A stretch of DNA of 64,000 bases from Variovorax paradoxus NBRC 15149 (lineage in GTDB: Bacteria; Pseudomonadota; Gammaproteobacteria; Burkholderiales; Burkholderiaceae_C), in NCBI RefSeq assembly GCF_001591365.1, contig NZ_BCUT01000005.1, positions 682,001 to 746,000 of the forward strand, read 5' to 3'. Every line of letters begins with the position of its first letter. Positions within the stretch are counted from its first letter, which is position 1. A program made the translations under genes and the position numbers. This document shows positions 1 through 64,000 of this stretch, one piece after another. The notes beneath the pieces are model-generated. The model worked only from the letters and a program-made list of their open reading frames with translations, was not told the DNA's origin and searched no databases.

Positions 1-1269
1 CTGCTTGCGCACGATGTAGTAGTCGGCAATCAGGATGCCGAACAGCGGGCCGATGAAGGAGCCCAGCACGTCGAGCGTGTAGTGGATGACCTCGGGGCTG
101 TTGTAGAGGTTCCACGGCGTGAGGAACACCGAGCCCACCGCCGCGATCATGCCGCCCGTGCGCCAGCTGATGTGCTGCGGCGCCACGTTCGAAAAGTCGA
201 AGGCCGGCGAGACGAAGTTGGCGACGATGTTGATGCCGATGGTCGCGATCATGAAGGTCAGCGCGCCCAGCACCACGGCGGTGGTGCTGTCGATCTTGCC
301 CACGGTATGCACCGGATCGGTGATGAGTTCGCCGAACACCGGCAGCGTGGCCGCGGTGGTGATCACCGTCAGCAGCGAGAAGAACACGAAGTTGATCGGC
401 AGGCCCCAGAAGTTGCCCTTCTTCACCGCGTCGAAGCTCTTGCCGTAGCGCGAGAAGTCGCCGAAGTTGAGCATCGGGCCGCTGAAGTAGCTCACCACCA
501 GCGCAATGGCCGAGAGCATCACCGGCAGCGCGTCCCAGCCCTGGAACTTGATGCCGCCCAGGTTCAGGTCGATCTTGCTCCAGCCGGCCTTCCACACCAG
601 CCAGCCGCAAAGCACGGCCATCACCACGTACACGGCCGGGCCGGCCCAGTCGATGAACTTGCGGATCGCTTCCATGCCGTGCCAGAACACGAAGGCCTGC
701 AGCACCCACATGACCATGAACGCCACCCAGCCCAGCGCCGAGAGCCCCACGAAGCCGTGCTGCGCCACGTCGGCATACGGCGCGAGGTTCGGGAACAAGT
801 GCAGCGCCAGCACCATGAAGGCGGCCGAGGCCAGGTAGGTCTGCACGCCGTACCAGGCCACCGCGATCAGCCCGCGGATGATGGCCGGGATGTTGGCGCC
901 CAGCACGCCGAAGGGCGCGCGGCACACCACGGGATAGGGCACGCCCGTCACCTGGCTCGGCTTGGCCACCAGGTTGCAGAAGAACTGCACGATCACGATG
1001 CCCACCAGCAGCGACACCAGCACCTGCCAGCTCGACAGGCCCAGCGCAAACAGGCTGCCGGCCGTGATGTAGCCGCCCACGCTGTGCACGTCGGACATCC
1101 AGAACGCAAAGATGTTGTATTGGCCCCAGGTCTGCTTGCGCAGCGGGGCCAGGTCTTCGTTGGTCAGCCGCGGGTGGTAGCCGGGCTTGATCAGCGCATT
1201 GGATTCGGCATGCGGCGCATGGCCGGCTTCGCTTGCCCCCGCGGGAGCCTGGCTGACGACTGTGCTCAT
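1..1269 (-). CDS. NCS1-family cytosine/uracil/allantoin-type permease (3' end outside window)
   Basis: Inner-membrane importer of the NCS1 family (Transp_cyt_pur), which carries nucleobases or allantoin with H+ or Na+. The 423 codons in the window begin MSTVVSQAPAGASEAG. The cytoplasmic N-terminus contains the family signature around LRKQTWGQYNIFAFWMSD, and a run of hydrophobic helices follows. The last visible residues include LGSFIGPLFGILIADYYIV, typical of the segment near helix 10, so only the C-terminal tail is missing. The start at 1269 is preceded by a GAGGAAAG ribosome site. A TGTATACA palindrome lies about 78 bases upstream, matching sites at uraH/GntR and puuD, which ties the gene to purine or allantoin use. 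The substrate cannot be read from sequence; allantoin, uracil or hydantoin are the candidates. Confidence 0.9.
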   Translation of the reverse strand, partial: MSTVVSQAPAGASEAGHAPHAESNALIKPGYHPRLTNEDLAPLRKQTWGQYNIFAFWMSDVHSVGGYITAGSLFALGLSSWQVLVSLLVGIVIVQFFCNLVAKPSQVTGVPYPVVCRAPFGVLGANIPAIIRGLIAVAWYGVQTYLASAAFMVLALHLFPNLAPYADVAQHGFVGLSALGWVAFMVMWVLQAFVFWHGMEAIRKFIDWAGPAVYVVMAVLCGWLVWKAGWSKIDLNLGGIKFQGWDALPVMLSAIALVVSYFSGPMLNFGDFSRYGKSFDAVKKGNFWGLPINFVFFSLLTVITTAATLPVFGELITDPVHTVGKIDSTTAVVLGALTFMIATIGINIVANFVSPAFDFSNVAPQHISWRTGGMIAAVGSVFLTPWNLYNSPEVIHYTLDVLGSFIGPLFGILIADYYIVRKQ

Positions 1270-1344
1270 GGTCTTTCCTCGTGCGAATGGGTGGATGGAG
1301 GACCGTTTCCAGCGCAGATTCCGCACCGGTGATCGGGTGCGTTA

Positions 1345-1356
1345 TTTGTATACAAA
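1345..1356. promoter_or_regulatory. Putative GntR operator, perfect 12-bp palindrome TTTGTATACAAA
   Basis: Perfect palindrome TTTGTATACAAA in the leader of the NCS1 permease. Its TGTATACA core recurs at 10918-10925 and 12763-12770, both in promoter regions of purine genes. The shape fits the T-N-G-T-N-N-A-C-N-A half-sites bound by FadR-type GntR regulators. Binding by the local GntR protein is inferred. Confidence 0.55.
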
Positions 1357-1432
1357 AACCGTGTGCAATCAAGCCCATCCGGCAAATCATATATCCGTAG
1401 ATTCCCTGAGATGGCGGCCGGCAGCGCCAACG

Positions 1433-1468
1433 AAAAAAGGCGCCCTGGCCCGTGGCCATGGCGCCTTT
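1433..1468 (-). terminator. Rho-independent terminator of the LysR-SET pair
   Basis: Read on the minus strand, AAAGGCGCC pairs with GGCGCCTTTTTT across a GC-rich loop that can itself pair (GGCC/GGCC). It lies just after the SET-domain stop, where a terminator is expected. Confidence 0.75.
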
Positions 1469-1494
1469 CGAGGGCGAGCGGAGCCGGTGGGCGG

Positions 1495-1974
1495 TCAGTC
1501 GGCCTCGGCCGGGGACAGCATCGTTCCGCGGCAGTGGGGCGAGCCGCAGTGGCAGGGGTATTTGTCGGCGGTCGAGCCGTCGTCCGCGGTCAGCGAGTAG
1601 TCGATGAACAGCTCGTCGCCGGCATCCACGGCAACCAGGGTCTGGAACTTGAGCATCAACTCGCCCGCCTCGTCGTACTCCTCGACCGCTTCGCAGTTGG
1701 GGTCGCAGGCGTGGTTCAGGTGGCGCGTGCCGTTGCCGCCCTTGGCGCCGTCGATCGTTTCCTGGTTGGAGAGCGTGAACAGGTAGGTGAGCTGGTCGTT
1801 CCACGTCCTGGCGGCGATCTCCTGCTGCGTGTAGCGCCGGCCTTCGTAGAGGCCGAGGAAGGCCTGGGCGGGCAGGTCGCGCGTCGCGAAGGCGCCGAGC
1901 CCGTGCACGCCGCTGGGGCCGACACGGATGAAGGGCGTGGACGAGGTCTGCTTGCGGGTTTTCATGCCGCTCAT
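1495..1974 (-). CDS. SET-domain protein (putative protein-lysine methyltransferase)
   Basis: A 159-residue single-domain SET protein; the family transfers methyl groups from S-adenosylmethionine to lysine side chains. Visible marks are GVHGLGAFATRD near the N-terminus (SET-N), the core NHACDPNCE, DELFIDYS, and a C-terminal CHCGSPHC cysteine cluster like the post-SET zinc site. The start at 1974 (MSGMKTRKQ) overlaps the LysR stop as ATGA, so translation is probably coupled to the regulator upstream; MKTRKQ at 1965 is the alternative. The target is unknown. Bacterial SET proteins of this size are common in proteobacteria and few have known substrates. Confidence 0.85.
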   Translation of the reverse strand: MSGMKTRKQTSSTPFIRVGPSGVHGLGAFATRDLPAQAFLGLYEGRRYTQQEIAARTWNDQLTYLFTLSNQETIDGAKGGNGTRHLNHACDPNCEAVEEYDEAGELMLKFQTLVAVDAGDELFIDYSLTADDGSTADKYPCHCGSPHCRGTMLSPAEAD

Positions 1975-2891
1975 TCTGCAGGCTCTTCGTCCTGCTGCGC
2001 CTGGAACATGCGCGTGAAATCGCAGCATTCCTGCGCCAGCATCACGATGGAGGAGGTCAGCGCGCTGCGGTGCTCGCCCTTGTGCATGGCCACGTAGCGC
2101 ACCACCGGCAGCGCGGGCTGCACGTCGATCACCGCGAGCATGCCGGCCGAAACCAGCGGGTCCAGGCAGCGGCGCGGAAGATAGCTCACGCCGAGGCCCG
2201 ACACCGTGAGCCCGGTCAGCGCCACCAGGTTGCTCACCACGATGGTGTCGGCGGGCTGCACGCCCTGGTCCTTCATCCAGGCGTCGTAGGCGCGCCCCGT
2301 GCCCGAGTTCTTGCCCTGCACCAGCATGCGGTGGCGCGCGAGCTCGTGCAGCCGCACGGTGCCGGTGGCGGCCACCACGCCGGGCTTGCACATCCAGGCG
2401 CTCTGCACCTTGCCGATGGCCTTGCTCTGCATGCGCGAATCGGCAAAGGTGTCGGGCACGATCACCAGGTCGAGCTCGTCGGCCAGCAGCTTGTCGCGCA
2501 GCTGCAGGCTGTCGTCCACGTCGGGCTCGAGGACGACCTTGGGGTAGTGTCGCTGGATCACGCCGACCAGCCGGGGCAGCCAGGTCATGGCCGTGAGCTC
2601 GGTCACGCCGATGCGCAGCCGCCGCTGCACCACGCCGGGCTTGCTGAACTGCTCGACCGCGGCATCGCGCTGCTCGAGCAGCCGGGACGCGAGCACGAAC
2701 ATCTCCTCGCCCTTTTCGGTGAGCCGCGCGGTGCGCTGGCTGCGGTCGAACAGTTCGGTGTCGAACAGCAGCTCGAGTTCATGCACCCGCTTGGACACGG
2801 CGGACTGCGAGGTATGCAGCTGGTTGGCCGCCTGCGCGAAGCCGCCGAGCTTGGCGATCCAGTACAGGGCCTCGAGCTGCTTGAAGGTCAT
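1971..2891 (-). CDS. LysR-family transcriptional regulator
   Basis: A 306-residue LysR regulator. The N-terminal winged helix-turn-helix is clear (FAQAANQLHTSQSAVSKRVH, about residues 18-37), followed by a linker helix and a periplasmic-binding-like effector domain that begins near VVQRRLRIGVTELTAM. It is divergent from the amino-acid binding-protein gene at 3034, and the 142-base gap holds an AT-rich stretch at 2911-2930 with GAAT/ATTC arms, a plausible LysR site. The likely targets are the 3034-5246 genes and its own operon, which includes the SET gene. The ligand is unknown. Confidence 0.93.
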   Translation of the reverse strand: MTFKQLEALYWIAKLGGFAQAANQLHTSQSAVSKRVHELELLFDTELFDRSQRTARLTEKGEEMFVLASRLLEQRDAAVEQFSKPGVVQRRLRIGVTELTAMTWLPRLVGVIQRHYPKVVLEPDVDDSLQLRDKLLADELDLVIVPDTFADSRMQSKAIGKVQSAWMCKPGVVAATGTVRLHELARHRMLVQGKNSGTGRAYDAWMKDQGVQPADTIVVSNLVALTGLTVSGLGVSYLPRRCLDPLVSAGMLAVIDVQPALPVVRYVAMHKGEHRSALTSSIVMLAQECCDFTRMFQAQQDEEPAE

Positions 2892-3033
2892 GACGGTGCA
2901 CGCGCCTTGAATTGAATGCTTTTATTCATCTTATTCCATCACAAAAAATCGCTTTTGGAAATTTGAGGCGGAGCCGAAGATTCGCCCCGTGCAGTCCCGC
3001 GTACTTCCGGCCTCATCTTCAAAGGAACATTCC

Positions 3034-3927
3034 ATGAACTTCAAACTGTCCCTCGCTTTCGGCGCCGGCATTGCGCTGCTCTGCGGTGCCGCGGCCGCGC
3101 AGGAGAGCCCCACGCTGCGCAAGATCAAGGAAACGGGCACGGTGCAGATCGGCAGCCGCGACACGCAGATCCCGTTCTCCTACAAGACCGGCGCCGAGAG
3201 CGCGCCCATCGGCTTCACCAACGAGATCTGCCTGAAGGTGGTCGATGCCATCAAGGCCAAGCTCGGCCTTTCGAAGATCGAGGTGCGCTACACGCTTCTC
3301 AATTCGACCAACCGCATTCCGCTGGTGCAGAACGGCACGGTCGACCTCGACTGCGCGACCACCACCAACACCGTGCAGCGCCAGCAGCAGGTCGACTTTG
3401 CGCCGAGCCATTTCGTCACCAACATCACGGCCGCGGTGAAGAAGAACTCGGGCATCAACTCGATCGCCGACCTGCAGGGCAAGACCGTGGCCACCGTGGC
3501 GGGCAGCACCTCGATGCAGCTGCTGCGCGGCTTCCGCAAGACCGAGAACATCGAGGTGCAGGAAATCGCGGGCAAGGACACGGCCGATGCCTTCCTGCTG
3601 CTTGCGAGCGACCGCGCCGCGGCCTATGTGCTGGACGACGTGCAGCTGGCCGGCCTCATCGCCAACCAGCCCAATGCCGCCGACTACAAGCTGCTGAAGG
3701 ACGTGCTGCGCCAAGAACCCTACGGCATCATGATGCGCAAGGACGACCCCGAGTTCAAGACGATCGTCGACCAGGCGGTGACCGAGATGATGAAGTCCGG
3801 CGCCATCGACAAGCTCTACGCGAAGTGGTTCATGTCGCCCATTCCGCCGCGCAACGTGAACCTCAACTTCCCGATGTCCGACGCGGTGCGCGAGGCCTAC
3901 AGGAACCCGAACAACAAGGGCGTTTGA
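3034..3927 (+). CDS. Amino-acid ABC transporter substrate-binding protein (SBP family 3)
   Basis: A 297-residue periplasmic binding protein of the glutamate/aspartate (GltI-like) class. A signal peptide (residues 1-22, ending GAAAAQ) precedes LRKIKETGTVQIGSRDTQIP, the typical start of the mature fold. The two-lobe signature is visible: NGTVDLDCATTTNT, then LQGKTVATVAGSTS. The ATG at 3034 follows an AAAGGAAC ribosome site. No permease or ATPase of the same system lies nearby, so it is an orphan that must use components encoded elsewhere. The aminotransferase gene begins 2 bases after the stop, suggesting import and use of the same amino compound. Confidence 0.92.
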   Translation: MNFKLSLAFGAGIALLCGAAAAQESPTLRKIKETGTVQIGSRDTQIPFSYKTGAESAPIGFTNEICLKVVDAIKAKLGLSKIEVRYTLLNSTNRIPLVQNGTVDLDCATTTNTVQRQQQVDFAPSHFVTNITAAVKKNSGINSIADLQGKTVATVAGSTSMQLLRGFRKTENIEVQEIAGKDTADAFLLLASDRAAAYVLDDVQLAGLIANQPNAADYKLLKDVLRQEPYGIMMRKDDPEFKTIVDQAVTEMMKSGAIDKLYAKWFMSPIPPRNVNLNFPMSDAVREAYRNPNNKGV

Positions 3928-3929
3928 GC

Positions 3930-5246
3930 ATGCCGGCCAACACACAGCACGCCAACGGGCTGGCGTTTTCCGATGCGCTGATGCGCGAGGTGAAGCAGCG
4001 CTTTCTCAACGTCGACCACGACCACCACGGGCGCGAGCGCCTCTACTTCGACAACGCGGGCGGCTCGTTCCGGCTGAAGGCGGCGGCCGAGCGCTTCGCG
4101 CAGGTCGACGCCATTCCCGACAACGCCGAGCGCATCCATGCCACCGCCGTGGAGCTGCAGCAGATCCAGGCCCGGGGCAGCGACGACGTGCGCACCATCC
4201 TCAACGCGCAGGGCGGCAGCGTCTATGCGTCGCTGACGGCATCGGGCGCGATGTTCGACATGGTGCGCGCGGTGGCCGAGAACGTGCCGGGCACCAACAT
4301 GGTCACCACCGTGCTCGAGCATCCCTCGTCGTTCGACGCGATGAGCCTCTATGCCCAGAAGGCCGGCCGCGAGCTGCGGGTGGCGAAAAGCAACCGCGAG
4401 ACCGGCGGCGTCGATGCCGACGAGATCGTGCGGCTGGTGGACAAGGACACCTGCCTGCTCAACGTGATCCATGCCTCGAACATCTCGGGCGCCAAGCTCG
4501 ACCTGGAGCAGATCGTGCGGCGCGCGCGCGAGATCAAGCCCGATCTCTACATCGTGGTGGATGCCGTGCAGCACGCACCGCACGGCCTGATCGACCTGCA
4601 GAAGACGCCGGTGGACGGGATCAACATGGCGCCCTACAAGTTCTTCGGCTGCCGCGGCTCGGGCCTGTCGTGGGTGTCGGAGCGCGCGGCGCAGCTGCCG
4701 CACCACAAGCTCGCGGGCAAGAAGCCCGACTTCTGGGACCTGGGCAGCTCGGCCCCGTGGCAGTTTGCCGTGCTCACCGAAATCGTCGACTACGTGTGCT
4801 GGCTCGGTGGCCATTTCACGCAGGCCACCGGGCGCCGCGCGCTGTTTGAAGCCGGCATCACGCACATCGAGCTGCACGAGCGGGCCCTGCTGTCGGCGCT
4901 GCTGGACGGAAGCGGCGGCGCCCCCGGCCTGCGCAGCATCGAGGGCGTGAAGGTCTTCCTCGACCATCCGGACCTCACGAAGCGCGACCTGATCATCGGC
5001 ATCGGCTTCGAGCGCCTCGACTGCACGCAGGCCGTGGTCGAGTACGGCCTGCGCGGCGTGACGGTCTATGAGCGCGTGGCGAGCAGCATCTATTCGAAGC
5101 GCATGCTCGACTCCTTCGGCCTCGAAGGTACCGTGCGGGTTTCGCCGCTGCACTGCCACTCGGCGGCCGACATGGAGAAGTTCCTGCGCGTGACGCGGGA
5201 GATTGCGCTCAGCGCGAGTGGGCCGCGGACAGGAAGCGCCGGATGA
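3930..5246 (+). CDS. Class V aminotransferase family protein (cysteine-desulfurase-like)
   Basis: A 438-residue fold-type I PLP enzyme. The N-terminal LYFDNAGGSFR matches the class V opening motif. The cofactor Asp region is VVDAVQHAPHG, and the Schiff-base lysine is K237 in APYKFFG. Members include cysteine desulfurases, kynureninase-like enzymes and aminotransferases. No Suf or Isc genes are nearby, so Fe-S assembly is unlikely. Its tight spacing after the orphan amino-acid binding protein suggests catabolism of an imported amino acid. The 3' end overlaps the convergent hydrolase gene by 38 bases. The exact reaction is unresolved. Confidence 0.88.
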   Translation: MPANTQHANGLAFSDALMREVKQRFLNVDHDHHGRERLYFDNAGGSFRLKAAAERFAQVDAIPDNAERIHATAVELQQIQARGSDDVRTILNAQGGSVYASLTASGAMFDMVRAVAENVPGTNMVTTVLEHPSSFDAMSLYAQKAGRELRVAKSNRETGGVDADEIVRLVDKDTCLLNVIHASNISGAKLDLEQIVRRAREIKPDLYIVVDAVQHAPHGLIDLQKTPVDGINMAPYKFFGCRGSGLSWVSERAAQLPHHKLAGKKPDFWDLGSSAPWQFAVLTEIVDYVCWLGGHFTQATGRRALFEAGITHIELHERALLSALLDGSGGAPGLRSIEGVKVFLDHPDLTKRDLIIGIGFERLDCTQAVVEYGLRGVTVYERVASSIYSKRMLDSFGLEGTVRVSPLHCHSAADMEKFLRVTREIALSASGPRTGSAG

Positions 5247-6120
5247 CCGGCACCACCTGCGCGAGGTGCGTCTCGAGCAGCCAGTGGCCGCCGTCGGTCA
5301 GCACCAGCTCGGCTTTCGGCAGGTCGCGCAGGTAGGCGCGCGCGGAGGCCTCGGGCATGTAGCCGTCGTTCGGCCCCCAGACGATGAGCGCGGGCGGCTG
5401 GTGCTCGCGCAGAAAGGCTTGGTAGCGCGGAAACCACTCAAGGTTTTCTTTCAGGCCCTCCATCAGCTGGCGTGCGAGTTCCCGGCGCTGCGGCGTGTTC
5501 ATCAATGGCCAGTGGAGCTTCCACAGCTCGGGCGGAATCTGCGCGGCCTGGGCCTCGGGAACCTCGCCGACGAACTCGGCGCGAAAGCCCTCTTCGTTCA
5601 CCGCCTTCTCGAGCACCGCGCGGTTGCTGGCCGACGGATCGCGCCAGAAGGCCTGGATGGCGCGGTACTTGGGGCCGAGCGTGTCTTCGTAGATGTCGCC
5701 GTTCTGGATGATCACCGCGGCCACGCGCTCCGGATGGCGGATGGCCAGCCGCAGGCCGATCTGCGAACCGTAGTCGTGCAGGTAGAGCGCATAGCGATCG
5801 AGCCCCAGCTTGCGGCAGAAGGCCTCGAGAAAGCCCGCATAGGCATCGAAGTCGAAGCCGAAGGCCTCGGCGGGCGGCGTGTCGCTGAGGCCGAAGCCCG
5901 GGTAGTCCGGTGCCAGCAGGCGCCACCGGTCCGCCAGCATGGGCATGAGCCGGCGGTACTGGAACGACGAGCACGGGTAGCCGTGCGGCAGCAGCAGCAC
6001 CGGCGCGTCGCGCGGGCCGGCTTCGCGGTAGAAGACCTGCATCCCGTCGACGTCGGCGAAGCGATGCGCGACGGCATGGGCATCGGCCGTGAGGGTGGGC
6101 GTGGAACTGCGTTCGGTCAT
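5209..6120 (-). CDS. Alpha/beta-fold hydrolase, epoxide hydrolase / haloalkane dehalogenase-like
   Basis: A 303-residue soluble alpha/beta hydrolase. HGYP (residues 46-49) gives the oxyanion-hole motif, HDYGS carries an Asp nucleophile (D116) rather than Ser, and H279 in DGGHW is the catalytic His. An Asp nucleophile marks epoxide hydrolases and dehalogenases. The acid is probably the Asp in WGPNDGYMP. The start MTERSSTP at 6120 is preferred over the in-frame upstream ATG at 6192, since the extra 24 residues look non-coding. It lies 97 bases downstream of the M20 gene on the same strand but need not be in that operon. Confidence 0.88.
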   Translation of the reverse strand: MTERSSTPTLTADAHAVAHRFADVDGMQVFYREAGPRDAPVLLLPHGYPCSSFQYRRLMPMLADRWRLLAPDYPGFGLSDTPPAEAFGFDFDAYAGFLEAFCRKLGLDRYALYLHDYGSQIGLRLAIRHPERVAAVIIQNGDIYEDTLGPKYRAIQAFWRDPSASNRAVLEKAVNEEGFRAEFVGEVPEAQAAQIPPELWKLHWPLMNTPQRRELARQLMEGLKENLEWFPRYQAFLREHQPPALIVWGPNDGYMPEASARAYLRDLPKAELVLTDGGHWLLETHLAQVVPVIRRFLSAAHSR

Positions 6121-6217
6121 GCAGCCGATGCTGCGCGCCGGCGCGCGGACCGATGTAGGCGGCGACTGATGCGCGGCGTCGGACGCCCGCAACGCGGGCG
6201 CCGCCTGCCGCTTCGGA

Positions 6218-7453
6218 TCAGGCCAGCAGGTCGCTCAGCGTGCGCGCGATCACCTTGGTGGCGCGGCGCAGGTCTTCGAGCACCACGCGCTCGTCGCTGC
6301 GCTTGGCGTGCGATTCGAGCACGGTGCGCGGGCCGGCGCCGTAGATCACGCCCGGAATGCCGGCTTCGCCGTAGAGGCGCACGTCGGTGTACAGCGGCGT
6401 GCCCATGGCCTTGATCGGCTCGCCGAACACTTGCTGGCCGTGCTTCTGGATCGCATCGACCAGCGGCTTGTTGCCGGCCAGCGGCTTCATCGAATTGGCG
6501 AGCAGCAGGCGCTTGATCTCGACGGTGATGCCGGTGCTTTCGGCCGCGGCATCCGCGATCACCTTGCGGATCGTGGCCTCGACCTCGACCGGGTTCTCCT
6601 CGGGGATCATGCGGCGGTCGAGCTTGAACACCACCTTGCCGGGCACCACGTTGGTGTTGGTGCCGCCTTCGACGCGGCCCACGTTGAGGTAGGGGTGCGT
6701 GATGCCCTCGACCTTCGAGGTCACCTGCTGGTAGAGCGTGTTCTGCGCATAGAGCGCGTTGAGGATCTTCACCGCGCCCTGCAGCGCATCGATGCCGCTG
6801 GTGGGAATGGCGGCGTGGGCCATCTTGCCGTGCACCGTCACTTCCATCTGCAGGCAACCGTTGTGCGCGGTGACCACTTCGTAGCTGAAGCCGGCCGCGA
6901 TCATCAGGTCGGGCCTGGTCAGGCCTTGCCTGAGCAGCCAGCCCGGGCCGAGGATGCCGCCGAATTCCTCGTCGTAGGTGAAGTGCAGCTCGACGCTGCC
7001 CTTGGCGGGCTTGGCCACGGCTTCGAGCGCGCGCAGCGCGAAGGTGAAGCTCGCGAAGTCGCTCTTGCTCACGGCGGCGGCGCGGCCGTAGAGGCTGCCA
7101 TCGGCAATCTCGCCGGCGTAGGGGTCGTGCGTCCAGCCTTCGCCGGGGGGCACCACGTCGCCGTGGGCGTTCAGGGCCACCGTGCGGCCACCGTCGCCGT
7201 CCTTGCCGTACTTGCGGCGCACGATCAGGTTGGTGATCGACTCGAGGCCGTAGTCCTTCACTTCCTGCGCGGGTACGGCGTGCTTCTCGGCGTCCAGGCC
7301 GAAGTCCTTCAGCAGCTCTGCCGTGCGCTCGGCGTGCGGCGCGTTGTTGCCGGGCGGCGTGTCGGTGGGCACCTGCACCAGTTGCTGCAGGAACCGCACT
7401 TCCTCGTCGAAGTGGGCGTCGATCCAGGCGTCGAGCTTGGCGTAGTCGGTCAT
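6218..7453 (-). CDS. M20-family metallopeptidase/amidohydrolase
   Basis: A 411-residue member of the ArgE/DapE/ACY1 family of zinc amide hydrolases. Recognisable are ALNAHGDVVPPG (first metal His/Asp), TYDEEFGG (general-base Glu pair), the dimerisation segment HGKMAHAAIPTSG and a late LESHAKR His. The usual bridging-Asp motif (GxxAxDMKG) instead reads GRAAAVSKSDF, so the normal Asp position appears to be Val, though the nearby Asp of SKSDF could shift in. It follows the UraD-AllC fusion by 11 bases as the last gene of the GntR-puuE operon. It may act on a ureido or carbamoyl intermediate after allantoate, which is inference from context. Confidence 0.88.
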   Translation of the reverse strand: MTDYAKLDAWIDAHFDEEVRFLQQLVQVPTDTPPGNNAPHAERTAELLKDFGLDAEKHAVPAQEVKDYGLESITNLIVRRKYGKDGDGGRTVALNAHGDVVPPGEGWTHDPYAGEIADGSLYGRAAAVSKSDFASFTFALRALEAVAKPAKGSVELHFTYDEEFGGILGPGWLLRQGLTRPDLMIAAGFSYEVVTAHNGCLQMEVTVHGKMAHAAIPTSGIDALQGAVKILNALYAQNTLYQQVTSKVEGITHPYLNVGRVEGGTNTNVVPGKVVFKLDRRMIPEENPVEVEATIRKVIADAAAESTGITVEIKRLLLANSMKPLAGNKPLVDAIQKHGQQVFGEPIKAMGTPLYTDVRLYGEAGIPGVIYGAGPRTVLESHAKRSDERVVLEDLRRATKVIARTLSDLLA

Positions 7454-7464
7454 GGTTTTTCTTT

Positions 7465-9243
7465 TCAGTGGGCTTGTTCGGCGGCGAGGCTGTCCAGCAG
7501 GTGCTGGAAGGCCTGCACGGCCAATTGAATGTCGTCGTTGGTGCTCGATTCGAGCGGGTTGTGGCTGATGCCCGAGTTGATGCCGCGCACAAAGAGCATG
7601 GCCTGCGGCATCACCTCGTGCAGCTTCATCGCGTCGTGGCCGGCGCCGCTGGGCATGCGAAAGAGCGGCACGCCGAGCGATTCGACCGCCTTTTCCCAGC
7701 GTTGCTGCCATGCGGGCGCGCTGGGTGCGGCGGCCGCGCGCATGGCTTCCTCGATGACGAAGCGCACGCCGCGGCGGTCGGCAATCTCCTGCAGCGCGGC
7801 CAGCACGTCGCGCACCACGGCGTCGCGCTGCGGATCGTTGGGCGCGCGGATGTCGAGGCTGAACTTGCAGCGTCCGGGCACCACGTTGATCGAGCCGCTC
7901 GGCACTTCGAGCATGCCCACGGTGGCGACGGAATCGCCGTCCTTTGCCGCGCGCTGCTCGGCGAAGAGGATCAGTTCGGCCACTGCGGCGGCGGCATCGC
8001 GGCGCCGGCCCATCGGCGTGGTGCCGGCATGGCTGGCCATGCCGATCATCTCGCCCACGTAGCGCACGCCGCCGTTGATGGAGGTGACGATGCCCAGGGG
8101 GATGTCGAGCTCGGTGAGCACCGGCCCCTGCTCGATGTGCACCTCGACGAAGCCGAGGTAGCGCGCCGGGTCGCGCTGGATCTTCGGAATGTCTTCTTCC
8201 TTCAGGCCCGCGTGCCGCATGGCCTCGCGCATCGTGATGCCGTCGGCATCCTTCTGGTCGAGCCAGCGCGGGTCGAAGTGGCCGATGAGCGCGCCCGAGC
8301 CCAGGAAGGTGGCCTTGTAGCGCTGGCCTTCTTCCTCGGCAAAGCCCACCACCTCGAACGCGAACGGCAGGCGCCGGCCCTGGCGCTTGAGTTCGCGCAC
8401 GCAGGCTACGGCCACGAAGATGCCCAGGCGGCCGTCGTACTTGCCGCCGTTGCGCACGGTGTCGTAGTGCGAGCCGGTGAGCAGCGCCTTGGCACCGGGC
8501 GTGGCGCCTTCGTAGCGGCCGACCACGTTGCCGACGGCATCGATGTGCACCGAGTCGAAGCCGCAGTCGCGCATCAGGCCGGAAATTTGTGCAGCGCAGG
8601 CGCGGTGCGCATCGGTCAGGTAGGTGACGGTGAGCTGGCCTTTCTCGGCGTAGCCCGGGTCGGTGTGCGCCGAGAGCGCTTCGTGCCAATCCCAGACGTC
8701 GTTGCCGAGCGAGACGTCGGCGCCGAACTTGTCATTGAGCCGGATCTCGGCGATGCGGTGGATGTTGCGCAGCGCCTCGCCCAGCTCGAAGTCCGGGTGA
8801 TGGTGCAGCCGGCGCTCGAAGGTGTCGATGATCTCGCGCTTGGAAAGCCCGGTGCCGCGCGGCCCGCGCACCGCCAGGATGAACGGGAAGCCGAACTTCG
8901 CGTTGTAGTCGGCATTGAGCTGCTGGATCTTCGCGAACTCTTCGGGCGTGCAGTCGGTGAGGCCGGCCTTGCCTTGCTCATGGGTCGATTCGGCCGTGAG
9001 CGTCTTGCTGACCATGGCCTTGCCCGCGAGCTCGGGGTGGGCGCGGATCAGGCCCAGCTTTTCGTCGGTCGAGGCCGCGGCCACCGCCTGCACGAGCGCA
9101 TGCTTCAGGTGCGCGAGCGAGCGGAACGGGCGCGCCGCGAGCGCGCGCTCGGCGATCCACGGCGAATGTTCGTAGGTGCCGTCGAGCAGCGCCACGGCAT
9201 CGCCCGGCGCGGCGGCATTCAGTTGGTCGAGGGTCAGGCTCAT
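7465..9243 (-). CDS. Fused OHCU decarboxylase (UraD) - allantoate amidohydrolase (AllC-like)
   Basis: A 592-residue fusion of two purine-catabolic enzymes. Residues 1-170 are the OHCU decarboxylase that yields (S)-allantoin, with His69 in the HPELAG motif, Glu89 in STHEQGKAGL and FGFPFILAVRG (117-127). Residues from about 200 are an M20-type allantoate amidohydrolase/N-carbamoylase: GSHYDTV (His259), GGKYDGRLG (Asp270, bridging metal ligand), FAEEEGQRY (Glu303/304) and a late SGAGHDAM His. The steps are separated in the pathway by allantoinase, encoded immediately upstream (puuE). The ATG overlaps the puuE stop as ATGA, and the reading frame is continuous with no sign of a frameshift. Confidence 0.95.
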   Translation of the reverse strand: MSLTLDQLNAAAPGDAVALLDGTYEHSPWIAERALAARPFRSLAHLKHALVQAVAAASTDEKLGLIRAHPELAGKAMVSKTLTAESTHEQGKAGLTDCTPEEFAKIQQLNADYNAKFGFPFILAVRGPRGTGLSKREIIDTFERRLHHHPDFELGEALRNIHRIAEIRLNDKFGADVSLGNDVWDWHEALSAHTDPGYAEKGQLTVTYLTDAHRACAAQISGLMRDCGFDSVHIDAVGNVVGRYEGATPGAKALLTGSHYDTVRNGGKYDGRLGIFVAVACVRELKRQGRRLPFAFEVVGFAEEEGQRYKATFLGSGALIGHFDPRWLDQKDADGITMREAMRHAGLKEEDIPKIQRDPARYLGFVEVHIEQGPVLTELDIPLGIVTSINGGVRYVGEMIGMASHAGTTPMGRRRDAAAAVAELILFAEQRAAKDGDSVATVGMLEVPSGSINVVPGRCKFSLDIRAPNDPQRDAVVRDVLAALQEIADRRGVRFVIEEAMRAAAAPSAPAWQQRWEKAVESLGVPLFRMPSGAGHDAMKLHEVMPQAMLFVRGINSGISHNPLESSTNDDIQLAVQAFQHLLDSLAAEQAH

Positions 9244-10217
9244 GACGGGTCTCCGGTGGCGGCCGCTTCGTAAGGATGGGCCTGCTTCCAGTGGCGCGCG
9301 ATGTCCACGCGCCGGCAGACCCACACGTCCTCGTGCTGGCCGATGTGATCGAGAAAGCGCTGCAGCGCGGTGATGCGGCCGGGCCGCCCGAGCAGGCGGC
9401 AGTGCATGCCGATGCTCATCATCTTGGGGCTGTTGTCGCCCTGCGGATCGCCTTCGGCATAGAGCGCGTCGAAGCTGTCCTTCATGTACTGGAAGAACGG
9501 GTCGGCGTGCGAGTAGCCCTGCGGCAGCGCAAAGCGCATGTCGTTGCAGTCGAGCGTGTAGGGCACGATGAGCTGCGGCACCACGGTGCCGTCGGTCTTC
9601 TGCACTTTCATCCAGAAGGGCAGGTCGTCGCCGTAGTAGTCGCTGTCGTACTCGAAGCCGCCGTAGTCGGCCACGAGGCGGCGCGTGCGCGGGCTGTCGC
9701 GGCCGGTGTACCAGCCCAGGGCGCGCTCGCCGGTGAGCTTTTCGATCGCTTCCATGCCCAGGCGCATGTGCTCGCGCTCGGTGGCCTCGTCGAGGTTCTG
9801 GTAGTGGATCCAGCGCCAGCCGTGGCAGGCGATCTCGTGGCCGAGTTCCTTGAAGGCCGCGGCCAGCTCGGGGTAGCGTTCGAGCGCCATGCCCACGCCG
9901 AACACGGTGAGCGGCAGGCCGCGCTTTTCGAACTCGCGCAGGATGCGCCAGACGCCGGCGCGCGAGCCGTATTCGTAGATGCCTTCCATGCTGATGTGCC
10001 GGTCCGGAAAGCTTGCCGGGTTGAACATCTCGGAAAGGAACTGCTCGGAGCCCGCGTCGCCGTGCAGCGTGGCGTTCTCGCCGCCCTCTTCGTAGTTGAG
10101 GACGAACTGCACCGCGATGCGCGCGCCGCCGGGCCACTGGGCATGGGGCGGATTGCGGCCGTAGCCGACGAGGTCGCGCGGGTAGGGCAGGGTGGTGTCG
10201 TAGACGGTCATGGGCAT
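9240..10217 (-). CDS. puuE: Allantoinase PuuE (polysaccharide-deacetylase-like)
   Basis: A 325-residue NodB-fold allantoinase, opening allantoin to allantoate. This metal-dependent type is unrelated to the AllB amidohydrolase. Motifs seen are the opening YPRDLVGYGRNPPHAQWP, NYEEGGE in place of the deacetylase Asp-Asp motif, EIACHGWRW (His motif), and YTGRDSPRTRRLV with YDSDYYGDDLPFW. The gene starts 4 bases after the GntR stop and overlaps the next gene by 4 bases, so it is an internal cistron of the GntR-puuE-uraD/allC-M20 operon. ATG at 10217 is chosen; ATG at 10211 is equally possible. Confidence 0.95.
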   Translation of the reverse strand: MPMTVYDTTLPYPRDLVGYGRNPPHAQWPGGARIAVQFVLNYEEGGENATLHGDAGSEQFLSEMFNPASFPDRHISMEGIYEYGSRAGVWRILREFEKRGLPLTVFGVGMALERYPELAAAFKELGHEIACHGWRWIHYQNLDEATEREHMRLGMEAIEKLTGERALGWYTGRDSPRTRRLVADYGGFEYDSDYYGDDLPFWMKVQKTDGTVVPQLIVPYTLDCNDMRFALPQGYSHADPFFQYMKDSFDALYAEGDPQGDNSPKMMSIGMHCRLLGRPGRITALQRFLDHIGQHEDVWVCRRVDIARHWKQAHPYEAAATGDPS

Positions 10218-10221
10218 TCGT

Positions 10222-10896
10222 TCAGGACAGGGCGAGCGAGATGTCGTTGGTGGGCACCTTGCGGTCGAAGGTGAGGTTGGCCTCGACGTGTTCCAGGTGT
10301 TCGGTCATGAGGCGCACGGCGCGCTCCTCGTCGCGCGCGGCCAGCGCCTTCACGATGTCGGCGTGCTCGTCGTTCGAGTGCTCGGCCGCGCTGGTGCTCT
10401 GGTACATGAGCGTGATGAGGGCGCAGCGCGAGATCAGCTCGCCGAGGATCTGCGCCAGCACCTGGTTGCCCATGAGCTCGGCCATGCGCACGTGGAAGTC
10501 GCCGAGCAGTTCGGTGCGGCCCGAGATGTCCTCGCCCGACACCGCGGATTTTTCGAGCGCCACGTGCTCCTTCAGCGCCTTGATCTTGGCCGGCGTGACG
10601 GTGCGCACGAACTCGCGCGTCATCTCGGCCTCGAGCATGCGGCGCACCGCGAACACCTGCCTGGCTTCGTCGACGGCCGGCGCTGCCACGAAGGCGCCGC
10701 GCGCGGGCTCCAGGCGGATGAGCTTGTTCTGCGACAGCTGGAACAGCGCCTGGCGCACCAGCGTGCGCGACACGCCGAAGTGGTCGGCCAGCTTCTGCTC
10801 GGCCAGCTTGGTGCCGGGCTGCAGCCGGTGGTCGACGATCGCCTTGGTGAGCGCGTCGACGATCGAACGGGTGGTGGAGGACTCCATGTTTTTCAT
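10222..10896 (-). CDS. GntR-family (FCD/FadR-type) regulator, likely of purine catabolism
   Basis: A 224-residue regulator with an N-terminal winged HTH (LAEQKLADHFGVSRTLVRQA, about residues 38-57) and an all-helical FCD ligand domain (about 80-210). First gene of the operon with puuE, the UraD-AllC fusion and the M20 gene; divergent from uraH. A TGTATACA palindrome sits 22 bases upstream of the chosen start, so autoregulation is likely, and the same site occurs before puuD and the NCS1 permease. The ATG at 10896 (MKNMESSTT) is preferred over 10992, because the longer frame would run through the operator and the uraH leader. The ligand (allantoin, allantoate, urate) is unknown. Confidence 0.93.
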   Translation of the reverse strand: MKNMESSTTRSIVDALTKAIVDHRLQPGTKLAEQKLADHFGVSRTLVRQALFQLSQNKLIRLEPARGAFVAAPAVDEARQVFAVRRMLEAEMTREFVRTVTPAKIKALKEHVALEKSAVSGEDISGRTELLGDFHVRMAELMGNQVLAQILGELISRCALITLMYQSTSAAEHSNDEHADIVKALAARDEERAVRLMTEHLEHVEANLTFDRKVPTNDISLALS

Positions 10897-10917
10897 GATA
10901 GACCCAAAGCCGGTAAC

Positions 10918-10925
10918 TGTATACA
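10918..10925. promoter_or_regulatory. Putative GntR operator TGTATACA between GntR and uraH
   Basis: Palindrome TGTATACA in the 82-base divergent region. The plus-strand context AACTGTATACACTTT is identical over 15 bases to that at the puuD leader, and GTCCAC follows both a few bases later. It is placed to control both directions. Confidence 0.6.
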
Positions 10926-10978
10926 CTTTTGTCCACCGGAATTTCCCGCACCTGATTCGACCTTCGAAGGAGCGCCCC

Positions 10979-11329
10979 ATGGGCTTGAGCACTCACGTAC
11001 TGGACACGATGCACGGCGGCCCCGCGGCCGGCATGGAGGTGGCGCTGTACACCACCCAAGGCGAGGACGCCACGCTGGTGAAGCGCTTCACGCTGAATTC
11101 GGACGGCCGCAGCGACGGGCCGCTCTACGACAACCACTCGCTCAAGGCCGGCACCTACCGGCTGGTGTTCGACGTGGCGGGCTACTTCAAGGCGCGCGGC
11201 GTGAAGCTGCCCGAGCCGAACTTCCTCAACAAGGTGTCGCTGGACTTCGGCGTGGCCCACACCGACCAGCACTACCACGTGCCGCTGCTCGTGAGCCCGT
11301 GGAGCTACTCGACCTACCGCGGGTCCTGA
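10979..11329 (+). CDS. uraH: 5-Hydroxyisourate hydrolase (transthyretin-like)
   Basis: A 116-residue transthyretin-like enzyme that hydrolyses 5-hydroxyisourate, the product of PuuD, to OHCU, the substrate of UraD. Family signs are THVLDTMHGGPAAGM at the N-terminus, SDGRSDGPL, the HYHVPLLVSP region and the diagnostic C-terminal tetrapeptide YRGS. There is no signal peptide, so it is cytoplasmic. GAAGGAG lies about 10 bases before the ATG. It is transcribed away from the GntR/puuE operon from the shared operator region. Confidence 0.97.
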   Translation: MGLSTHVLDTMHGGPAAGMEVALYTTQGEDATLVKRFTLNSDGRSDGPLYDNHSLKAGTYRLVFDVAGYFKARGVKLPEPNFLNKVSLDFGVAHTDQHYHVPLLVSPWSYSTYRGS

Positions 11330-11333
11330 GGTG

Positions 11334-11846
11334 TCAATCCCCCTGGGACTGCCCTTCGGTGAGGGTGTCGAGCTGGAAGCGCCCGCTCTTGTCCCACAGC
11401 CAGGTGTCGGTCCAGGTGACCGGGCCGAGGCGCGTGGCGGCGGGGAAGGGCGCGGCCTGCAGCACGGCGCGTTCGATCTCGGCGATGACCTCGGGCGCAT
11501 GCTTGGGCGCGCGCATCCAGTGCATCGACACCACGCGGCCGCCGGCATCGAGGTTCACCTGCAGCGTGCCCACGGCATAGAGCAGCGGCGGCAGCTGGCC
11601 GCCGTAGATGCGCGAGCGGTTGATCTCGTAGATGTGGCGCGCGGCATCGCGCCGGTAGTCGCGCGCGGTGGTCGCGTTCGATGCGCGCGGCGCGGGGCCG
11701 CTGGCGCTGCGGTCGGCCGTGGCCCCGCTCAGCTGGCCGGGCACAGAACCGGCGCCGGGGCCGGTGGTGCCGCATCCGGCGATCCAGAGGGCGCAGAGGG
11801 AAGAGGCAAGAAGGGCGAGGCGGCGCGGCGTAAGCTGACGGTTCAT
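11334..11846 (-). CDS. Predicted lipoprotein with TonB-C-like domain
   Basis: A 170-residue protein with a lipoprotein signal: MNRQLTPRRLALLASSL then the lipobox WIAGC with Cys25. A Gly/Ala/Ser-rich linker (about 26-70) leads to a small domain with VGTLQVNLDAGGRVVSMHW and AVLQAAPFPA. This resembles the C-terminal domain of TonB-family proteins but there is no TonB membrane anchor. The start at 11846 is chosen because the signal begins there. The gene converges on uraH with only 4 bases between the stops and probably has nothing to do with purines. Function unknown. Confidence 0.8.
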   Translation of the reverse strand: MNRQLTPRRLALLASSLCALWIAGCGTTGPGAGSVPGQLSGATADRSASGPAPRASNATTARDYRRDAARHIYEINRSRIYGGQLPPLLYAVGTLQVNLDAGGRVVSMHWMRAPKHAPEVIAEIERAVLQAAPFPAATRLGPVTWTDTWLWDKSGRFQLDTLTEGQSQGD

Positions 11847-11899
11847 CGCCGGGTTTATACAGTGAGTCACGCGCATCCCCGCAACCGAAGGTATCGAGA

Positions 11900-12706
11900 A
11901 TGAACGGCTTGGTCGATCAGCTGCTGGCGCGCCTCGCCCGCGAACACGCGGTGCTGGTGCGCGTCGAATCCACGCAGGGCTCGGCGCCGCGCGAGGCGGG
12001 CACCTGGATGGCGGTGTGGGCCGAAGGGCTCACGGGCACCATCGGCGGCGGCCAGCTCGAATTCCAGGCCACGCGGGAAGCGCGCGAACTGCTCGCGGGG
12101 CGGCGCACGATCGACGGCATCGAGCGCTATCCGCTTGGCCCGAGCCTGGGCCAGTGCTGCGGCGGCGTGATGTTTCTCTCTTACCGCCGCATCACGGCGG
12201 CCGATGCGCCGGTCTTGCAGCGTGAACTGGTTGCACAGCTCCAGCCCGTGGCGCTGTTCGGCGGCGGCCATGTGGGCGCTGCGCTCGCGCGGCTGCTGGC
12301 CAGCCTGCCGTTTTCGGTGCGCTGGATCGACAGCCGCGACGGCGTGTTTCCCGACGCACTGCCCGCGCAGATCGAGACCGAGCATTCCGAGCCCGTGCAG
12401 GACGCCGTGGCCGGGCTCGCGCCGGGCAGCCGCGTGCTCATCATGAGCTTCAGCCACGCCGAAGACCTGGACATCGTCATCGCCTGCCTCAAGCGCCTGC
12501 GCACGCATGGCGACCTGCCCTACATCGGCCTGATCGGCAGCAAGACCAAGTGGGCCACCTTCAGCCACCGGCTCGAGGCGCGCGGCTTCAGGCCCGAGGA
12601 ACTGGCGCGCATCACCTGCCCGATCGGCGTGCCCGGCATCACCGGCAAGGAGCCCGAGGTGATCGCGGTGGCGGTGGCGGCACAGTTGTTGCAATCGCTG
12701 GGCTGA
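11900..12706 (+). CDS. xdhC: Xanthine dehydrogenase accessory protein XdhC
   Basis: A 268-residue chaperone that binds molybdenum cofactor, protects it and delivers it in sulfurated form to xanthine dehydrogenase. The N-terminal domain has RVESTQGSAPREAGTWM and the conserved cysteine pair in GPSLGQCCGGVM. The C-terminal Rossmann-like part has VALFGGGHVGAALARLL and YIGLIGSKTKWATFSHRL. The target XdhA/XdhB subunits are encoded about 29 kb away at 41691-45763, an unusual separation, with the NRPS cluster and other operons between. GAAGG-type ribosome bases precede the ATG. Confidence 0.95.
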   Translation: MNGLVDQLLARLAREHAVLVRVESTQGSAPREAGTWMAVWAEGLTGTIGGGQLEFQATREARELLAGRRTIDGIERYPLGPSLGQCCGGVMFLSYRRITAADAPVLQRELVAQLQPVALFGGGHVGAALARLLASLPFSVRWIDSRDGVFPDALPAQIETEHSEPVQDAVAGLAPGSRVLIMSFSHAEDLDIVIACLKRLRTHGDLPYIGLIGSKTKWATFSHRLEARGFRPEELARITCPIGVPGITGKEPEVIAVAVAAQLLQSLG

Positions 12707-12762
12707 ACAGGGTTTTCCCGGCGGCGACGCCTTCAAAAAAGCATCCCGCCACTTGCCAAAAC

Positions 12763-12770
12763 TGTATACA
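12763..12770. promoter_or_regulatory. Putative GntR operator TGTATACA upstream of puuD
   Basis: TGTATACA within AACTGTATACACTTT, identical over 15 bases to the uraH-side site and in the same orientation relative to the gene. It lies 160 bases before the puuD ATG. The remaining leader (12771-12929) holds a GC-rich inverted repeat at about 12879-12910 (CGGCGC/GCGCCG, CCCC/GGGG) with no T-run. Confidence 0.6.
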
Positions 12771-12929
12771 CTTTCGGTCCACAACAAGCCGCAGCGGAGC
12801 GAGGCCCATTTCATGGAGCCTGCGTTCGCGGCACTTTCTCTGCTTACAGCGCCCGCAGTGGTGAGCAGGCTGAAGAAACCCCTTCGCGGCGCCCCCACGC
12901 GCCGACGGGGTTGAGAGAGAGCACCACAC

Positions 12930-14135
12930 ATGGAAAGCTATTACCTCGACTGGGCCAACCTGCTGCTGCGCTGGGTCCACGTCATCACCGCCATCGCCTG
13001 GATCGGCGCCTCCTTCTACTTCGTGATGCTGGACAACAGCCTCGAGAAGCCGCAAGACCCCGAGTCGCTCGACAAGGGCGTGGGCGGCGAGCAATGGGCC
13101 GTGCACGGCGGCGGCTTCTACAACATGCAGAAGTACGCGCTGGCGCCCAAGCGGCTGCCGGACCACCTGCACTGGTCGTACTGGGAGAGCTACAGCACCT
13201 GGCTCACGGGCTTTGCGCTCTTCACCATGTCGTACCTGTGGAACGCCAGCACCTACCTGATCGACAAGTCGAAGATGGACTGGCAGCCCGGCGCCGCCAT
13301 TGGCGTGGCGCTGGCTTTCTTCGTGGTGTTCTGGATGGTCTACGACGGCATCTGCCAGGTCTTCGGCCGCCGCAAGAACGGCGACACCATCGTCGGTGTG
13401 CTGATCGCGCTCTTCATCGTGTTTGCGACCTGGCTCGCCTGCCAGTGGTTCGCGGGCCGTGCGGCCTTCCTGCTGGTGGGCGCGATGATGGCCACCACGA
13501 TGAGCGGCAACGTGTTCTTCTGGATCATTCCGGGCCAGCGCAAGAACGTGCAGGCGCTGCGCGAAGGCCGGCCGGTCGATCCGGTGCACGGCCAGCGCGG
13601 CAAGCAGCGCAGCGTGCACAACACCTACTTCACGCTGCCGGTGCTGTTCGCGATGCTGAGCAACCACTACAGCTTCACCTACACGCACAAGTACAACTGG
13701 ATCGTGCTGCTGCTGATCATGCTCGGCGGCGCGGCCATTCGCCAGTTCTTCGTGGTGCGGCACCGCTTCAAGCTCGGCAACGCGGGCAACCCGCTGCCCT
13801 ATGCGCTGATCGGCATCGTGGTGCTGGGGCTCACCATCGTCTGGATGAAGCCCGAGCCGGCGGCCGCGCCTGTGGCTGCGGCAGCAGCGCCCGCCGTGGC
13901 GTTCAAGGACGTGCAGAAGGTGCTCGAGCAGCGCTGCTTCATGTGCCACGGCGAGGCCACGCAGATGAAGAACGTGCGCGTCGATTCGCCCGACCAGGTG
14001 GCGGCGCATGCGCAGGCCATCTACCAGCAGGTGGTGGTCACGAAGATCATGCCGATGAACAACGCGACCGGCATCACCGACGAAGAACGCGCGCTGATCG
14101 GCCGCTGGTTCCAGGCCGGCGCCAAGACCAACTAG
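12930..14135 (+). CDS. puuD: Membrane-bound urate hydroxylase PuuD with cytochrome c domain
   Basis: A 401-residue integral membrane protein that oxidises urate to 5-hydroxyisourate and passes electrons to the respiratory chain instead of making H2O2. It opens LDWANLLLRWVHVITAIAWIGASFYF (residues 7-32), and about eight membrane segments follow. An Ala/Pro-rich linker (about 307-322) leads to a c-type cytochrome domain with CFMCH (336-340) and a Met-rich axial region KIMPMNNATG. UraH and UraD supply the next steps. The 223-base leader carries the shared TGTATACA operator. Confidence 0.95.
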   Translation: MESYYLDWANLLLRWVHVITAIAWIGASFYFVMLDNSLEKPQDPESLDKGVGGEQWAVHGGGFYNMQKYALAPKRLPDHLHWSYWESYSTWLTGFALFTMSYLWNASTYLIDKSKMDWQPGAAIGVALAFFVVFWMVYDGICQVFGRRKNGDTIVGVLIALFIVFATWLACQWFAGRAAFLLVGAMMATTMSGNVFFWIIPGQRKNVQALREGRPVDPVHGQRGKQRSVHNTYFTLPVLFAMLSNHYSFTYTHKYNWIVLLLIMLGGAAIRQFFVVRHRFKLGNAGNPLPYALIGIVVLGLTIVWMKPEPAAAPVAAAAAPAVAFKDVQKVLEQRCFMCHGEATQMKNVRVDSPDQVAAHAQAIYQQVVVTKIMPMNNATGITDEERALIGRWFQAGAKTN

Positions 14136-14213
14136 CTGGATTGGACAGTGACCGCGGTCAAGAGAGCCGGCCGCCCTTCGCCGCACAATCGCCCGATGGA
14201 GACAAAGCAAGCC

Positions 14214-15554
14214 ATGACCGCATCGAACCCTTCCTTCGGCCCCGCACCCGATCCGCGCGAAACCCCGCGCGCCTTCCTCGAACATCTCTACCGCGTGGCG
14301 GTGGACCGCGCGCTGCCGCTGTCCACGCTGGGCGCGCACCTGCCCAAGCCGCCCAAGGGCCGCACGCTGGTGCTGGGCGCGGGCAAGGCGGGCGGCTCGA
14401 TGGTGCAGGCGCTCGAGGCCCTGTGGCCGGCCGATGCGCCGCTGTCGGGCCTGGTCGTCACGCGCTACGACCACATCCCGCCGCGCCCCGAGGGCGTGCC
14501 GCAGCGCATCGAGCTCGTCGAGGCCGCGCATCCGGTGCCCGATGCGGCGGGGCAGCAGGCGGCGGCGCGCATCCTCGCGCTCGCGCAAGGCCTCACGGCC
14601 GACGACCTCGTGCTGTGCCTGATCTCCGGCGGCGGCTCCTCGCTGCTGGTGCTGCCGGCCGAAGGCCTCACGCTCGAGGACAAGCAGCGCATCAACAAGC
14701 AGCTGCTCGACAGCGGCGCCGGCATCGGCGAGATGAACTGCGTGCGCAAGCACCTCTCGCGCATCAAGGGCGGCCGTCTGGCGGCGGCCTGCGCGCCGGC
14801 GCGCGTGGTCACGCTCACCATCAGCGACGTGCCGGGCGACGATCCGGCCGTCATCGCGAGCGGCCCCACGGTGCCCGATGCCACCACCTGCGCCGATGCG
14901 CTGGCCATCCTCGACCGCTACGGCATCGAAGTGCCGGCGCCGGTGCGCGCGCAGCTCGAAAGCGGCGAGCTCGAAACCCCGAAGCCGGGCGATGCGGTGT
15001 TCGCGGGTCATGAAGTCCACCTGATCGCCACGCCCCAGCAGTCGCTCGAAGCAGCGGCCAAGGCGGCGCGCGAGGCCGGCATCGAGGCGCACATCCTCAG
15101 CGACGAGATCGAAGGCGAATCGCGCGAGGTCGGCAAGGTGCATGCGGCCCTGGCGCGCGCCGTGGCGCACCGCGGCCAGCCGTTTGCGCGGCCCTGCGTG
15201 ATTCTTTCGGGCGGCGAGACCACGGTGACCATTCGCCCGCGCCAGCCCGGCCAGGCCAAGGGCCGGGGCGGGCGGGCCGGCGAGCTGTGCATGGGCCTGG
15301 CCGGCGCGCTCATGGGCCAGCCGCAGGTCTGGGCGCTGGCGGCCGACACCGACGGCATCGACGGCGTGGAAGACAACGCCGGCGCCTTCGTCACGCCCGA
15401 CACGCTGGCGCGTGCCAGCGCGGCCGGCAGGAAGCTGTCGGACCACCTCGACCGCAACGACGCGTACGGCTACTTCGACGCGATCGGCGACCTGTTCGTG
15501 ACCGGCCCGACCAACACCAACGTCAACGACTTCCGCGCGCTGCTGATCCTGTAG
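14214..15554 (+). CDS. ttuD: Glycerate 2-kinase, MOFRL family
   Basis: A 446-residue kinase that phosphorylates D-glycerate, here probably to 2-phosphoglycerate. The N-terminal domain (DUF4147) has LVLGAGKAGGSMVQA (about residues 53-67) and LISGGGSSLL. The C-terminal MOFRL motif is clear: LSGGETTV, then DTDGIDG and GPTNTNVND close to the end. Glyoxylate from ureidoglycolate can enter central metabolism through tartronate semialdehyde and glycerate, so a kinase fits here, though no carboligase or reductase is seen. ATG at 14214 follows GGAGACAAAG; ATG 14196 and GTG 14148 are longer alternatives. Confidence 0.92.
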   Translation: MTASNPSFGPAPDPRETPRAFLEHLYRVAVDRALPLSTLGAHLPKPPKGRTLVLGAGKAGGSMVQALEALWPADAPLSGLVVTRYDHIPPRPEGVPQRIELVEAAHPVPDAAGQQAAARILALAQGLTADDLVLCLISGGGSSLLVLPAEGLTLEDKQRINKQLLDSGAGIGEMNCVRKHLSRIKGGRLAAACAPARVVTLTISDVPGDDPAVIASGPTVPDATTCADALAILDRYGIEVPAPVRAQLESGELETPKPGDAVFAGHEVHLIATPQQSLEAAAKAAREAGIEAHILSDEIEGESREVGKVHAALARAVAHRGQPFARPCVILSGGETTVTIRPRQPGQAKGRGGRAGELCMGLAGALMGQPQVWALAADTDGIDGVEDNAGAFVTPDTLARASAAGRKLSDHLDRNDAYGYFDAIGDLFVTGPTNTNVNDFRALLIL

Positions 15555-15733
15555 CGGCTGCAATGGCAAAAGGGGCCGGTTTCCCGGCGCCGGCGGGTTT
15601 GGCGAACTCGGGTTAATCTATGCACCCGGCGGCAATTTGCCGCCGTTGTCGCAAGCGCACCTTCCGGGTGCCGCGCCGCGCACCCAGATTTCCCCTTTTC
15701 ACCATCATCCAGTCCTCGAAGGAAAAGTTCGCC

Positions 15734-17176
15734 ATGACCGCCACCTACACCGACACCCGCCTGCTGATCGACAACGAATGGGTCGACGCCACCGGCGGCA
15801 AGACGCTGGACGTCGTGAACCCCGCCACCGGCAAGGCCATCGGCAAGGTGGCGCATGCCAGCATCGCCGATCTCGACCGCGCCCTGGCCGCCGCCCAGCG
15901 CGGCTTCGAAAAGTGGCGCAACACGCCCGCCAACGAGCGCGCCGCCGTCATGCGCCGCGCCGCCGGCCTGATCCGCGAACGCGCCCCTGAAATCGCCAAG
16001 CTGCTCACGCAGGAGCAGGGCAAGCCGCTGGCCGAAGCCAAGGGCGAGACGCTGGCTGCCGCCGACATCATCGAGTGGTTCGCCGACGAAGGCCGCCGCG
16101 TCTACGGCCGCATCGTGCCCTCGCGCAACCTGGCTGCGCAGCAATTGGTGATCAAGGAGCCGCTGGGCCCGGTCGCCGCGTTCACGCCCTGGAACTTCCC
16201 CATCAACCAGATCGTGCGCAAGCTCGGCGCCGCACTGGCCACCGGCTGCTCGTTCCTGGTGAAGGCACCCGAAGAAACCCCGGCCTCGCCGGCCGCGCTG
16301 TTGCAGGCTTTCGTCGATGCCGGCATTCCGCCCGGCACCGTGGGCCTGGTGTTCGGCAACCCGGCCGAAATCTCGAACTACCTGATCTCGCATCCGATCA
16401 TCCGCAAGGTCACCTTCACGGGCTCCACCCCGGTCGGCAAACAGCTGGCCGCGCTGGCCGGCTCGCACATGAAGCGCGTCACCATGGAGCTGGGCGGCCA
16501 CGCGCCGGTCATCGTGGCCGAGGACGCCGACGTGGCCCTGGCCGTGAAGGCCGCGGGTGCCGCCAAGTTCCGCAATGCGGGCCAGGTCTGCATTTCGCCG
16601 ACCCGCTTCCTGGTGCACAACAGCCTGCGCGAGGAATTCGCCCGCACGCTGGTCAAGTACACCGAAGGCCTGAAGCTCGGCGACGGCCTGGCCGAAGGCA
16701 CGACCCTGGGCCCGCTCGCCAACGCGCGCCGCCTCACGGCCATGGCCCATGTGCTGGACGATGCGCGCAAGAAGGGCGCCACCGTGGCGGCCGGCGGCGA
16801 ACGCGTCGGCGACACCGGCAACTTCTTCGCGCCCACTGTGCTGACCGACGTGCCGCTCGATGCCGACGTGTTCAACAACGAGCCCTTCGGCCCGATCGCG
16901 GCGATCCGCGGCTTCGACACGCTGGAAGAAGCCATCGCCGAAGCCAACCGCCTGCCGTTCGGTCTGGCCGGCTATGCCTTCACCCGGTCGATCAAGAACG
17001 CGCACCTGCTGAGCCAGAAGCTCGAGCTCGGCATGCTGTGGATCAACCAACCCGCCGCGCCCTCGCCCGAAATGCCGTTCGGCGGCGTGAAGGATTCGGG
17101 CTACGGCTCGGAAGGTGGCCCGGAGGCGCTCGAGGCTTACCTGAACACCAAGGCTGTCTCGATCATGAGCGTCTGA
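15734..17176 (+). CDS. NAD(P)-dependent succinate-semialdehyde dehydrogenase family protein
   Basis: A 480-residue class 3 aldehyde dehydrogenase close to the GabD/succinate-semialdehyde group. [10 protein letters not shown] carries the general base Glu252, and [12 protein letters not shown] the nucleophile Cys286. [15 protein letters not shown] and [12 protein letters not shown] are cofactor-binding segments, and the C-terminal [18 protein letters not shown] matches the family. The in-frame codons upstream of 15734 look non-coding, and GAAGGAAAAG precedes this ATG. It is followed by a strong terminator. Other semialdehydes such as glutarate or 2,5-dioxopentanoate cannot be excluded. Confidence 0.9.
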
Positions 17177-17212
17177 GCGGCCCCGTTCGGTCCGCTCCGG
17201 TTCTTATAAAAA

Positions 17213-17245
17213 ACGGCATCGCTTTGCGGCGGTGCCGTTTTTTTT
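17213..17245 (+). terminator. Rho-independent terminator after the aldehyde dehydrogenase gene
   Basis: ACGGCATCGC (17213-17222) pairs with GCGGTGCCGT (17229-17238) with one G-T pair, followed by eight T. Strong and correctly placed 37 bases after the stop. Confidence 0.9.
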
Positions 17246-17260
17246 GTCCTTGTTTTTTCA

Positions 17261-17363
17261 GGGCGCGCTCCCGCCGACGGGGTACGCGGCGAAGCGAATG
17301 TCCTCCGGCCTGCGGCCTCCCCCTTGATTTCGCTGCGCAAGGCACCCCATCGACGGGAGCGTG
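17261..17363 (-). repeat. Foldback repeat, copy C
   Basis: Imperfect palindrome. The 20-base outer arms at 17266-17285 and 17342-17361 (CGCTCCCG...) pair with three mismatches. On the minus strand it contains the core GCAGCGAAATCAAGG, a short inner hairpin GGCC-GCA-GGCC and GGACATTCGC. Copies A (17397-17509) and B (51137-51255) share the core but have different stem sequences. Confidence 0.75.
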
Positions 17364-17396
17364 ATCAGAGCACTGGTTGATCAGCGGTGCACCACG

Positions 17397-17509
17397 AGCG
17401 TGCCCAGGTGCACAGGGCATCGGGTGCTCCCCGCAGCGAAATAAAGGAGGAGCCGAAGGCGGGGGACATTCGCGGAGGGGAGTACCCGGTGGCCTGTGCA
17501 CGCGCCCTG
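17397..17509 (+). repeat. Foldback repeat, copy A
   Basis: About 113 bases, near-identical to copy B at 51137-51255. The long imperfect arms are 17408-17442 (from GTGCACAGGGCATCGGGT) and 17468-17501 (ending CCTGTGCAC). Between them lie the AGCGAAATAAAGGAGG core and an inner GCC-GAA-GGC hairpin. It lies 34 bases from copy C, in the opposite orientation, between the 3' ends of the aldehyde dehydrogenase and mgtA genes. Together with the terminator, these copies occupy the 362-base gap 17177-17538. Confidence 0.85.
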
Positions 17510-17538
17510 AACAACAGCGCCAAGAACAAAGCAAAACA

Positions 17539-20271
17539 TCACTGCCACCCAAACCGTCGCGCATACCACCCCTTGACCGCCTGCGTGAGCGTCGCATACC
17601 CCGCCAGCATCGCTGCGAGCCATGGAAAGTAGGCCAGCGGAAGCGCCTGCAGCCTGAAGTAGTGCGCGAGCCGACCCATCGGCAGCCAGATGCCCGCCGC
17701 CGCAATCGCCGCGCCCATCGCCAGCAGCGGCCAGGCCGCGCGGCTTTGCAGGAACGGGATCTTGCGCGTGCGGATCAGGTGCACGACCAGCGTCTGCGAC
17801 AACAGGCCTTCGATGAACCAGCCCGACTGGAACAGCGCCTGGTGCGCCACCGTGTTCGCCGAGAACGCGAACCACATCACGGCGTAGGTCAGGATGTCGA
17901 ACACCGAGCTCAGCGGCCCGAAGAACAGCATGAAGCGGCCCAGGTCGGCCGGGTTCCAGCTCTGCGGCTTGCGCAGGAACTCGGCGTCCACGTTGTCGAA
18001 CGGAATTGCGATCTGCGACACGTCGTACAGCAGGTTCTGCACCAGCAGATGCAGCGGCAGCATCGGCAGGAAGGGCAGGAACGCGCTCGCCACCAGCACC
18101 GAGAACACGTTGCCGAAATTCGAGCTCGCCGTGAGCTTGATGTACTTCAGCATGTTGGCAAAGGTGCGGCGGCCTTCCACCACGCCCTGCTCCAGCACCA
18201 TCAGGCTCTTCTCGAGCAGGATGATGTCGGCCGATTCCTTGGCCACGTCGACCGCGCCGTCCACCGAGATGCCGATGTCGGCCGCACGCAGCGCGGGCGC
18301 ATCGTTGATGCCGTCGCCCATGAAGCCCACCACGTGCCCGTTCGCATGCAGCGCACGCACGATGCGCTCCTTGTGAGCAGGCGTGAGCTTGGCGAACACC
18401 TGGTGCCGCTCGACCAGCGTGCGCAGGCCGGCGTCGTCCAACTCTTCGATCTCGCGGCCCGGCACGACCCGGCCGACCTCGATGCCCACGTCGCCGCAGA
18501 CCTTGCGCGCCACCAGCTCGTTGTCGCCCGTCAGCACCTTCACCGCCACGCCGTGCGCGGCCAGCGCGCGCAGCGCGGGCGCGGTCGACTCCTTCGGCGG
18601 ATCGAGAAACGCGACATAACCCAGCAGCGTGAGCGCCGTTTCGTCGGCCACGCCATAGGCCACCTGGGCCTGCCGTTGCGTCCCGGCGGCCAGCACGCGG
18701 CTGGCCACGGCCACCACGCGCAGGCCCTGGGTGTTGAGCTCCGACGCAATGGCGTGGATGCGTGCGAGCAGGCCGGCGTCGAGCGGCAGCACCTCGTCGC
18801 CGCGTTCGACCGAGCTGCAGACCGAGAGGATCTCTTCCAGTGCGCCCTTGCAGACCAGCAGGTGCTCGCTCCCACCGTTCTCGACCACCACCGACATGCG
18901 CCGGCGCGCGAAGTCGAAGGGCACCTCGTCGATCTTGCGCCAGGCCGTCTGCAGCCGCGTCTCCAGCCGCACCTCGGCATGGTTCAGCACCGCCTTGTCG
19001 AGCAGGTTCTTGAGGCCCGTCTGATGGAAGCTGTTCAGGTAGGCCATCTGCAGCACGTGGTCCGAGGCCTCGCCCCAGGCGTTGGTGTGGCGCTCCAGCA
19101 CGATGCGGTCCTGCGTCAGCGTGCCGGTCTTGTCGGTGCACAGCACGTCCATGGCGCCGAAGTTGTGGATCGCTTCGAGCCGCTTCACGATCACCTTCTG
19201 CCGCGACATCACGACCGCGCCCTTGGCCAGCGCAGCGGTCACGATCATCGGCAGCATCTCGGGCGTGAGGCCCACTGCGATCGACAGCGCGAACAGCGCC
19301 GCCTCCCACCAGTCGCCCTTGGCCAGGCCGTTGATCACCAGCACCAGCGGCGCCATCACCAGCATGAAGCGGATCAGCACCCAGCTCACGCGGTTGATGC
19401 CGGCCTGGAACGCGCTGGTGCCCTGGTCGGCGGCGGTCACGCGCTGCGCCAGCGCGCCGAAGAAGGTGCGGTTGCCCGTGTGCACGATGAGCGCGGAGGC
19501 GGTGCCGCTGACCACGCTGGTGCCCATGAAGAGCAGGTTGTCGCGCTCGAGCACGCCGGCTTCATGGCTGCCGCGGTCGATGCAGAACTTCTCCACGGGC
19601 ATCGCTTCGCCGGTCAGCGCCGACTGGCTGATGAACAGGTCCTTGGCCGCGAGCAGCCGGCAGTCGGCCGGGATCATGTCGCCGGCCGAGAGTGCGATCA
19701 CGTCGCCCGGCACCAGGTCGCGCATCGGCACTTCGATGCGCAGCGCGCTCGCAGCGCCGGGCGTGGGCCGCAGCACGGTGGCGGTGTTGCTCACCATCGC
19801 CTTGAGCCGCTCGGCGGCCTTGCCGGAGCGCGATTCCTGCAGGAAGCGCAGCACCGTCGACAGCACCACCATGCTGCCGATCACGAGCGCGGCCTTCATG
19901 TCCTCGGTCACGTAGGAGACCAGCGCCAGCACGGTCAGCAGCAGGTTGAACGGATTGCGGTAGCACTGCCACAGGTGCGTCCACCACGGCAGCGGCTGCT
20001 CGTGGCGCACCTCGTTGCCGCCGAACTGCCTGCGCAGCGCCAGGGCCTCGTCTTCGGCCATGCCTTGCGGCGAACTGTGGAGGCTTGCGAGCAGTGCGGC
20101 GGCATCGGCGCGCGATGCGGCGGACAGTGCCTGGGCGATGCCGGACGGCATGGCCGCCGAGGCGGTGCCCGCGGGCTTCGGGCCCAGCAGTGCCTGCCAG
20201 CGCTCGAAGTGATGCAGCATGCGGCGGCTGCGCAGGAAGCTCTCGAAAAGGGACTTCAGGACGTTCTTCAT
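17539..20271 (-). CDS. mgtA: Magnesium-translocating P-type ATPase MgtA
   Basis: A 910-residue P3B-type ATPase for Mg2+ uptake across the inner membrane. It has the phosphorylation motif CTDKTGTLT with Asp380, TGE in LTGEAMPVEKF (actuator), KGALEEIL in the nucleotide domain and the hinge motif GDGINDAPALRAADIG. A DILTY-rich C-terminal bundle has ten membrane segments in all. Length matches MgtA/MgtB. The start at 20271 (MKNVLKSLFESFLRSRR) gives the usual cytoplasmic N-terminal extension. A small gene (20481-20687) precedes it on the same strand with a 209-base gap in which no clear terminator or known Mg2+ riboswitch was recognised. Confidence 0.95.
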   Translation of the reverse strand: MKNVLKSLFESFLRSRRMLHHFERWQALLGPKPAGTASAAMPSGIAQALSAASRADAAALLASLHSSPQGMAEDEALALRRQFGGNEVRHEQPLPWWTHLWQCYRNPFNLLLTVLALVSYVTEDMKAALVIGSMVVLSTVLRFLQESRSGKAAERLKAMVSNTATVLRPTPGAASALRIEVPMRDLVPGDVIALSAGDMIPADCRLLAAKDLFISQSALTGEAMPVEKFCIDRGSHEAGVLERDNLLFMGTSVVSGTASALIVHTGNRTFFGALAQRVTAADQGTSAFQAGINRVSWVLIRFMLVMAPLVLVINGLAKGDWWEAALFALSIAVGLTPEMLPMIVTAALAKGAVVMSRQKVIVKRLEAIHNFGAMDVLCTDKTGTLTQDRIVLERHTNAWGEASDHVLQMAYLNSFHQTGLKNLLDKAVLNHAEVRLETRLQTAWRKIDEVPFDFARRRMSVVVENGGSEHLLVCKGALEEILSVCSSVERGDEVLPLDAGLLARIHAIASELNTQGLRVVAVASRVLAAGTQRQAQVAYGVADETALTLLGYVAFLDPPKESTAPALRALAAHGVAVKVLTGDNELVARKVCGDVGIEVGRVVPGREIEELDDAGLRTLVERHQVFAKLTPAHKERIVRALHANGHVVGFMGDGINDAPALRAADIGISVDGAVDVAKESADIILLEKSLMVLEQGVVEGRRTFANMLKYIKLTASSNFGNVFSVLVASAFLPFLPMLPLHLLVQNLLYDVSQIAIPFDNVDAEFLRKPQSWNPADLGRFMLFFGPLSSVFDILTYAVMWFAFSANTVAHQALFQSGWFIEGLLSQTLVVHLIRTRKIPFLQSRAAWPLLAMGAAIAAAGIWLPMGRLAHYFRLQALPLAYFPWLAAMLAGYATLTQAVKGWYARRFGWQ

Positions 20272-20480
20272 TTTTTATTCCTTCACGGCGCCGGCCGCGA
20301 AGGGAAGAACCTCCCGCGTCAATCAGGCGTGGGAATCCCCTTGCGGCGCGGCGCGCTGCATTTCGGTGTGGCCGGTCGGGCGGGAGAGGGGTGGCGCGCA
20401 GGGGCGCCCATGAGAAGCGGGGTCCATCGGGCCTCCTTGTTTCTTGCGTGTCGTGCGGCGGGAGGTGGCGGTGCGGCGCG

Positions 20481-20687
20481 TCAGCGCTGCCCGGCGCGGG
20501 GCGGCCGCTCGAGCAGCAGGAAGAAGCTGCGGATGCGCCGCGTGGTCCAGAGCGCGGCGGCGCGATCCAGCATTTCGTTGTCGATGTCCTGCGCCGTGAC
20601 CGCGCGCGCAGGCGCAGACGCAGACGGGCGAGCGGTTTCCTGCACCGGCTGCTTTAGCTGTTGCTGACGAGACTGGAATTGGCGCAT
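20481..20687 (-). CDS. Small basic hypothetical protein (68 aa) upstream of mgtA
   Basis: A 68-residue frame beginning MRQFQSRQQQLKQPVQET, preceded at the right distance by AAGGAG (20695-20700 on the minus strand), which is the main reason to call it. It is Gln-rich at the start, Pro/Ala-rich in the middle, then DIDNEMLDRAAALWTTRRIR, a likely amphipathic helix, and an Arg-rich tail. No signal peptide or membrane segment. Not a family I recognise. Its position before mgtA on the same strand recalls the small leader or regulatory proteins of other Mg2+ transporters, but nothing in the sequence proves such a role. Confidence 0.6.
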   Translation of the reverse strand: MRQFQSRQQQLKQPVQETARPSASAPARAVTAQDIDNEMLDRAAALWTTRRIRSFFLLLERPPRAGQR

Positions 20688-21037
20688 GGCAAGGCTCCTT
20701 CGCAATGAAGGGCCTCGTGCACGGACACACGCAAGCTGACTGAAAAAGTCAGTGACGAAGAACGGCGGGATTCGGAAGAGGGAGCCGCCCGCCTCGGATG
20801 GCGAACGGGTCAGGCTGCGTGCACGGCGGCCGCAGCGCAAAAGAGCCTGCGCTAGAGGGCCGGATGTGTCACGCCTGCCGAGGCACGCGTCTTGTCACTG
20901 ATCCAACTGGCACTGTCCACGCACGGGGCTCCGAAATAAAGATGCGGGATTGTTGCACCGCACCACAACGAGCGTCAACCTTTTTGGCTATGTCCCGCGG
21001 CGCAGCCGGGTCGTTGCCGGGCCGCGGCCGAACTGGC
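20688..21037. other. 350-bp intergenic region upstream of the small gene and mgtA
   Basis: No convincing gene. It holds the ribosome site of the 68-residue gene and, 49-65 bases before its start, a perfect hairpin CTGACT-GAAAA-AGTCAG (20736-20752). I could not recognise an M-box or other named Mg2+ riboswitch. The promoter for mgtA is most likely here. Confidence 0.5.
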
Positions 21038-21241
21038 TCAGTAGCACTGGAACAGCACGCCGGCCTCCGCGGGCGCCTTGCCGAGCCAGCGCGGCGTCTG
21101 GCCCTTGGCGCTGCAATGGTCGGCGGCCTGCGTGTACGTGGGTGCGCGCAGCACGCCTTCGCGCACGGGCACCACCTCGTTGGGGAGCGTCGAGCAGCCG
21201 GTGACGAGCAAAGCGAGCGGAAGAAGAGTGCGCCAGTTCAT
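21038..21241 (-). CDS. Small predicted lipoprotein (67 aa)
   Basis: MNWRTLLPLALLVTGCST gives a clear lipoprotein signal with Cys16. The mature part of about 50 residues includes YTQAADHCSAKGQTPRWLGK and ends in FQCY; its two cysteines could form a disulfide. The fold is reminiscent of very small outer-membrane lipoproteins found in related genomes. It lies 9 bases after the thioesterase stop on the same strand and may be the last gene of that operon. Function unknown. Confidence 0.75.
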   Translation of the reverse strand: MNWRTLLPLALLVTGCSTLPNEVVPVREGVLRAPTYTQAADHCSAKGQTPRWLGKAPAEAGVLFQCY

Positions 21242-21250
21242 CGGGCCATT

Positions 21251-21682
21251 CTAAGACGCGGCCTCGTCGCAGAGCGCCCGGATGGACGGCGGAATCGGCA
21301 CCGCGCGGATGCCGCCGCCTTCGCGCCTGGCCGCGAAGATGCGCACCTCCTCGCATTCGAGGATCAGCTCGTCGCCGCGCAGCACGCGGTAGGCCTGCAC
21401 GAAGCTCTTGTCGCGCCACTCGGTGACGCGCACCGCGATCTGCAGCGTGTCGCCGTAGCTCGCGGCCTTGACGAAGCGCGTGTGCGTGTCGACCAGCGGC
21501 GTGCCGATCACGCCCAGCGTCTCGGCCGTTTCTTCCCAGCGCGGCACGCCGCATTCGGCAAAAAAGTGACGCGACGCCGCATCGATCCAGCGGAAGAAGT
21601 TGGGGAACCAGACGATGCCGGCGGGATCGCAGTCGCCGAACTCGACGCGTGCGGTGTAGATGATTTCCTTGGCCTTGCTCAT
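21251..21682 (-). CDS. Hotdog-fold acyl-CoA thioesterase (4-hydroxybenzoyl-CoA thioesterase type)
   Basis: A 143-residue hotdog-fold thioesterase. VEFGDCDPAGIVWFPNFFRW is the 4-HBT signature with the catalytic Asp in DCDPAGIV. The start overlaps the DctM stop by one base (TGATG), so it is in the TRAP operon. Upstream genes make a 2-oxo acid and probably an acyl-CoA; this enzyme could hydrolyse that acyl-CoA. The preferred acyl group is not readable, though the 4-HBT type often accepts aromatic acyl-CoAs. Confidence 0.9.
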   Translation of the reverse strand: MSKAKEIIYTARVEFGDCDPAGIVWFPNFFRWIDAASRHFFAECGVPRWEETAETLGVIGTPLVDTHTRFVKAASYGDTLQIAVRVTEWRDKSFVQAYRVLRGDELILECEEVRIFAARREGGGIRAVPIPPSIRALCDEAAS

Positions 21683-22983
21683 CAGTTCATTCTCGTCGGC
21701 AGCCACAGGGCGATGATGGGAAACGCGATCAGGATCACCAGGCGCACGATGTCCGTCACGATGAACGGCAGCACGCCCTTGAAGATGGTGGTGAAGCTCA
21801 CGTCCTTCACCACGCTCTTGATCACGAACACGTTCATCCCCACCGGCGGATGGATCAGCCCCAGTTCCACCGTCATCACGATGATCACGCCGAACCAGAT
21901 CGGATCGAAGCCCAGGTGCACGATCACCGGAAAGATGATCGGCACCGTGAGGATGATCATGGCCATGGCGTCCATCAGGCAGCCGAGCACCAGGTACATC
22001 AGCATGATGAGCGCAAGCACGCCGTAGCGGCCGATGCCCAGGCCGGTGAGGAATTCCGTGAGCTTCTGCGGGCTCTGCGTGATGGTGAGGAAGTAGCCAA
22101 AGAGCAGCGCGCCGATCAGCACCGTGAACACCGCCGCCGCCGTGCGCGTGGCCGACAGCAGCGCCTCGCGGATCTTCGGGCCGTCGAGCTTGCGTCGCAG
22201 CAGCCCGAGGATGAAGGCGCCGCTCGCGCCGACGCCGCCGGCCTCGGTGGGCGTGAAGAAGCCGCCGTAGAGCCCGCCGATCACGAACACGAACAGCACC
22301 AGCGGCGCCCACACGTTCTTCAGGTCATTGAGGCGTTCCGACCACGGCTTGACCTCGCCGCCGGGCAGCCAGCCGGGCCGCGCCTTCACGATGATCGCGA
22401 TGGTCAGCACGTACATCGCCATGGCCAGGATGCCAGGCACGATGCCCGCCATGAAGAGCTTGCCGATGTCCTGCTGCGTGAGGATGGCGTAGACCGCGAG
22501 CACCGTCGAAGGCGGAAGGATGGCGCCCAGCGTGCCGCCCGCGGCGATCACGCCGGTGGAGAACGACTGCGGGTAGTTGAAGCGCCGCATCTCCGGATAG
22601 GCCACCGCCGAGAAGGTGGCGGCCGTGGCCACCGAGGAGCCGCAGATCGCCGCGAAGCCGCCGCAGGCCACCACCGTGGCCACGCCGAGCCCGCCGCGCA
22701 TGTGGCCGATCATCGAGTTGGCGGCCTTGAAGAGTTCGCGGCTCACGCCCGACACCGACACCAGCGCGCCCATCAGCATGAACATCGGGATCACGCCGAA
22801 GGTGTAGTCGGTCACGGTGCGCATGGAGGTCTGGCCGACCAGCTTGAGCGCGGGCCCGGGGCCCACGAGGTAGCTGTAGCCCGCCACGCCCACGAGGCCC
22901 ATCGCCATGCCCACCGGCACCCGCAAGAGCATCAGCGCGAAGAGGACCACGAAGCCAAGAATCGCAACTGCATCGGGGCTCAT
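21682..22983 (-). CDS. TRAP transporter large permease (DctM)
   Basis: A 433-residue DctM-family membrane protein with about 12 hydrophobic segments, the Na+-coupled transport subunit of a TRAP system. Typical motifs are FGVIPMFMLMGALVSVSG, GGFAAICGSSVATAATF (helix-hairpin), GGTLGAILPPSTVLAVYAI and VELGLIHPPVGMNVFVI. It overlaps the DctQ stop by 4 bases and the thioesterase start by 1. The substrate is set by the DctP gene of the same operon, probably a carboxylic or hydroxy acid. Confidence 0.95.
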   Translation of the reverse strand: MSPDAVAILGFVVLFALMLLRVPVGMAMGLVGVAGYSYLVGPGPALKLVGQTSMRTVTDYTFGVIPMFMLMGALVSVSGVSRELFKAANSMIGHMRGGLGVATVVACGGFAAICGSSVATAATFSAVAYPEMRRFNYPQSFSTGVIAAGGTLGAILPPSTVLAVYAILTQQDIGKLFMAGIVPGILAMAMYVLTIAIIVKARPGWLPGGEVKPWSERLNDLKNVWAPLVLFVFVIGGLYGGFFTPTEAGGVGASGAFILGLLRRKLDGPKIREALLSATRTAAAVFTVLIGALLFGYFLTITQSPQKLTEFLTGLGIGRYGVLALIMLMYLVLGCLMDAMAMIILTVPIIFPVIVHLGFDPIWFGVIIVMTVELGLIHPPVGMNVFVIKSVVKDVSFTTIFKGVLPFIVTDIVRLVILIAFPIIALWLPTRMN

Positions 22984-23492
22984 TCATCGGCTTTCTGTTC
23001 AGCGTGGACTTCTTCCAGCTGCTCGGGATGGAAGATCAGCCGATAGGTGCGGATGGCGATCAGCAGCACCGCACAGACGTCGCCGGCCCAGGCCACGGCA
23101 TAGAACGGCCAGGTCGGAATATTCATGTCGTAGGTCAGCACGTTGTCCACGTAGGTGCCGCGCACCTTGTCGAACAGCATGGCCGTCTGCACCGCCACCA
23201 CGAACAGCAGCACCAGCGTGGCGAACACGTCGATCACGCGCTTCATGCGCGGACCCGCGGCCGTCCACACGAGGTCGACCGTGATGTGGCCGCCGCGGTA
23301 GCTGGTGGCCGCAATGCCCCAGAAGATCAGGATGCCCAGCAGCATGCGGCCGAAGTCGTAGGCGTCGGGGATCGAGGTGTCGAAGAACTTGCGCAGCACC
23401 ACGGCCACGAAGATGTTGAGCGCGACGATCCCCACGAAGATGGCGGCAAGCCATTCGATCGTGTTGATCGCGCGGTCCATGTAGCGAGTCAT
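22980..23492 (-). CDS. TRAP transporter small permease (DctQ)
   Basis: A 170-residue DctQ subunit with four predicted membrane helices, starting MTRYMDRAINTIEWLAAIFVG. ILIFWGIAATSYRGGHITVDLV is the family signature. The start at 23492 is chosen because the upstream in-frame codons come from the GC-rich hairpin region and lack coding character. The gene follows DctP after 118 bases containing two strong hairpins, which may set the ratio of binding protein to permease. Confidence 0.92.
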   Translation of the reverse strand: MTRYMDRAINTIEWLAAIFVGIVALNIFVAVVLRKFFDTSIPDAYDFGRMLLGILIFWGIAATSYRGGHITVDLVWTAAGPRMKRVIDVFATLVLLFVVAVQTAMLFDKVRGTYVDNVLTYDMNIPTWPFYAVAWAGDVCAVLLIAIRTYRLIFHPEQLEEVHAEQKADE

Positions 23493-23535
23493 TGGCTCGC
23501 CCCCCAGGCTCCGCGCACTTCGTGTCGCTTCTCCT

Positions 23536-23575
23536 CCCCCCCTACCGGGGGGCGGGCCGGCCGCTTCGGGCGGCC
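23536..23575. repeat. Tandem GC-rich hairpins between dctP and dctQ
   Basis: CCCCCC (23536-23542 region) pairs with GGGGGG (23547-23552) across TACC. Next to it GGCCG pairs with CGGCC across CTTCGGG (23559-23575). No T-run follows on either strand. Such structures between a binding-protein gene and its permease genes often stabilise the upstream mRNA. Confidence 0.55.
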
Positions 23576-23610
23576 GTGCGCGGCGGCCCCCGGGCAATAC
23601 AGATACTGAA

Positions 23611-24666
23611 TCACAGTGCCGACTTGTACTTGGCGAGGCTGGCCTTGAGCGCATCCATCACGGCCTTCGGGTCTTCGCCCGCCTTCTTCACGGTGTCGGC
23701 CCACTGCGCCTCGGAAGGCGCTGCGGCCTTGCGCCAGGCATCGAGCTGCTCCGGCGTGAGCTTGTAGACCTCGTGGCCCGGCTGCGCGGCGATCTTCGCG
23801 CGCCCGCCGAACTCGAAGTCGGCCCACGGCCCGGCCACCTTCTGGGCCCACTCGCTGGTGCAGTGCTCGTCGATCACCTTCTTCTGGCCGGCGGACATGG
23901 CGTCGTACTTGCCCTTGTTCATCACCCAGACGAAGGGCGTGACGTAGAGCGGCGCGTCCATGTGGTACTTGACCACCTTGTCGATGCCGAACAGGCCGAT
24001 CGATCCCCAGGGGAAGGTGATGGCATCGGCCACGCCGCGCTCCAGCATGTCGCGCGACTCGGGCGCCGAGGCCTGCACGTTGGTGCCGCCCAGCGAGGTG
24101 ATCAGCTGGCCCACGGTGCTGGTGGCGGGCCGCACCTTCATGCCCTTGATGTCGGTGGGCAGCGTGATCTTCTTGCGCGAGTGGAAGGTGCCGGGGTCGT
24201 GCACGAACGCGAAGCAGTACTTCACGTCCTTCATTTCCTTGGCCGCGTAGTTGCGGTACCAGGCGTCGATGGCGGCCGAGCCCTCCTTGCCGTTGGCGAA
24301 CAGGAAGGGCAGCGACGCACCCGCCATCACCGGAAAGCGGCCGGGCTGGTAGCCGGGGTTCACGTAGGCGAAGTCGGCGATGCCGTCGCGCGCCATGTCG
24401 TAGTGGTCGAAGGCCTTGCCGAGCTGCTCCGATGGAAACAGGATCGCGGTGATGCTGCCGTTCGACGCCTTCTTGATGTCGTCGGCCCAGGCCTGCAGCG
24501 CGGGGTTGAGCGGATGCTGCGCGGGCACCCAGCTCGAGAGCTTGATCTGCACGGCCTTGTCCTGCGCCTGCACGGCGGGCGTGCCGAGTGCAAGGGCGGC
24601 GCAGATGGCGATCAGGGCCGGCGCAGCGGGGCGCTTCGGATGATGGGGGTGGCGGTGGGTTTTCAT
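23611..24666 (-). CDS. TRAP transporter periplasmic substrate-binding protein (DctP)
   Basis: A 351-residue DctP-family binding protein with a signal peptide (about residues 1-34, ending AVQAQ). IKLSSWVPAQHPLNPALQAWADD and ILFPSEQLGKAFDHYDM are typical of the family. The conserved carboxylate-binding Arg is probably in IKGMKVRPATSTV. It heads the transport genes and lies 38 bases after the hydroxy-acid oxidase gene, so import and oxidation of the same acid are likely. The ligand is unknown. Confidence 0.93.
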   Translation of the reverse strand: MKTHRHPHHPKRPAAPALIAICAALALGTPAVQAQDKAVQIKLSSWVPAQHPLNPALQAWADDIKKASNGSITAILFPSEQLGKAFDHYDMARDGIADFAYVNPGYQPGRFPVMAGASLPFLFANGKEGSAAIDAWYRNYAAKEMKDVKYCFAFVHDPGTFHSRKKITLPTDIKGMKVRPATSTVGQLITSLGGTNVQASAPESRDMLERGVADAITFPWGSIGLFGIDKVVKYHMDAPLYVTPFVWVMNKGKYDAMSAGQKKVIDEHCTSEWAQKVAGPWADFEFGGRAKIAAQPGHEVYKLTPEQLDAWRKAAAPSEAQWADTVKKAGEDPKAVMDALKASLAKYKSAL

Positions 24667-24704
24667 GGTCTCCTTCGTTATGTTTCTGAACTAATCCGTG
24701 CAAT

Positions 24705-25910
24705 CTAGGCAGCGGCGCGCGCCGCGTAAATGGCGGGTTTCCCTTGCAGGGTGTCCTTGGGCGGCGGCTCGGGCCGGCCGACGTGGCGCGGCCCGAGCTC
24801 GGCCGCGTGCGTGGCGCCGAGCAGCGTCATGGTGCGTTCGGTTTCCTGTGCCAGCAGCTGCAGCACCGACAACGCGCCTTGCTCGCCGCCGCAGGCCAGG
24901 CCGTAGAGCGGCGCACGTCCGGCCAGCACGCCGCGCGCGCCCAGTGCCAGCGCCTTCACCACGTCGCTGCCGCGCCGGATGCCGCCGTCCATGAGCACCG
25001 GAATGCGCCCGCCGGCGGCATCCACCATGGCGGGCAGCACGGCGATGCTCGCGGGCGCCGCATCGAGCTGGCGGCCGCCGTGGTTCGACACCACGATGCC
25101 GTCCGCGCCGTGGCGCACGGCGCGCCGCGCGTCCTCGGCGCCGAGCAGGCCCTTGACCAGCAGCGGGCCGTCCCACAGCTTGCGCAGCCAGGCGAGGCTT
25201 TCCCAGGTGAGCCGGCGGTCCATGGTGCGCGAGAGCAGCGCGGCCTGCGCCTGCGCGGACACGGGCGCGCCGTCGTCGTCCGGCAGCAGGTTCGCGAACT
25301 GCGGCATGCCGCTGCGTGCGAGCCGCATCAGCCACGCCGGATGGCGCGCCATGTCGAGCACGGTGGCGGGCGTGAGGCGCATCGGCAACCGGAAGCCGTG
25401 CCGCAGGTCGCGCTCGCGCAGCCCGCTGACCGGCACGTCGACCGTGAGCACCAGCGCCTCGAAGCCGGCCGCGCGTGCGCGCCGCACGATGCGCTCGGCA
25501 ATGGCGCGTTCGCCCATCACGTACAGCTGCATCCACAGCGCGGCGTCGGGCGCGGCCGCGCGCACGTCCTCGATGCGCGTGTTCGATGCGGTCGAGAGAA
25601 CGAAGGGCACGCCCGCGCCCTGGGCCGCACGGGCCAGCAGGGCGTCGGCGCCGGGGCGCACCAGGCCGGCCAGGCCGATGGGCGCGACCGCGAAAGGCGC
25701 GCGCCAGCGGCGGCCGAACAGTTCGATGCCGATGTCCACCGTGCTGGTGTCGCGCAGGCATTCGGGAATCAGCGGCAGCTGTTCGAGCGCATCGCGGTTG
25801 CGCTGCAGGCAGCGTTCGTCCTCGGCACCGCCGTCGACATAGTCGAACACGAGGCGCGGCAACATCCGGCGCGCACGGCGCCGGTGTTCTTCGACATTGA
25901 GCAGCGGCAT
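24705..25910 (-). CDS. FMN-dependent alpha-hydroxy-acid oxidase/dehydrogenase
   Basis: A 401-residue (S)-2-hydroxy-acid dehydrogenase of the lactate/mandelate/glycolate oxidase family. The opening is LPRLVFDYVDGGAEDE. VAPIGLAGLVRPGAD forms part of the FMN site, LVKGLLGAEDARRAV supplies the FMN lysine, and IVVSNHGGRQLD contains the catalytic base His and substrate Arg. DGGIRRGSDVVKALALGA binds the phosphate. It lies between iorB (16 bases) and dctP (38 bases) on one strand. The overall look is closer to mandelate/long-chain types than to E. coli LldD, but the substrate is an inference. Confidence 0.92.
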   Translation of the reverse strand: MPLLNVEEHRRRARRMLPRLVFDYVDGGAEDERCLQRNRDALEQLPLIPECLRDTSTVDIGIELFGRRWRAPFAVAPIGLAGLVRPGADALLARAAQGAGVPFVLSTASNTRIEDVRAAAPDAALWMQLYVMGERAIAERIVRRARAAGFEALVLTVDVPVSGLRERDLRHGFRLPMRLTPATVLDMARHPAWLMRLARSGMPQFANLLPDDDGAPVSAQAQAALLSRTMDRRLTWESLAWLRKLWDGPLLVKGLLGAEDARRAVRHGADGIVVSNHGGRQLDAAPASIAVLPAMVDAAGGRIPVLMDGGIRRGSDVVKALALGARGVLAGRAPLYGLACGGEQGALSVLQLLAQETERTMTLLGATHAAELGPRHVGRPEPPPKDTLQGKPAIYAARAAA

Positions 25911-25926
25911 CGTGGGTGCCTCGGCC

Positions 25927-27558
25927 TCAGGCGCTGCCCGCGGGCTTGCGCTTCATCCAGCGGATCGGCTGGGCCTTGACCGGGCGGGCGGGCGCGCCGT
26001 GCGCCACCAGCGCGGCATCGAGCGCGCGGCCGGCATCGTCGGCCAGCGCGGCGTTGCGCGCCGCCGCCACCGATTGCGCGCGCTCGGCCGGCGCCACGCC
26101 GGGCTGCGCCGCCAGATGGCCGGCCAGGTGCAGCAGGTTTTCCTTGCCGCGCTCGTTGGTGCTGCCATAGCCCTTGATGAGCCGGCCGCACAGCGCAAGC
26201 TCGTGGCCCAGCACCCAGGCTTCGCGCGTGCCGGCCTCCACCGCCGCGAGCCAGCGTTCGATCAGCGCCTGTTCCTCGGCAAAGCGCTGGCCGCGGCGGC
26301 GCAGCCACTTCAGCGATGACAAGAGGCGCAGCGACGCCATGCCGGCCACCGAATGGCTGCCCACCTTCAACGGCAGCGCCCAGGGCGCGAGGCCGCGGGC
26401 CTGCCGGCCGCGGTCCCATGCCGTGATGCGGCGCGCCAGGCCCGGCGGCAGCAGCGCGGCGAATTCGGCCGCGCCGGGCTTGAAATGGTCGTAGACCTTC
26501 ACGATGTCTTCCTCGGCCGCGCGCACTTCATGCCGCACGCGTTGCGCACGGCTCGCGCGGCCCTTGAGCGCGGCCACGCGCACGATGTCGTCGAAGGCCA
26601 TCCACAGCGCGAGCCAGCGCGCGGCTTCGCGGGTGGTGGCAAAGCCCTGCGCGCCGGCCGGGTCGGCCGCGCGTTCGGCATCGAGCACCCGGCCCAGCCG
26701 CTCGGCGTAGAGCGCGGCGTAGGCGGCGTCCTGGTAGTCGAGCACGCGCGCATGGCCGAGCGCGAGCATGTCGTGCACGGCCGGCGGAAAGCGCCGCGCG
26801 AGTTCGTCCGGCAGGGCGCGCGGCGGGGGCGGCGCGTCGCGCGTGTCGGCGGCCAGCACGCTGCTCACGAAGGCGGCCTGCGCGCGCGGCGTGCCCACGG
26901 CCTCGAAGCCGGCCGCAAAGCCGCGCAGGCTGGCCGCGGCCATCCTGCCCAGCTTCTCGGGCGCGCGGGCGTCGCCGCCGCGCACCACGTGTTCGTAGGC
27001 CTCGCGCGGGAACGGGAACAGGCCGCTGCCCGCGATGGCGCCGAGCATCACCGCGCTGACCACCGTGCCGGTTTCGCGCGCCATCGCATTCATGTCGAAC
27101 ACATGGTGTTCGCGGCTGAAGGCCTTGACCACGTCGACGAGGCGCTGCGCATCGGCGCGGCCGTCGCCGGGCTGCATGCGCTCGGCGGTGGTGAAGATGC
27201 GCGCCGACGAACTGATGACCAGCGTGCGCAGCGGCGCGCTCATGCCGTTGCCGATCTGGCGCGCGGTCTCGAGCAGCTCCGACGACACGATGGCGTCGAG
27301 CGCGCCCGGCACCGGGCTCAGGCTGAACACCGGGCGCCGGCCGGCCAGCTGCGCGAGCGGCACCGGGAACACCTCGATGTAGTAGGTGGTGGCGCCGGTG
27401 CGCTGCGCCACGCCGGGAATCGACGTGCTCTGCGCGGCATGGCCGGCATGGCGCGCGATGTCGACCAGCCATTCGGTGAGCACGCCGCCGCCTTCGCCGC
27501 CCAGGGCGCAGACGAGCAGGGAGATGGGGCGGTTCTGTTCCATGTGGTCGTCTCTCAT
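25927..27558 (-). CDS. iorB: Indolepyruvate oxidoreductase subunit beta (long form)
   Basis: A 543-residue protein. Residues 1-200 are the gamma-like domain of 2-oxoacid:ferredoxin oxidoreductases (LVCALGGEGGGVLTEWLVD, then STSIPGVAQRTGATTYYIE). The C-terminal 300 residues are a helical extension (DUF6537-like) found in long IorB proteins, with LKGYGSTNERGKENLL-like residues near the end (IKGYGSTNERGK). The start at 27558 (MRDDHMEQ) overlaps the iorA stop as ATGA; MEQN at 27543 is an alternative. With IorA it would decarboxylate arylpyruvates to arylacetyl-CoA. Confidence 0.92.
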   Translation of the reverse strand: MRDDHMEQNRPISLLVCALGGEGGGVLTEWLVDIARHAGHAAQSTSIPGVAQRTGATTYYIEVFPVPLAQLAGRRPVFSLSPVPGALDAIVSSELLETARQIGNGMSAPLRTLVISSSARIFTTAERMQPGDGRADAQRLVDVVKAFSREHHVFDMNAMARETGTVVSAVMLGAIAGSGLFPFPREAYEHVVRGGDARAPEKLGRMAAASLRGFAAGFEAVGTPRAQAAFVSSVLAADTRDAPPPPRALPDELARRFPPAVHDMLALGHARVLDYQDAAYAALYAERLGRVLDAERAADPAGAQGFATTREAARWLALWMAFDDIVRVAALKGRASRAQRVRHEVRAAEEDIVKVYDHFKPGAAEFAALLPPGLARRITAWDRGRQARGLAPWALPLKVGSHSVAGMASLRLLSSLKWLRRRGQRFAEEQALIERWLAAVEAGTREAWVLGHELALCGRLIKGYGSTNERGKENLLHLAGHLAAQPGVAPAERAQSVAAARNAALADDAGRALDAALVAHGAPARPVKAQPIRWMKRKPAGSA

Positions 27559-29714
27559 GCGGGTTGCAGCACGCGCACCACGGCGCCGCGCAGTGCGTGC
27601 AGCAGGCGCTCGTGCCACTTCGGGTTTTGCACCACCTCGGCGCGGTAGAAGCTCGGGCACAGCGTGGCCGCATGCGCGTTCTCGCCGCACAGGCCGCAGC
27701 CCACGCAGCCGTCGATCACGGTGGCCACGGGGTCGACCTTGAGCGGGTCGGGGTTGTCCTTGAGCGTGAGCGTGGGGCAGCCCGACAGGCGGATGCAGGC
27801 GTGGTCGCCGTTGCACACGTCCTCGTCCACGCCGTACTTCACGCGCACCACGCGCTCGCCCTTCTTGAGCAGGCCGGCAATCCAGGGCTTGATGCGGCGC
27901 TGCCGCTCGAGCTGGCATTCGCCCTCGGCAATCACCACCTTGAGGCCGTTGAAGTCGCTGGTGAGCGCCTCGGTCAGGGTCTTGCGCATGCGCTCCACGT
28001 CGTAGGTGGTGACGGTGCGCATCCACTTGACGCCCAGGCCCGTGAGCGTGGCCTCGATGGTCTGGTTCTTGTCGACCAGGCTCTGCTGCTTGTCGACGGC
28101 GCGCTCCTTCGTCTCGTCGTCGGGCGTCGAGATGATGTCCTGCGTGCCGGTGGCCGAGGTGTAGCCGTTCTTGAAGATCAGCAGCACTGCGTCGTCGCCG
28201 TTGAAGAGCGCGCTCTGCACGCCGGTGAGCAGGCCGTTGTGCCAGAAGCCGCCGTCGCCCATGATCGACAGCGTGCGGCGGTTCATCATGGGCGCCACGC
28301 CCGCGCGGCTTGCCAAGCTCATGCCGTAGCCCAGGATCGAATGCCCCATCGAGAAGGGCTCGAAGGTGCCGAAGGCATGGCAGCCGATGTCGGCCGCGAT
28401 GTGCACCGGCCCCGTCTCCTGCTGCGCGAGCTTGAGGGCCGAGAACACCGGCCGCTCGGGGCAGCCGACGCAGAAGCTCGGCGGCCGGTTGGGCAGCAGC
28501 GTCTCGAGCTGGCGCGCCACGGCCTCGCGGCGCTCGCGGTTGCCGGCGAGCCAGGCCTTGGCGGAGGACGAAGCCTCGCCGCTCTCGATGTACTTTGCGG
28601 CGAAGGCGCCAAGGCCGCCTGCGAGCACCTCGACGCCGTATTCGCCGGCCGCGGGCAGCATGTCCTTGCCATGCAGCGGCGTCTGGATGTCGCGCCGGCG
28701 CAGCAGGGTGGCGATGTCCTGCTCGATGTATTCGGGCTGGCCTTCCTCCACCACCAGCACCGCGCGCTTGCCGATGCAGAAGTCGGCCACCTGCTCGGGC
28801 ACCAGCGGGTAGGTCACGTTGAGCACCAGGATCGGGATGTCCGTCTCGCCGAAGGCATCGGCCAGGCCCTGCTGCTGCAGGCTGCGGATGAGCGCGTTGT
28901 AAAGCCCGCCCTGCACCACGATGCCCAGGTCGGCGTGGGTGCGGCCCGGTATCAGTTCGTTGAGGCCGTTCTCGACGATGTAGCGCCGCGCCGCCGGAAT
29001 GCGCTCATCGCCCTTGAGCTTCTCGTGGCGGAAGGTGACGGGCGGATGCGCGAGCCGCATGTAGTCGAAGCCCGCGGGCTCGTTCATCAGCGCGCGGGTC
29101 GACACCGCGGGCGCGATGTTGTCCTTGCATTCGAAGCTGCCGCGCACGTGGCAGGTGCGGATGCGCAGCTCCATGAGGCAGGGCATGTTCGAGGTCTCGG
29201 ACAGGCGAAATCCTTCTTCCACCATGCGCACCATCACGCCGAGATCGGGCCGCGGATCGAGCAGGCACATGCTCGACTTGAGCGCGTAGGCATGCGTGCG
29301 CTCCTGGATCACGCTGGCGCCTTCGCCGTAGTCCTCGCCCACCACCACCAGCACGCCGCCGGTCACGCCGGGCGACGACAGGTTGGAAAGCGCATCGGCT
29401 GCCACGTTGGTGCCGACTATCGACTTCCAGGTGACGGCGCCGCGCAGCGGGTAATGGATGGAGGCGCCGAGCATGGCCGCGGCCGAGGCCTCGTTGGAGC
29501 AGGCCTCCACGTGCACGCCGAGCTCGTCCATGTAGGCCTTGCCCTGCACCATGACGTCGAGCAGGTGCGACACCGGCGCGCCCTGGTAGCCGCCCACGTA
29601 GGCCACGCCGGACTGCAGCAGGCCCTTGGTGATTGCGAGGATGCCCTCGCCGTGGAAAGTTGCGCCGGCGCCCAGGCGCAGCAGCTCGACTTCCTTGCTG
29701 AATGAAACTTCCAT
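27555..29714 (-). CDS. iorA: Indolepyruvate ferredoxin oxidoreductase subunit alpha
   Basis: A 719-residue thiamine-diphosphate enzyme that oxidatively decarboxylates aromatic 2-oxo acids with CoA. An N-terminal pyrimidine-binding domain has GYQGAPVSHLLDVM and the Glu-containing VEACSNEASAAAMLGAS. The central TPP domain has IMGDGGFWHNGLLTGVQ and KNGYTSATGTQD. Two Fe-S sites lie near the C-terminus: Cys634/640/646 and the CVGCGLC motif with Cys670/673/676/686. First gene of the minus-strand operon; divergent from the LysR gene at 29793 with a 78-base gap. Confidence 0.95.
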   Translation of the reverse strand: MEVSFSKEVELLRLGAGATFHGEGILAITKGLLQSGVAYVGGYQGAPVSHLLDVMVQGKAYMDELGVHVEACSNEASAAAMLGASIHYPLRGAVTWKSIVGTNVAADALSNLSSPGVTGGVLVVVGEDYGEGASVIQERTHAYALKSSMCLLDPRPDLGVMVRMVEEGFRLSETSNMPCLMELRIRTCHVRGSFECKDNIAPAVSTRALMNEPAGFDYMRLAHPPVTFRHEKLKGDERIPAARRYIVENGLNELIPGRTHADLGIVVQGGLYNALIRSLQQQGLADAFGETDIPILVLNVTYPLVPEQVADFCIGKRAVLVVEEGQPEYIEQDIATLLRRRDIQTPLHGKDMLPAAGEYGVEVLAGGLGAFAAKYIESGEASSSAKAWLAGNRERREAVARQLETLLPNRPPSFCVGCPERPVFSALKLAQQETGPVHIAADIGCHAFGTFEPFSMGHSILGYGMSLASRAGVAPMMNRRTLSIMGDGGFWHNGLLTGVQSALFNGDDAVLLIFKNGYTSATGTQDIISTPDDETKERAVDKQQSLVDKNQTIEATLTGLGVKWMRTVTTYDVERMRKTLTEALTSDFNGLKVVIAEGECQLERQRRIKPWIAGLLKKGERVVRVKYGVDEDVCNGDHACIRLSGCPTLTLKDNPDPLKVDPVATVIDGCVGCGLCGENAHAATLCPSFYRAEVVQNPKWHERLLHALRGAVVRVLQPA

Positions 29715-29792
29715 CGTGTCTCTTTTTTCTGGGGGTCTCGCAGTGTGGTCGGCGCGCCGCCATACATCAATAAAATAAGCAAGCTATCCAAC

Positions 29793-30713
29793 ATGAATGC
29801 CATGCATATCGAAAAGCTCGACCTCAACTTGCTGCGGCTCTTCGATGCGGTCTTCCGCGCCCGCAGCGTGAGCCGCGCGGCCGACGCGCTGGGCCTCACG
29901 CAGCCGGCGGCCAGCCATGGCCTCACGCGGCTGCGCCTGCTGCTGGGCGATGCGCTCTTCACGCGCACCCCCGGCGGCGTGGCGCCCACGCCGCGGGCGG
30001 AGCGGCTGGCGGTGCCGGTGCAGGCGGCGCTGGCCATGCTGCAGCAGGCACTGGCCGAGCCCGAGCGCTTCGACCCGGCCGCTTCGCGCAAGCTGTTCCG
30101 CATCCACATGAGCGACATCGGCGAAGGCCGCTTCCTGCCCGCGCTGATGGCGCGGCTGCGCGAGCTGGCGCCGGGCGTGCGCATCGAGACCATGCCGCTG
30201 GCCACCGGCGACATTGCTGCCGCGCTCGACAGCGGCCGGATCGACTTCGCCTTCGGCTTCCTGCCCAAGGTGAAGGACACGCAGCGCGCCCAGTTGCTGA
30301 AGGACTGCTACATCGTGCTGCTGCGAAAGGGGCACCCGTTCGTGACGAAGCGGCGCCGCAGCGGCCAGGCGCTGCTCGAGGCGCTGCAGGAGCTCGACTA
30401 CGTGGCGGTGCGCACGCACGCCGAGACGCTGCGCATCCTGCAGCTGCTGAACCTCGAGGACCGGCTGCGCCTGACCACCGAGCACTTCATGGTGCTGCCG
30501 GCCATCGTGCGCGCCACCGACCTGGCGGTGGTGATGCCGCGCAACATCGCGCGCGGCTTTGCCGAGGAAGGCGGCTACGCCATCGTGGAGCCGCCGTTTC
30601 CGCTGCGCGACTTCACGGTGTCGCTGCACTGGAGCAGGCGCTTCGAGGCCGATCCGGCGAACCGCTGGCTGCGCCAGGTGATCACGGCGCTGTTCTCCGA
30701 GCGGGCGGGGTAG
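29793..30713 (+). CDS. LysR-family regulator, likely of the iorAB-TRAP operon
   Basis: A 306-residue LysR regulator with an HTH in ARSVSRAADALGLTQPAASHGL (about residues 22-43) and a long effector domain (from FRIHMSDIGEGRF). It belongs to the type with the opening LDLNLLRLFDAVF seen in PnbR/NahR-like regulators. Divergent from iorA across 78 bases, which include an AT-rich block (about 29766-29790) suited to a promoter. ATG at 29793 (MNAMHIEKLDL) is chosen; ATG 29802 is possible and the GTG at 29745 looks too far upstream. Confidence 0.92.
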   Translation: MNAMHIEKLDLNLLRLFDAVFRARSVSRAADALGLTQPAASHGLTRLRLLLGDALFTRTPGGVAPTPRAERLAVPVQAALAMLQQALAEPERFDPAASRKLFRIHMSDIGEGRFLPALMARLRELAPGVRIETMPLATGDIAAALDSGRIDFAFGFLPKVKDTQRAQLLKDCYIVLLRKGHPFVTKRRRSGQALLEALQELDYVAVRTHAETLRILQLLNLEDRLRLTTEHFMVLPAIVRATDLAVVMPRNIARGFAEEGGYAIVEPPFPLRDFTVSLHWSRRFEADPANRWLRQVITALFSERAG

Positions 30714-30806
30714 GGGGAAAGGCGCAGGATATTCACGGATTTTTTCGGCGAAAAGCCTGCGCAAGATCATCTGGCGGTCAGGCTCGGCGTGCCACGATCG
30801 GGCCAC

Positions 30807-32060
30807 ATGAAGAAACGTATTCCGTCGTTCCTGCGCCACGTGGGGCCCGGCGTCGTCACCGGTGCGGCCGACGACGACCCCTCCGGCATCGCCACCTACA
30901 CCCAGGCCGGCGCCCAGTTCGGCACCGGCCTGCTCTGGACGGTGTTCCTGTCGCTGCCGTTCATGGTGGCGATCCAGCTGGTGTCGGCGCGCATCGGGCG
31001 GGTCACGGGCAAGGGCGTGGCGGCCAACCTGCGCGAGCACATGCCGCGCGGCTTCCTGTTCGCCCTGGTGGCGCTGCTGGTGGTGGCCAACACGATCAAC
31101 ATCGCGGCCGACATCGCGGCCATGGGCGAGGCGCTGCAGTTGGTGGTGGGCGGCGGCGCGCATTTTCATTCGCTGATCTTCGGCGTGGTCACGGTGCTGC
31201 TGCAGGTGTTCGTGCCCTACCGCAAGCTGGCCCACATCCTCAAGTGGCTGACGCTCACGCTGTTTGCCTACGTGGCGGCGGTGTTCGCGGTGCAGGTGGA
31301 TTGGGGCCGCGTGCTGCACGACCTCGTCGTGCCCCGGCTGCAGTGGAACGGCAGCTACTGGATGATGATCGTGGCGCTGCTGGGCACCACCATCTCGCCG
31401 TACCTGTTCTTCTGGCAGGCCTCGCAGGAAGTCGAGGAGCTCCGGCTCAGGGGCGGGCGGCGCGGCACCGACCAGGAGGTGTGGCGCGACCTGCGGCGCG
31501 TGCGGCTCGACACCTGGCTGGGCATGACCTTCTCGAACCTGATCGCCTTCTTCGTGATGGTGGTGGGCGCGGCGGTGCTGTTCGCGGCGGGGGTGCACGA
31601 CGTGTCTTCGGCGGCGCAGGCGGCCGAGGCGCTGCGGCCGCTGGCGGGCGATTTCGCGTTCTGGCTCTTCGCGGGCGGCATCATCGCCACCGGCTTGCTG
31701 GCGGTGCCCGTGCTGGCCTCGTCGGCTGCCTATGCGGTGGCCGAGGCCTTCGGCTGGGAAGAAGGGCTGGAGCGGCACTGGCGCGAAGCCAAGGAGTTCT
31801 ACGGGATCATCGCGGTGGCCACGCTGGTGGGCACCGCGCTCGACTTCACGCCGATCGATCCGATGAAGGCGCTCTACTGGAGCGCCGTGATCAACGGCGT
31901 GGTCGCCGTGCCGATCATGGCCGCGATGATGGTGCTGGTGTCGCGCGAGAAGGTGATGGGCCTGTTCACCTCGGGGCGCCGCACGCGCTGGCTCGGGTGG
32001 GGCGGCACGGCCCTGATGGGCTTCGCGGCGCTGATGATGGGATGGGACATGGTGCGCTGA
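30807..32060 (+). CDS. Nramp-related divalent metal transporter
   Basis: A 417-residue integral membrane protein of the Nramp superfamily with 11 predicted helices. Canonical Nramps carry DPGN in helix 1 and MPHN in helix 6. Here the helix 1 motif is DDDPSGIATYTQAGAQFG (Asp kept, Asn replaced by Gly) and helix 6 reads TTISPYLFFWQASQEVEE (Met and His absent). This places it in a divergent Nramp-related group, some members of which carry Mg2+ or have unknown substrates. The ATG at 30807 (MKKRIPSFLRH) is preferred to GTG 30789. Mg2+ or another hard ion is more likely than Mn2+ or Fe2+, by inference. Confidence 0.9.
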   Translation: MKKRIPSFLRHVGPGVVTGAADDDPSGIATYTQAGAQFGTGLLWTVFLSLPFMVAIQLVSARIGRVTGKGVAANLREHMPRGFLFALVALLVVANTINIAADIAAMGEALQLVVGGGAHFHSLIFGVVTVLLQVFVPYRKLAHILKWLTLTLFAYVAAVFAVQVDWGRVLHDLVVPRLQWNGSYWMMIVALLGTTISPYLFFWQASQEVEELRLRGGRRGTDQEVWRDLRRVRLDTWLGMTFSNLIAFFVMVVGAAVLFAAGVHDVSSAAQAAEALRPLAGDFAFWLFAGGIIATGLLAVPVLASSAAYAVAEAFGWEEGLERHWREAKEFYGIIAVATLVGTALDFTPIDPMKALYWSAVINGVVAVPIMAAMMVLVSREKVMGLFTSGRRTRWLGWGGTALMGFAALMMGWDMVR

Positions 32061-32098
32061 CGCGGACCGCGCCCGCAGCCCGGGCATCCATCGAAAGT

Positions 32099-32123
32099 AC
32101 GCGCCGCGGGGCGCGTTTTTTTT
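32099..32123 (+). terminator. Rho-independent terminator after the Nramp-related gene
   Basis: ACGCGCC (32099-32105) pairs with GGCGCGT (32110-32116) around a GCGG loop and is followed by a run of eight T. Confidence 0.88.
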
Positions 32124-32429
32124 GCGCGGCCGTTCGCACGCCGATGGATGCCCCTACGGAACTTGTACCAAGTTGCTGCGTTGCAACAACGGTTTTCCGG
32201 GTGTCGGGCCCCGGAAATACGATGAAAGCCTTCGCATTCGACCATCGCCGATCGAATGTTCACTTCCCGCTGAAACCTTTCTCGCTCAAGGCCGCGCGTG
32301 AAATTTTCGTGCCCGGAAAAGCGTCACTGAAATTGTTGCAACCACTTGTAGAGTGGTTTGGCGCTGCGTCCATTCCACGCGCCCATGCAGCGTTGCGTTG
32401 CCGATTTCATTCAAGAGCTGGAGAAGTGC
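32124..32429. promoter_or_regulatory. NRPS leader region with palindrome at 32160-32174
   Basis: A 306-base non-coding leader that is less GC-rich than its flanks. It holds a 15-base inverted repeat, AACTTG-TAC-CAAGTT (32160-32174), a plausible operator. TTGCAACAA (32181-32189) and its reverse complement TTGTTGCAA (32333-32341) lie 150 bases apart, and a CCACT/AGTGG pair lies near 32342-32356. No -35/-10 pair could be fixed with confidence. GGAGAAG precedes the NRPS ATG. Confidence 0.45.
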
Positions 32430-39923
<7,494 letters not shown>

Positions 39924-39941
39924 GAAGGAGCAAGAACGCAA

Positions 39942-41267
39942 ATGGCAAGCTATCTCATCGCCGCCACCGCCTTGCCGGGCCACGTGCTGCCGATGCTCGC
40001 GATCGCGCAGCACCTCGTAGGCCGCGGGCACGAGGTGCGGGTGCACACCGCGAGCCAGTTCAGGGCGCAGGCCGAGGCCACCGGCGCCAGCTTCACGCCG
40101 TTCGCACCCGCGATCGACCACGACTACCGCGACCTCGACAAGCGCTTTCCCGAGCGCCAGCGCCTGTCGTCCGCGCATGCGCAGCTGTGCTTCGGCCTCA
40201 AGCATTTCTTTGCCGATGCCATGGCCGCGCAGCACGTGGGGCTGCGTTCGATCCTCGAGGAGTTCGAGGCCGATGCCATCGTGGTCGACACCATGTTCTG
40301 CGGCACTTTCCCGCTGCTGCTGGGCCCGCGCAACAAGCGCCCGGCCGTCGTCGCCATCGGCATCTCGGCGCTGCCGCTGTCCAGCTGCGACACCGCCTTC
40401 TTCGGCACCGCGCTGCCGCCGTCGAGCACGCCGGAAGGGCGCGCGCGCAACCGGGCGATGAATGCCAACCTCAAGCAGGCGATGTTTGGCGAAGTGCAGC
40501 GCCATTTCGACGGCTTGCTGGCGCGCGCGGGTTCGCCCGCGCTGCCGGAATTCTTCGTCGATGCGATGGTCAAGCTGCCGGACCTGTACCTGCAGCTCAC
40601 GGCGCCTTCCTTCGAATACCCGCGCAGCGACCTGCCCGCATCGGTGCGCTTCGTCGGCCCGCTGCTCGCGCCCGCGAGCCGCGGCTTCACGCCGCCCGAC
40701 TGGTGGCACGAGCTGGACGACGGCCGCTCGGTCGTGCTGGTGACGCAGGGTACGCTGGCCAACCAGAACCCGGCGCAACTGATCGGCCCGGCGCTGCAGG
40801 CGCTGGCAGGCGACAGCAAAGTCCTCGCCATCGCCACCACCGGCGGCCCGGTGCCGCCTGCGCTGGCTGCGAACCTGCCCGCCAATGCGCGCGTGCTGCC
40901 GTTCTTGCCCTACGACCGGCTGCTGCCCAAGGTGCATGCGATGGTCACCAACGGCGGCTACGGCTCGGTCAACCATGCACTGAGCCTCGGCGTGCCCCTG
41001 GTGGTGGCCGGCACCAGCGAAGAGAAACCCGAGATCGCCGCGCGCGTGGCCTGGTCGGGCGCGGGCATCAACCTGGGCAGCGGCCAGCCGGGCGCGCGCC
41101 AGATCGGCGACGCCGTGCGCAAGGTGCTGGGCGAGTCCACCTATCGGCAGCGCGCGGCCGCATTGCGCGAGGATTTCGCGCGCCATCAGGCGCTCGCCGG
41201 CATCGCCGAGGCGCTGGCGGCGCTGCGCCGCACCACCACAACTCCCGCATCCGCGGCCATGGCCTGA
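39942..41267 (+). CDS. GT1-family glycosyltransferase (MGT/RhlB-like)
   Basis: A 441-residue GT-B glycosyltransferase of family 1, which moves a sugar from a UDP- or dTDP-sugar to a small acceptor. The N-terminal acceptor domain opens YLIAATALPGHVLPMLAIAQ, with the His of PGHVLP in the position of the catalytic base. The C-terminal donor domain has VTQGTLANQN and NGGYGSVNHALSLGVPLVV, then the acidic TSEEKPE where glycosyl donors bind. The usual HGG of the family reads NGG. The gene begins 18 bases after the NRPS stop, so the NRPS product is the likely acceptor. Sugar identity is unknown. Confidence 0.92.
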   Translation: MASYLIAATALPGHVLPMLAIAQHLVGRGHEVRVHTASQFRAQAEATGASFTPFAPAIDHDYRDLDKRFPERQRLSSAHAQLCFGLKHFFADAMAAQHVGLRSILEEFEADAIVVDTMFCGTFPLLLGPRNKRPAVVAIGISALPLSSCDTAFFGTALPPSSTPEGRARNRAMNANLKQAMFGEVQRHFDGLLARAGSPALPEFFVDAMVKLPDLYLQLTAPSFEYPRSDLPASVRFVGPLLAPASRGFTPPDWWHELDDGRSVVLVTQGTLANQNPAQLIGPALQALAGDSKVLAIATTGGPVPPALAANLPANARVLPFLPYDRLLPKVHAMVTNGGYGSVNHALSLGVPLVVAGTSEEKPEIAARVAWSGAGINLGSGQPGARQIGDAVRKVLGESTYRQRAAALREDFARHQALAGIAEALAALRRTTTTPASAAMA

Positions 41268-41284
41268 ACCCCGAGGAAATCGAC

Positions 41285-41494
41285 ATGAGCAACCCGTTCG
41301 ACGACAAGAGCGCCAGCTTCCTGGTGCTGGTGAACCACGAGGGCCAGCACTCGCTGTGGCCCGCCTTCATCGCCGTGCCCGCCGGCTGGCAGGTGGCGCT
41401 GGCAGCGACCGACCGGGCCGCCTGCAATGCCTTCATCGATGCGAACTGGGTCGACATGCGGCCGCGCTCGCTGGCGGCGGCGGGCGGCGGCTGA
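41285..41494 (+). CDS. MbtH-like protein (NRPS adenylation-domain partner)
   Basis: A 69-residue MbtH-family protein. The conserved pattern is complete: NPFDD, FLVLVNHEGQHSLWPAF, VPAGW, AACNAFIDANW and DMRPRSLA. These proteins bind adenylation domains and help folding or activity. It starts 17 bases after the glycosyltransferase stop behind GAGGAAA, closing a three-gene operon with the NRPS. Serine-activating A domains of the EntF type are known to use such partners, which agrees with the A1 prediction. Confidence 0.96.
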   Translation: MSNPFDDKSASFLVLVNHEGQHSLWPAFIAVPAGWQVALAATDRAACNAFIDANWVDMRPRSLAAAGGG

Positions 41495-41590
41495 CGGTAC
41501 CCGGCGCTCGCCACCATGGGCGCGCTCAGGCCCATGGCCCGGGAATTGCTCTCGCTCTCCAGGGTTTCCCCTTAGGCCGCATACCCGCGT

Positions 41591-41623
41591 CCACATACGC
41601 AATATGGCGCCTGCGGTATGTGG
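41591..41623. promoter_or_regulatory. Inverted repeat upstream of xdhA
   Basis: CCACATAC (41591-41598) and GTATGTGG (41616-41623) form perfect 8-base arms 17 bases apart, 68 bases before the xdhA ATG. It could be an operator or a weak hairpin. It differs from the TGTATACA site, so xdhAB may answer to another regulator. Confidence 0.45.
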
Positions 41624-41690
41624 GCAGGGGCACAAGCGGCTAACGTCCAGGCTTGGCCGGGAAACCGAGCCGCCCACGAGGCCAAAGAGC

Positions 41691-43310
41691 ATGAGCACAG
41701 AGAGCAGCAGCAGCAACAACAACAGCACGCAACCCGTCCGCTTCTTCCACCGCGGCAGGATCGTCGACGTCAGCGGCGTCCATCCGACCCGTTCGGTGCT
41801 CGATTGGCTGCGCGAGGACGCGCATTGCACCGGCACCAAGGAAGGCTGCAACGAGGGCGACTGCGGCGCCTGCACCGTGGTGATCGGCGAACTGGCCAGC
41901 GACGCCAACGCGCCGGGCACGGTCGGCGGGCTGCAGCTGCAGACGGTCAATGCCTGCATCCAGTTCCTGCCCACGCTGCACGGCAAGGCGCTGTTCACGG
42001 TCGAGGACCTGAAGGCGCAGTGCGCCGCGGCCCAGCCGCAGGACAGCGGCAACAAGAAGCACGCCGTCCACACGCTGCATCCCGTGCAGCAGGCGATGGT
42101 CGACTGCCACGGCTCGCAGTGCGGCTTCTGCACGCCGGGCTTCGTGATGTCGCTGTGGTCCGCCTACGAGCACCACCAGGCCGAGGGCACGCAGCCCACG
42201 CGCCAGCAGCTGGCCGACGAACTCTCGGGCAACCTGTGCCGCTGCACCGGCTACCGGCCGATCCTCGATGCCGGGCAGCGCATGTTCGACCTGCCGGCCG
42301 TGCGGCTCGATACCCAACCCGTGGTGGCGGCGCTCACCGCATTGCAGAACGATGGCCTGGACTACGCCGCACCGCTCGGCGCCCGCATCGACCACTTCCA
42401 TGCGCCGCGGACACTGGCACAGCTGGCCGCGCTGCGCGAGCAGAAGCCGCGCGCCCAACTGCTGGCCGGCTCGACCGACGTCGGCCTCTGGGTCAACAAG
42501 CAGTTCCGCGACCTCGGCGACATCATCTACGTGGGCGACGTGGCCGAGATGAAGGCCATTGAAACGCGTGCCGATGAGCTCTACATCGGCGCCGGCGCCT
42601 CGCTCGAAGCCGCCTTCGAAGCCCTGGTGCAGCGCGTGCCGAGTCTCTCGGACGTGTGGCTGCGCTTTGCCTCGCCGCCGATCCGCCATGCCGGCACCAT
42701 GGGCGGCAACGTGGCCAACGGCTCGCCCATCGGCGATTCGCCACCGGTGCTGATGTCGCTGGACGCCCAGATCGAGCTGCGCCGCGGCGACGCGGTGCGC
42801 CGCATGCCGCTGCCCGACTTCTACGTCGACTACATGAAGAACCAGCTGCAGCCCGGCGAGTTCGTGCAGGGGCTCGCGGTTCCGCTCGCGGCCATGCAGC
42901 GCCAGGTGCGCGCCTACAAGATCAGCAAGCGCTTCGACTGCGACATCTCTGCCCTGTGCGCAGGCTTCGCGATCGAGCTCGAAGAGGGCAGCGACACGGT
43001 CAAGGCCGTGCGCCTGGCCTTCGGCGGCATGGCCGCCATCGTGAAGCGCGCCGCAAATGCCGAAGCGGCCCTCGTCGGCAAGCCGTGGACGCAGGCCAGC
43101 GTCGCCGCCGCGAAGCTCGCGCTCGCGCAGGACTTCAAGCCGCTGTCGGACATGCGCGCCTCGGCCGACTACCGGCTGCAGGTGGCGCAGAATCTGATCC
43201 AGCGCCTCTGGCTCGAAACGCGCACCGAAGACGCGCTGTCGCTCGAAGAGACCAGTGTGTGGAGCGTGATGCCGCATGCCGTCGTCAAAGCCACGGCCGA
43301 AGGAGCCTGA
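41691..43310 (+). CDS. xdhA: Xanthine dehydrogenase small subunit (2Fe-2S and FAD)
   Basis: A 539-residue subunit carrying electrons from the molybdenum site to NAD+. The plant-type 2Fe-2S domain has Cys53, 58, 61 and 89 (EGCNEGDCGAC). The second 2Fe-2S domain has Cys144, 147, 183 and 185 (CGFC, GNLCRC). The FAD domain follows with LLAGSTDVGLWV (257-268) and GGNVANGSPIGDS (338-350), then the CO-dehydrogenase-like C-terminal domain. The Ser/Asn-rich first 13 residues are unusual. ATG 41691 is chosen, since earlier in-frame codons are not coding-like. It is 2 bases from xdhB. Confidence 0.96.
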   Translation: MSTESSSSNNNSTQPVRFFHRGRIVDVSGVHPTRSVLDWLREDAHCTGTKEGCNEGDCGACTVVIGELASDANAPGTVGGLQLQTVNACIQFLPTLHGKALFTVEDLKAQCAAAQPQDSGNKKHAVHTLHPVQQAMVDCHGSQCGFCTPGFVMSLWSAYEHHQAEGTQPTRQQLADELSGNLCRCTGYRPILDAGQRMFDLPAVRLDTQPVVAALTALQNDGLDYAAPLGARIDHFHAPRTLAQLAALREQKPRAQLLAGSTDVGLWVNKQFRDLGDIIYVGDVAEMKAIETRADELYIGAGASLEAAFEALVQRVPSLSDVWLRFASPPIRHAGTMGGNVANGSPIGDSPPVLMSLDAQIELRRGDAVRRMPLPDFYVDYMKNQLQPGEFVQGLAVPLAAMQRQVRAYKISKRFDCDISALCAGFAIELEEGSDTVKAVRLAFGGMAAIVKRAANAEAALVGKPWTQASVAAAKLALAQDFKPLSDMRASADYRLQVAQNLIQRLWLETRTEDALSLEETSVWSVMPHAVVKATAEGA

Positions 43311-43312
43311 CC

Positions 43313-45763
43313 ATGAACAAACCCATCGACGCCCGCCTGCTGCAGCCCGCCGAGGCCTTTGCCGACTACCTGAAGAACACCGCCGCGCGCATCGACCCCG
43401 TGGCCGAAGCGATCGCGCATGATCTTGGCGCGCGTGTCGGCATCAGCCGGCCGCACGAGTCGGCGCACCTGCACGTGGCCGGCGAAGCGACTTACATCGA
43501 CGACATTCCCGAAATCACCGGCACGCTGCATTGCGCGCTGGGCCTGTCGCCCGCCGCCAACGGCCGCATCACGGCGCTGTCGCTCGACGCCATCCGCGCG
43601 ATGCCCGGCGTGGTCGCGGTGCTCACGGCCGACGACATTCCGGGCACCAACGACTGCGGTTCGATCATTCACGACGATCCGATCCTCTTGCCCGTGAACG
43701 AGGGCGGCGAGATCCGCTACCTTGGCCAGCCCGTGTTCGCCGTGATCGCCGAGACGCGCGAGGCCGCGCGCCGCGCCGCTTCCAGGGCCAAGGAGGCGAT
43801 GACCATCGAGGCCGAGCCGCCCGTCATCACGCCGCAGGAGGCGCATGCGCGCGGCCAGTACGTGGTGCCGCCGATGCACATCGTGCGCAGCGGCGGCAGC
43901 GCCAACGAAGGCGACGAAGCCGCCGTGCGCGCCGCTATCGCCAGGGCGCCGCACCGCCACAAGTCCACGCTCGACGTCGGCGGGCAGGAGCAGTTCTACC
44001 TCGAGGGCCAGATCAGCTACGCCATTCCGAAGGAAGGCGGCGCGCTGCACATCCACTGCTCCACGCAGCACCCGAGCGAGATGCAGCACCTGGTGGCGCA
44101 TGCGCTGCACCTGCAGTCGAACGAAGTGCATGTGGAATGCCGGCGCATGGGCGGCGGCTTCGGCGGCAAGGAGTCGCAGTCGGCGCTGTTCGCCTGCGTG
44201 GCGGCCATCGCGGCGCGGCAGCTGCAGCGCCCGGTCAAGCTCAGGCTCGACCGCGACGACGACTTCATGATCACCGGCCGCCGCCACTGCTTCTGGTACG
44301 AGTACGAGGTGGGCTACGACGACGAGGGCCGCATCCTCGGCGCGGAGATCACCATGGTGTCGCGCGCCGGCCACTCGGCCGACCTCTCGGGCCCGGTGAT
44401 GACGCGCGCGCTGTGCCACTTCGACAACGCCTACTGGCTGCCCAACGTGGCCATGCACGGCTACTCGGGCAAGACCAACACGCAGAGCAACACCGCGTTC
44501 CGGGGCTTCGGCGGGCCGCAGGGCGCGATTGCCGTCGAGAACATCATGGACTCGGTGGCGCGCGCGCTGGGCCGCGATCCGCTCGACGTGCGGCGCGTCA
44601 ACTTCTACGGCACGACGCAGAACAACGTCACGCCCTACCGCCAGACCGTGACCGACAACATCGTCCACGAACTGGTGGCCGACCTCGAAGCCAGCAGCGG
44701 CTATCGCGCGCGGCGCGAAGAGATCGCGGCGTTCAATGCAAAGAGCGTGGTGCTCAAGCGCGGCCTCGCGCTCGCGCCGCTCAAGTTCGGCATCTCGTTC
44801 AACGTCAAGCATTTCAACCAGGCCGGCGCGCTGGTGCATGTGTACACCGACGGCTCGATCCTCGTGAACCACGGCGGAACCGAGATGGGGCAGGGCCTCA
44901 ACACCAAGGTGGCGCAGGTGGTGGCGCACGAGCTGGGCGTGAGCTTCGAGCGCGTGCGCGTCACGGCAACCGACACCACCAAGGTGGCCAACACCTCGGC
45001 CACGGCCGCATCGACCGGCGCCGACCTGAACGGCAAGGCCGCGCAGGATGCCGCTCGCCAGATCCGCGAGCGCCTGGCCGAGAGCGCCGCCGAGCGCCAT
45101 GGCGGCAAGGCGAGCGAGGTGCGCTTTGCCAACGACAAGGTCGAGGTCAACGGCCGCTCGCTGGCCTTCAGCACCGTGGTGGGCGAGGCGTATCTCGACC
45201 GCAAGCAGCTCTGGTCCGACGGCTTCTATGCCACGCCCGGCCTCAGCTGGGACAAGGACAGGATGCAGGGCCGCCCGTTCTACTACTACGCCTACGGCGC
45301 GGCGGTGAGCGAGGTGATCGTCGACACGCTCACCGGCGAATGGAAGCTCTTGCGCGCCGACATCCTGCACGACGCGGGCAAGTCGCTGAACCCGGCCGTG
45401 GACATCGGCCAGGTCGAGGGCGCCTTCATCCAGGGCATGGGCTGGCTCACCACCGAGGAGCTGGTGTGGCATCCGCAAAGCGGCAAGCTCACCACGCACG
45501 CGCCCAGCACCTACAAGATCCCGACCGCCAACGACTGCCCGCCCGTCTTCAACGTGCGCCTGTTCGAAGGCCAGAACTTCGAGGACTCGATCCACCGCAG
45601 CAAGGCCGTGGGCGAGCCGCCGCTCTTGCTGCCGTTCTCGGTGTTCTTCGCGATCCGCGATGCGGTGTCGGCGGCGGGTGGGCACAAGATCGATCCGCCG
45701 CTGAAGGCGCCGGCCACGAGCGAATCGATCCTTCGCGCCATCACGGCCGTGCAGTCCGCCTAG
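43313..45763 (+). CDS. xdhB: Xanthine dehydrogenase large, molybdopterin-binding subunit
   Basis: An 816-residue molybdenum subunit that hydroxylates hypoxanthine and xanthine to urate. Seen are GGGFGGKESQ (molybdopterin contact), TAFRGFGGPQG (substrate Arg region), GTEMGQGLNTKVAQV and KAVGEPPLLL with the catalytic Glu768. Length is typical of the split bacterial XdhB. It starts 2 bases after xdhA and is translationally coupled. Maturation needs XdhC, encoded at 11900. Its product feeds PuuD. Confidence 0.97.
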   Translation: MNKPIDARLLQPAEAFADYLKNTAARIDPVAEAIAHDLGARVGISRPHESAHLHVAGEATYIDDIPEITGTLHCALGLSPAANGRITALSLDAIRAMPGVVAVLTADDIPGTNDCGSIIHDDPILLPVNEGGEIRYLGQPVFAVIAETREAARRAASRAKEAMTIEAEPPVITPQEAHARGQYVVPPMHIVRSGGSANEGDEAAVRAAIARAPHRHKSTLDVGGQEQFYLEGQISYAIPKEGGALHIHCSTQHPSEMQHLVAHALHLQSNEVHVECRRMGGGFGGKESQSALFACVAAIAARQLQRPVKLRLDRDDDFMITGRRHCFWYEYEVGYDDEGRILGAEITMVSRAGHSADLSGPVMTRALCHFDNAYWLPNVAMHGYSGKTNTQSNTAFRGFGGPQGAIAVENIMDSVARALGRDPLDVRRVNFYGTTQNNVTPYRQTVTDNIVHELVADLEASSGYRARREEIAAFNAKSVVLKRGLALAPLKFGISFNVKHFNQAGALVHVYTDGSILVNHGGTEMGQGLNTKVAQVVAHELGVSFERVRVTATDTTKVANTSATAASTGADLNGKAAQDAARQIRERLAESAAERHGGKASEVRFANDKVEVNGRSLAFSTVVGEAYLDRKQLWSDGFYATPGLSWDKDRMQGRPFYYYAYGAAVSEVIVDTLTGEWKLLRADILHDAGKSLNPAVDIGQVEGAFIQGMGWLTTEELVWHPQSGKLTTHAPSTYKIPTANDCPPVFNVRLFEGQNFEDSIHRSKAVGEPPLLLPFSVFFAIRDAVSAAGGHKIDPPLKAPATSESILRAITAVQSA

Positions 45764-45889
45764 CCACTCGTAGACTTTGGCGCATGTCCAAAGTCATCCC
45801 CATGCCCCACGCCCTCGTCCTCTTCGCGAAACACCGCGGAACCGGCTTTGCCGGGCCGCTGGTGCGGCCCGCTGCCCGGGGGGGACGCC

Positions 45890-46873
45890 ATGCGTGACCA
45901 GGCATTGTTCGACAAGATCGATCTTCATCTGATCAGGGTGCTTCACACCGTGCTGACCGACCGCAGCGTCTCGCGCGCCGCCATTCGCCTGGGCATGTAC
46001 CAGCCGGCCGTCTCGGCCGCGCTGAAGCGGCTGCGCGAACTCTCGGGCGATCCGCTGCTGGTGCGATCGGGCTCGGGCATGGTGCCGACCGATGCGGGGC
46101 TGCGGATGATCGAGCCGGCCGCAAGCATCCTGCGCGCCGCCGAGATGCTTTTTTCCGATGCGCGCGGCTTCGAGCCGCAGTCGGCGGCCACCACCTTCCG
46201 CATCGCCGCAAGCGACTACATGGACCCGCTGTTCCTGCCGATGCTGGTGGCGCATGTCAAGCGCGAGGCGCCGCTGTGCCAGATCGAGATCCATGCGCTC
46301 ACGCCCGATTCCGACTACCACGGCCACCTCGCGCTCGGCCAGGTCGACCTGGTGATCGGCAACTGGCTCAAGCCGCCGGAAGACCTGCACATGGCGCGGC
46401 TCTTCGGCGACGAGGTGGTGTCGCTGGTCAACCAGGACCACCCGGCCGTGCGCCGCGGCTGGGACCTGGAGACCTGGCTCGCGGCCGAGCACATCGCGCC
46501 CACGCCCATGCACCCGGGCGGGCGCGGCATCATCGACCAGATGCTCGACGAGCTCGGCCGGCAGCGCAACATCACGGCGCGCTGCGCGCACTTCAGCCTG
46601 ATCCCGGACATGGTCGCGTCGAGCCTCCTGGTGCTCACCACCGGCCGCCAGTACTGCGAGCGCTTTGCCGCGCGCCTGCCGGTGAAGATCCTCGAGTGCC
46701 CGGTGGCGCTGCCGCGCCTCATGTACTACCAGCTCTGGCACGAGCGCACCCATTCGTCGAGTTCCGCGCGCTGGCTGCGCGAATGCATCAAGGACGTGGC
46801 GGCGTCGCTGCGGCCCGCCTTCACCACGCCGGCCTCGCGCGCCTTCGCGGCCGAAGCCCCCGATCCGCCCTGA
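45890..46873 (+). CDS. LysR-family regulator between xdhB and the purine permease
   Basis: A 327-residue LysR protein. Its HTH covers RSVSRAAIRLGMYQPAVSAALKRL (about residues 24-47), and the effector domain begins near TTFRIAASDYMDPLFLPML. It lies co-directionally after xdhAB (126-base gap) and 83 bases before the NCS2 permease, so it may regulate xanthine dehydrogenase, the permease or the ABC importer. ATG 45890 follows GGGGGGA; the longer frame from 45848 is unlikely. The gap 45764-45889 has a short GC-rich hairpin and no gene. Confidence 0.92.
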   Translation: MRDQALFDKIDLHLIRVLHTVLTDRSVSRAAIRLGMYQPAVSAALKRLRELSGDPLLVRSGSGMVPTDAGLRMIEPAASILRAAEMLFSDARGFEPQSAATTFRIAASDYMDPLFLPMLVAHVKREAPLCQIEIHALTPDSDYHGHLALGQVDLVIGNWLKPPEDLHMARLFGDEVVSLVNQDHPAVRRGWDLETWLAAEHIAPTPMHPGGRGIIDQMLDELGRQRNITARCAHFSLIPDMVASSLLVLTTGRQYCERFAARLPVKILECPVALPRLMYYQLWHERTHSSSSARWLRECIKDVAASLRPAFTTPASRAFAAEAPDPP

Positions 46874-46956
46874 CGATTCTTCCTCTGGCCGCGCCGGCGT
46901 CGCGGCCAAGGCATGTTTGAACGAACCGCCACATACAACAGCTGGAGACAAGCGAC

Positions 46957-48336
46957 ATGAACAGGTTTGAAGAGGTGCCCAAGGTCACCGATCCCCACGC
47001 CTCGGGGACAGCCGCGCGCAGCGCGCCGCAGGGCGCGAACTGGCTTGAACGCATGTTCAAGCTGACCGAGCACAACACCACCGTGCGCACCGAAGTCATC
47101 GCAGGGCTCACCACCTTCCTGACGATGGCCTACATCATCTTCGTGAACCCCTCGATCCTCGGCGATGCGGGCATGCCCAAGGGCGCGGTGTTCGTGGCCA
47201 CCTGCCTGATCGCGGCGCTGGGCACGCTGATCATGGGCCTGTATGCCAATTACCCGATCGCGATGGCGCCGGGCATGGGACTGAACGCCTACTTCGCCTA
47301 CGTGGTGGTGCTGGGCATGGGCTACACGTGGCAGGTGGCGCTGGGCGCGGTGTTCATCTCGGGGACGCTGTTCCTGGTCGTCACGGTCACGGGGCTGCGG
47401 GAGCTGTTCATACAGGGCATACCGCAGTCGCTGCGAACGGCGATCACCGTGGGCATCGGCATGTTCCTGGCGCTCATCGCGCTCAAGAGCGCGGGCGTGG
47501 TCGCGGCATCGCCGGCCACCTTCGTCACGCTGGGCGACCTGCACTCGGCGCCGGTGGTGCTGGCGACGCTGGGCTTCCTCGTGATCGTGACGCTCGACCG
47601 GCTCAAGGTGCGCGGCGCCATCCTCATCGGCATCATGCTGGTGACGGTGCTGTCGTTCTTCTTCGGCGGCAACAAGTTCCATGGCGTGTTCGATGCGCCG
47701 CCGTCCATTGCGCCCACCTTCATGCAGCTCGACATCCTGGGCGCGCTCAAGGGCGGCATCCTGAACGTGGTGCTGGTGTTCTTCCTGGTCGAGATGTTCG
47801 ACGCCACCGGCACGCTGATGGGCGTGGCCAAGCGCGCGGGCCTGTTGGTGCCCGGCAAGATGGAACGCATGAACAAGGCACTGCTGGCCGACAGCGGCGC
47901 GATCTTCGCGGGCTCGCTGCTCGGCACCTCGAGCACCACGGCCTACGTGGAAAGCGCGGCTGGCGTGCAGGCGGGCGGGCGCACCGGCCTCACGGCGGTG
48001 GTGGTGGCGGCGCTCTTCCTCGCCTGCCTGATGATCTCGCCGCTCGCGGGATCGGTGCCGGCCTATGCCACGGCGCCGGCGCTGCTCTTCGTGGGCTGCC
48101 TGATGCTGCGCGACCTCGTCGAGCTCGACTGGGAAGACACCACCGAGGTGATCCCCGCGGCCGTGACCGCGCTGGCCATGCCTTTCACCTATTCGATCGC
48201 CAATGGCCTGGCCTTCGGCTTCATCACCTACGCGGTGCTCAAGCTCTGCACCGGCCGGGCACGGGAAGTGCATGCGATGGTCTGGGTGATCGCGGCGATT
48301 TTCCTGTTCAAGTTCGCCTACATCGGCGGACACTGA
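46957..48336 (+). CDS. NCS2-family purine permease (AzgA-like)
   Basis: A 459-residue AzgA-type NCS2 permease for adenine, hypoxanthine or guanine with H+. Key signatures are TEVIAGLTTFLTMAYIIFVNP near the N-terminus, AMAPGMGLNAYFAYVVV, LVEMFDATGTLMGVAKRAGL and SLLGTSSTTAYVESAAGV, the last two forming the substrate site. About 12-14 membrane segments. Near xdhAB and the BMP importer, it would feed purines to xanthine dehydrogenase. A good ribosome site (GGAGACAAG) precedes the ATG. Confidence 0.95.
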   Translation: MNRFEEVPKVTDPHASGTAARSAPQGANWLERMFKLTEHNTTVRTEVIAGLTTFLTMAYIIFVNPSILGDAGMPKGAVFVATCLIAALGTLIMGLYANYPIAMAPGMGLNAYFAYVVVLGMGYTWQVALGAVFISGTLFLVVTVTGLRELFIQGIPQSLRTAITVGIGMFLALIALKSAGVVAASPATFVTLGDLHSAPVVLATLGFLVIVTLDRLKVRGAILIGIMLVTVLSFFFGGNKFHGVFDAPPSIAPTFMQLDILGALKGGILNVVLVFFLVEMFDATGTLMGVAKRAGLLVPGKMERMNKALLADSGAIFAGSLLGTSSTTAYVESAAGVQAGGRTGLTAVVVAALFLACLMISPLAGSVPAYATAPALLFVGCLMLRDLVELDWEDTTEVIPAAVTALAMPFTYSIANGLAFGFITYAVLKLCTGRAREVHAMVWVIAAIFLFKFAYIGGH

Positions 48337-48363
48337 GGGGCGCGCCGTCGGGCGCCGATGGAT

Positions 48364-48398
48364 GCGGAAGCTGCTATTAAACTTATAGCTGCTTCCGC
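48364..48398. repeat. Inverted repeat between the NCS2 permease and ABC importer
   Basis: GCGGAAGCTGCTAT (48364-48377) pairs with ATAGCTGCTTCCGC (48385-48398) over 13 of 14 bases with a 7-base AT loop. No T-run follows, so it is not a clear terminator. It resembles short palindromic repeats scattered in related genomes, an impression from memory. Confidence 0.6.
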
Positions 48399-48436
48399 TT
48401 TGTTGCTGTTGAACGAGACAAACCCACGAACCCGGC

Positions 48437-49964
<1,528 letters not shown>

Positions 49965-49972
<8 letters not shown>

Positions 49973-51116
49973 GCTCGAACCGCGCCCGGAGCTGTCGCGC
50001 TTCTGGACCTTTGCCTCGCCGATCCTCGCGCTGCTGATCACCGTGCTGATCGGCGTGGCGCTGTTCGCCGCGCTCGGCAAGGACCCGGTCAAGGGCCTCT
50101 TGGTGTTCTTCTACGAGCCGATCAAGAGCGGCTATGCGATCGGCGAGCTCACGATCAAGGCGACGCCGCTGCTCATCATCGCGCTCGGGCTGGCGGTGTG
50201 CTTTCGCTCCAACGTCTGGAACATCGGCGCCGAGGGCCAGTTCGTGTTCGGCGCCATTGCCGCGGGCGGCGTCGCGCTGATGGCCGACAAGAGCACGGGC
50301 TCGTGGATCGTGGTGGCCATCCTCGTTGCGGGCACGGTCGGCGGCATGGTGTGGGCGGGCATCGTGGCCTTCCTGCGCGACCGGTTCAACGCCAACGAAA
50401 TCCTCGTGAGCCTGATGCTGGTGTACGTGGCCACGCTGCTGCTGGGCTACATGGTGTTCGGCCCCTGGAAGGATCCGCAGGGCTACAACTTTCCGCAATC
50501 GAAGACTTTCGAGGCGGTGACGCAGATCCCGCGGCTCTTCAAGGGTTCGCGCGTGAGCATCGGGCTGATCATCGCGCTGCTGGGCGTGGGCGCGCTCTGG
50601 GTGTTCCTGTTCCGCACGCGGGCAGGCTTTGCGCAGCAGGTCGGCGGGCTCGCGCCGGCGGCCGCGCGCTATGCGGGCTTCTCGGCACGCCGCGCCATCT
50701 GGATCGCGCTGCTGACCTCGGGCGGCGCGGCGGGCCTGGCCGGCGCGCTCGAAGTCGCCGGCCCGCTCGGCCAGCTCACGCCCTACGTGCCGGCCGGCTA
50801 CGGCTTCGCGGCCATCATCGTGGCTTTCGTCGGCCGGCTGCATCCGGTGGGCATGGTGTTCTCGGCCATCCTCATGAGCATGTTCTACATCGGCGGCGAG
50901 CTTGCGCAGTCGCGCCTGGGCCTGCCCAAGTCGCTGACCGGCGTGTTCCAGGGTTTGCTGCTCTTCACGCTGCTGGCCTGCGACACCTTGATCGCCTATC
51001 GCATCCGCCGCAAGGCCGCGGCAAAAGCGGCGGCTTCCGCGGGAACGACGAGTTCGCTGCAAGCCAGCACGCCGCTGACGGCGCCGGCCGTGCGTTCGAC
51101 CGAAGGAGTGCTTTGA
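49965..51116 (+). CDS. ABC transporter permease 1 (BPL_transp_2 family, YufP-like)
   Basis: A 383-residue membrane protein with about 10 helices, starting MLKLEPRPELSRFWTFASP. The conserved VCFRSNVWNIGAEGQFVFGA and NANEILVSLMLVYVA mark permeases of purine-nucleoside importers. It overlaps the ATPase stop by 8 bases. The C-terminus is a soluble tail rich in Ala and Ser. After its stop comes a 193-base gap filled mostly by foldback repeat copy B before the second permease. Confidence 0.94.
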
Positions 51117-51136
51117 ATGGCCCGCCGCACAACAGC

Positions 51137-51255
51137 AGCGTGCCCAGGTGCACAGGGCATCGGGTGCTCCCCGCAGCGAAATCAAGGAGGAGGGGGCGCA
51201 GCCCCCGGGGGACATTCGCGGAGGGGAGTACCCGGTGGCCTGTGCACGCGCCCTG
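51137..51255 (+). repeat. Foldback repeat, copy B, inside the ABC importer operon
   Basis: About 119 bases, sharing almost all of copy A (17397-17509). Its inner hairpin is extended to GGGGGC-GCA-GCCCCC (51192-51206). Outer arms pair GTGCACAGGGCATCGGGT with ACCCGGTGGCCTGTGCAC at 16 of 18 positions. It lies between two permease genes that normally sit a few bases apart. The frame of the second permease stays open through it. Confidence 0.85.
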
Positions 51256-51309
51256 GACACGAGCGCCCGAAGACAACCGAACAACGAAACGCACGGGGAA
51301 GCCAGTGAC

Positions 51310-52230
51310 ATGGACAGCTACGCACTCCTCCTAGGCTCGACCCTGAGCGCCGGCACCGTGCTCGCTATCGCGGCACTGGGCCTGCTGATCAACGAGAAGG
51401 CCGGCATCGTCAACCTCGGTGCCGAGGGCATGATGCTCTGCGCCGCCATCGCCGGCTTTGCGACCGTCGTCATCACCCACAACCCCTGGCTCGGCTTCCT
51501 GGCCGGCATGGCGGCCGGTGCCCTGCTTGCCGCCTTCTTCGGCGTGCTGGTGATCTGGCTCAACACCAACCAGTACGCCACCGGCCTCGCCCTCAGCCTT
51601 TTCGGCGTCGGCTTCTCCGCCTTCGTGGGCATCAACTTCGTGCAGGCCAAGCTGCCCGAGAGCGTGTCGTACGCCGTGCCGGTGCTCGGCGACGTCCCGC
51701 TCGTCGGGCCCGCGCTCTTCCGCCACCACCCCATGGTGTATTTCGCCGTGGTGCTGACCTTCGGCCTCATCTGGTTTCTCTACCGCACCCGCGCCGGGCT
51801 CGTGCTGCGCTCGGTGGGCGAGTCGCCCGAGTCGGCGCATGCGCTCGGCTATCCGGTGCGGCGCATCCGCTTCATGGCGGTGATCGCGGGCGGCGCGCTC
51901 TGTGGCCTGGCGGGGGCGTACCTGTCGACCGTCTATACGCCGCTATGGGTCGAGGGCATGGTCGCGGGCCGCGGCTGGATCGCGCTGGCGCTCACCACCT
52001 TCGCCACCTGGCGGCCGATCCGCGTGCTGCTGGGCGCCTACCTGTTCGGCGGCGTCTCGATGCTGGGCTTCCACCTGCAGAGCAGCGGCGTCGACGTGCC
52101 GCCGCAGTTTCTCAGCATGCTGCAGTACATCGCGCCCATCGTGGTGCTGGCGCTGATCTCGCGCAACCCGGCCTTCATCCGCATCAACATGCCCGCTTCG
52201 ATCGGAAAACCGTTCTACCCCGGCTCATAA
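51310..52230 (+). CDS. ABC transporter permease 2 (BPL_transp_2 family, YufQ-like)
   Basis: A 306-residue permease with 8-9 helices. LLINEKAGIVNLGAEGMMLCAA and ATGLALSLFGVGFSAFVG are family signatures, and YRTRAGLVLRSVGESPESAHALG follows. It pairs with permease 1 to form the channel. ATG 51310 follows GGGGAAG and gives the normal length. An upstream in-frame ATG at 51148 would add 54 residues translated from the repeat and is less likely, though worth checking. Confidence 0.93.
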   Translation: MDSYALLLGSTLSAGTVLAIAALGLLINEKAGIVNLGAEGMMLCAAIAGFATVVITHNPWLGFLAGMAAGALLAAFFGVLVIWLNTNQYATGLALSLFGVGFSAFVGINFVQAKLPESVSYAVPVLGDVPLVGPALFRHHPMVYFAVVLTFGLIWFLYRTRAGLVLRSVGESPESAHALGYPVRRIRFMAVIAGGALCGLAGAYLSTVYTPLWVEGMVAGRGWIALALTTFATWRPIRVLLGAYLFGGVSMLGFHLQSSGVDVPPQFLSMLQYIAPIVVLALISRNPAFIRINMPASIGKPFYPGS

Positions 52231-52279
52231 TCTCGCTTCTCGATTTCCGCCAACCTGTCCTTTTTGAGGATTTCCGACA

Positions 52280-53452
52280 ATGAATGATCTGAACAAGCGC
52301 TCCCTGCTCAAGCTGGCCGCCCTCACGGCGGTCGCTTCGGCGGCCCTGATCGGCTGCGGCAAGAAAGAGGAAGCGGCTGCACCGGCTGCAACCCCCGCGC
52401 CGGCGCCGGCACCCGCTGCCGCCGCTCCGGCACCGGCAGCGCCGCTCAACATCGCATTCGCATACATCGGCCCGGTGGGCGACGGCGGCTGGACCTTCGC
52501 GCACGACAACGGCCGCAAGGCGCTCGAGAAGGAATTCGGCGACAAGATCAAGACCACCTTCGTCGAGAGCGTGCCCGAGGGCGCCGACGCCGAGCGCGTG
52601 TTCCGCGACATGGTCGGCCAAGGCAACAAGCTGATCTTCGGCACCACCTTCGGCTACATGGAGCCGATGCTCAAGGTGGCCGCCGACAGCAAGGACGTGA
52701 AGTTCGAGCATGCCACCGGCTACAAGACCGCCGAGAACATGCGCACCTACGACAGCCGCACCTACGAAGGCGCCTACATGGCCGGCGTCATTGCCGGCGC
52801 CATGACCAAGAGCAACACGCTCGGCGTGGTCGGCTCGGTGCCGATTCCCGAGGTGCTGCGCAACATCAACAGCTTCACGCTGGGCGCGCAGTCGGTCAAC
52901 CCGAAGATCACGACCAAGGTGGTGTGGGTGAACGAATGGTTCAGCCCGCCCAAGGAAACCGAAGCCGCCACCGCCCTCATCAACGGCGGCGCCGACGTGC
53001 TGTTCCAGAACACCGACTCGCCGGCCGTGCTCAAGACCGCGCAGGAAAAGGGCAAGCGCGCCTTCGGCTGGGATTCCGACATGACCGCCTACGGCCCCAA
53101 GGCCCACCTGGCCTCGGCCACCATCAACTGGGCGCCGTACTACATCAAGGCCACGCAGGACGCACTCGACGGCAAGTGGGCCACGGGCCAGGCCTGGTGG
53201 GGCGTGAAGGAAGGCGCCATCGACCTCGTCTCGATCGCCGAGGACGTGCCGGCCGAAACCAAGGCCAAGGTCGAGGAAGTGAAGAAGGGCCTGAAGGACG
53301 GCAGCTTCGCGATCTGGAAGGGCCCGATCCTGGGCCAGGACGGCAAGGAAGTGGTCGCCAAGGATGCGGTGGCCGACGACAAGTTCCTGTCGGGCGTGAA
53401 CTTCTACGTCAAGGGCGTGGAAGGCAAGGTGCCGGGCGGGGACAAGAAGTAA
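52280..53452 (+). CDS. BMP-family lipoprotein, nucleoside/purine-binding
   Basis: A 390-residue binding lipoprotein (Bmp/Med family, PnrA-like). The lipobox is AALIGCGKK with Cys26, followed by a 25-residue Ala/Pro linker (about 31-56). The mature domain opens LNIAFAYIGPVGDGGWTFAHDNG, the signature of purine-nucleoside-binding proteins, with NTDSPAVLKTA and FGWDSDMTAYGP at the ligand cleft. It delivers substrate to the two permeases. Last gene of the operon; a terminator follows. Both the linker length and lipid anchor are odd for a Gram-negative binding protein. Confidence 0.94.
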   Translation: MNDLNKRSLLKLAALTAVASAALIGCGKKEEAAAPAATPAPAPAPAAAAPAPAAPLNIAFAYIGPVGDGGWTFAHDNGRKALEKEFGDKIKTTFVESVPEGADAERVFRDMVGQGNKLIFGTTFGYMEPMLKVAADSKDVKFEHATGYKTAENMRTYDSRTYEGAYMAGVIAGAMTKSNTLGVVGSVPIPEVLRNINSFTLGAQSVNPKITTKVVWVNEWFSPPKETEAATALINGGADVLFQNTDSPAVLKTAQEKGKRAFGWDSDMTAYGPKAHLASATINWAPYYIKATQDALDGKWATGQAWWGVKEGAIDLVSIAEDVPAETKAKVEEVKKGLKDGSFAIWKGPILGQDGKEVVAKDAVADDKFLSGVNFYVKGVEGKVPGGDKK

Positions 53453-53474
53453 AGCGCTGCGCGCGCTTTGCATC

Positions 53475-53501
53475 AAAGGGTCGCCTGCGGGCGGCCCTTT
53501 T
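53475..53501. terminator. Terminator after the BMP lipoprotein gene (bidirectional)
   Basis: AAAGGGTCGCC (53475-53485) pairs with GGCGGCCCTTT (53490-53500) with one mismatch and ends in TTTT. It sits between two convergent genes and may work for both. Confidence 0.75.
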
Positions 53502-54397
53502 CATTTGTGGGCCGTGCCGCGCGGCTTCACTTCGGCCACCCTCCGCGCGCTGTCGACAAAGCCCTGGATCAATCGCAGGCGCGGCGATGCGCGCTGCCAC
53601 AGGACGCCGAAGCGCCGCGGTTCCGAAGGCAGCGGCAGCGCGATCTTCGCCACGCGCTGGCCGTCGAGCAGCGGCGAGGCGATGTCGGGCACCAGCGAGA
53701 CGCCCAGGCCGCGGTCGACCATCATGGCAATGGCCAGCAGCGAACTCAGTTCGAAGCGCTCCTGCGGCACGATGCCCGCGGCGCGCAGGTAGCGGTCGGC
53801 CTGCTTGCCGCCGCCCAGGTTGCGGTCGTAGCGGATCAGCGGCGAGGTGCGCAGCAGCTCGTGCGGATCGCGCCGCGCGAGGCGGCTGGGCGCCAGCAGC
53901 ACCAGCGGCTCTTCGCGCAGCAGCGACCAGTCGAAGGTCTTGGCAAGCACATACGGCGGGTAGAGGCACACGGCCGCATCGAGATCGCCCTGCTGCACTG
54001 CCTTGTAGAGCGTGGCCGTGGTGCCCGACTGCAGGAACACCTTGACGCCCGGATGCGTCTTCACGAAGCGCGCAAGGATGTCCGGCAGCAGGCTGTGGAT
54101 GGCCGTGTTGATGGTGCCGACCAAGAGCTCGCCGCCGGCCGTGTCGCTGCCGAGCAGCGCCTTGATGTCGTTCACCTCGCGCAGCAGGTTGCGGGCCCGC
54201 TGCACCAGCTGGTGCCCGGCCTCGGTGGGCTGCACCGTGCGGCCGGCGCGCGCCAGCAGCGGCGCGCCGAGTTCGCGCTCCAGCGTGCGGATCTGCTGTG
54301 CCACGGCCGCGGGCGTCAGGTCGAGGCGGCGCGCGGCTTCCGACATGGAGCCCGACTCCACCGCCAGAAGAAAGCTTTGCAGATAGGCTGTTTCCAT
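53501..54397 (-). CDS. LysR-family regulator of the citE-CoA transferase operon
   Basis: A 298-residue LysR protein. Its HTH is GSMSEAARRLDLTPAAVAQQIRTL (about residues 16-39), and the effector domain begins GGELLVGTINTAIHSLLPD. Divergent from the CitE-like gene across 77 bases. METAYLQSF at 54397 is the conventional LysR start; MIENLSF at 54418 would add seven residues. It probably controls the downstream operon in answer to a pathway acid. Confidence 0.9.
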   Translation of the reverse strand: METAYLQSFLLAVESGSMSEAARRLDLTPAAVAQQIRTLERELGAPLLARAGRTVQPTEAGHQLVQRARNLLREVNDIKALLGSDTAGGELLVGTINTAIHSLLPDILARFVKTHPGVKVFLQSGTTATLYKAVQQGDLDAAVCLYPPYVLAKTFDWSLLREEPLVLLAPSRLARRDPHELLRTSPLIRYDRNLGGGKQADRYLRAAGIVPQERFELSSLLAIAMMVDRGLGVSLVPDIASPLLDGQRVAKIALPLPSEPRRFGVLWQRASPRLRLIQGFVDSARRVAEVKPRGTAHK

Positions 54398-54474
54398 GAA
54401 CGATAGATTTTCTATCATCTGATCATAGGGAGCCTGTGTTTTTTTGATCTCGTGAACCGCACACACTGCGGCGC

Positions 54475-55347
54475 ATGAGAAGCAAACTCTTCGTTCCCGG
54501 CACGCGCCCCGAGCTGTTCGCCAAGGCGCTGGGCAGCGCAGCGGACGGCGTCTGTTTCGACCTGGAAGACGCGGTGTCCGAGTCGCGCAAGGGCGAGGCG
54601 CGCGACGCCGTGCGGCAGCTGCTGCTGCAAGGCGGCGGCACGGCCGCGTCGGGCAAGACGGTGATCGTTCGCGTCAACGCGATGGACACGCCGCATTTCG
54701 CGGAGGACATCGCGGCCGTGGCGCAGCCCGGCGTGCACCTGATCAACATCCCGAAGCCCGAGAGCGCGGCCCATGTGCGCAGCGCGGTCGAGGCGATCGA
54801 ACGCGCCGAGCGCACCAACGGCGTGGGCACGCCGATCGGCCTGCTGCTGAACATCGAGGCACCCGCGGCCTTGCGCACCGCCGCCGAGCTTGCGCTCGCG
54901 CATCCGCGCGTGGCGGGCCTGCAACTGGGCCTGGGCGACCTGTTCGAGCCGCTGGGCATTGCGCGGCGCGAGCCGGCTGCGATCCAGCAGGCGATGTTCG
55001 CGGTGCGCATGGCGGCGGGCGAGGCGGGCGTCTATGCCTACGACGGCGCGTTCGCGGACATCCGCGACGCCGATGGATTCCGCGCCGAAGCCATGCTCGC
55101 GCGCAACCTCGGCTTCCTCGGCAAGACCTGCATCCACCCAAGCCAGATCGCGATCGCCAACGAGGTGTTCCGTCCCACCGACGAGGAGATCGCGCACGCA
55201 TGCAAGGTGGTCGAGGCCGCGCGCACGGCCGACGCCGGCGGCGTGGGCGCCTATGTGGTGGACGGAAAGATGATCGACATGCCTTTCGTGATCCGCGCGC
55301 GCGCCATCGTTGCGAGCGCGCGCAGCCTCGGCCTGCTGCCGGGCTGA
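54475..55347 (+). CDS. HpcH/HpaI aldolase / CitE-like acyl-CoA lyase
   Basis: A 290-residue CitE-family TIM-barrel protein. It has RSKLFVPGTRPELFAKA, the metal-binding CFDLEDAVSES with its Glu and Asp, VIVRVNAMDTP, LLLNIEAPAALRTA (second metal Glu) and KTCIHPSQIAIANEVF. Relatives cleave malyl-, citramalyl- or citryl-CoA. With a CoA transferase gene downstream, activation of a dicarboxylic acid followed by carbon-carbon cleavage is the simplest reading. The exact CoA ester is unknown. Confidence 0.92.
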   Translation: MRSKLFVPGTRPELFAKALGSAADGVCFDLEDAVSESRKGEARDAVRQLLLQGGGTAASGKTVIVRVNAMDTPHFAEDIAAVAQPGVHLINIPKPESAAHVRSAVEAIERAERTNGVGTPIGLLLNIEAPAALRTAAELALAHPRVAGLQLGLGDLFEPLGIARREPAAIQQAMFAVRMAAGEAGVYAYDGAFADIRDADGFRAEAMLARNLGFLGKTCIHPSQIAIANEVFRPTDEEIAHACKVVEAARTADAGGVGAYVVDGKMIDMPFVIRARAIVASARSLGLLPG

Positions 55348-55380
55348 GCCTTTTTCAAACAAGACCAGGAGACAAGACAG

Positions 55381-56379
55381 ATGCACATTCACTCTCACTC
55401 GCCCTTTCGCCTGCGCGCGCTCGCCGTGGCCGCCTTTGCCGGCGGCTTGCTGTTGAGCGGCGGCGCGTTCGCGCAGGCCGCGGCCTACCCGAGCAAGCCC
55501 GTCACCATCGTGGTGCCCTATCCGGCGGGCGGCTCGAACGACACCTTTGCGCGCCAGGTGGCCAAGGAACTGGGCGACGAGCTCAAGCAGCCGGTGATCA
55601 TCGACAACCGCCCCGGCGCGAGCGGCAACACCGGCACCGGCCAGGTCGCCAAGGCCGCGCCCGACGGCTACACGCTGGTGGCCGTGTCCTCGAGTATGAC
55701 GACCAACGCGGCCGTACAGTCCAAGCTGCCGTTCGATCCGATCAACGGGCTGGCGCCGGTGGCCATGTTTGCCAAGGGCCCCTTCATCGTCGCGGTGAAC
55801 AACGAGTTTCCCGCCAAGACGCCCACCGAGCTGATCGCCGCCATCAAGGCCAAGCCGGGGCAGTACAACTATGCGTCCTCGGGTTCGGGCAGCGTCAACC
55901 AGTTCGGCACCGAGCTGCTCAAGGCCAAGGTCGGCGACATGCAGATCACGCACATCCCCTACAAGGGCATGGGCCCGGCCGTGACCGACCTGGTCGGCAA
56001 CCAGACGCAGCTGCTGATCTCCAGCGGTCCTTCGCTGCTGCCGATGGTGCGCGCGGGCAAGCTGCGCGCCGTGGGCATCACGAGCCTGAAGCCGAGCCCG
56101 ATCGCGCCCGAGCTCATCCCGATGTCCACCGCCGTGCCGGGCTACGAGTTCGAACTCTGGTGGGGCCTGCTGGCACCGGCCGGCACGCCGGCCGACGTGG
56201 TCGCCAAGCTCAACGCCGCTGTCAACAGGATCCTGGCCAAGCCCGAGATCGCGGCCAACTTCCTGCGCGAAGGCGCCATTGCCACGCCGCTCACGCCGAA
56301 GCAGTTCGGCGCGGTGATCGCCGAAGACGTCGAGCGCTGGAAGAAGCTCGCCAAACAGCAGAACATCACCGCCGACTGA
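55381..56379 (+). CDS. Bug-family tripartite tricarboxylate transporter binding protein 1
   Basis: A 332-residue periplasmic Bug protein (TctC family). It has a signal peptide (to about residue 33, GAFAQA). YPSKPVTIVVPYPAGGSNDTFARQV is the characteristic opening and VIIDNRPGASGNTGTGQVAKAAPDGYTL the ligand loop. It follows the CitE gene by 33 bases. No TctA/TctB membrane genes are present, as is common for Bug genes in Burkholderiales, so transport must share membrane parts or the protein acts as a sensor. Confidence 0.94.
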   Translation: MHIHSHSPFRLRALAVAAFAGGLLLSGGAFAQAAAYPSKPVTIVVPYPAGGSNDTFARQVAKELGDELKQPVIIDNRPGASGNTGTGQVAKAAPDGYTLVAVSSSMTTNAAVQSKLPFDPINGLAPVAMFAKGPFIVAVNNEFPAKTPTELIAAIKAKPGQYNYASSGSGSVNQFGTELLKAKVGDMQITHIPYKGMGPAVTDLVGNQTQLLISSGPSLLPMVRAGKLRAVGITSLKPSPIAPELIPMSTAVPGYEFELWWGLLAPAGTPADVVAKLNAAVNRILAKPEIAANFLREGAIATPLTPKQFGAVIAEDVERWKKLAKQQNITAD

Positions 56380-56396
56380 GGAAGAAAGAAAGATCC

Positions 56397-57590
56397 ATGA
56401 GCTTCGACGCCCCCCAAGACGACGCACGCCTGCCCGCACGCAGCGGCCCCACCGGTCCGCTCAGCGGCCTGCGCGTGCTCGACCTCAGTGCCTACATCGC
56501 GGGCCCGTACGGCTGCTCGCTGCTGGCGGACCAGGGGGCCGAAGTCATCAAGATCGAGCCGCCCACGGGCGACAACCTGCGCAAGTACCCGTCGACGCTC
56601 GAAGCCGAGAGCCGCGCCTTCATCGGCGTGAACCGCAGCAAGCTCGGCGTGGTGCTCGACCTGAAGGCGCCCGACGGCCTTGCCGCGCTGATGGCGCTGG
56701 TGCGCGCGGCCGACGTGCTGGTGCACAACTTCAGGCCCAGCGTGCCGCCGCGGCTGGGCATCGCCTACGAGCAGTTGAAGGCCGTCAATCCGCGCCTGAT
56801 CTATTGCAGCCTCACGGGCTATGGCGAAACCGGTCCGCTGCGCGAGAAGGCGGGCTACGACCAGGTGCTGCAGACCATGACCGGCATGTGCGCGCTGCAA
56901 GGCAAGCGCGGCGAGCCACCCGAGATCATCTATGGCTCGGTGGTCGACTACTATGCGGCCGCGCTGGTGGCCGCGGGCGTGGCCTCGGCGCTGTACGAGC
57001 GCGAGAAAAGCGGCCAGGGCCAGTTCGTCGGCGTGTCGCTGCTGCGCTCCGCGCTCACGATGCAGTCGGCGCGCATGGTGTGGGCCGAGGGCGAGCCCAA
57101 GGACGTGGGGCGCGACATGCGCTCGGGCGGCATCACCGGCATCCATCCGACGCGCGAGGGGCATCTCTACATCTCGGCCAACACGCCGCATTTCTGGCGC
57201 GCGCTGTGCGACAAGGTGGGCCTGCCCGAACTCGCGGCCGACGAGCGCTACGACTCGGTGCGCAAGCGCGCGCAGCATTTTGCCGAGATCGTGCCGCGGC
57301 TGCGCGAGGCGCTGGCCGCACGCAGCGCGCTCGAGTGGGAGGAACTGTTCGGCGAGGAGGTGCCCTGCGCCGCAGCCCGCACGGTCGAGGACATGTTCGA
57401 CAACGAGCAGGTGCTGGCCGAGGACATGGTGGCGACTTTCGCGCATCCCACGCTCGGCTCCTACCGCGGCTTCACACGGCCTGTGCAGTTCGGCCGCACG
57501 CCCGGCCCGGAGCCCTTTGCGGCGCCCACGCTGGGGCAGCACACGCAGGCGGTGCTGGCGGCGCACAAGGCCGCGGACGCGGCCGGCTGA
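56397..57590 (+). CDS. CaiB/BaiF family (class III) CoA transferase
   Basis: A 397-residue class III CoA transferase. It opens LSGLRVLDLSAYIAGPYGCSLLADQGAEVIKIE and continues RSKLGVVLDLKAPDG and DVLVHNFRPSV, all family features. The catalytic Asp is probably that in SVVDYYAAALV. The ATG at 56397 follows GAAAGAAAGATCC. The role would be moving CoA to a carboxylic acid before cleavage by the CitE-like protein upstream. Confidence 0.93.
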   Translation: MSFDAPQDDARLPARSGPTGPLSGLRVLDLSAYIAGPYGCSLLADQGAEVIKIEPPTGDNLRKYPSTLEAESRAFIGVNRSKLGVVLDLKAPDGLAALMALVRAADVLVHNFRPSVPPRLGIAYEQLKAVNPRLIYCSLTGYGETGPLREKAGYDQVLQTMTGMCALQGKRGEPPEIIYGSVVDYYAAALVAAGVASALYEREKSGQGQFVGVSLLRSALTMQSARMVWAEGEPKDVGRDMRSGGITGIHPTREGHLYISANTPHFWRALCDKVGLPELAADERYDSVRKRAQHFAEIVPRLREALAARSALEWEELFGEEVPCAAARTVEDMFDNEQVLAEDMVATFAHPTLGSYRGFTRPVQFGRTPGPEPFAAPTLGQHTQAVLAAHKAADAAG

Positions 57591-57599
57591 ACGACGCGC

Positions 57600-58493
57600 A
57601 TGCAAGTTCCCCACAGCAGCGGCACGCGCAAGCCCGCCTGCACCGCGCCCGCGGGCGCCTGCGATGCGCACATGCATGTCTACGACCGCCGCTTCGCACT
57701 CCACGGCTCGCCCGAGGCGATGCTCGACGACGCCACGGCCGCCGACTACCGCCTGCTGCAGCAGCGCATCGGCACCGAGCGCACGGTCGTCGTGCAGCCG
57801 CGCGTGCACGGCACCGACAACAGCGTGACGCTCGATGCCATTCGCACATTGGGCACGGCGCACACCCGCGGCGTGGCCGTGGTCCGGCCCGACGTGAGCG
57901 ATGCCGAGCTCCAGCGCCTGCATGCGGGCGGCATTCGCGGTATCCGCTTCACGCTCTACACGGCCGCCAATGCGATGACCGGCTTCGAGATGGTCGAGCC
58001 GCTCGCGCAGCGCGTGCATGCGCTGGGCTGGCATGTGCAGTTGCACTGGAACGCGGACCAGATCGCCGGGCATGCGGCCCTGCTCGCGCGGCTGCCCTGC
58101 ACGATCGTGTTCGACCACCTTGCGCGGCTGCCGCTGCCCGATGCGACGGCGCATCCTGCATTCGGCGTGGTGAGCCGGCTGCGCGACAGCGGCCGCACCT
58201 GGATCAAGCTCTCGGGCGCCTATCTCGATTCGAAGGCCGGCGCCGCTGGCGGCTATGCCGACACGACCCCCATCGCTCAGGCCTGGGTCCGCCAGGCGCC
58301 GGAGCGCGTGGTGTGGGGCAGCGACTGGCCGCATCCGACCGAGCCCGCGGCCGCCAAGCCCGACGACGCGCTGCTGTTCGACCTGCTGGGCCAATGGGTT
58401 CCGGACGAGGCCCAGCGCCGCCGCGTACTCGTCGACAACCCCGCGCTGCTGTACGACTTTCCTGAAACGACCAAGACCGAGACGACCGAATGA
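57600..58493 (+). CDS. Amidohydrolase-family protein, LigI-like
   Basis: A 297-residue metal-dependent hydrolase in the amidohydrolase_2 group with 2-pyrone-4,6-dicarboxylate lactonase (LigI) and related lactonases. ACDAHMHVYD gives the first metal His pair, WHVQLHWNAD and IVFDHLARLP further residues, and VWGSDWPHPTEP the Asp. It starts 9 bases after the CoA transferase stop, and its stop overlaps the next Bug gene by 4 bases. It may open a lactone or pyrone ring to supply the acid used by the CoA transferase, by inference. Confidence 0.9.
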   Translation: MQVPHSSGTRKPACTAPAGACDAHMHVYDRRFALHGSPEAMLDDATAADYRLLQQRIGTERTVVVQPRVHGTDNSVTLDAIRTLGTAHTRGVAVVRPDVSDAELQRLHAGGIRGIRFTLYTAANAMTGFEMVEPLAQRVHALGWHVQLHWNADQIAGHAALLARLPCTIVFDHLARLPLPDATAHPAFGVVSRLRDSGRTWIKLSGAYLDSKAGAAGGYADTTPIAQAWVRQAPERVVWGSDWPHPTEPAAAKPDDALLFDLLGQWVPDEAQRRRVLVDNPALLYDFPETTKTETTE

Positions 58494-59455
58494 CGAAGAA
58501 GAAACGCATCCTGAAATCGATGGCCGCACTGGCCGCCTGCGTGCCGCTGCTGGGCTGGGCCGCATGGCCCGAGAAGCCGATCCGCATGGTGGTGCCGTAC
58601 GCCGCGGGCGGCGGCGCCGACAACACCGCGCGCGTCGTCGCGCAGCAGATGAGCATCGCGCTCGGCCAGCAGATCGTCATCGACAACCGGCCGGGCGCGG
58701 GCGGCGTGATCGGCGAGGACAACGTGGCCAAGGCGCCCGCCGACGGCTACACCGTGCTCTACGACGCCTCGGCGTTCTCGGTGAACCCGTCGCTGCGCAA
58801 GCTGCCCTTCGATGCCGCGAAAGACTTCATCCCGGTGTCGCTGGTGGCCACCGCGCCGCAGATCCTCGTCGTGCCCGCCACGGCGCCGTACCAGACGGTG
58901 GCGCAGTTCCTGGACTTCGCGCGCAAGAACCCCGGCAAGCTGAGCTTTGCCTCTGCGGGTGGCGGCACCGGCTCGCACCTGGCGGGCGAGGCGCTGAACG
59001 AGCAGGCCAGGCTCAGCCTCATGCACGTGCCCTACAAGGGCGGCGCACCCGCGCTGACCGACGTGATGGGCGAGCAGGTGTCGGCCTACTTCGGCAACGT
59101 GGCGTCGACGCTCGGCTACGTGCAGTCGGGCAAGCTGCGCGCGCTGGCCGTGAGTTCCGCCAAGCGCGTGCCCGGCCTGCCCGACACGCCGACGCTCGCC
59201 GAGTCGGGCCTTCCGGGCTACAACGTGGTCGAGTGGAACGGCGTGTTTCTTCCCAAGGGCACGCCGCCCGACATCGTGCAGCGGCTCGGCAAGGCGGTGC
59301 AGGCGGCCGTCAACGAGCCGCAGGTCAAGCAGAAGCTGCTGCAACTTGGCCTGGAACCCGCCGGCACCACGCCGGAGGCCTTTGCGAAGTTCGTGCAGAA
59401 CGAGACGGCGCGCGTGGGTGCGCTGGTGAAGGCGCGCAACATCCGGGTCGATTGA
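58490..59455 (+). CDS. Bug-family tripartite tricarboxylate transporter binding protein 2
   Basis: A 321-residue Bug protein with a short signal (to about residue 23, LLGWA). It has PEKPIRMVVPYAAGGGADNTARVV, VIDNRPGAGGVIGEDNVAKAPADGYTVL and MHVPYKGGAPALTDVMG. This second Bug gene in one operon differs clearly from the first, so two ligands, or a substrate and an inducer, may be bound. The start overlaps the amidohydrolase stop as ATGA. Confidence 0.94.
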   Translation: MTKKKRILKSMAALAACVPLLGWAAWPEKPIRMVVPYAAGGGADNTARVVAQQMSIALGQQIVIDNRPGAGGVIGEDNVAKAPADGYTVLYDASAFSVNPSLRKLPFDAAKDFIPVSLVATAPQILVVPATAPYQTVAQFLDFARKNPGKLSFASAGGGTGSHLAGEALNEQARLSLMHVPYKGGAPALTDVMGEQVSAYFGNVASTLGYVQSGKLRALAVSSAKRVPGLPDTPTLAESGLPGYNVVEWNGVFLPKGTPPDIVQRLGKAVQAAVNEPQVKQKLLQLGLEPAGTTPEAFAKFVQNETARVGALVKARNIRVD

Positions 59456-59480
59456 ATCCGGCCTTCTTCCCTTCTTCTCT

Positions 59481-60638
59481 TCATGCAGCCGGCCGCCCAC
59501 CCCCGCAGGCTGCTGCAACCGAGGCCGCCGGGTATTCCATCTCCAGCATCACCCAGTCGCGCCGCGCCGCGCCATAGCGCTCGCCGATCTCGCACAGCGT
59601 GCGGTCCAGCTGCGGCACCGGCTTCAGCGACGAAGAGAGCGGCAGGCGCTCCGTTCCTTCTCGGGGCGGCTGCGCCAGCAGCACCAGCCCGCTGCGCAGC
59701 CTGACCGGGCCCGCGGCCGATGCGGCATCGACGCCGATGTGCCCGGTGCGCGTCCACGCATCGACGGCCAGCGCCAGGGCGATGTCGTCGGCGCCGTCCT
59801 GCACATCCACGCGCCAATGCTCGCCGCGCCAGAACGCGGCCTTGTTGAGCAGGAAACCCGCCCTGCGCCCGGTGTCCAGGTAGAACGGCGAACTGTCGTG
59901 CACCGGCGTCCATGAAGCCACGCCGAGTTCCGTTGCAAGGGCCCTGGCTTTCTCTGGCCCGCCGATCGCCTCCACCAGCGCCAGCATGGCCGGCACCGAG
60001 GCGGTGATGCCGGTGGTGGTGGCAACCCCGCGGTCCACCACGTAGCGCTGGTGCGGCACGTAGCTGGCGCCGGGGTGGCGCGCAAGCAGCGTGCCGCGGT
60101 CGTACCAGTGGCCCGCGAAGCGCCGGCCGTCGAGCAGGCCGGCGCGGCCGACCACGCGTGCCCCCGAGCAGACGCCGATCACCCGTGCACCGCGCGCCGC
60201 CTGCTGCTGGAGCCAGGCCGCCACCTCAGGGTTGTCGTCGGCGATCATCGCCGGCACGATCACGTAGTCGGGCCCTGCGGGATGAAGCCGGTCGAATGCG
60301 GCAAAGTCCTGCGCGCCGTCGACCTCGAGTGCGGGATACAGGCTCACGCGCCCCGCGCGCGGCGCCACGATCCGCACCTCGGCCACATCGGCGCGCCGGA
60401 GCACCGCATGCGGCAGCAGCAGGTCGGTCATCTCGGTGCCTTCGTTCAGCGCGAGCACGGCCACCACGGGCCGGCCGGCGCGATGCGGCTTCAGCGCCTC
60501 GACGAAGGCCTGCTTCTCGCGCTCGCTGCGCGCTGCATCGGCCGGCGCGGGCGGCAGCGGCGGCGCGCCCCCCGTGCAGCCTGCCAGCGCAAAGGCTGCA
60601 ATACTTGCACCGATCAGCGCTCCTATCGATCTCCACAT
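59481..60638 (-). CDS. DJ-1/PfpI-domain lipoprotein
   Basis: A 385-residue predicted lipoprotein: the signal ends FALAGC with Cys21. Residues about 55-235 form a DJ-1/PfpI domain with the nucleophile elbow GVCSGARVVGRAGLL and HWYDRGTLLARHP. The C-terminal 150 residues hold no recognised domain. The domain closely parallels the N-terminal half of the GlxA-type regulator encoded next door in the opposite direction (VCSGAFALAAAGLLDG, THW), which suggests a shared origin. A lipid-anchored DJ-1 protein is uncommon. Function unknown. Confidence 0.82.
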   Translation of the reverse strand: MWRSIGALIGASIAAFALAGCTGGAPPLPPAPADAARSEREKQAFVEALKPHRAGRPVVAVLALNEGTEMTDLLLPHAVLRRADVAEVRIVAPRAGRVSLYPALEVDGAQDFAAFDRLHPAGPDYVIVPAMIADDNPEVAAWLQQQAARGARVIGVCSGARVVGRAGLLDGRRFAGHWYDRGTLLARHPGASYVPHQRYVVDRGVATTTGITASVPAMLALVEAIGGPEKARALATELGVASWTPVHDSSPFYLDTGRRAGFLLNKAAFWRGEHWRVDVQDGADDIALALAVDAWTRTGHIGVDAASAAGPVRLRSGLVLLAQPPREGTERLPLSSSLKPVPQLDRTLCEIGERYGAARRDWVMLEMEYPAASVAAACGGGRPAA

Positions 60639-60685
60639 GGCCGTTCCCCTGTCGACTTGATGATGACGATGCCCAGAGACTACGA

Positions 60686-61684
60686 ATGCCCACCCTGACC
60701 CGCAAGGACGAAGAAACCGCGGTTTCTGCCAGCGACGTGGTGCTGGTGGTGTTCGACGGCGTCGAGGTGATCGACGTCGCCGGCCCGGCCAGCGTGTTCA
60801 GCAAGGCCGAGCAGATGCATCCGGGCAGCTACCGCCTGCACATCGCATCGCCGGCCGGCGGCACCGTGTCGACGAACGGCGGCCTGAGCTTTTCCGGCAC
60901 CTGCAGCCTGCCGCAGCTGCCCGCGTCGATCGACACGCTGATCGTCGCCGGCGGCGACGAGCCAGCGGTGCGCGCGGCCATCCTCGAGCAGCGCATCGGC
61001 GCCTGGCTCCGCCAAGTGGCGCCGCGCACGCGCCGCATGGCGAGCGTGTGCAGCGGCGCCTTCGCGCTGGCCGCGGCGGGCCTGCTCGACGGCCGCGAGG
61101 CCACCACGCACTGGCGCGTGTGCGACCAGCTGCAGGCGCTGCGGCCGCAGGTGCGGGTGCAGCGCGAGCGCATCTACGTGCACGACGGGCCGGTGTGGAC
61201 CTCGGCCGGCGTCACCACCGGCATCGAGCTTGCGCTTGCGCTGGTCGAGGACGACCTCGGCCATGCCGTGTCGATGGAAATCGCCCGCACGCTGGCGCTG
61301 CCGATGCTGCGCGGCGGAGGGCAGCCGCAGCTGACGCAGGCGCTCCAGGCGCAGGCCTCGGCCAGCCACCGCCTGCGCGAACTGGTGGCGTGGATCGGCA
61401 CGCATCCGCAGGACGACCTGTCGGTCGAGGCCCTGGCCGAGCGCGTGCAGATGAGCCCGAGAAACTTCGCGCGCGCCTTCGCGGCCGAGACCGGCTGCAC
61501 GCCGGCGCGCTTTGTCGAACAGGTCCGCGTGGCCGCCGCCGCGCAGCTGCTGCGCCAGACGCGGTGGCCGCAGGACCGCATCGCGAGCCGCAGCGGCTTC
61601 CGCTCGGTGGACGCGCTGCAGCGCGCCTTCGCGCGGCAGCACGGCCTGACGCCGCAAGCCTATCGAACCCATGACGACACCTGA
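60686..61684 (+). CDS. GlxA-family AraC-type regulator with DJ-1/PfpI domain
   Basis: A 332-residue regulator with an N-terminal DJ-1/PfpI-like domain (about residues 14-190, VVLVVFDGVEVIDVAGPASVF, SVCSGAFALAAAGLLDGREATTHW) and a C-terminal AraC double HTH (about 225-325, LSVEALAERVQMSPRNFARAF, then DRIASRSGFRSVDALQRAF). ATG at 60686 (MPTLTRKDEE) is the first sound start. It is 48 bases from the divergent lipoprotein gene and overlaps the downstream hydrolase by 14 bases, so it may control both. Confidence 0.92.
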   Translation: MPTLTRKDEETAVSASDVVLVVFDGVEVIDVAGPASVFSKAEQMHPGSYRLHIASPAGGTVSTNGGLSFSGTCSLPQLPASIDTLIVAGGDEPAVRAAILEQRIGAWLRQVAPRTRRMASVCSGAFALAAAGLLDGREATTHWRVCDQLQALRPQVRVQRERIYVHDGPVWTSAGVTTGIELALALVEDDLGHAVSMEIARTLALPMLRGGGQPQLTQALQAQASASHRLRELVAWIGTHPQDDLSVEALAERVQMSPRNFARAFAAETGCTPARFVEQVRVAAAAQLLRQTRWPQDRIASRSGFRSVDALQRAFARQHGLTPQAYRTHDDT

Positions 61685-62855
61685 CGCCACTTCCCTTGCA
61701 CTGATCGACGACTGTTCCCAAGCTTCGCTGCAACTGCTCGAACGCAACCTCACGCCGCACGGCATCCTGGCCGCCACCCGCACCGAGGCGGCCGTGGCGC
61801 GGCGCTACACGCGCATCTTCGGGCGCGACGCGGCCATCTGCGTGATGGCCATGTGCGGCAGCGGCGTGCCCGCGCTGGAGCAGGGCGCCGTCGCCAGCCT
61901 CGACGCGCTGGCCGCGCAGCAGGCGGCCAACGGCCAGATTCCCAAGTACGTCGACCCCGATGGCCAGGATGCCGACTTCTGGTACCTGGGCTGCATCGAC
62001 GCCACGCTGTGGTGGCTGATTGCGGTGGACCACGTGCGCCGCCACGGCCAGGTCGGCGCCACGCACTGGAGTGGCGAGGTGCAGCGCGCGATCGGCTGGC
62101 TGCTGGCGCAGGAGCACCAGCACTTCCGGCTGCTGCAGCAGAACGAGGCCAGCGACTGGGCCGACATCATGCCGCGCTCGGGCTATGTGCTCTACACCAA
62201 CGCGCTCTGGTACGAGGTGAAGCGCCGCTTCGCGCTGGACCATGCCGAGGCGACGCAGCACCACTTCAACCACCTGTTCAATCCGTTCCAGCAGGACCTG
62301 CCCGAATACCACCGCGCCCGGCTGCTGCGGCACTATGCGCGCCGCGGCCGGACCGACCCGGGCCTGTACCTGAGCTTCGTCAACCTGTCCTTCGTCGGCA
62401 ACGAGGGCGACGTGTTCGGCAACGTGCTGGCCATCCAGGGCGGGCTCGCCGATTCGGAGATGGCGAACCGCATCGTCCGCACCATTGCCGCGGCGCGCGC
62501 CTGCGACCCGTACCCGGTGCGCGTGGTGCTGCATCCGCTGACGCGCGAGCATGCGCTGTGGCGGCCGTACATGGCGCGCCACCAGCAGAACGTGGTGCAC
62601 CAGTACCACAACGGCGGCATCTGGCCTTTCGTGGGCGACTTCTGGGTGATGGCGCTCGCGCGGCTCGGGCTGCACGACATGGCCTGGCCCGAGCTCGCGC
62701 GCCTCGCGCATGTGAACCAGCTCGGCGGCTGGCGATTTACCGAGTGGTTCCACGGCCGCACGCTGGTGCCGATGGGCATGGCCGGCCAGAGCTGGAACGC
62801 CGCGGCCTTTCTGCTCGCCCGGCGTGCGCTGGAGGGCAGCGGGGCGGCCTGGTGA
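61671..62855 (+). CDS. Six-hairpin glycosidase-like protein (glycogen-debranching / GH100-like)
   Basis: A 394-residue soluble protein of the (alpha/alpha)6 six-hairpin group. Motifs are YTRIFGRDAAICVMAM (with the Asp seen in debranching/invertase-like enzymes), IPKYVDPDGQDADFWYLGCIDAT, LLQQNEASDWADIMPRSGYVLYTNALWYE and a late GGWRFTEWFHGRT. These resemble amylo-alpha-1,6-glucosidase and alkaline-invertase-like families. No signal peptide, so it is cytoplasmic. Translationally coupled to the GlxA-type regulator (14-base overlap). Substrate unknown. Confidence 0.82.
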   Translation: MTTPDATSLALIDDCSQASLQLLERNLTPHGILAATRTEAAVARRYTRIFGRDAAICVMAMCGSGVPALEQGAVASLDALAAQQAANGQIPKYVDPDGQDADFWYLGCIDATLWWLIAVDHVRRHGQVGATHWSGEVQRAIGWLLAQEHQHFRLLQQNEASDWADIMPRSGYVLYTNALWYEVKRRFALDHAEATQHHFNHLFNPFQQDLPEYHRARLLRHYARRGRTDPGLYLSFVNLSFVGNEGDVFGNVLAIQGGLADSEMANRIVRTIAAARACDPYPVRVVLHPLTREHALWRPYMARHQQNVVHQYHNGGIWPFVGDFWVMALARLGLHDMAWPELARLAHVNQLGGWRFTEWFHGRTLVPMGMAGQSWNAAAFLLARRALEGSGAAW

Positions 62856-62861
62856 CTGACT

Positions 62862-64000
<1,139 letters not shown>

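Follow-up and report, generated by a model that had tools for sequence, protein, structure and literature searches.

A composite palindromic element in the genome of Variovorax paradoxus NBRC 15149 is, in our judgement, probably a non-autonomous mobile DNA element of REPIN-like build, made of two much larger hairpins, recognised as folded single-stranded DNA and surviving where it is compatible with operons. The stretch of DNA analysed (64,000 nucleotides, hereafter the window) contains the three copies C, A and B of a foldback repeat at the positions reported in the initial annotation, which had also described the inner hairpins correctly (GCC-GAA-GGC in A, GGGGGC-GCA-GCCCCC in B and GGCC-GCA-GGCC in C). 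The outer arms of A and B do differ from those of C and all three pair as it had claimed, but A and B have the same outer arm, which leaves only one comparison within the window. A common core is likewise present in all three, with the correction that A has GCGAAATAAAGG where GCGAAATCAAGG had been noted, and the core of this copy carries AAATAAAGG, deviating from the earlier description. The pairing of the repeats, their mobility and their orientation in operons had not been seen. C and A form a single head-to-head element and B is a solo arm (Table 1). The strict core pattern had two matches in the window (B and C) versus 0.00 expected. Folded as RNA on the strands of Table 1, the three copies gave z-scores of -5.6, -6.2 and -4.5, with 0 of 200 shuffles as good for each copy, and the opposite strands of the same copies gave -3.4, -3.9 and -2.1. 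A hairpin resembling a terminator, with a run of T, adjoins the composite element at 17210-17250 of the window.

Table 1 Features of the repeat family in the window; the end points of the composite are where identity to the most similar genomic copies stops
Feature	Position	Strand	Remarks
Composite element, C and A arms head to head	17257..17511	none	ends TTCAGGGCGC ... GCGCCCTGAA on the two sides
C-type hairpin arm	17266..17361	-	outer stem CGCTCCCG...CGGGAGCG; core 17294-17333
Inter-arm centre	17362..17407	none	46 bp, recurrent GATCAAC, differs among copies
A-type hairpin arm	17408..17501	+	outer stem GTGCACAGG...CCTGTGCAC; core 17436-17473
Copy B, solo A-type arm	51148..51247	+	core 51176-51219
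63-codon open frame across copy B	51117..51308	+	stop TGA 51114-51116 just before

The core shared by all arms, from Comamonadaceae to Xanthomonadales, is GCGAAATMAAGGRGGA ... GGRGGACATTCGC. An arm reads in order as an outer stem of ~25 bp, GCGAA, AT-M-AAGG-R-GGA, the inner hairpin, GG-R-GGACA, TTCGC and the outer stem again, and the inner hairpin has G first, C last and a length of 7 to 26 nt. The cores were picked by pattern, so that their constancy is partly by construction, and the stems are free of such selection. Among 246 distinct arms we found 73 distinct inner hairpins, and of the 1176 inner positions that were scored 1083 were paired. The two R positions vary together, as a purine pair would (A.G in 193 arms, G.A in 44, A.A in 6, C.G in 2 and G.G in 1), with a Fisher p of ~1e-40 for the four purine cells, relatedness being ignored; many of the arms compared are related, so these counts do not represent independent events. 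When the arms were thinned at 85% outer-stem identity, the 73 remaining were 84-96% paired at stem positions 4 to 26, and over all 30 stem positions pairing reached 81.5% versus 38-43% when the register was slid by 1 to 3. For 26 arms from many genera, 95.0% of the cells were paired compared with 37.2-42.5% in slid registers. Changes on both sides were found in 25 of the 31 pairs of this set (shuffled mean 20.2; 2 of 500 shuffles reach 25) and the covariation score was 0.708 versus 0.183 after shuffling (reached by 0 of 500) and at most 0.136 in slid registers, the core helix and the first inner pair being invariant in these arms and uninformative on pairing either way. The outer stem and the inner hairpin change freely yet stay paired around a fixed core. 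The proposal of a selected RNA or DNA structure made in the initial annotation is supported: covariation is present by our own count on the 26 arms, and the number of distinct arms and inner hairpins speaks against copies of one recent insertion.

The whole genome (6.66 Mb, 16 contigs) has 69 exact matches to the narrow core pattern and 109 (54 + 55) with one position freed, while the reversed-pattern control gave 0 for both. Around the 69 exact matches there are at least 43 distinct head-to-head composites, a lower bound since a further 40 matches were only partly covered; in the set of 42 composites used below, one composite with an identical core-to-core stretch was merged. Within a sample of the genus, 46 of 61 Variovorax genomes contain the pattern, with 0 reversed-pattern matches, and a covariance model, with stricter filters and hits counted up to 63, found matches in 49 of the 61 and none in the other 12 genomes (species). 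Farther away, a family sample of 150 genomes had the element in 19, and a phylum sample of 299 had it in 4, namely the own genome, two more of the same family and one of another order (G238). The 80 stretches listed, of 118, include Variovorax, Ramlibacter, Rhodoferax, Hydrogenophaga, Pseudorhodoferax, Xylophilus and Brachymonas, together with Lysobacter, Luteimonas, Thermomonas, Stenotrophomonas, a Xanthomonas MAG and a Stagnimonas MAG. Head-to-head pairs also occur in other genera, with different stems, and in G238. A plasmid or phage origin was rejected: with positions 17255-17520 of the window as query, only three large Variovorax replicons matched among 72,556 plasmid records and none of 50,697 phage records did, and no viral contig contained the exact core pattern.

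Six relatives were searched with the joined flanks of 12 loci of the genome, and with most of those of a 13th, and 40 stretches covering 11 loci were aligned for occupancy. At 7 of these 11 loci (L001, L004, L007, L010, L013, L022 and L038) at least one relative has a clean empty orthologous site, indicating that the element is mobile. L010 is empty in five relatives, where its two genes are nearly touching, and L022 is empty in the two nearest relatives and occupied in G042. The arms at L027, L030 and L044 were occupied, partial or otherwise arranged in the relatives. L044 lies between convergent genes and has C on the left and A on the right in four relatives (L275-L278), opposite to the own genome, which suggests repeated insertion or inversion. 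At L035 the core and arms are absent from G042 (L270) and two tail-like GTTGTTC motifs are kept, a possible excision footprint. L011 and L016, at different places, are identical from core to core (183 bp), with unrelated tails and identity lost ~38 nt outside the cores. This could reflect recent copying or gene conversion; the latter could explain the identity but not the empty sites.

In the 14 most similar pairs of equal length, identity drops ~38 nt beyond the cores, giving the ends TTCRGGGCGC and GCGCCCYGAA. As candidates for the terminal inverted repeats of a classical MITE of a DDE transposon, these ends hold for the own genome and did not turn up among the arms compared from other genera. 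The outer tails are unlike between otherwise identical copies, though absent from the empty sites, and the junctions given here are therefore provisional. L007 and L010 have ATGA on both sides when set against their empty sites, which at L007 read TGA(A/C)ATGAAA. This might be a target-site duplication, but ATG there is also a start codon. At co-directional sites T is scarce in the outward tails (3.6% for the A side and 11.9% for the C side, versus ~17% farther out). A reiterated tail motif, GCGCCNNGAAC, was discarded as a general feature, since beyond 45 nt from the core it is present on 8 of the 42 A sides and on none of the 42 C sides.

The orientation of the copies relative to genes, with gene strands called by a codon-usage heuristic, is biased. 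With the C arm drawn on the right, the flanking genes of the 42 composites were (-,-) in 30 cases, (+,-) in 8, (+,+) in 4 and (-,+) in 0, so that the co-directional orientation C to A prevails 30 to 4 (binomial p 6e-6), with 8 convergent sites and no divergent one. Other Variovorax gave 11 versus 1 co-directional, 2 convergent and 0 divergent for 14 typed loci; these come from 24 pairs in named loci, of which 14, all Variovorax, could be typed as A/C with enough flank, 7 were untypeable and 3 lay near an end. One untypeable pair from another genus (L162) is flanked by divergent genes. Arms without a partner by the exact pattern (n=43) were convergent in 16 cases and divergent in 5, and the co-directional ones showed no clear bias (13 sense versus 9 antisense).

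Of the 30 co-directional loci, 20 have an ATG between -1 and +6 relative to the upstream stop codon, compared with 2 of 8 convergent loci; for +20 to +27, taken as a control, the count is 1 of 30. A start codon (ATG/GTG/TTG) at -4 to +25 opens a frame through both hairpins in 24 of the 30, and in 14 the frame ends no more than 8 nt from where the next gene has its first in-frame ATG, the remaining loci being without this; the corresponding counts in other Variovorax were 7 of 11 and 4 of 11. Copy B is the clearest case (TGA-ATG, 63 codons, TGA-C-ATG): it starts directly after the stop of an upstream 383-aa ORF and its TGA lies one base before ATG 51310, which we take as the start of the downstream gene. 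Both neighbours are presumably ABC permeases. Of the 30 loci, 10 had 2 sense open frames through arms and centre, 15 had 1 and 5 had none; on the antisense side 2 loci had 3 such frames, 4 had 2, 9 had 1 and 15 had none. At the 12 convergent or opposite sites there were 2 sense frames in 3, 1 in 5 and 0 in 4, and 1 antisense frame in 5 and 0 in 7. Since sense openness is also found at these sites, it need not be an adaptation to operons, and the open frame may be selected or merely tolerated. Three of the ORFs from the encoded frame had no match in Pfam and NCBIfam at E 0.1, and for these three a known protein was rejected.

In two genomes the arms stand much farther apart (2.9-3.0 kb). In G048 (L234 1592-4662) two arms ~3 kb apart, with identical inner hairpins, enclose a gene with a TIR_2 domain and the gene of a 274-aa protein of unknown family. 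In G065 (L281 1200-4188) the arms, again with identical inner hairpins and the only pattern matches in the whole genome, enclose a gene for an AAA/ORC-CDC6-like ATPase and a 290-aa gene, whose product has an R-x4-H stretch, presumably as in HEPN RNases. The PADLOC matches, all to a single cargo protein, were weak (E 0.00099 and 0.0078). These two candidate cargo forms suggest that the arms may bracket genes; a search for an empty site of the G048 form located its right flank in many relatives and the left flank never beside it. A third wide pair (L282, 7.3 kb apart, with unlike inner hairpins) was left out of the cargo count. The cargo ATPase was rejected as a general partner, as it has matches in 7 of 399 family genomes, with the core present among those 7 only at the own locus of G065, and the match in one of the 7 (G625) spans residues 1-39 only, equivalent to arm read-through in the query. 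A bolder version of the mobile-element reading would make this a new, Y1-independent class of single-stranded DNA hairpin transposon, whose arms bracket either the 46-bp centre or TIR-domain/AAA-ATPase pairs and which enters operons just behind an ATG at stop-start junctions, a translationally coupled mini-cistron passing the ribosomes to the following gene; we regard it as possible, if rather doubtful.

Alternatively, the element might be a REPIN moved by the Y1 (RAYT-type) transposase of the genome, that is, ordinary REP biology with unusually large hairpins. The inverted hairpin pairs, the strand-specific hairpins and the intergenic sites do match REPINs as they appear in the available portions of PMC3116915. 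However, the design typical of REP/REPIN sequences, a palindrome of 20-50 nt after a conserved tetranucleotide that is mostly GTAG (available portions of PMC8266576), is absent here. The tetranucleotide whose last base is the first of the core reads GCAG in 212 of 246 arms and GTAG in 7, inside the hairpin and not before it, and 11 of the 246 have a GTAG in the 30 nt 5' of the core. The own genome has a single Y1 gene. In all 57 genus loci examined Y1 is near the same neighbouring gene, which we take to be a methyltransferase, and no core-bearing arm was found near it in any of them (flanks mostly ~1.5 kb each side); a loose pattern gave three matches in two loci, all without the core. Y1 is present in 58 of the 61 genus genomes, including all 12 that lack the element by the model. 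Y1 scores are lower in the element-free genus genomes, which may only follow the species tree. In the family sample of 150 genomes a Y1 match accompanies the element in 18 of 19 genomes versus 94 of 131 without it, a weak association (Fisher p 0.045) that counts one genome (G207) matching only at E 3.6e-4. Copies without any Y1 match were found in G034 (1 contig, 99% complete, 15 model matches), in the family-sample genome G080 (100% complete, 14 pattern matches) and in the less complete G018 and G021, although old copies could outlive a lost Y1 gene. Synteny, co-occurrence and neighbourhood do not support RAYT as the mover, and we consider this explanation unlikely. As the Y1 gene is unlinked and does not co-occur consistently, the mobilising enzyme is not pinned to Y1, the candidate examined, and no such enzyme was found. 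At the conserved place of Y1/RAYT (L031 1171-1866) a different repeat-like stretch lies downstream of the gene (TTTTATTCTGACC ... GGAATCTGACCCC).

The preference for single-stranded DNA comes mainly from the strand that folds. At stem positions 4-26, G.T and A.C cells stood at 171:7 for the A arms (n=84), 185:6 for the C arms (n=64) and 204:28 for the others (n=98), with 103, 41 and 126 other mismatches, respectively. In the thinned set of 73 the ratios were 6:2 (4 A arms), 23:1 (6 C arms) and 124:25 (63 others). An A.C cell is the view of a G.T pair from the other strand, which indicates that in each arm it is the plus strand whose folding is maintained. At co-directional sites the strand of the C arm is antisense to the mRNA in 30 of 34 cases, the A arm being sense. 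The C arm is thus antisense in the transcript and still wobble-asymmetric, so that folding of operon mRNA does not explain it, and the strand evidence favours single-stranded DNA over an mRNA role. A structured RNA in operon mRNAs (attenuator, stabiliser or protein-binding RNA) that is mobile by chance would agree with the strong orientation to transcription, the A arm in the sense strand and the internal loop AAGGRGG, but besides the C arm it is contradicted by the partnerless arms, so often convergent and with no clear sense bias, and by the lack of an Rfam family at threshold, and we find it quite improbable. The AAGGRGG/AAGGAGG of the loop (e.g. window 17436-17473) is presumably complementary to the 16S 3' end; the C arm places the reverse complement of AAGGAGG in the transcript. 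A protein-binding or supercoiling site of BIME type, with pairing kept as cruciform DNA, would fit the intergenic location, the 0 divergent sites among the 42 composites and the ability of the whole element to fold on either strand as one long arm-to-arm hairpin, but is very improbable, as cruciform pairing would not split G.T from A.C per arm and the 12 sampled Variovorax species without a model match also stand against it.

Under the mobile-element reading, a trans-acting recombinase or nuclease would recognise each arm as folded single-stranded DNA, reading the unchanging, purine-rich internal loop together with the GCGAA/TTCGC clamp. The stems would only have to hold the shape and could for that reason drift with compensation, and the location of the arms on opposite strands would let either strand present one properly folded arm. 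New copies would survive where they are harmless, between convergent genes or at the stop-start junctions of operons, where the C arm would come first and the A arm last, with the frame often open to or near the next start codon.

The comparison with Rfam that the initial annotation had proposed was run with Rfam 15 over the window and gave 0 matches at the gathering score; a relaxed threshold produced only matches at E 0.16-0.72, below gathering, and a known RNA family was rejected. A search of the open-access literature with six 14-15-mers of the core had as its sole match an enterovirus paper that is not relevant. The core is not described in the available portions of the REPIN, RAYT and MITE literature (including PMC2817692, PMC8266576, PMC2759123 and PMC3116915), and the word Variovorax is absent from the main text of PMC3733652 and PMC10969869. 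The repeat family is thus absent from Rfam and from the open-access literature searched by core sequence, and an earlier description elsewhere, such as in subscription literature, is possible. What makes it useful is that it is abundant, with more than 100 core matches in the own and some other genomes, and that its covariation and strand asymmetry let selection at the DNA level and at the RNA level be told apart. With it one can also test directly by what route bacterial palindromic repeats spread in the absence of their usual RAYT partner, and in what way operons tolerate insertions between nearly touching genes.

Several known systems share part of this architecture. The palindromic elements of Rickettsia are inserted inside genes and tolerated in translated contexts; this tolerance is similar, but the element described here lies between genes and has a separate frame. 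Integron attC sites are folded single-strand hairpins of conserved shape and drifting stems, which is also the likeness to our arms, and are recombined by IntI at RYYYAAC/GTTRRRY boxes, none of which was seen in the invariant core. The ERIC/RU-1, RU-2 and RU-3 MITEs are palindromic mobile sequences of 100-170 bp readable as open frames (available portions of PMC2759123); they are enterobacterial, whereas here only the core is fixed between genera, and the two are set apart by description. The Chunjie MITE of Geobacter is a 235-bp repeat in an operon, one copy of which it disrupts according to the available review text (PMC10969869), while the title of a work on Chunjie cited there speaks of an operon structure not disturbed. 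As portrayed in that text, Chunjie has conserved terminal inverted repeats and direct repeats, unlike the present stems, which are wholly different between genera. From REPINs the element differs in its arms of ~95 nt with a fixed internal-loop core, instead of 20-50 nt with GTAG (available portions of PMC8266576 and PMC3116915), in not being next to a Y1 gene and in having copies in genomes without a Y1 match. It nevertheless shares with them two inverted hairpins as the dispersed unit, strand specificity, high copy number and an intergenic location, and we read it as REPIN-like, of a new family.
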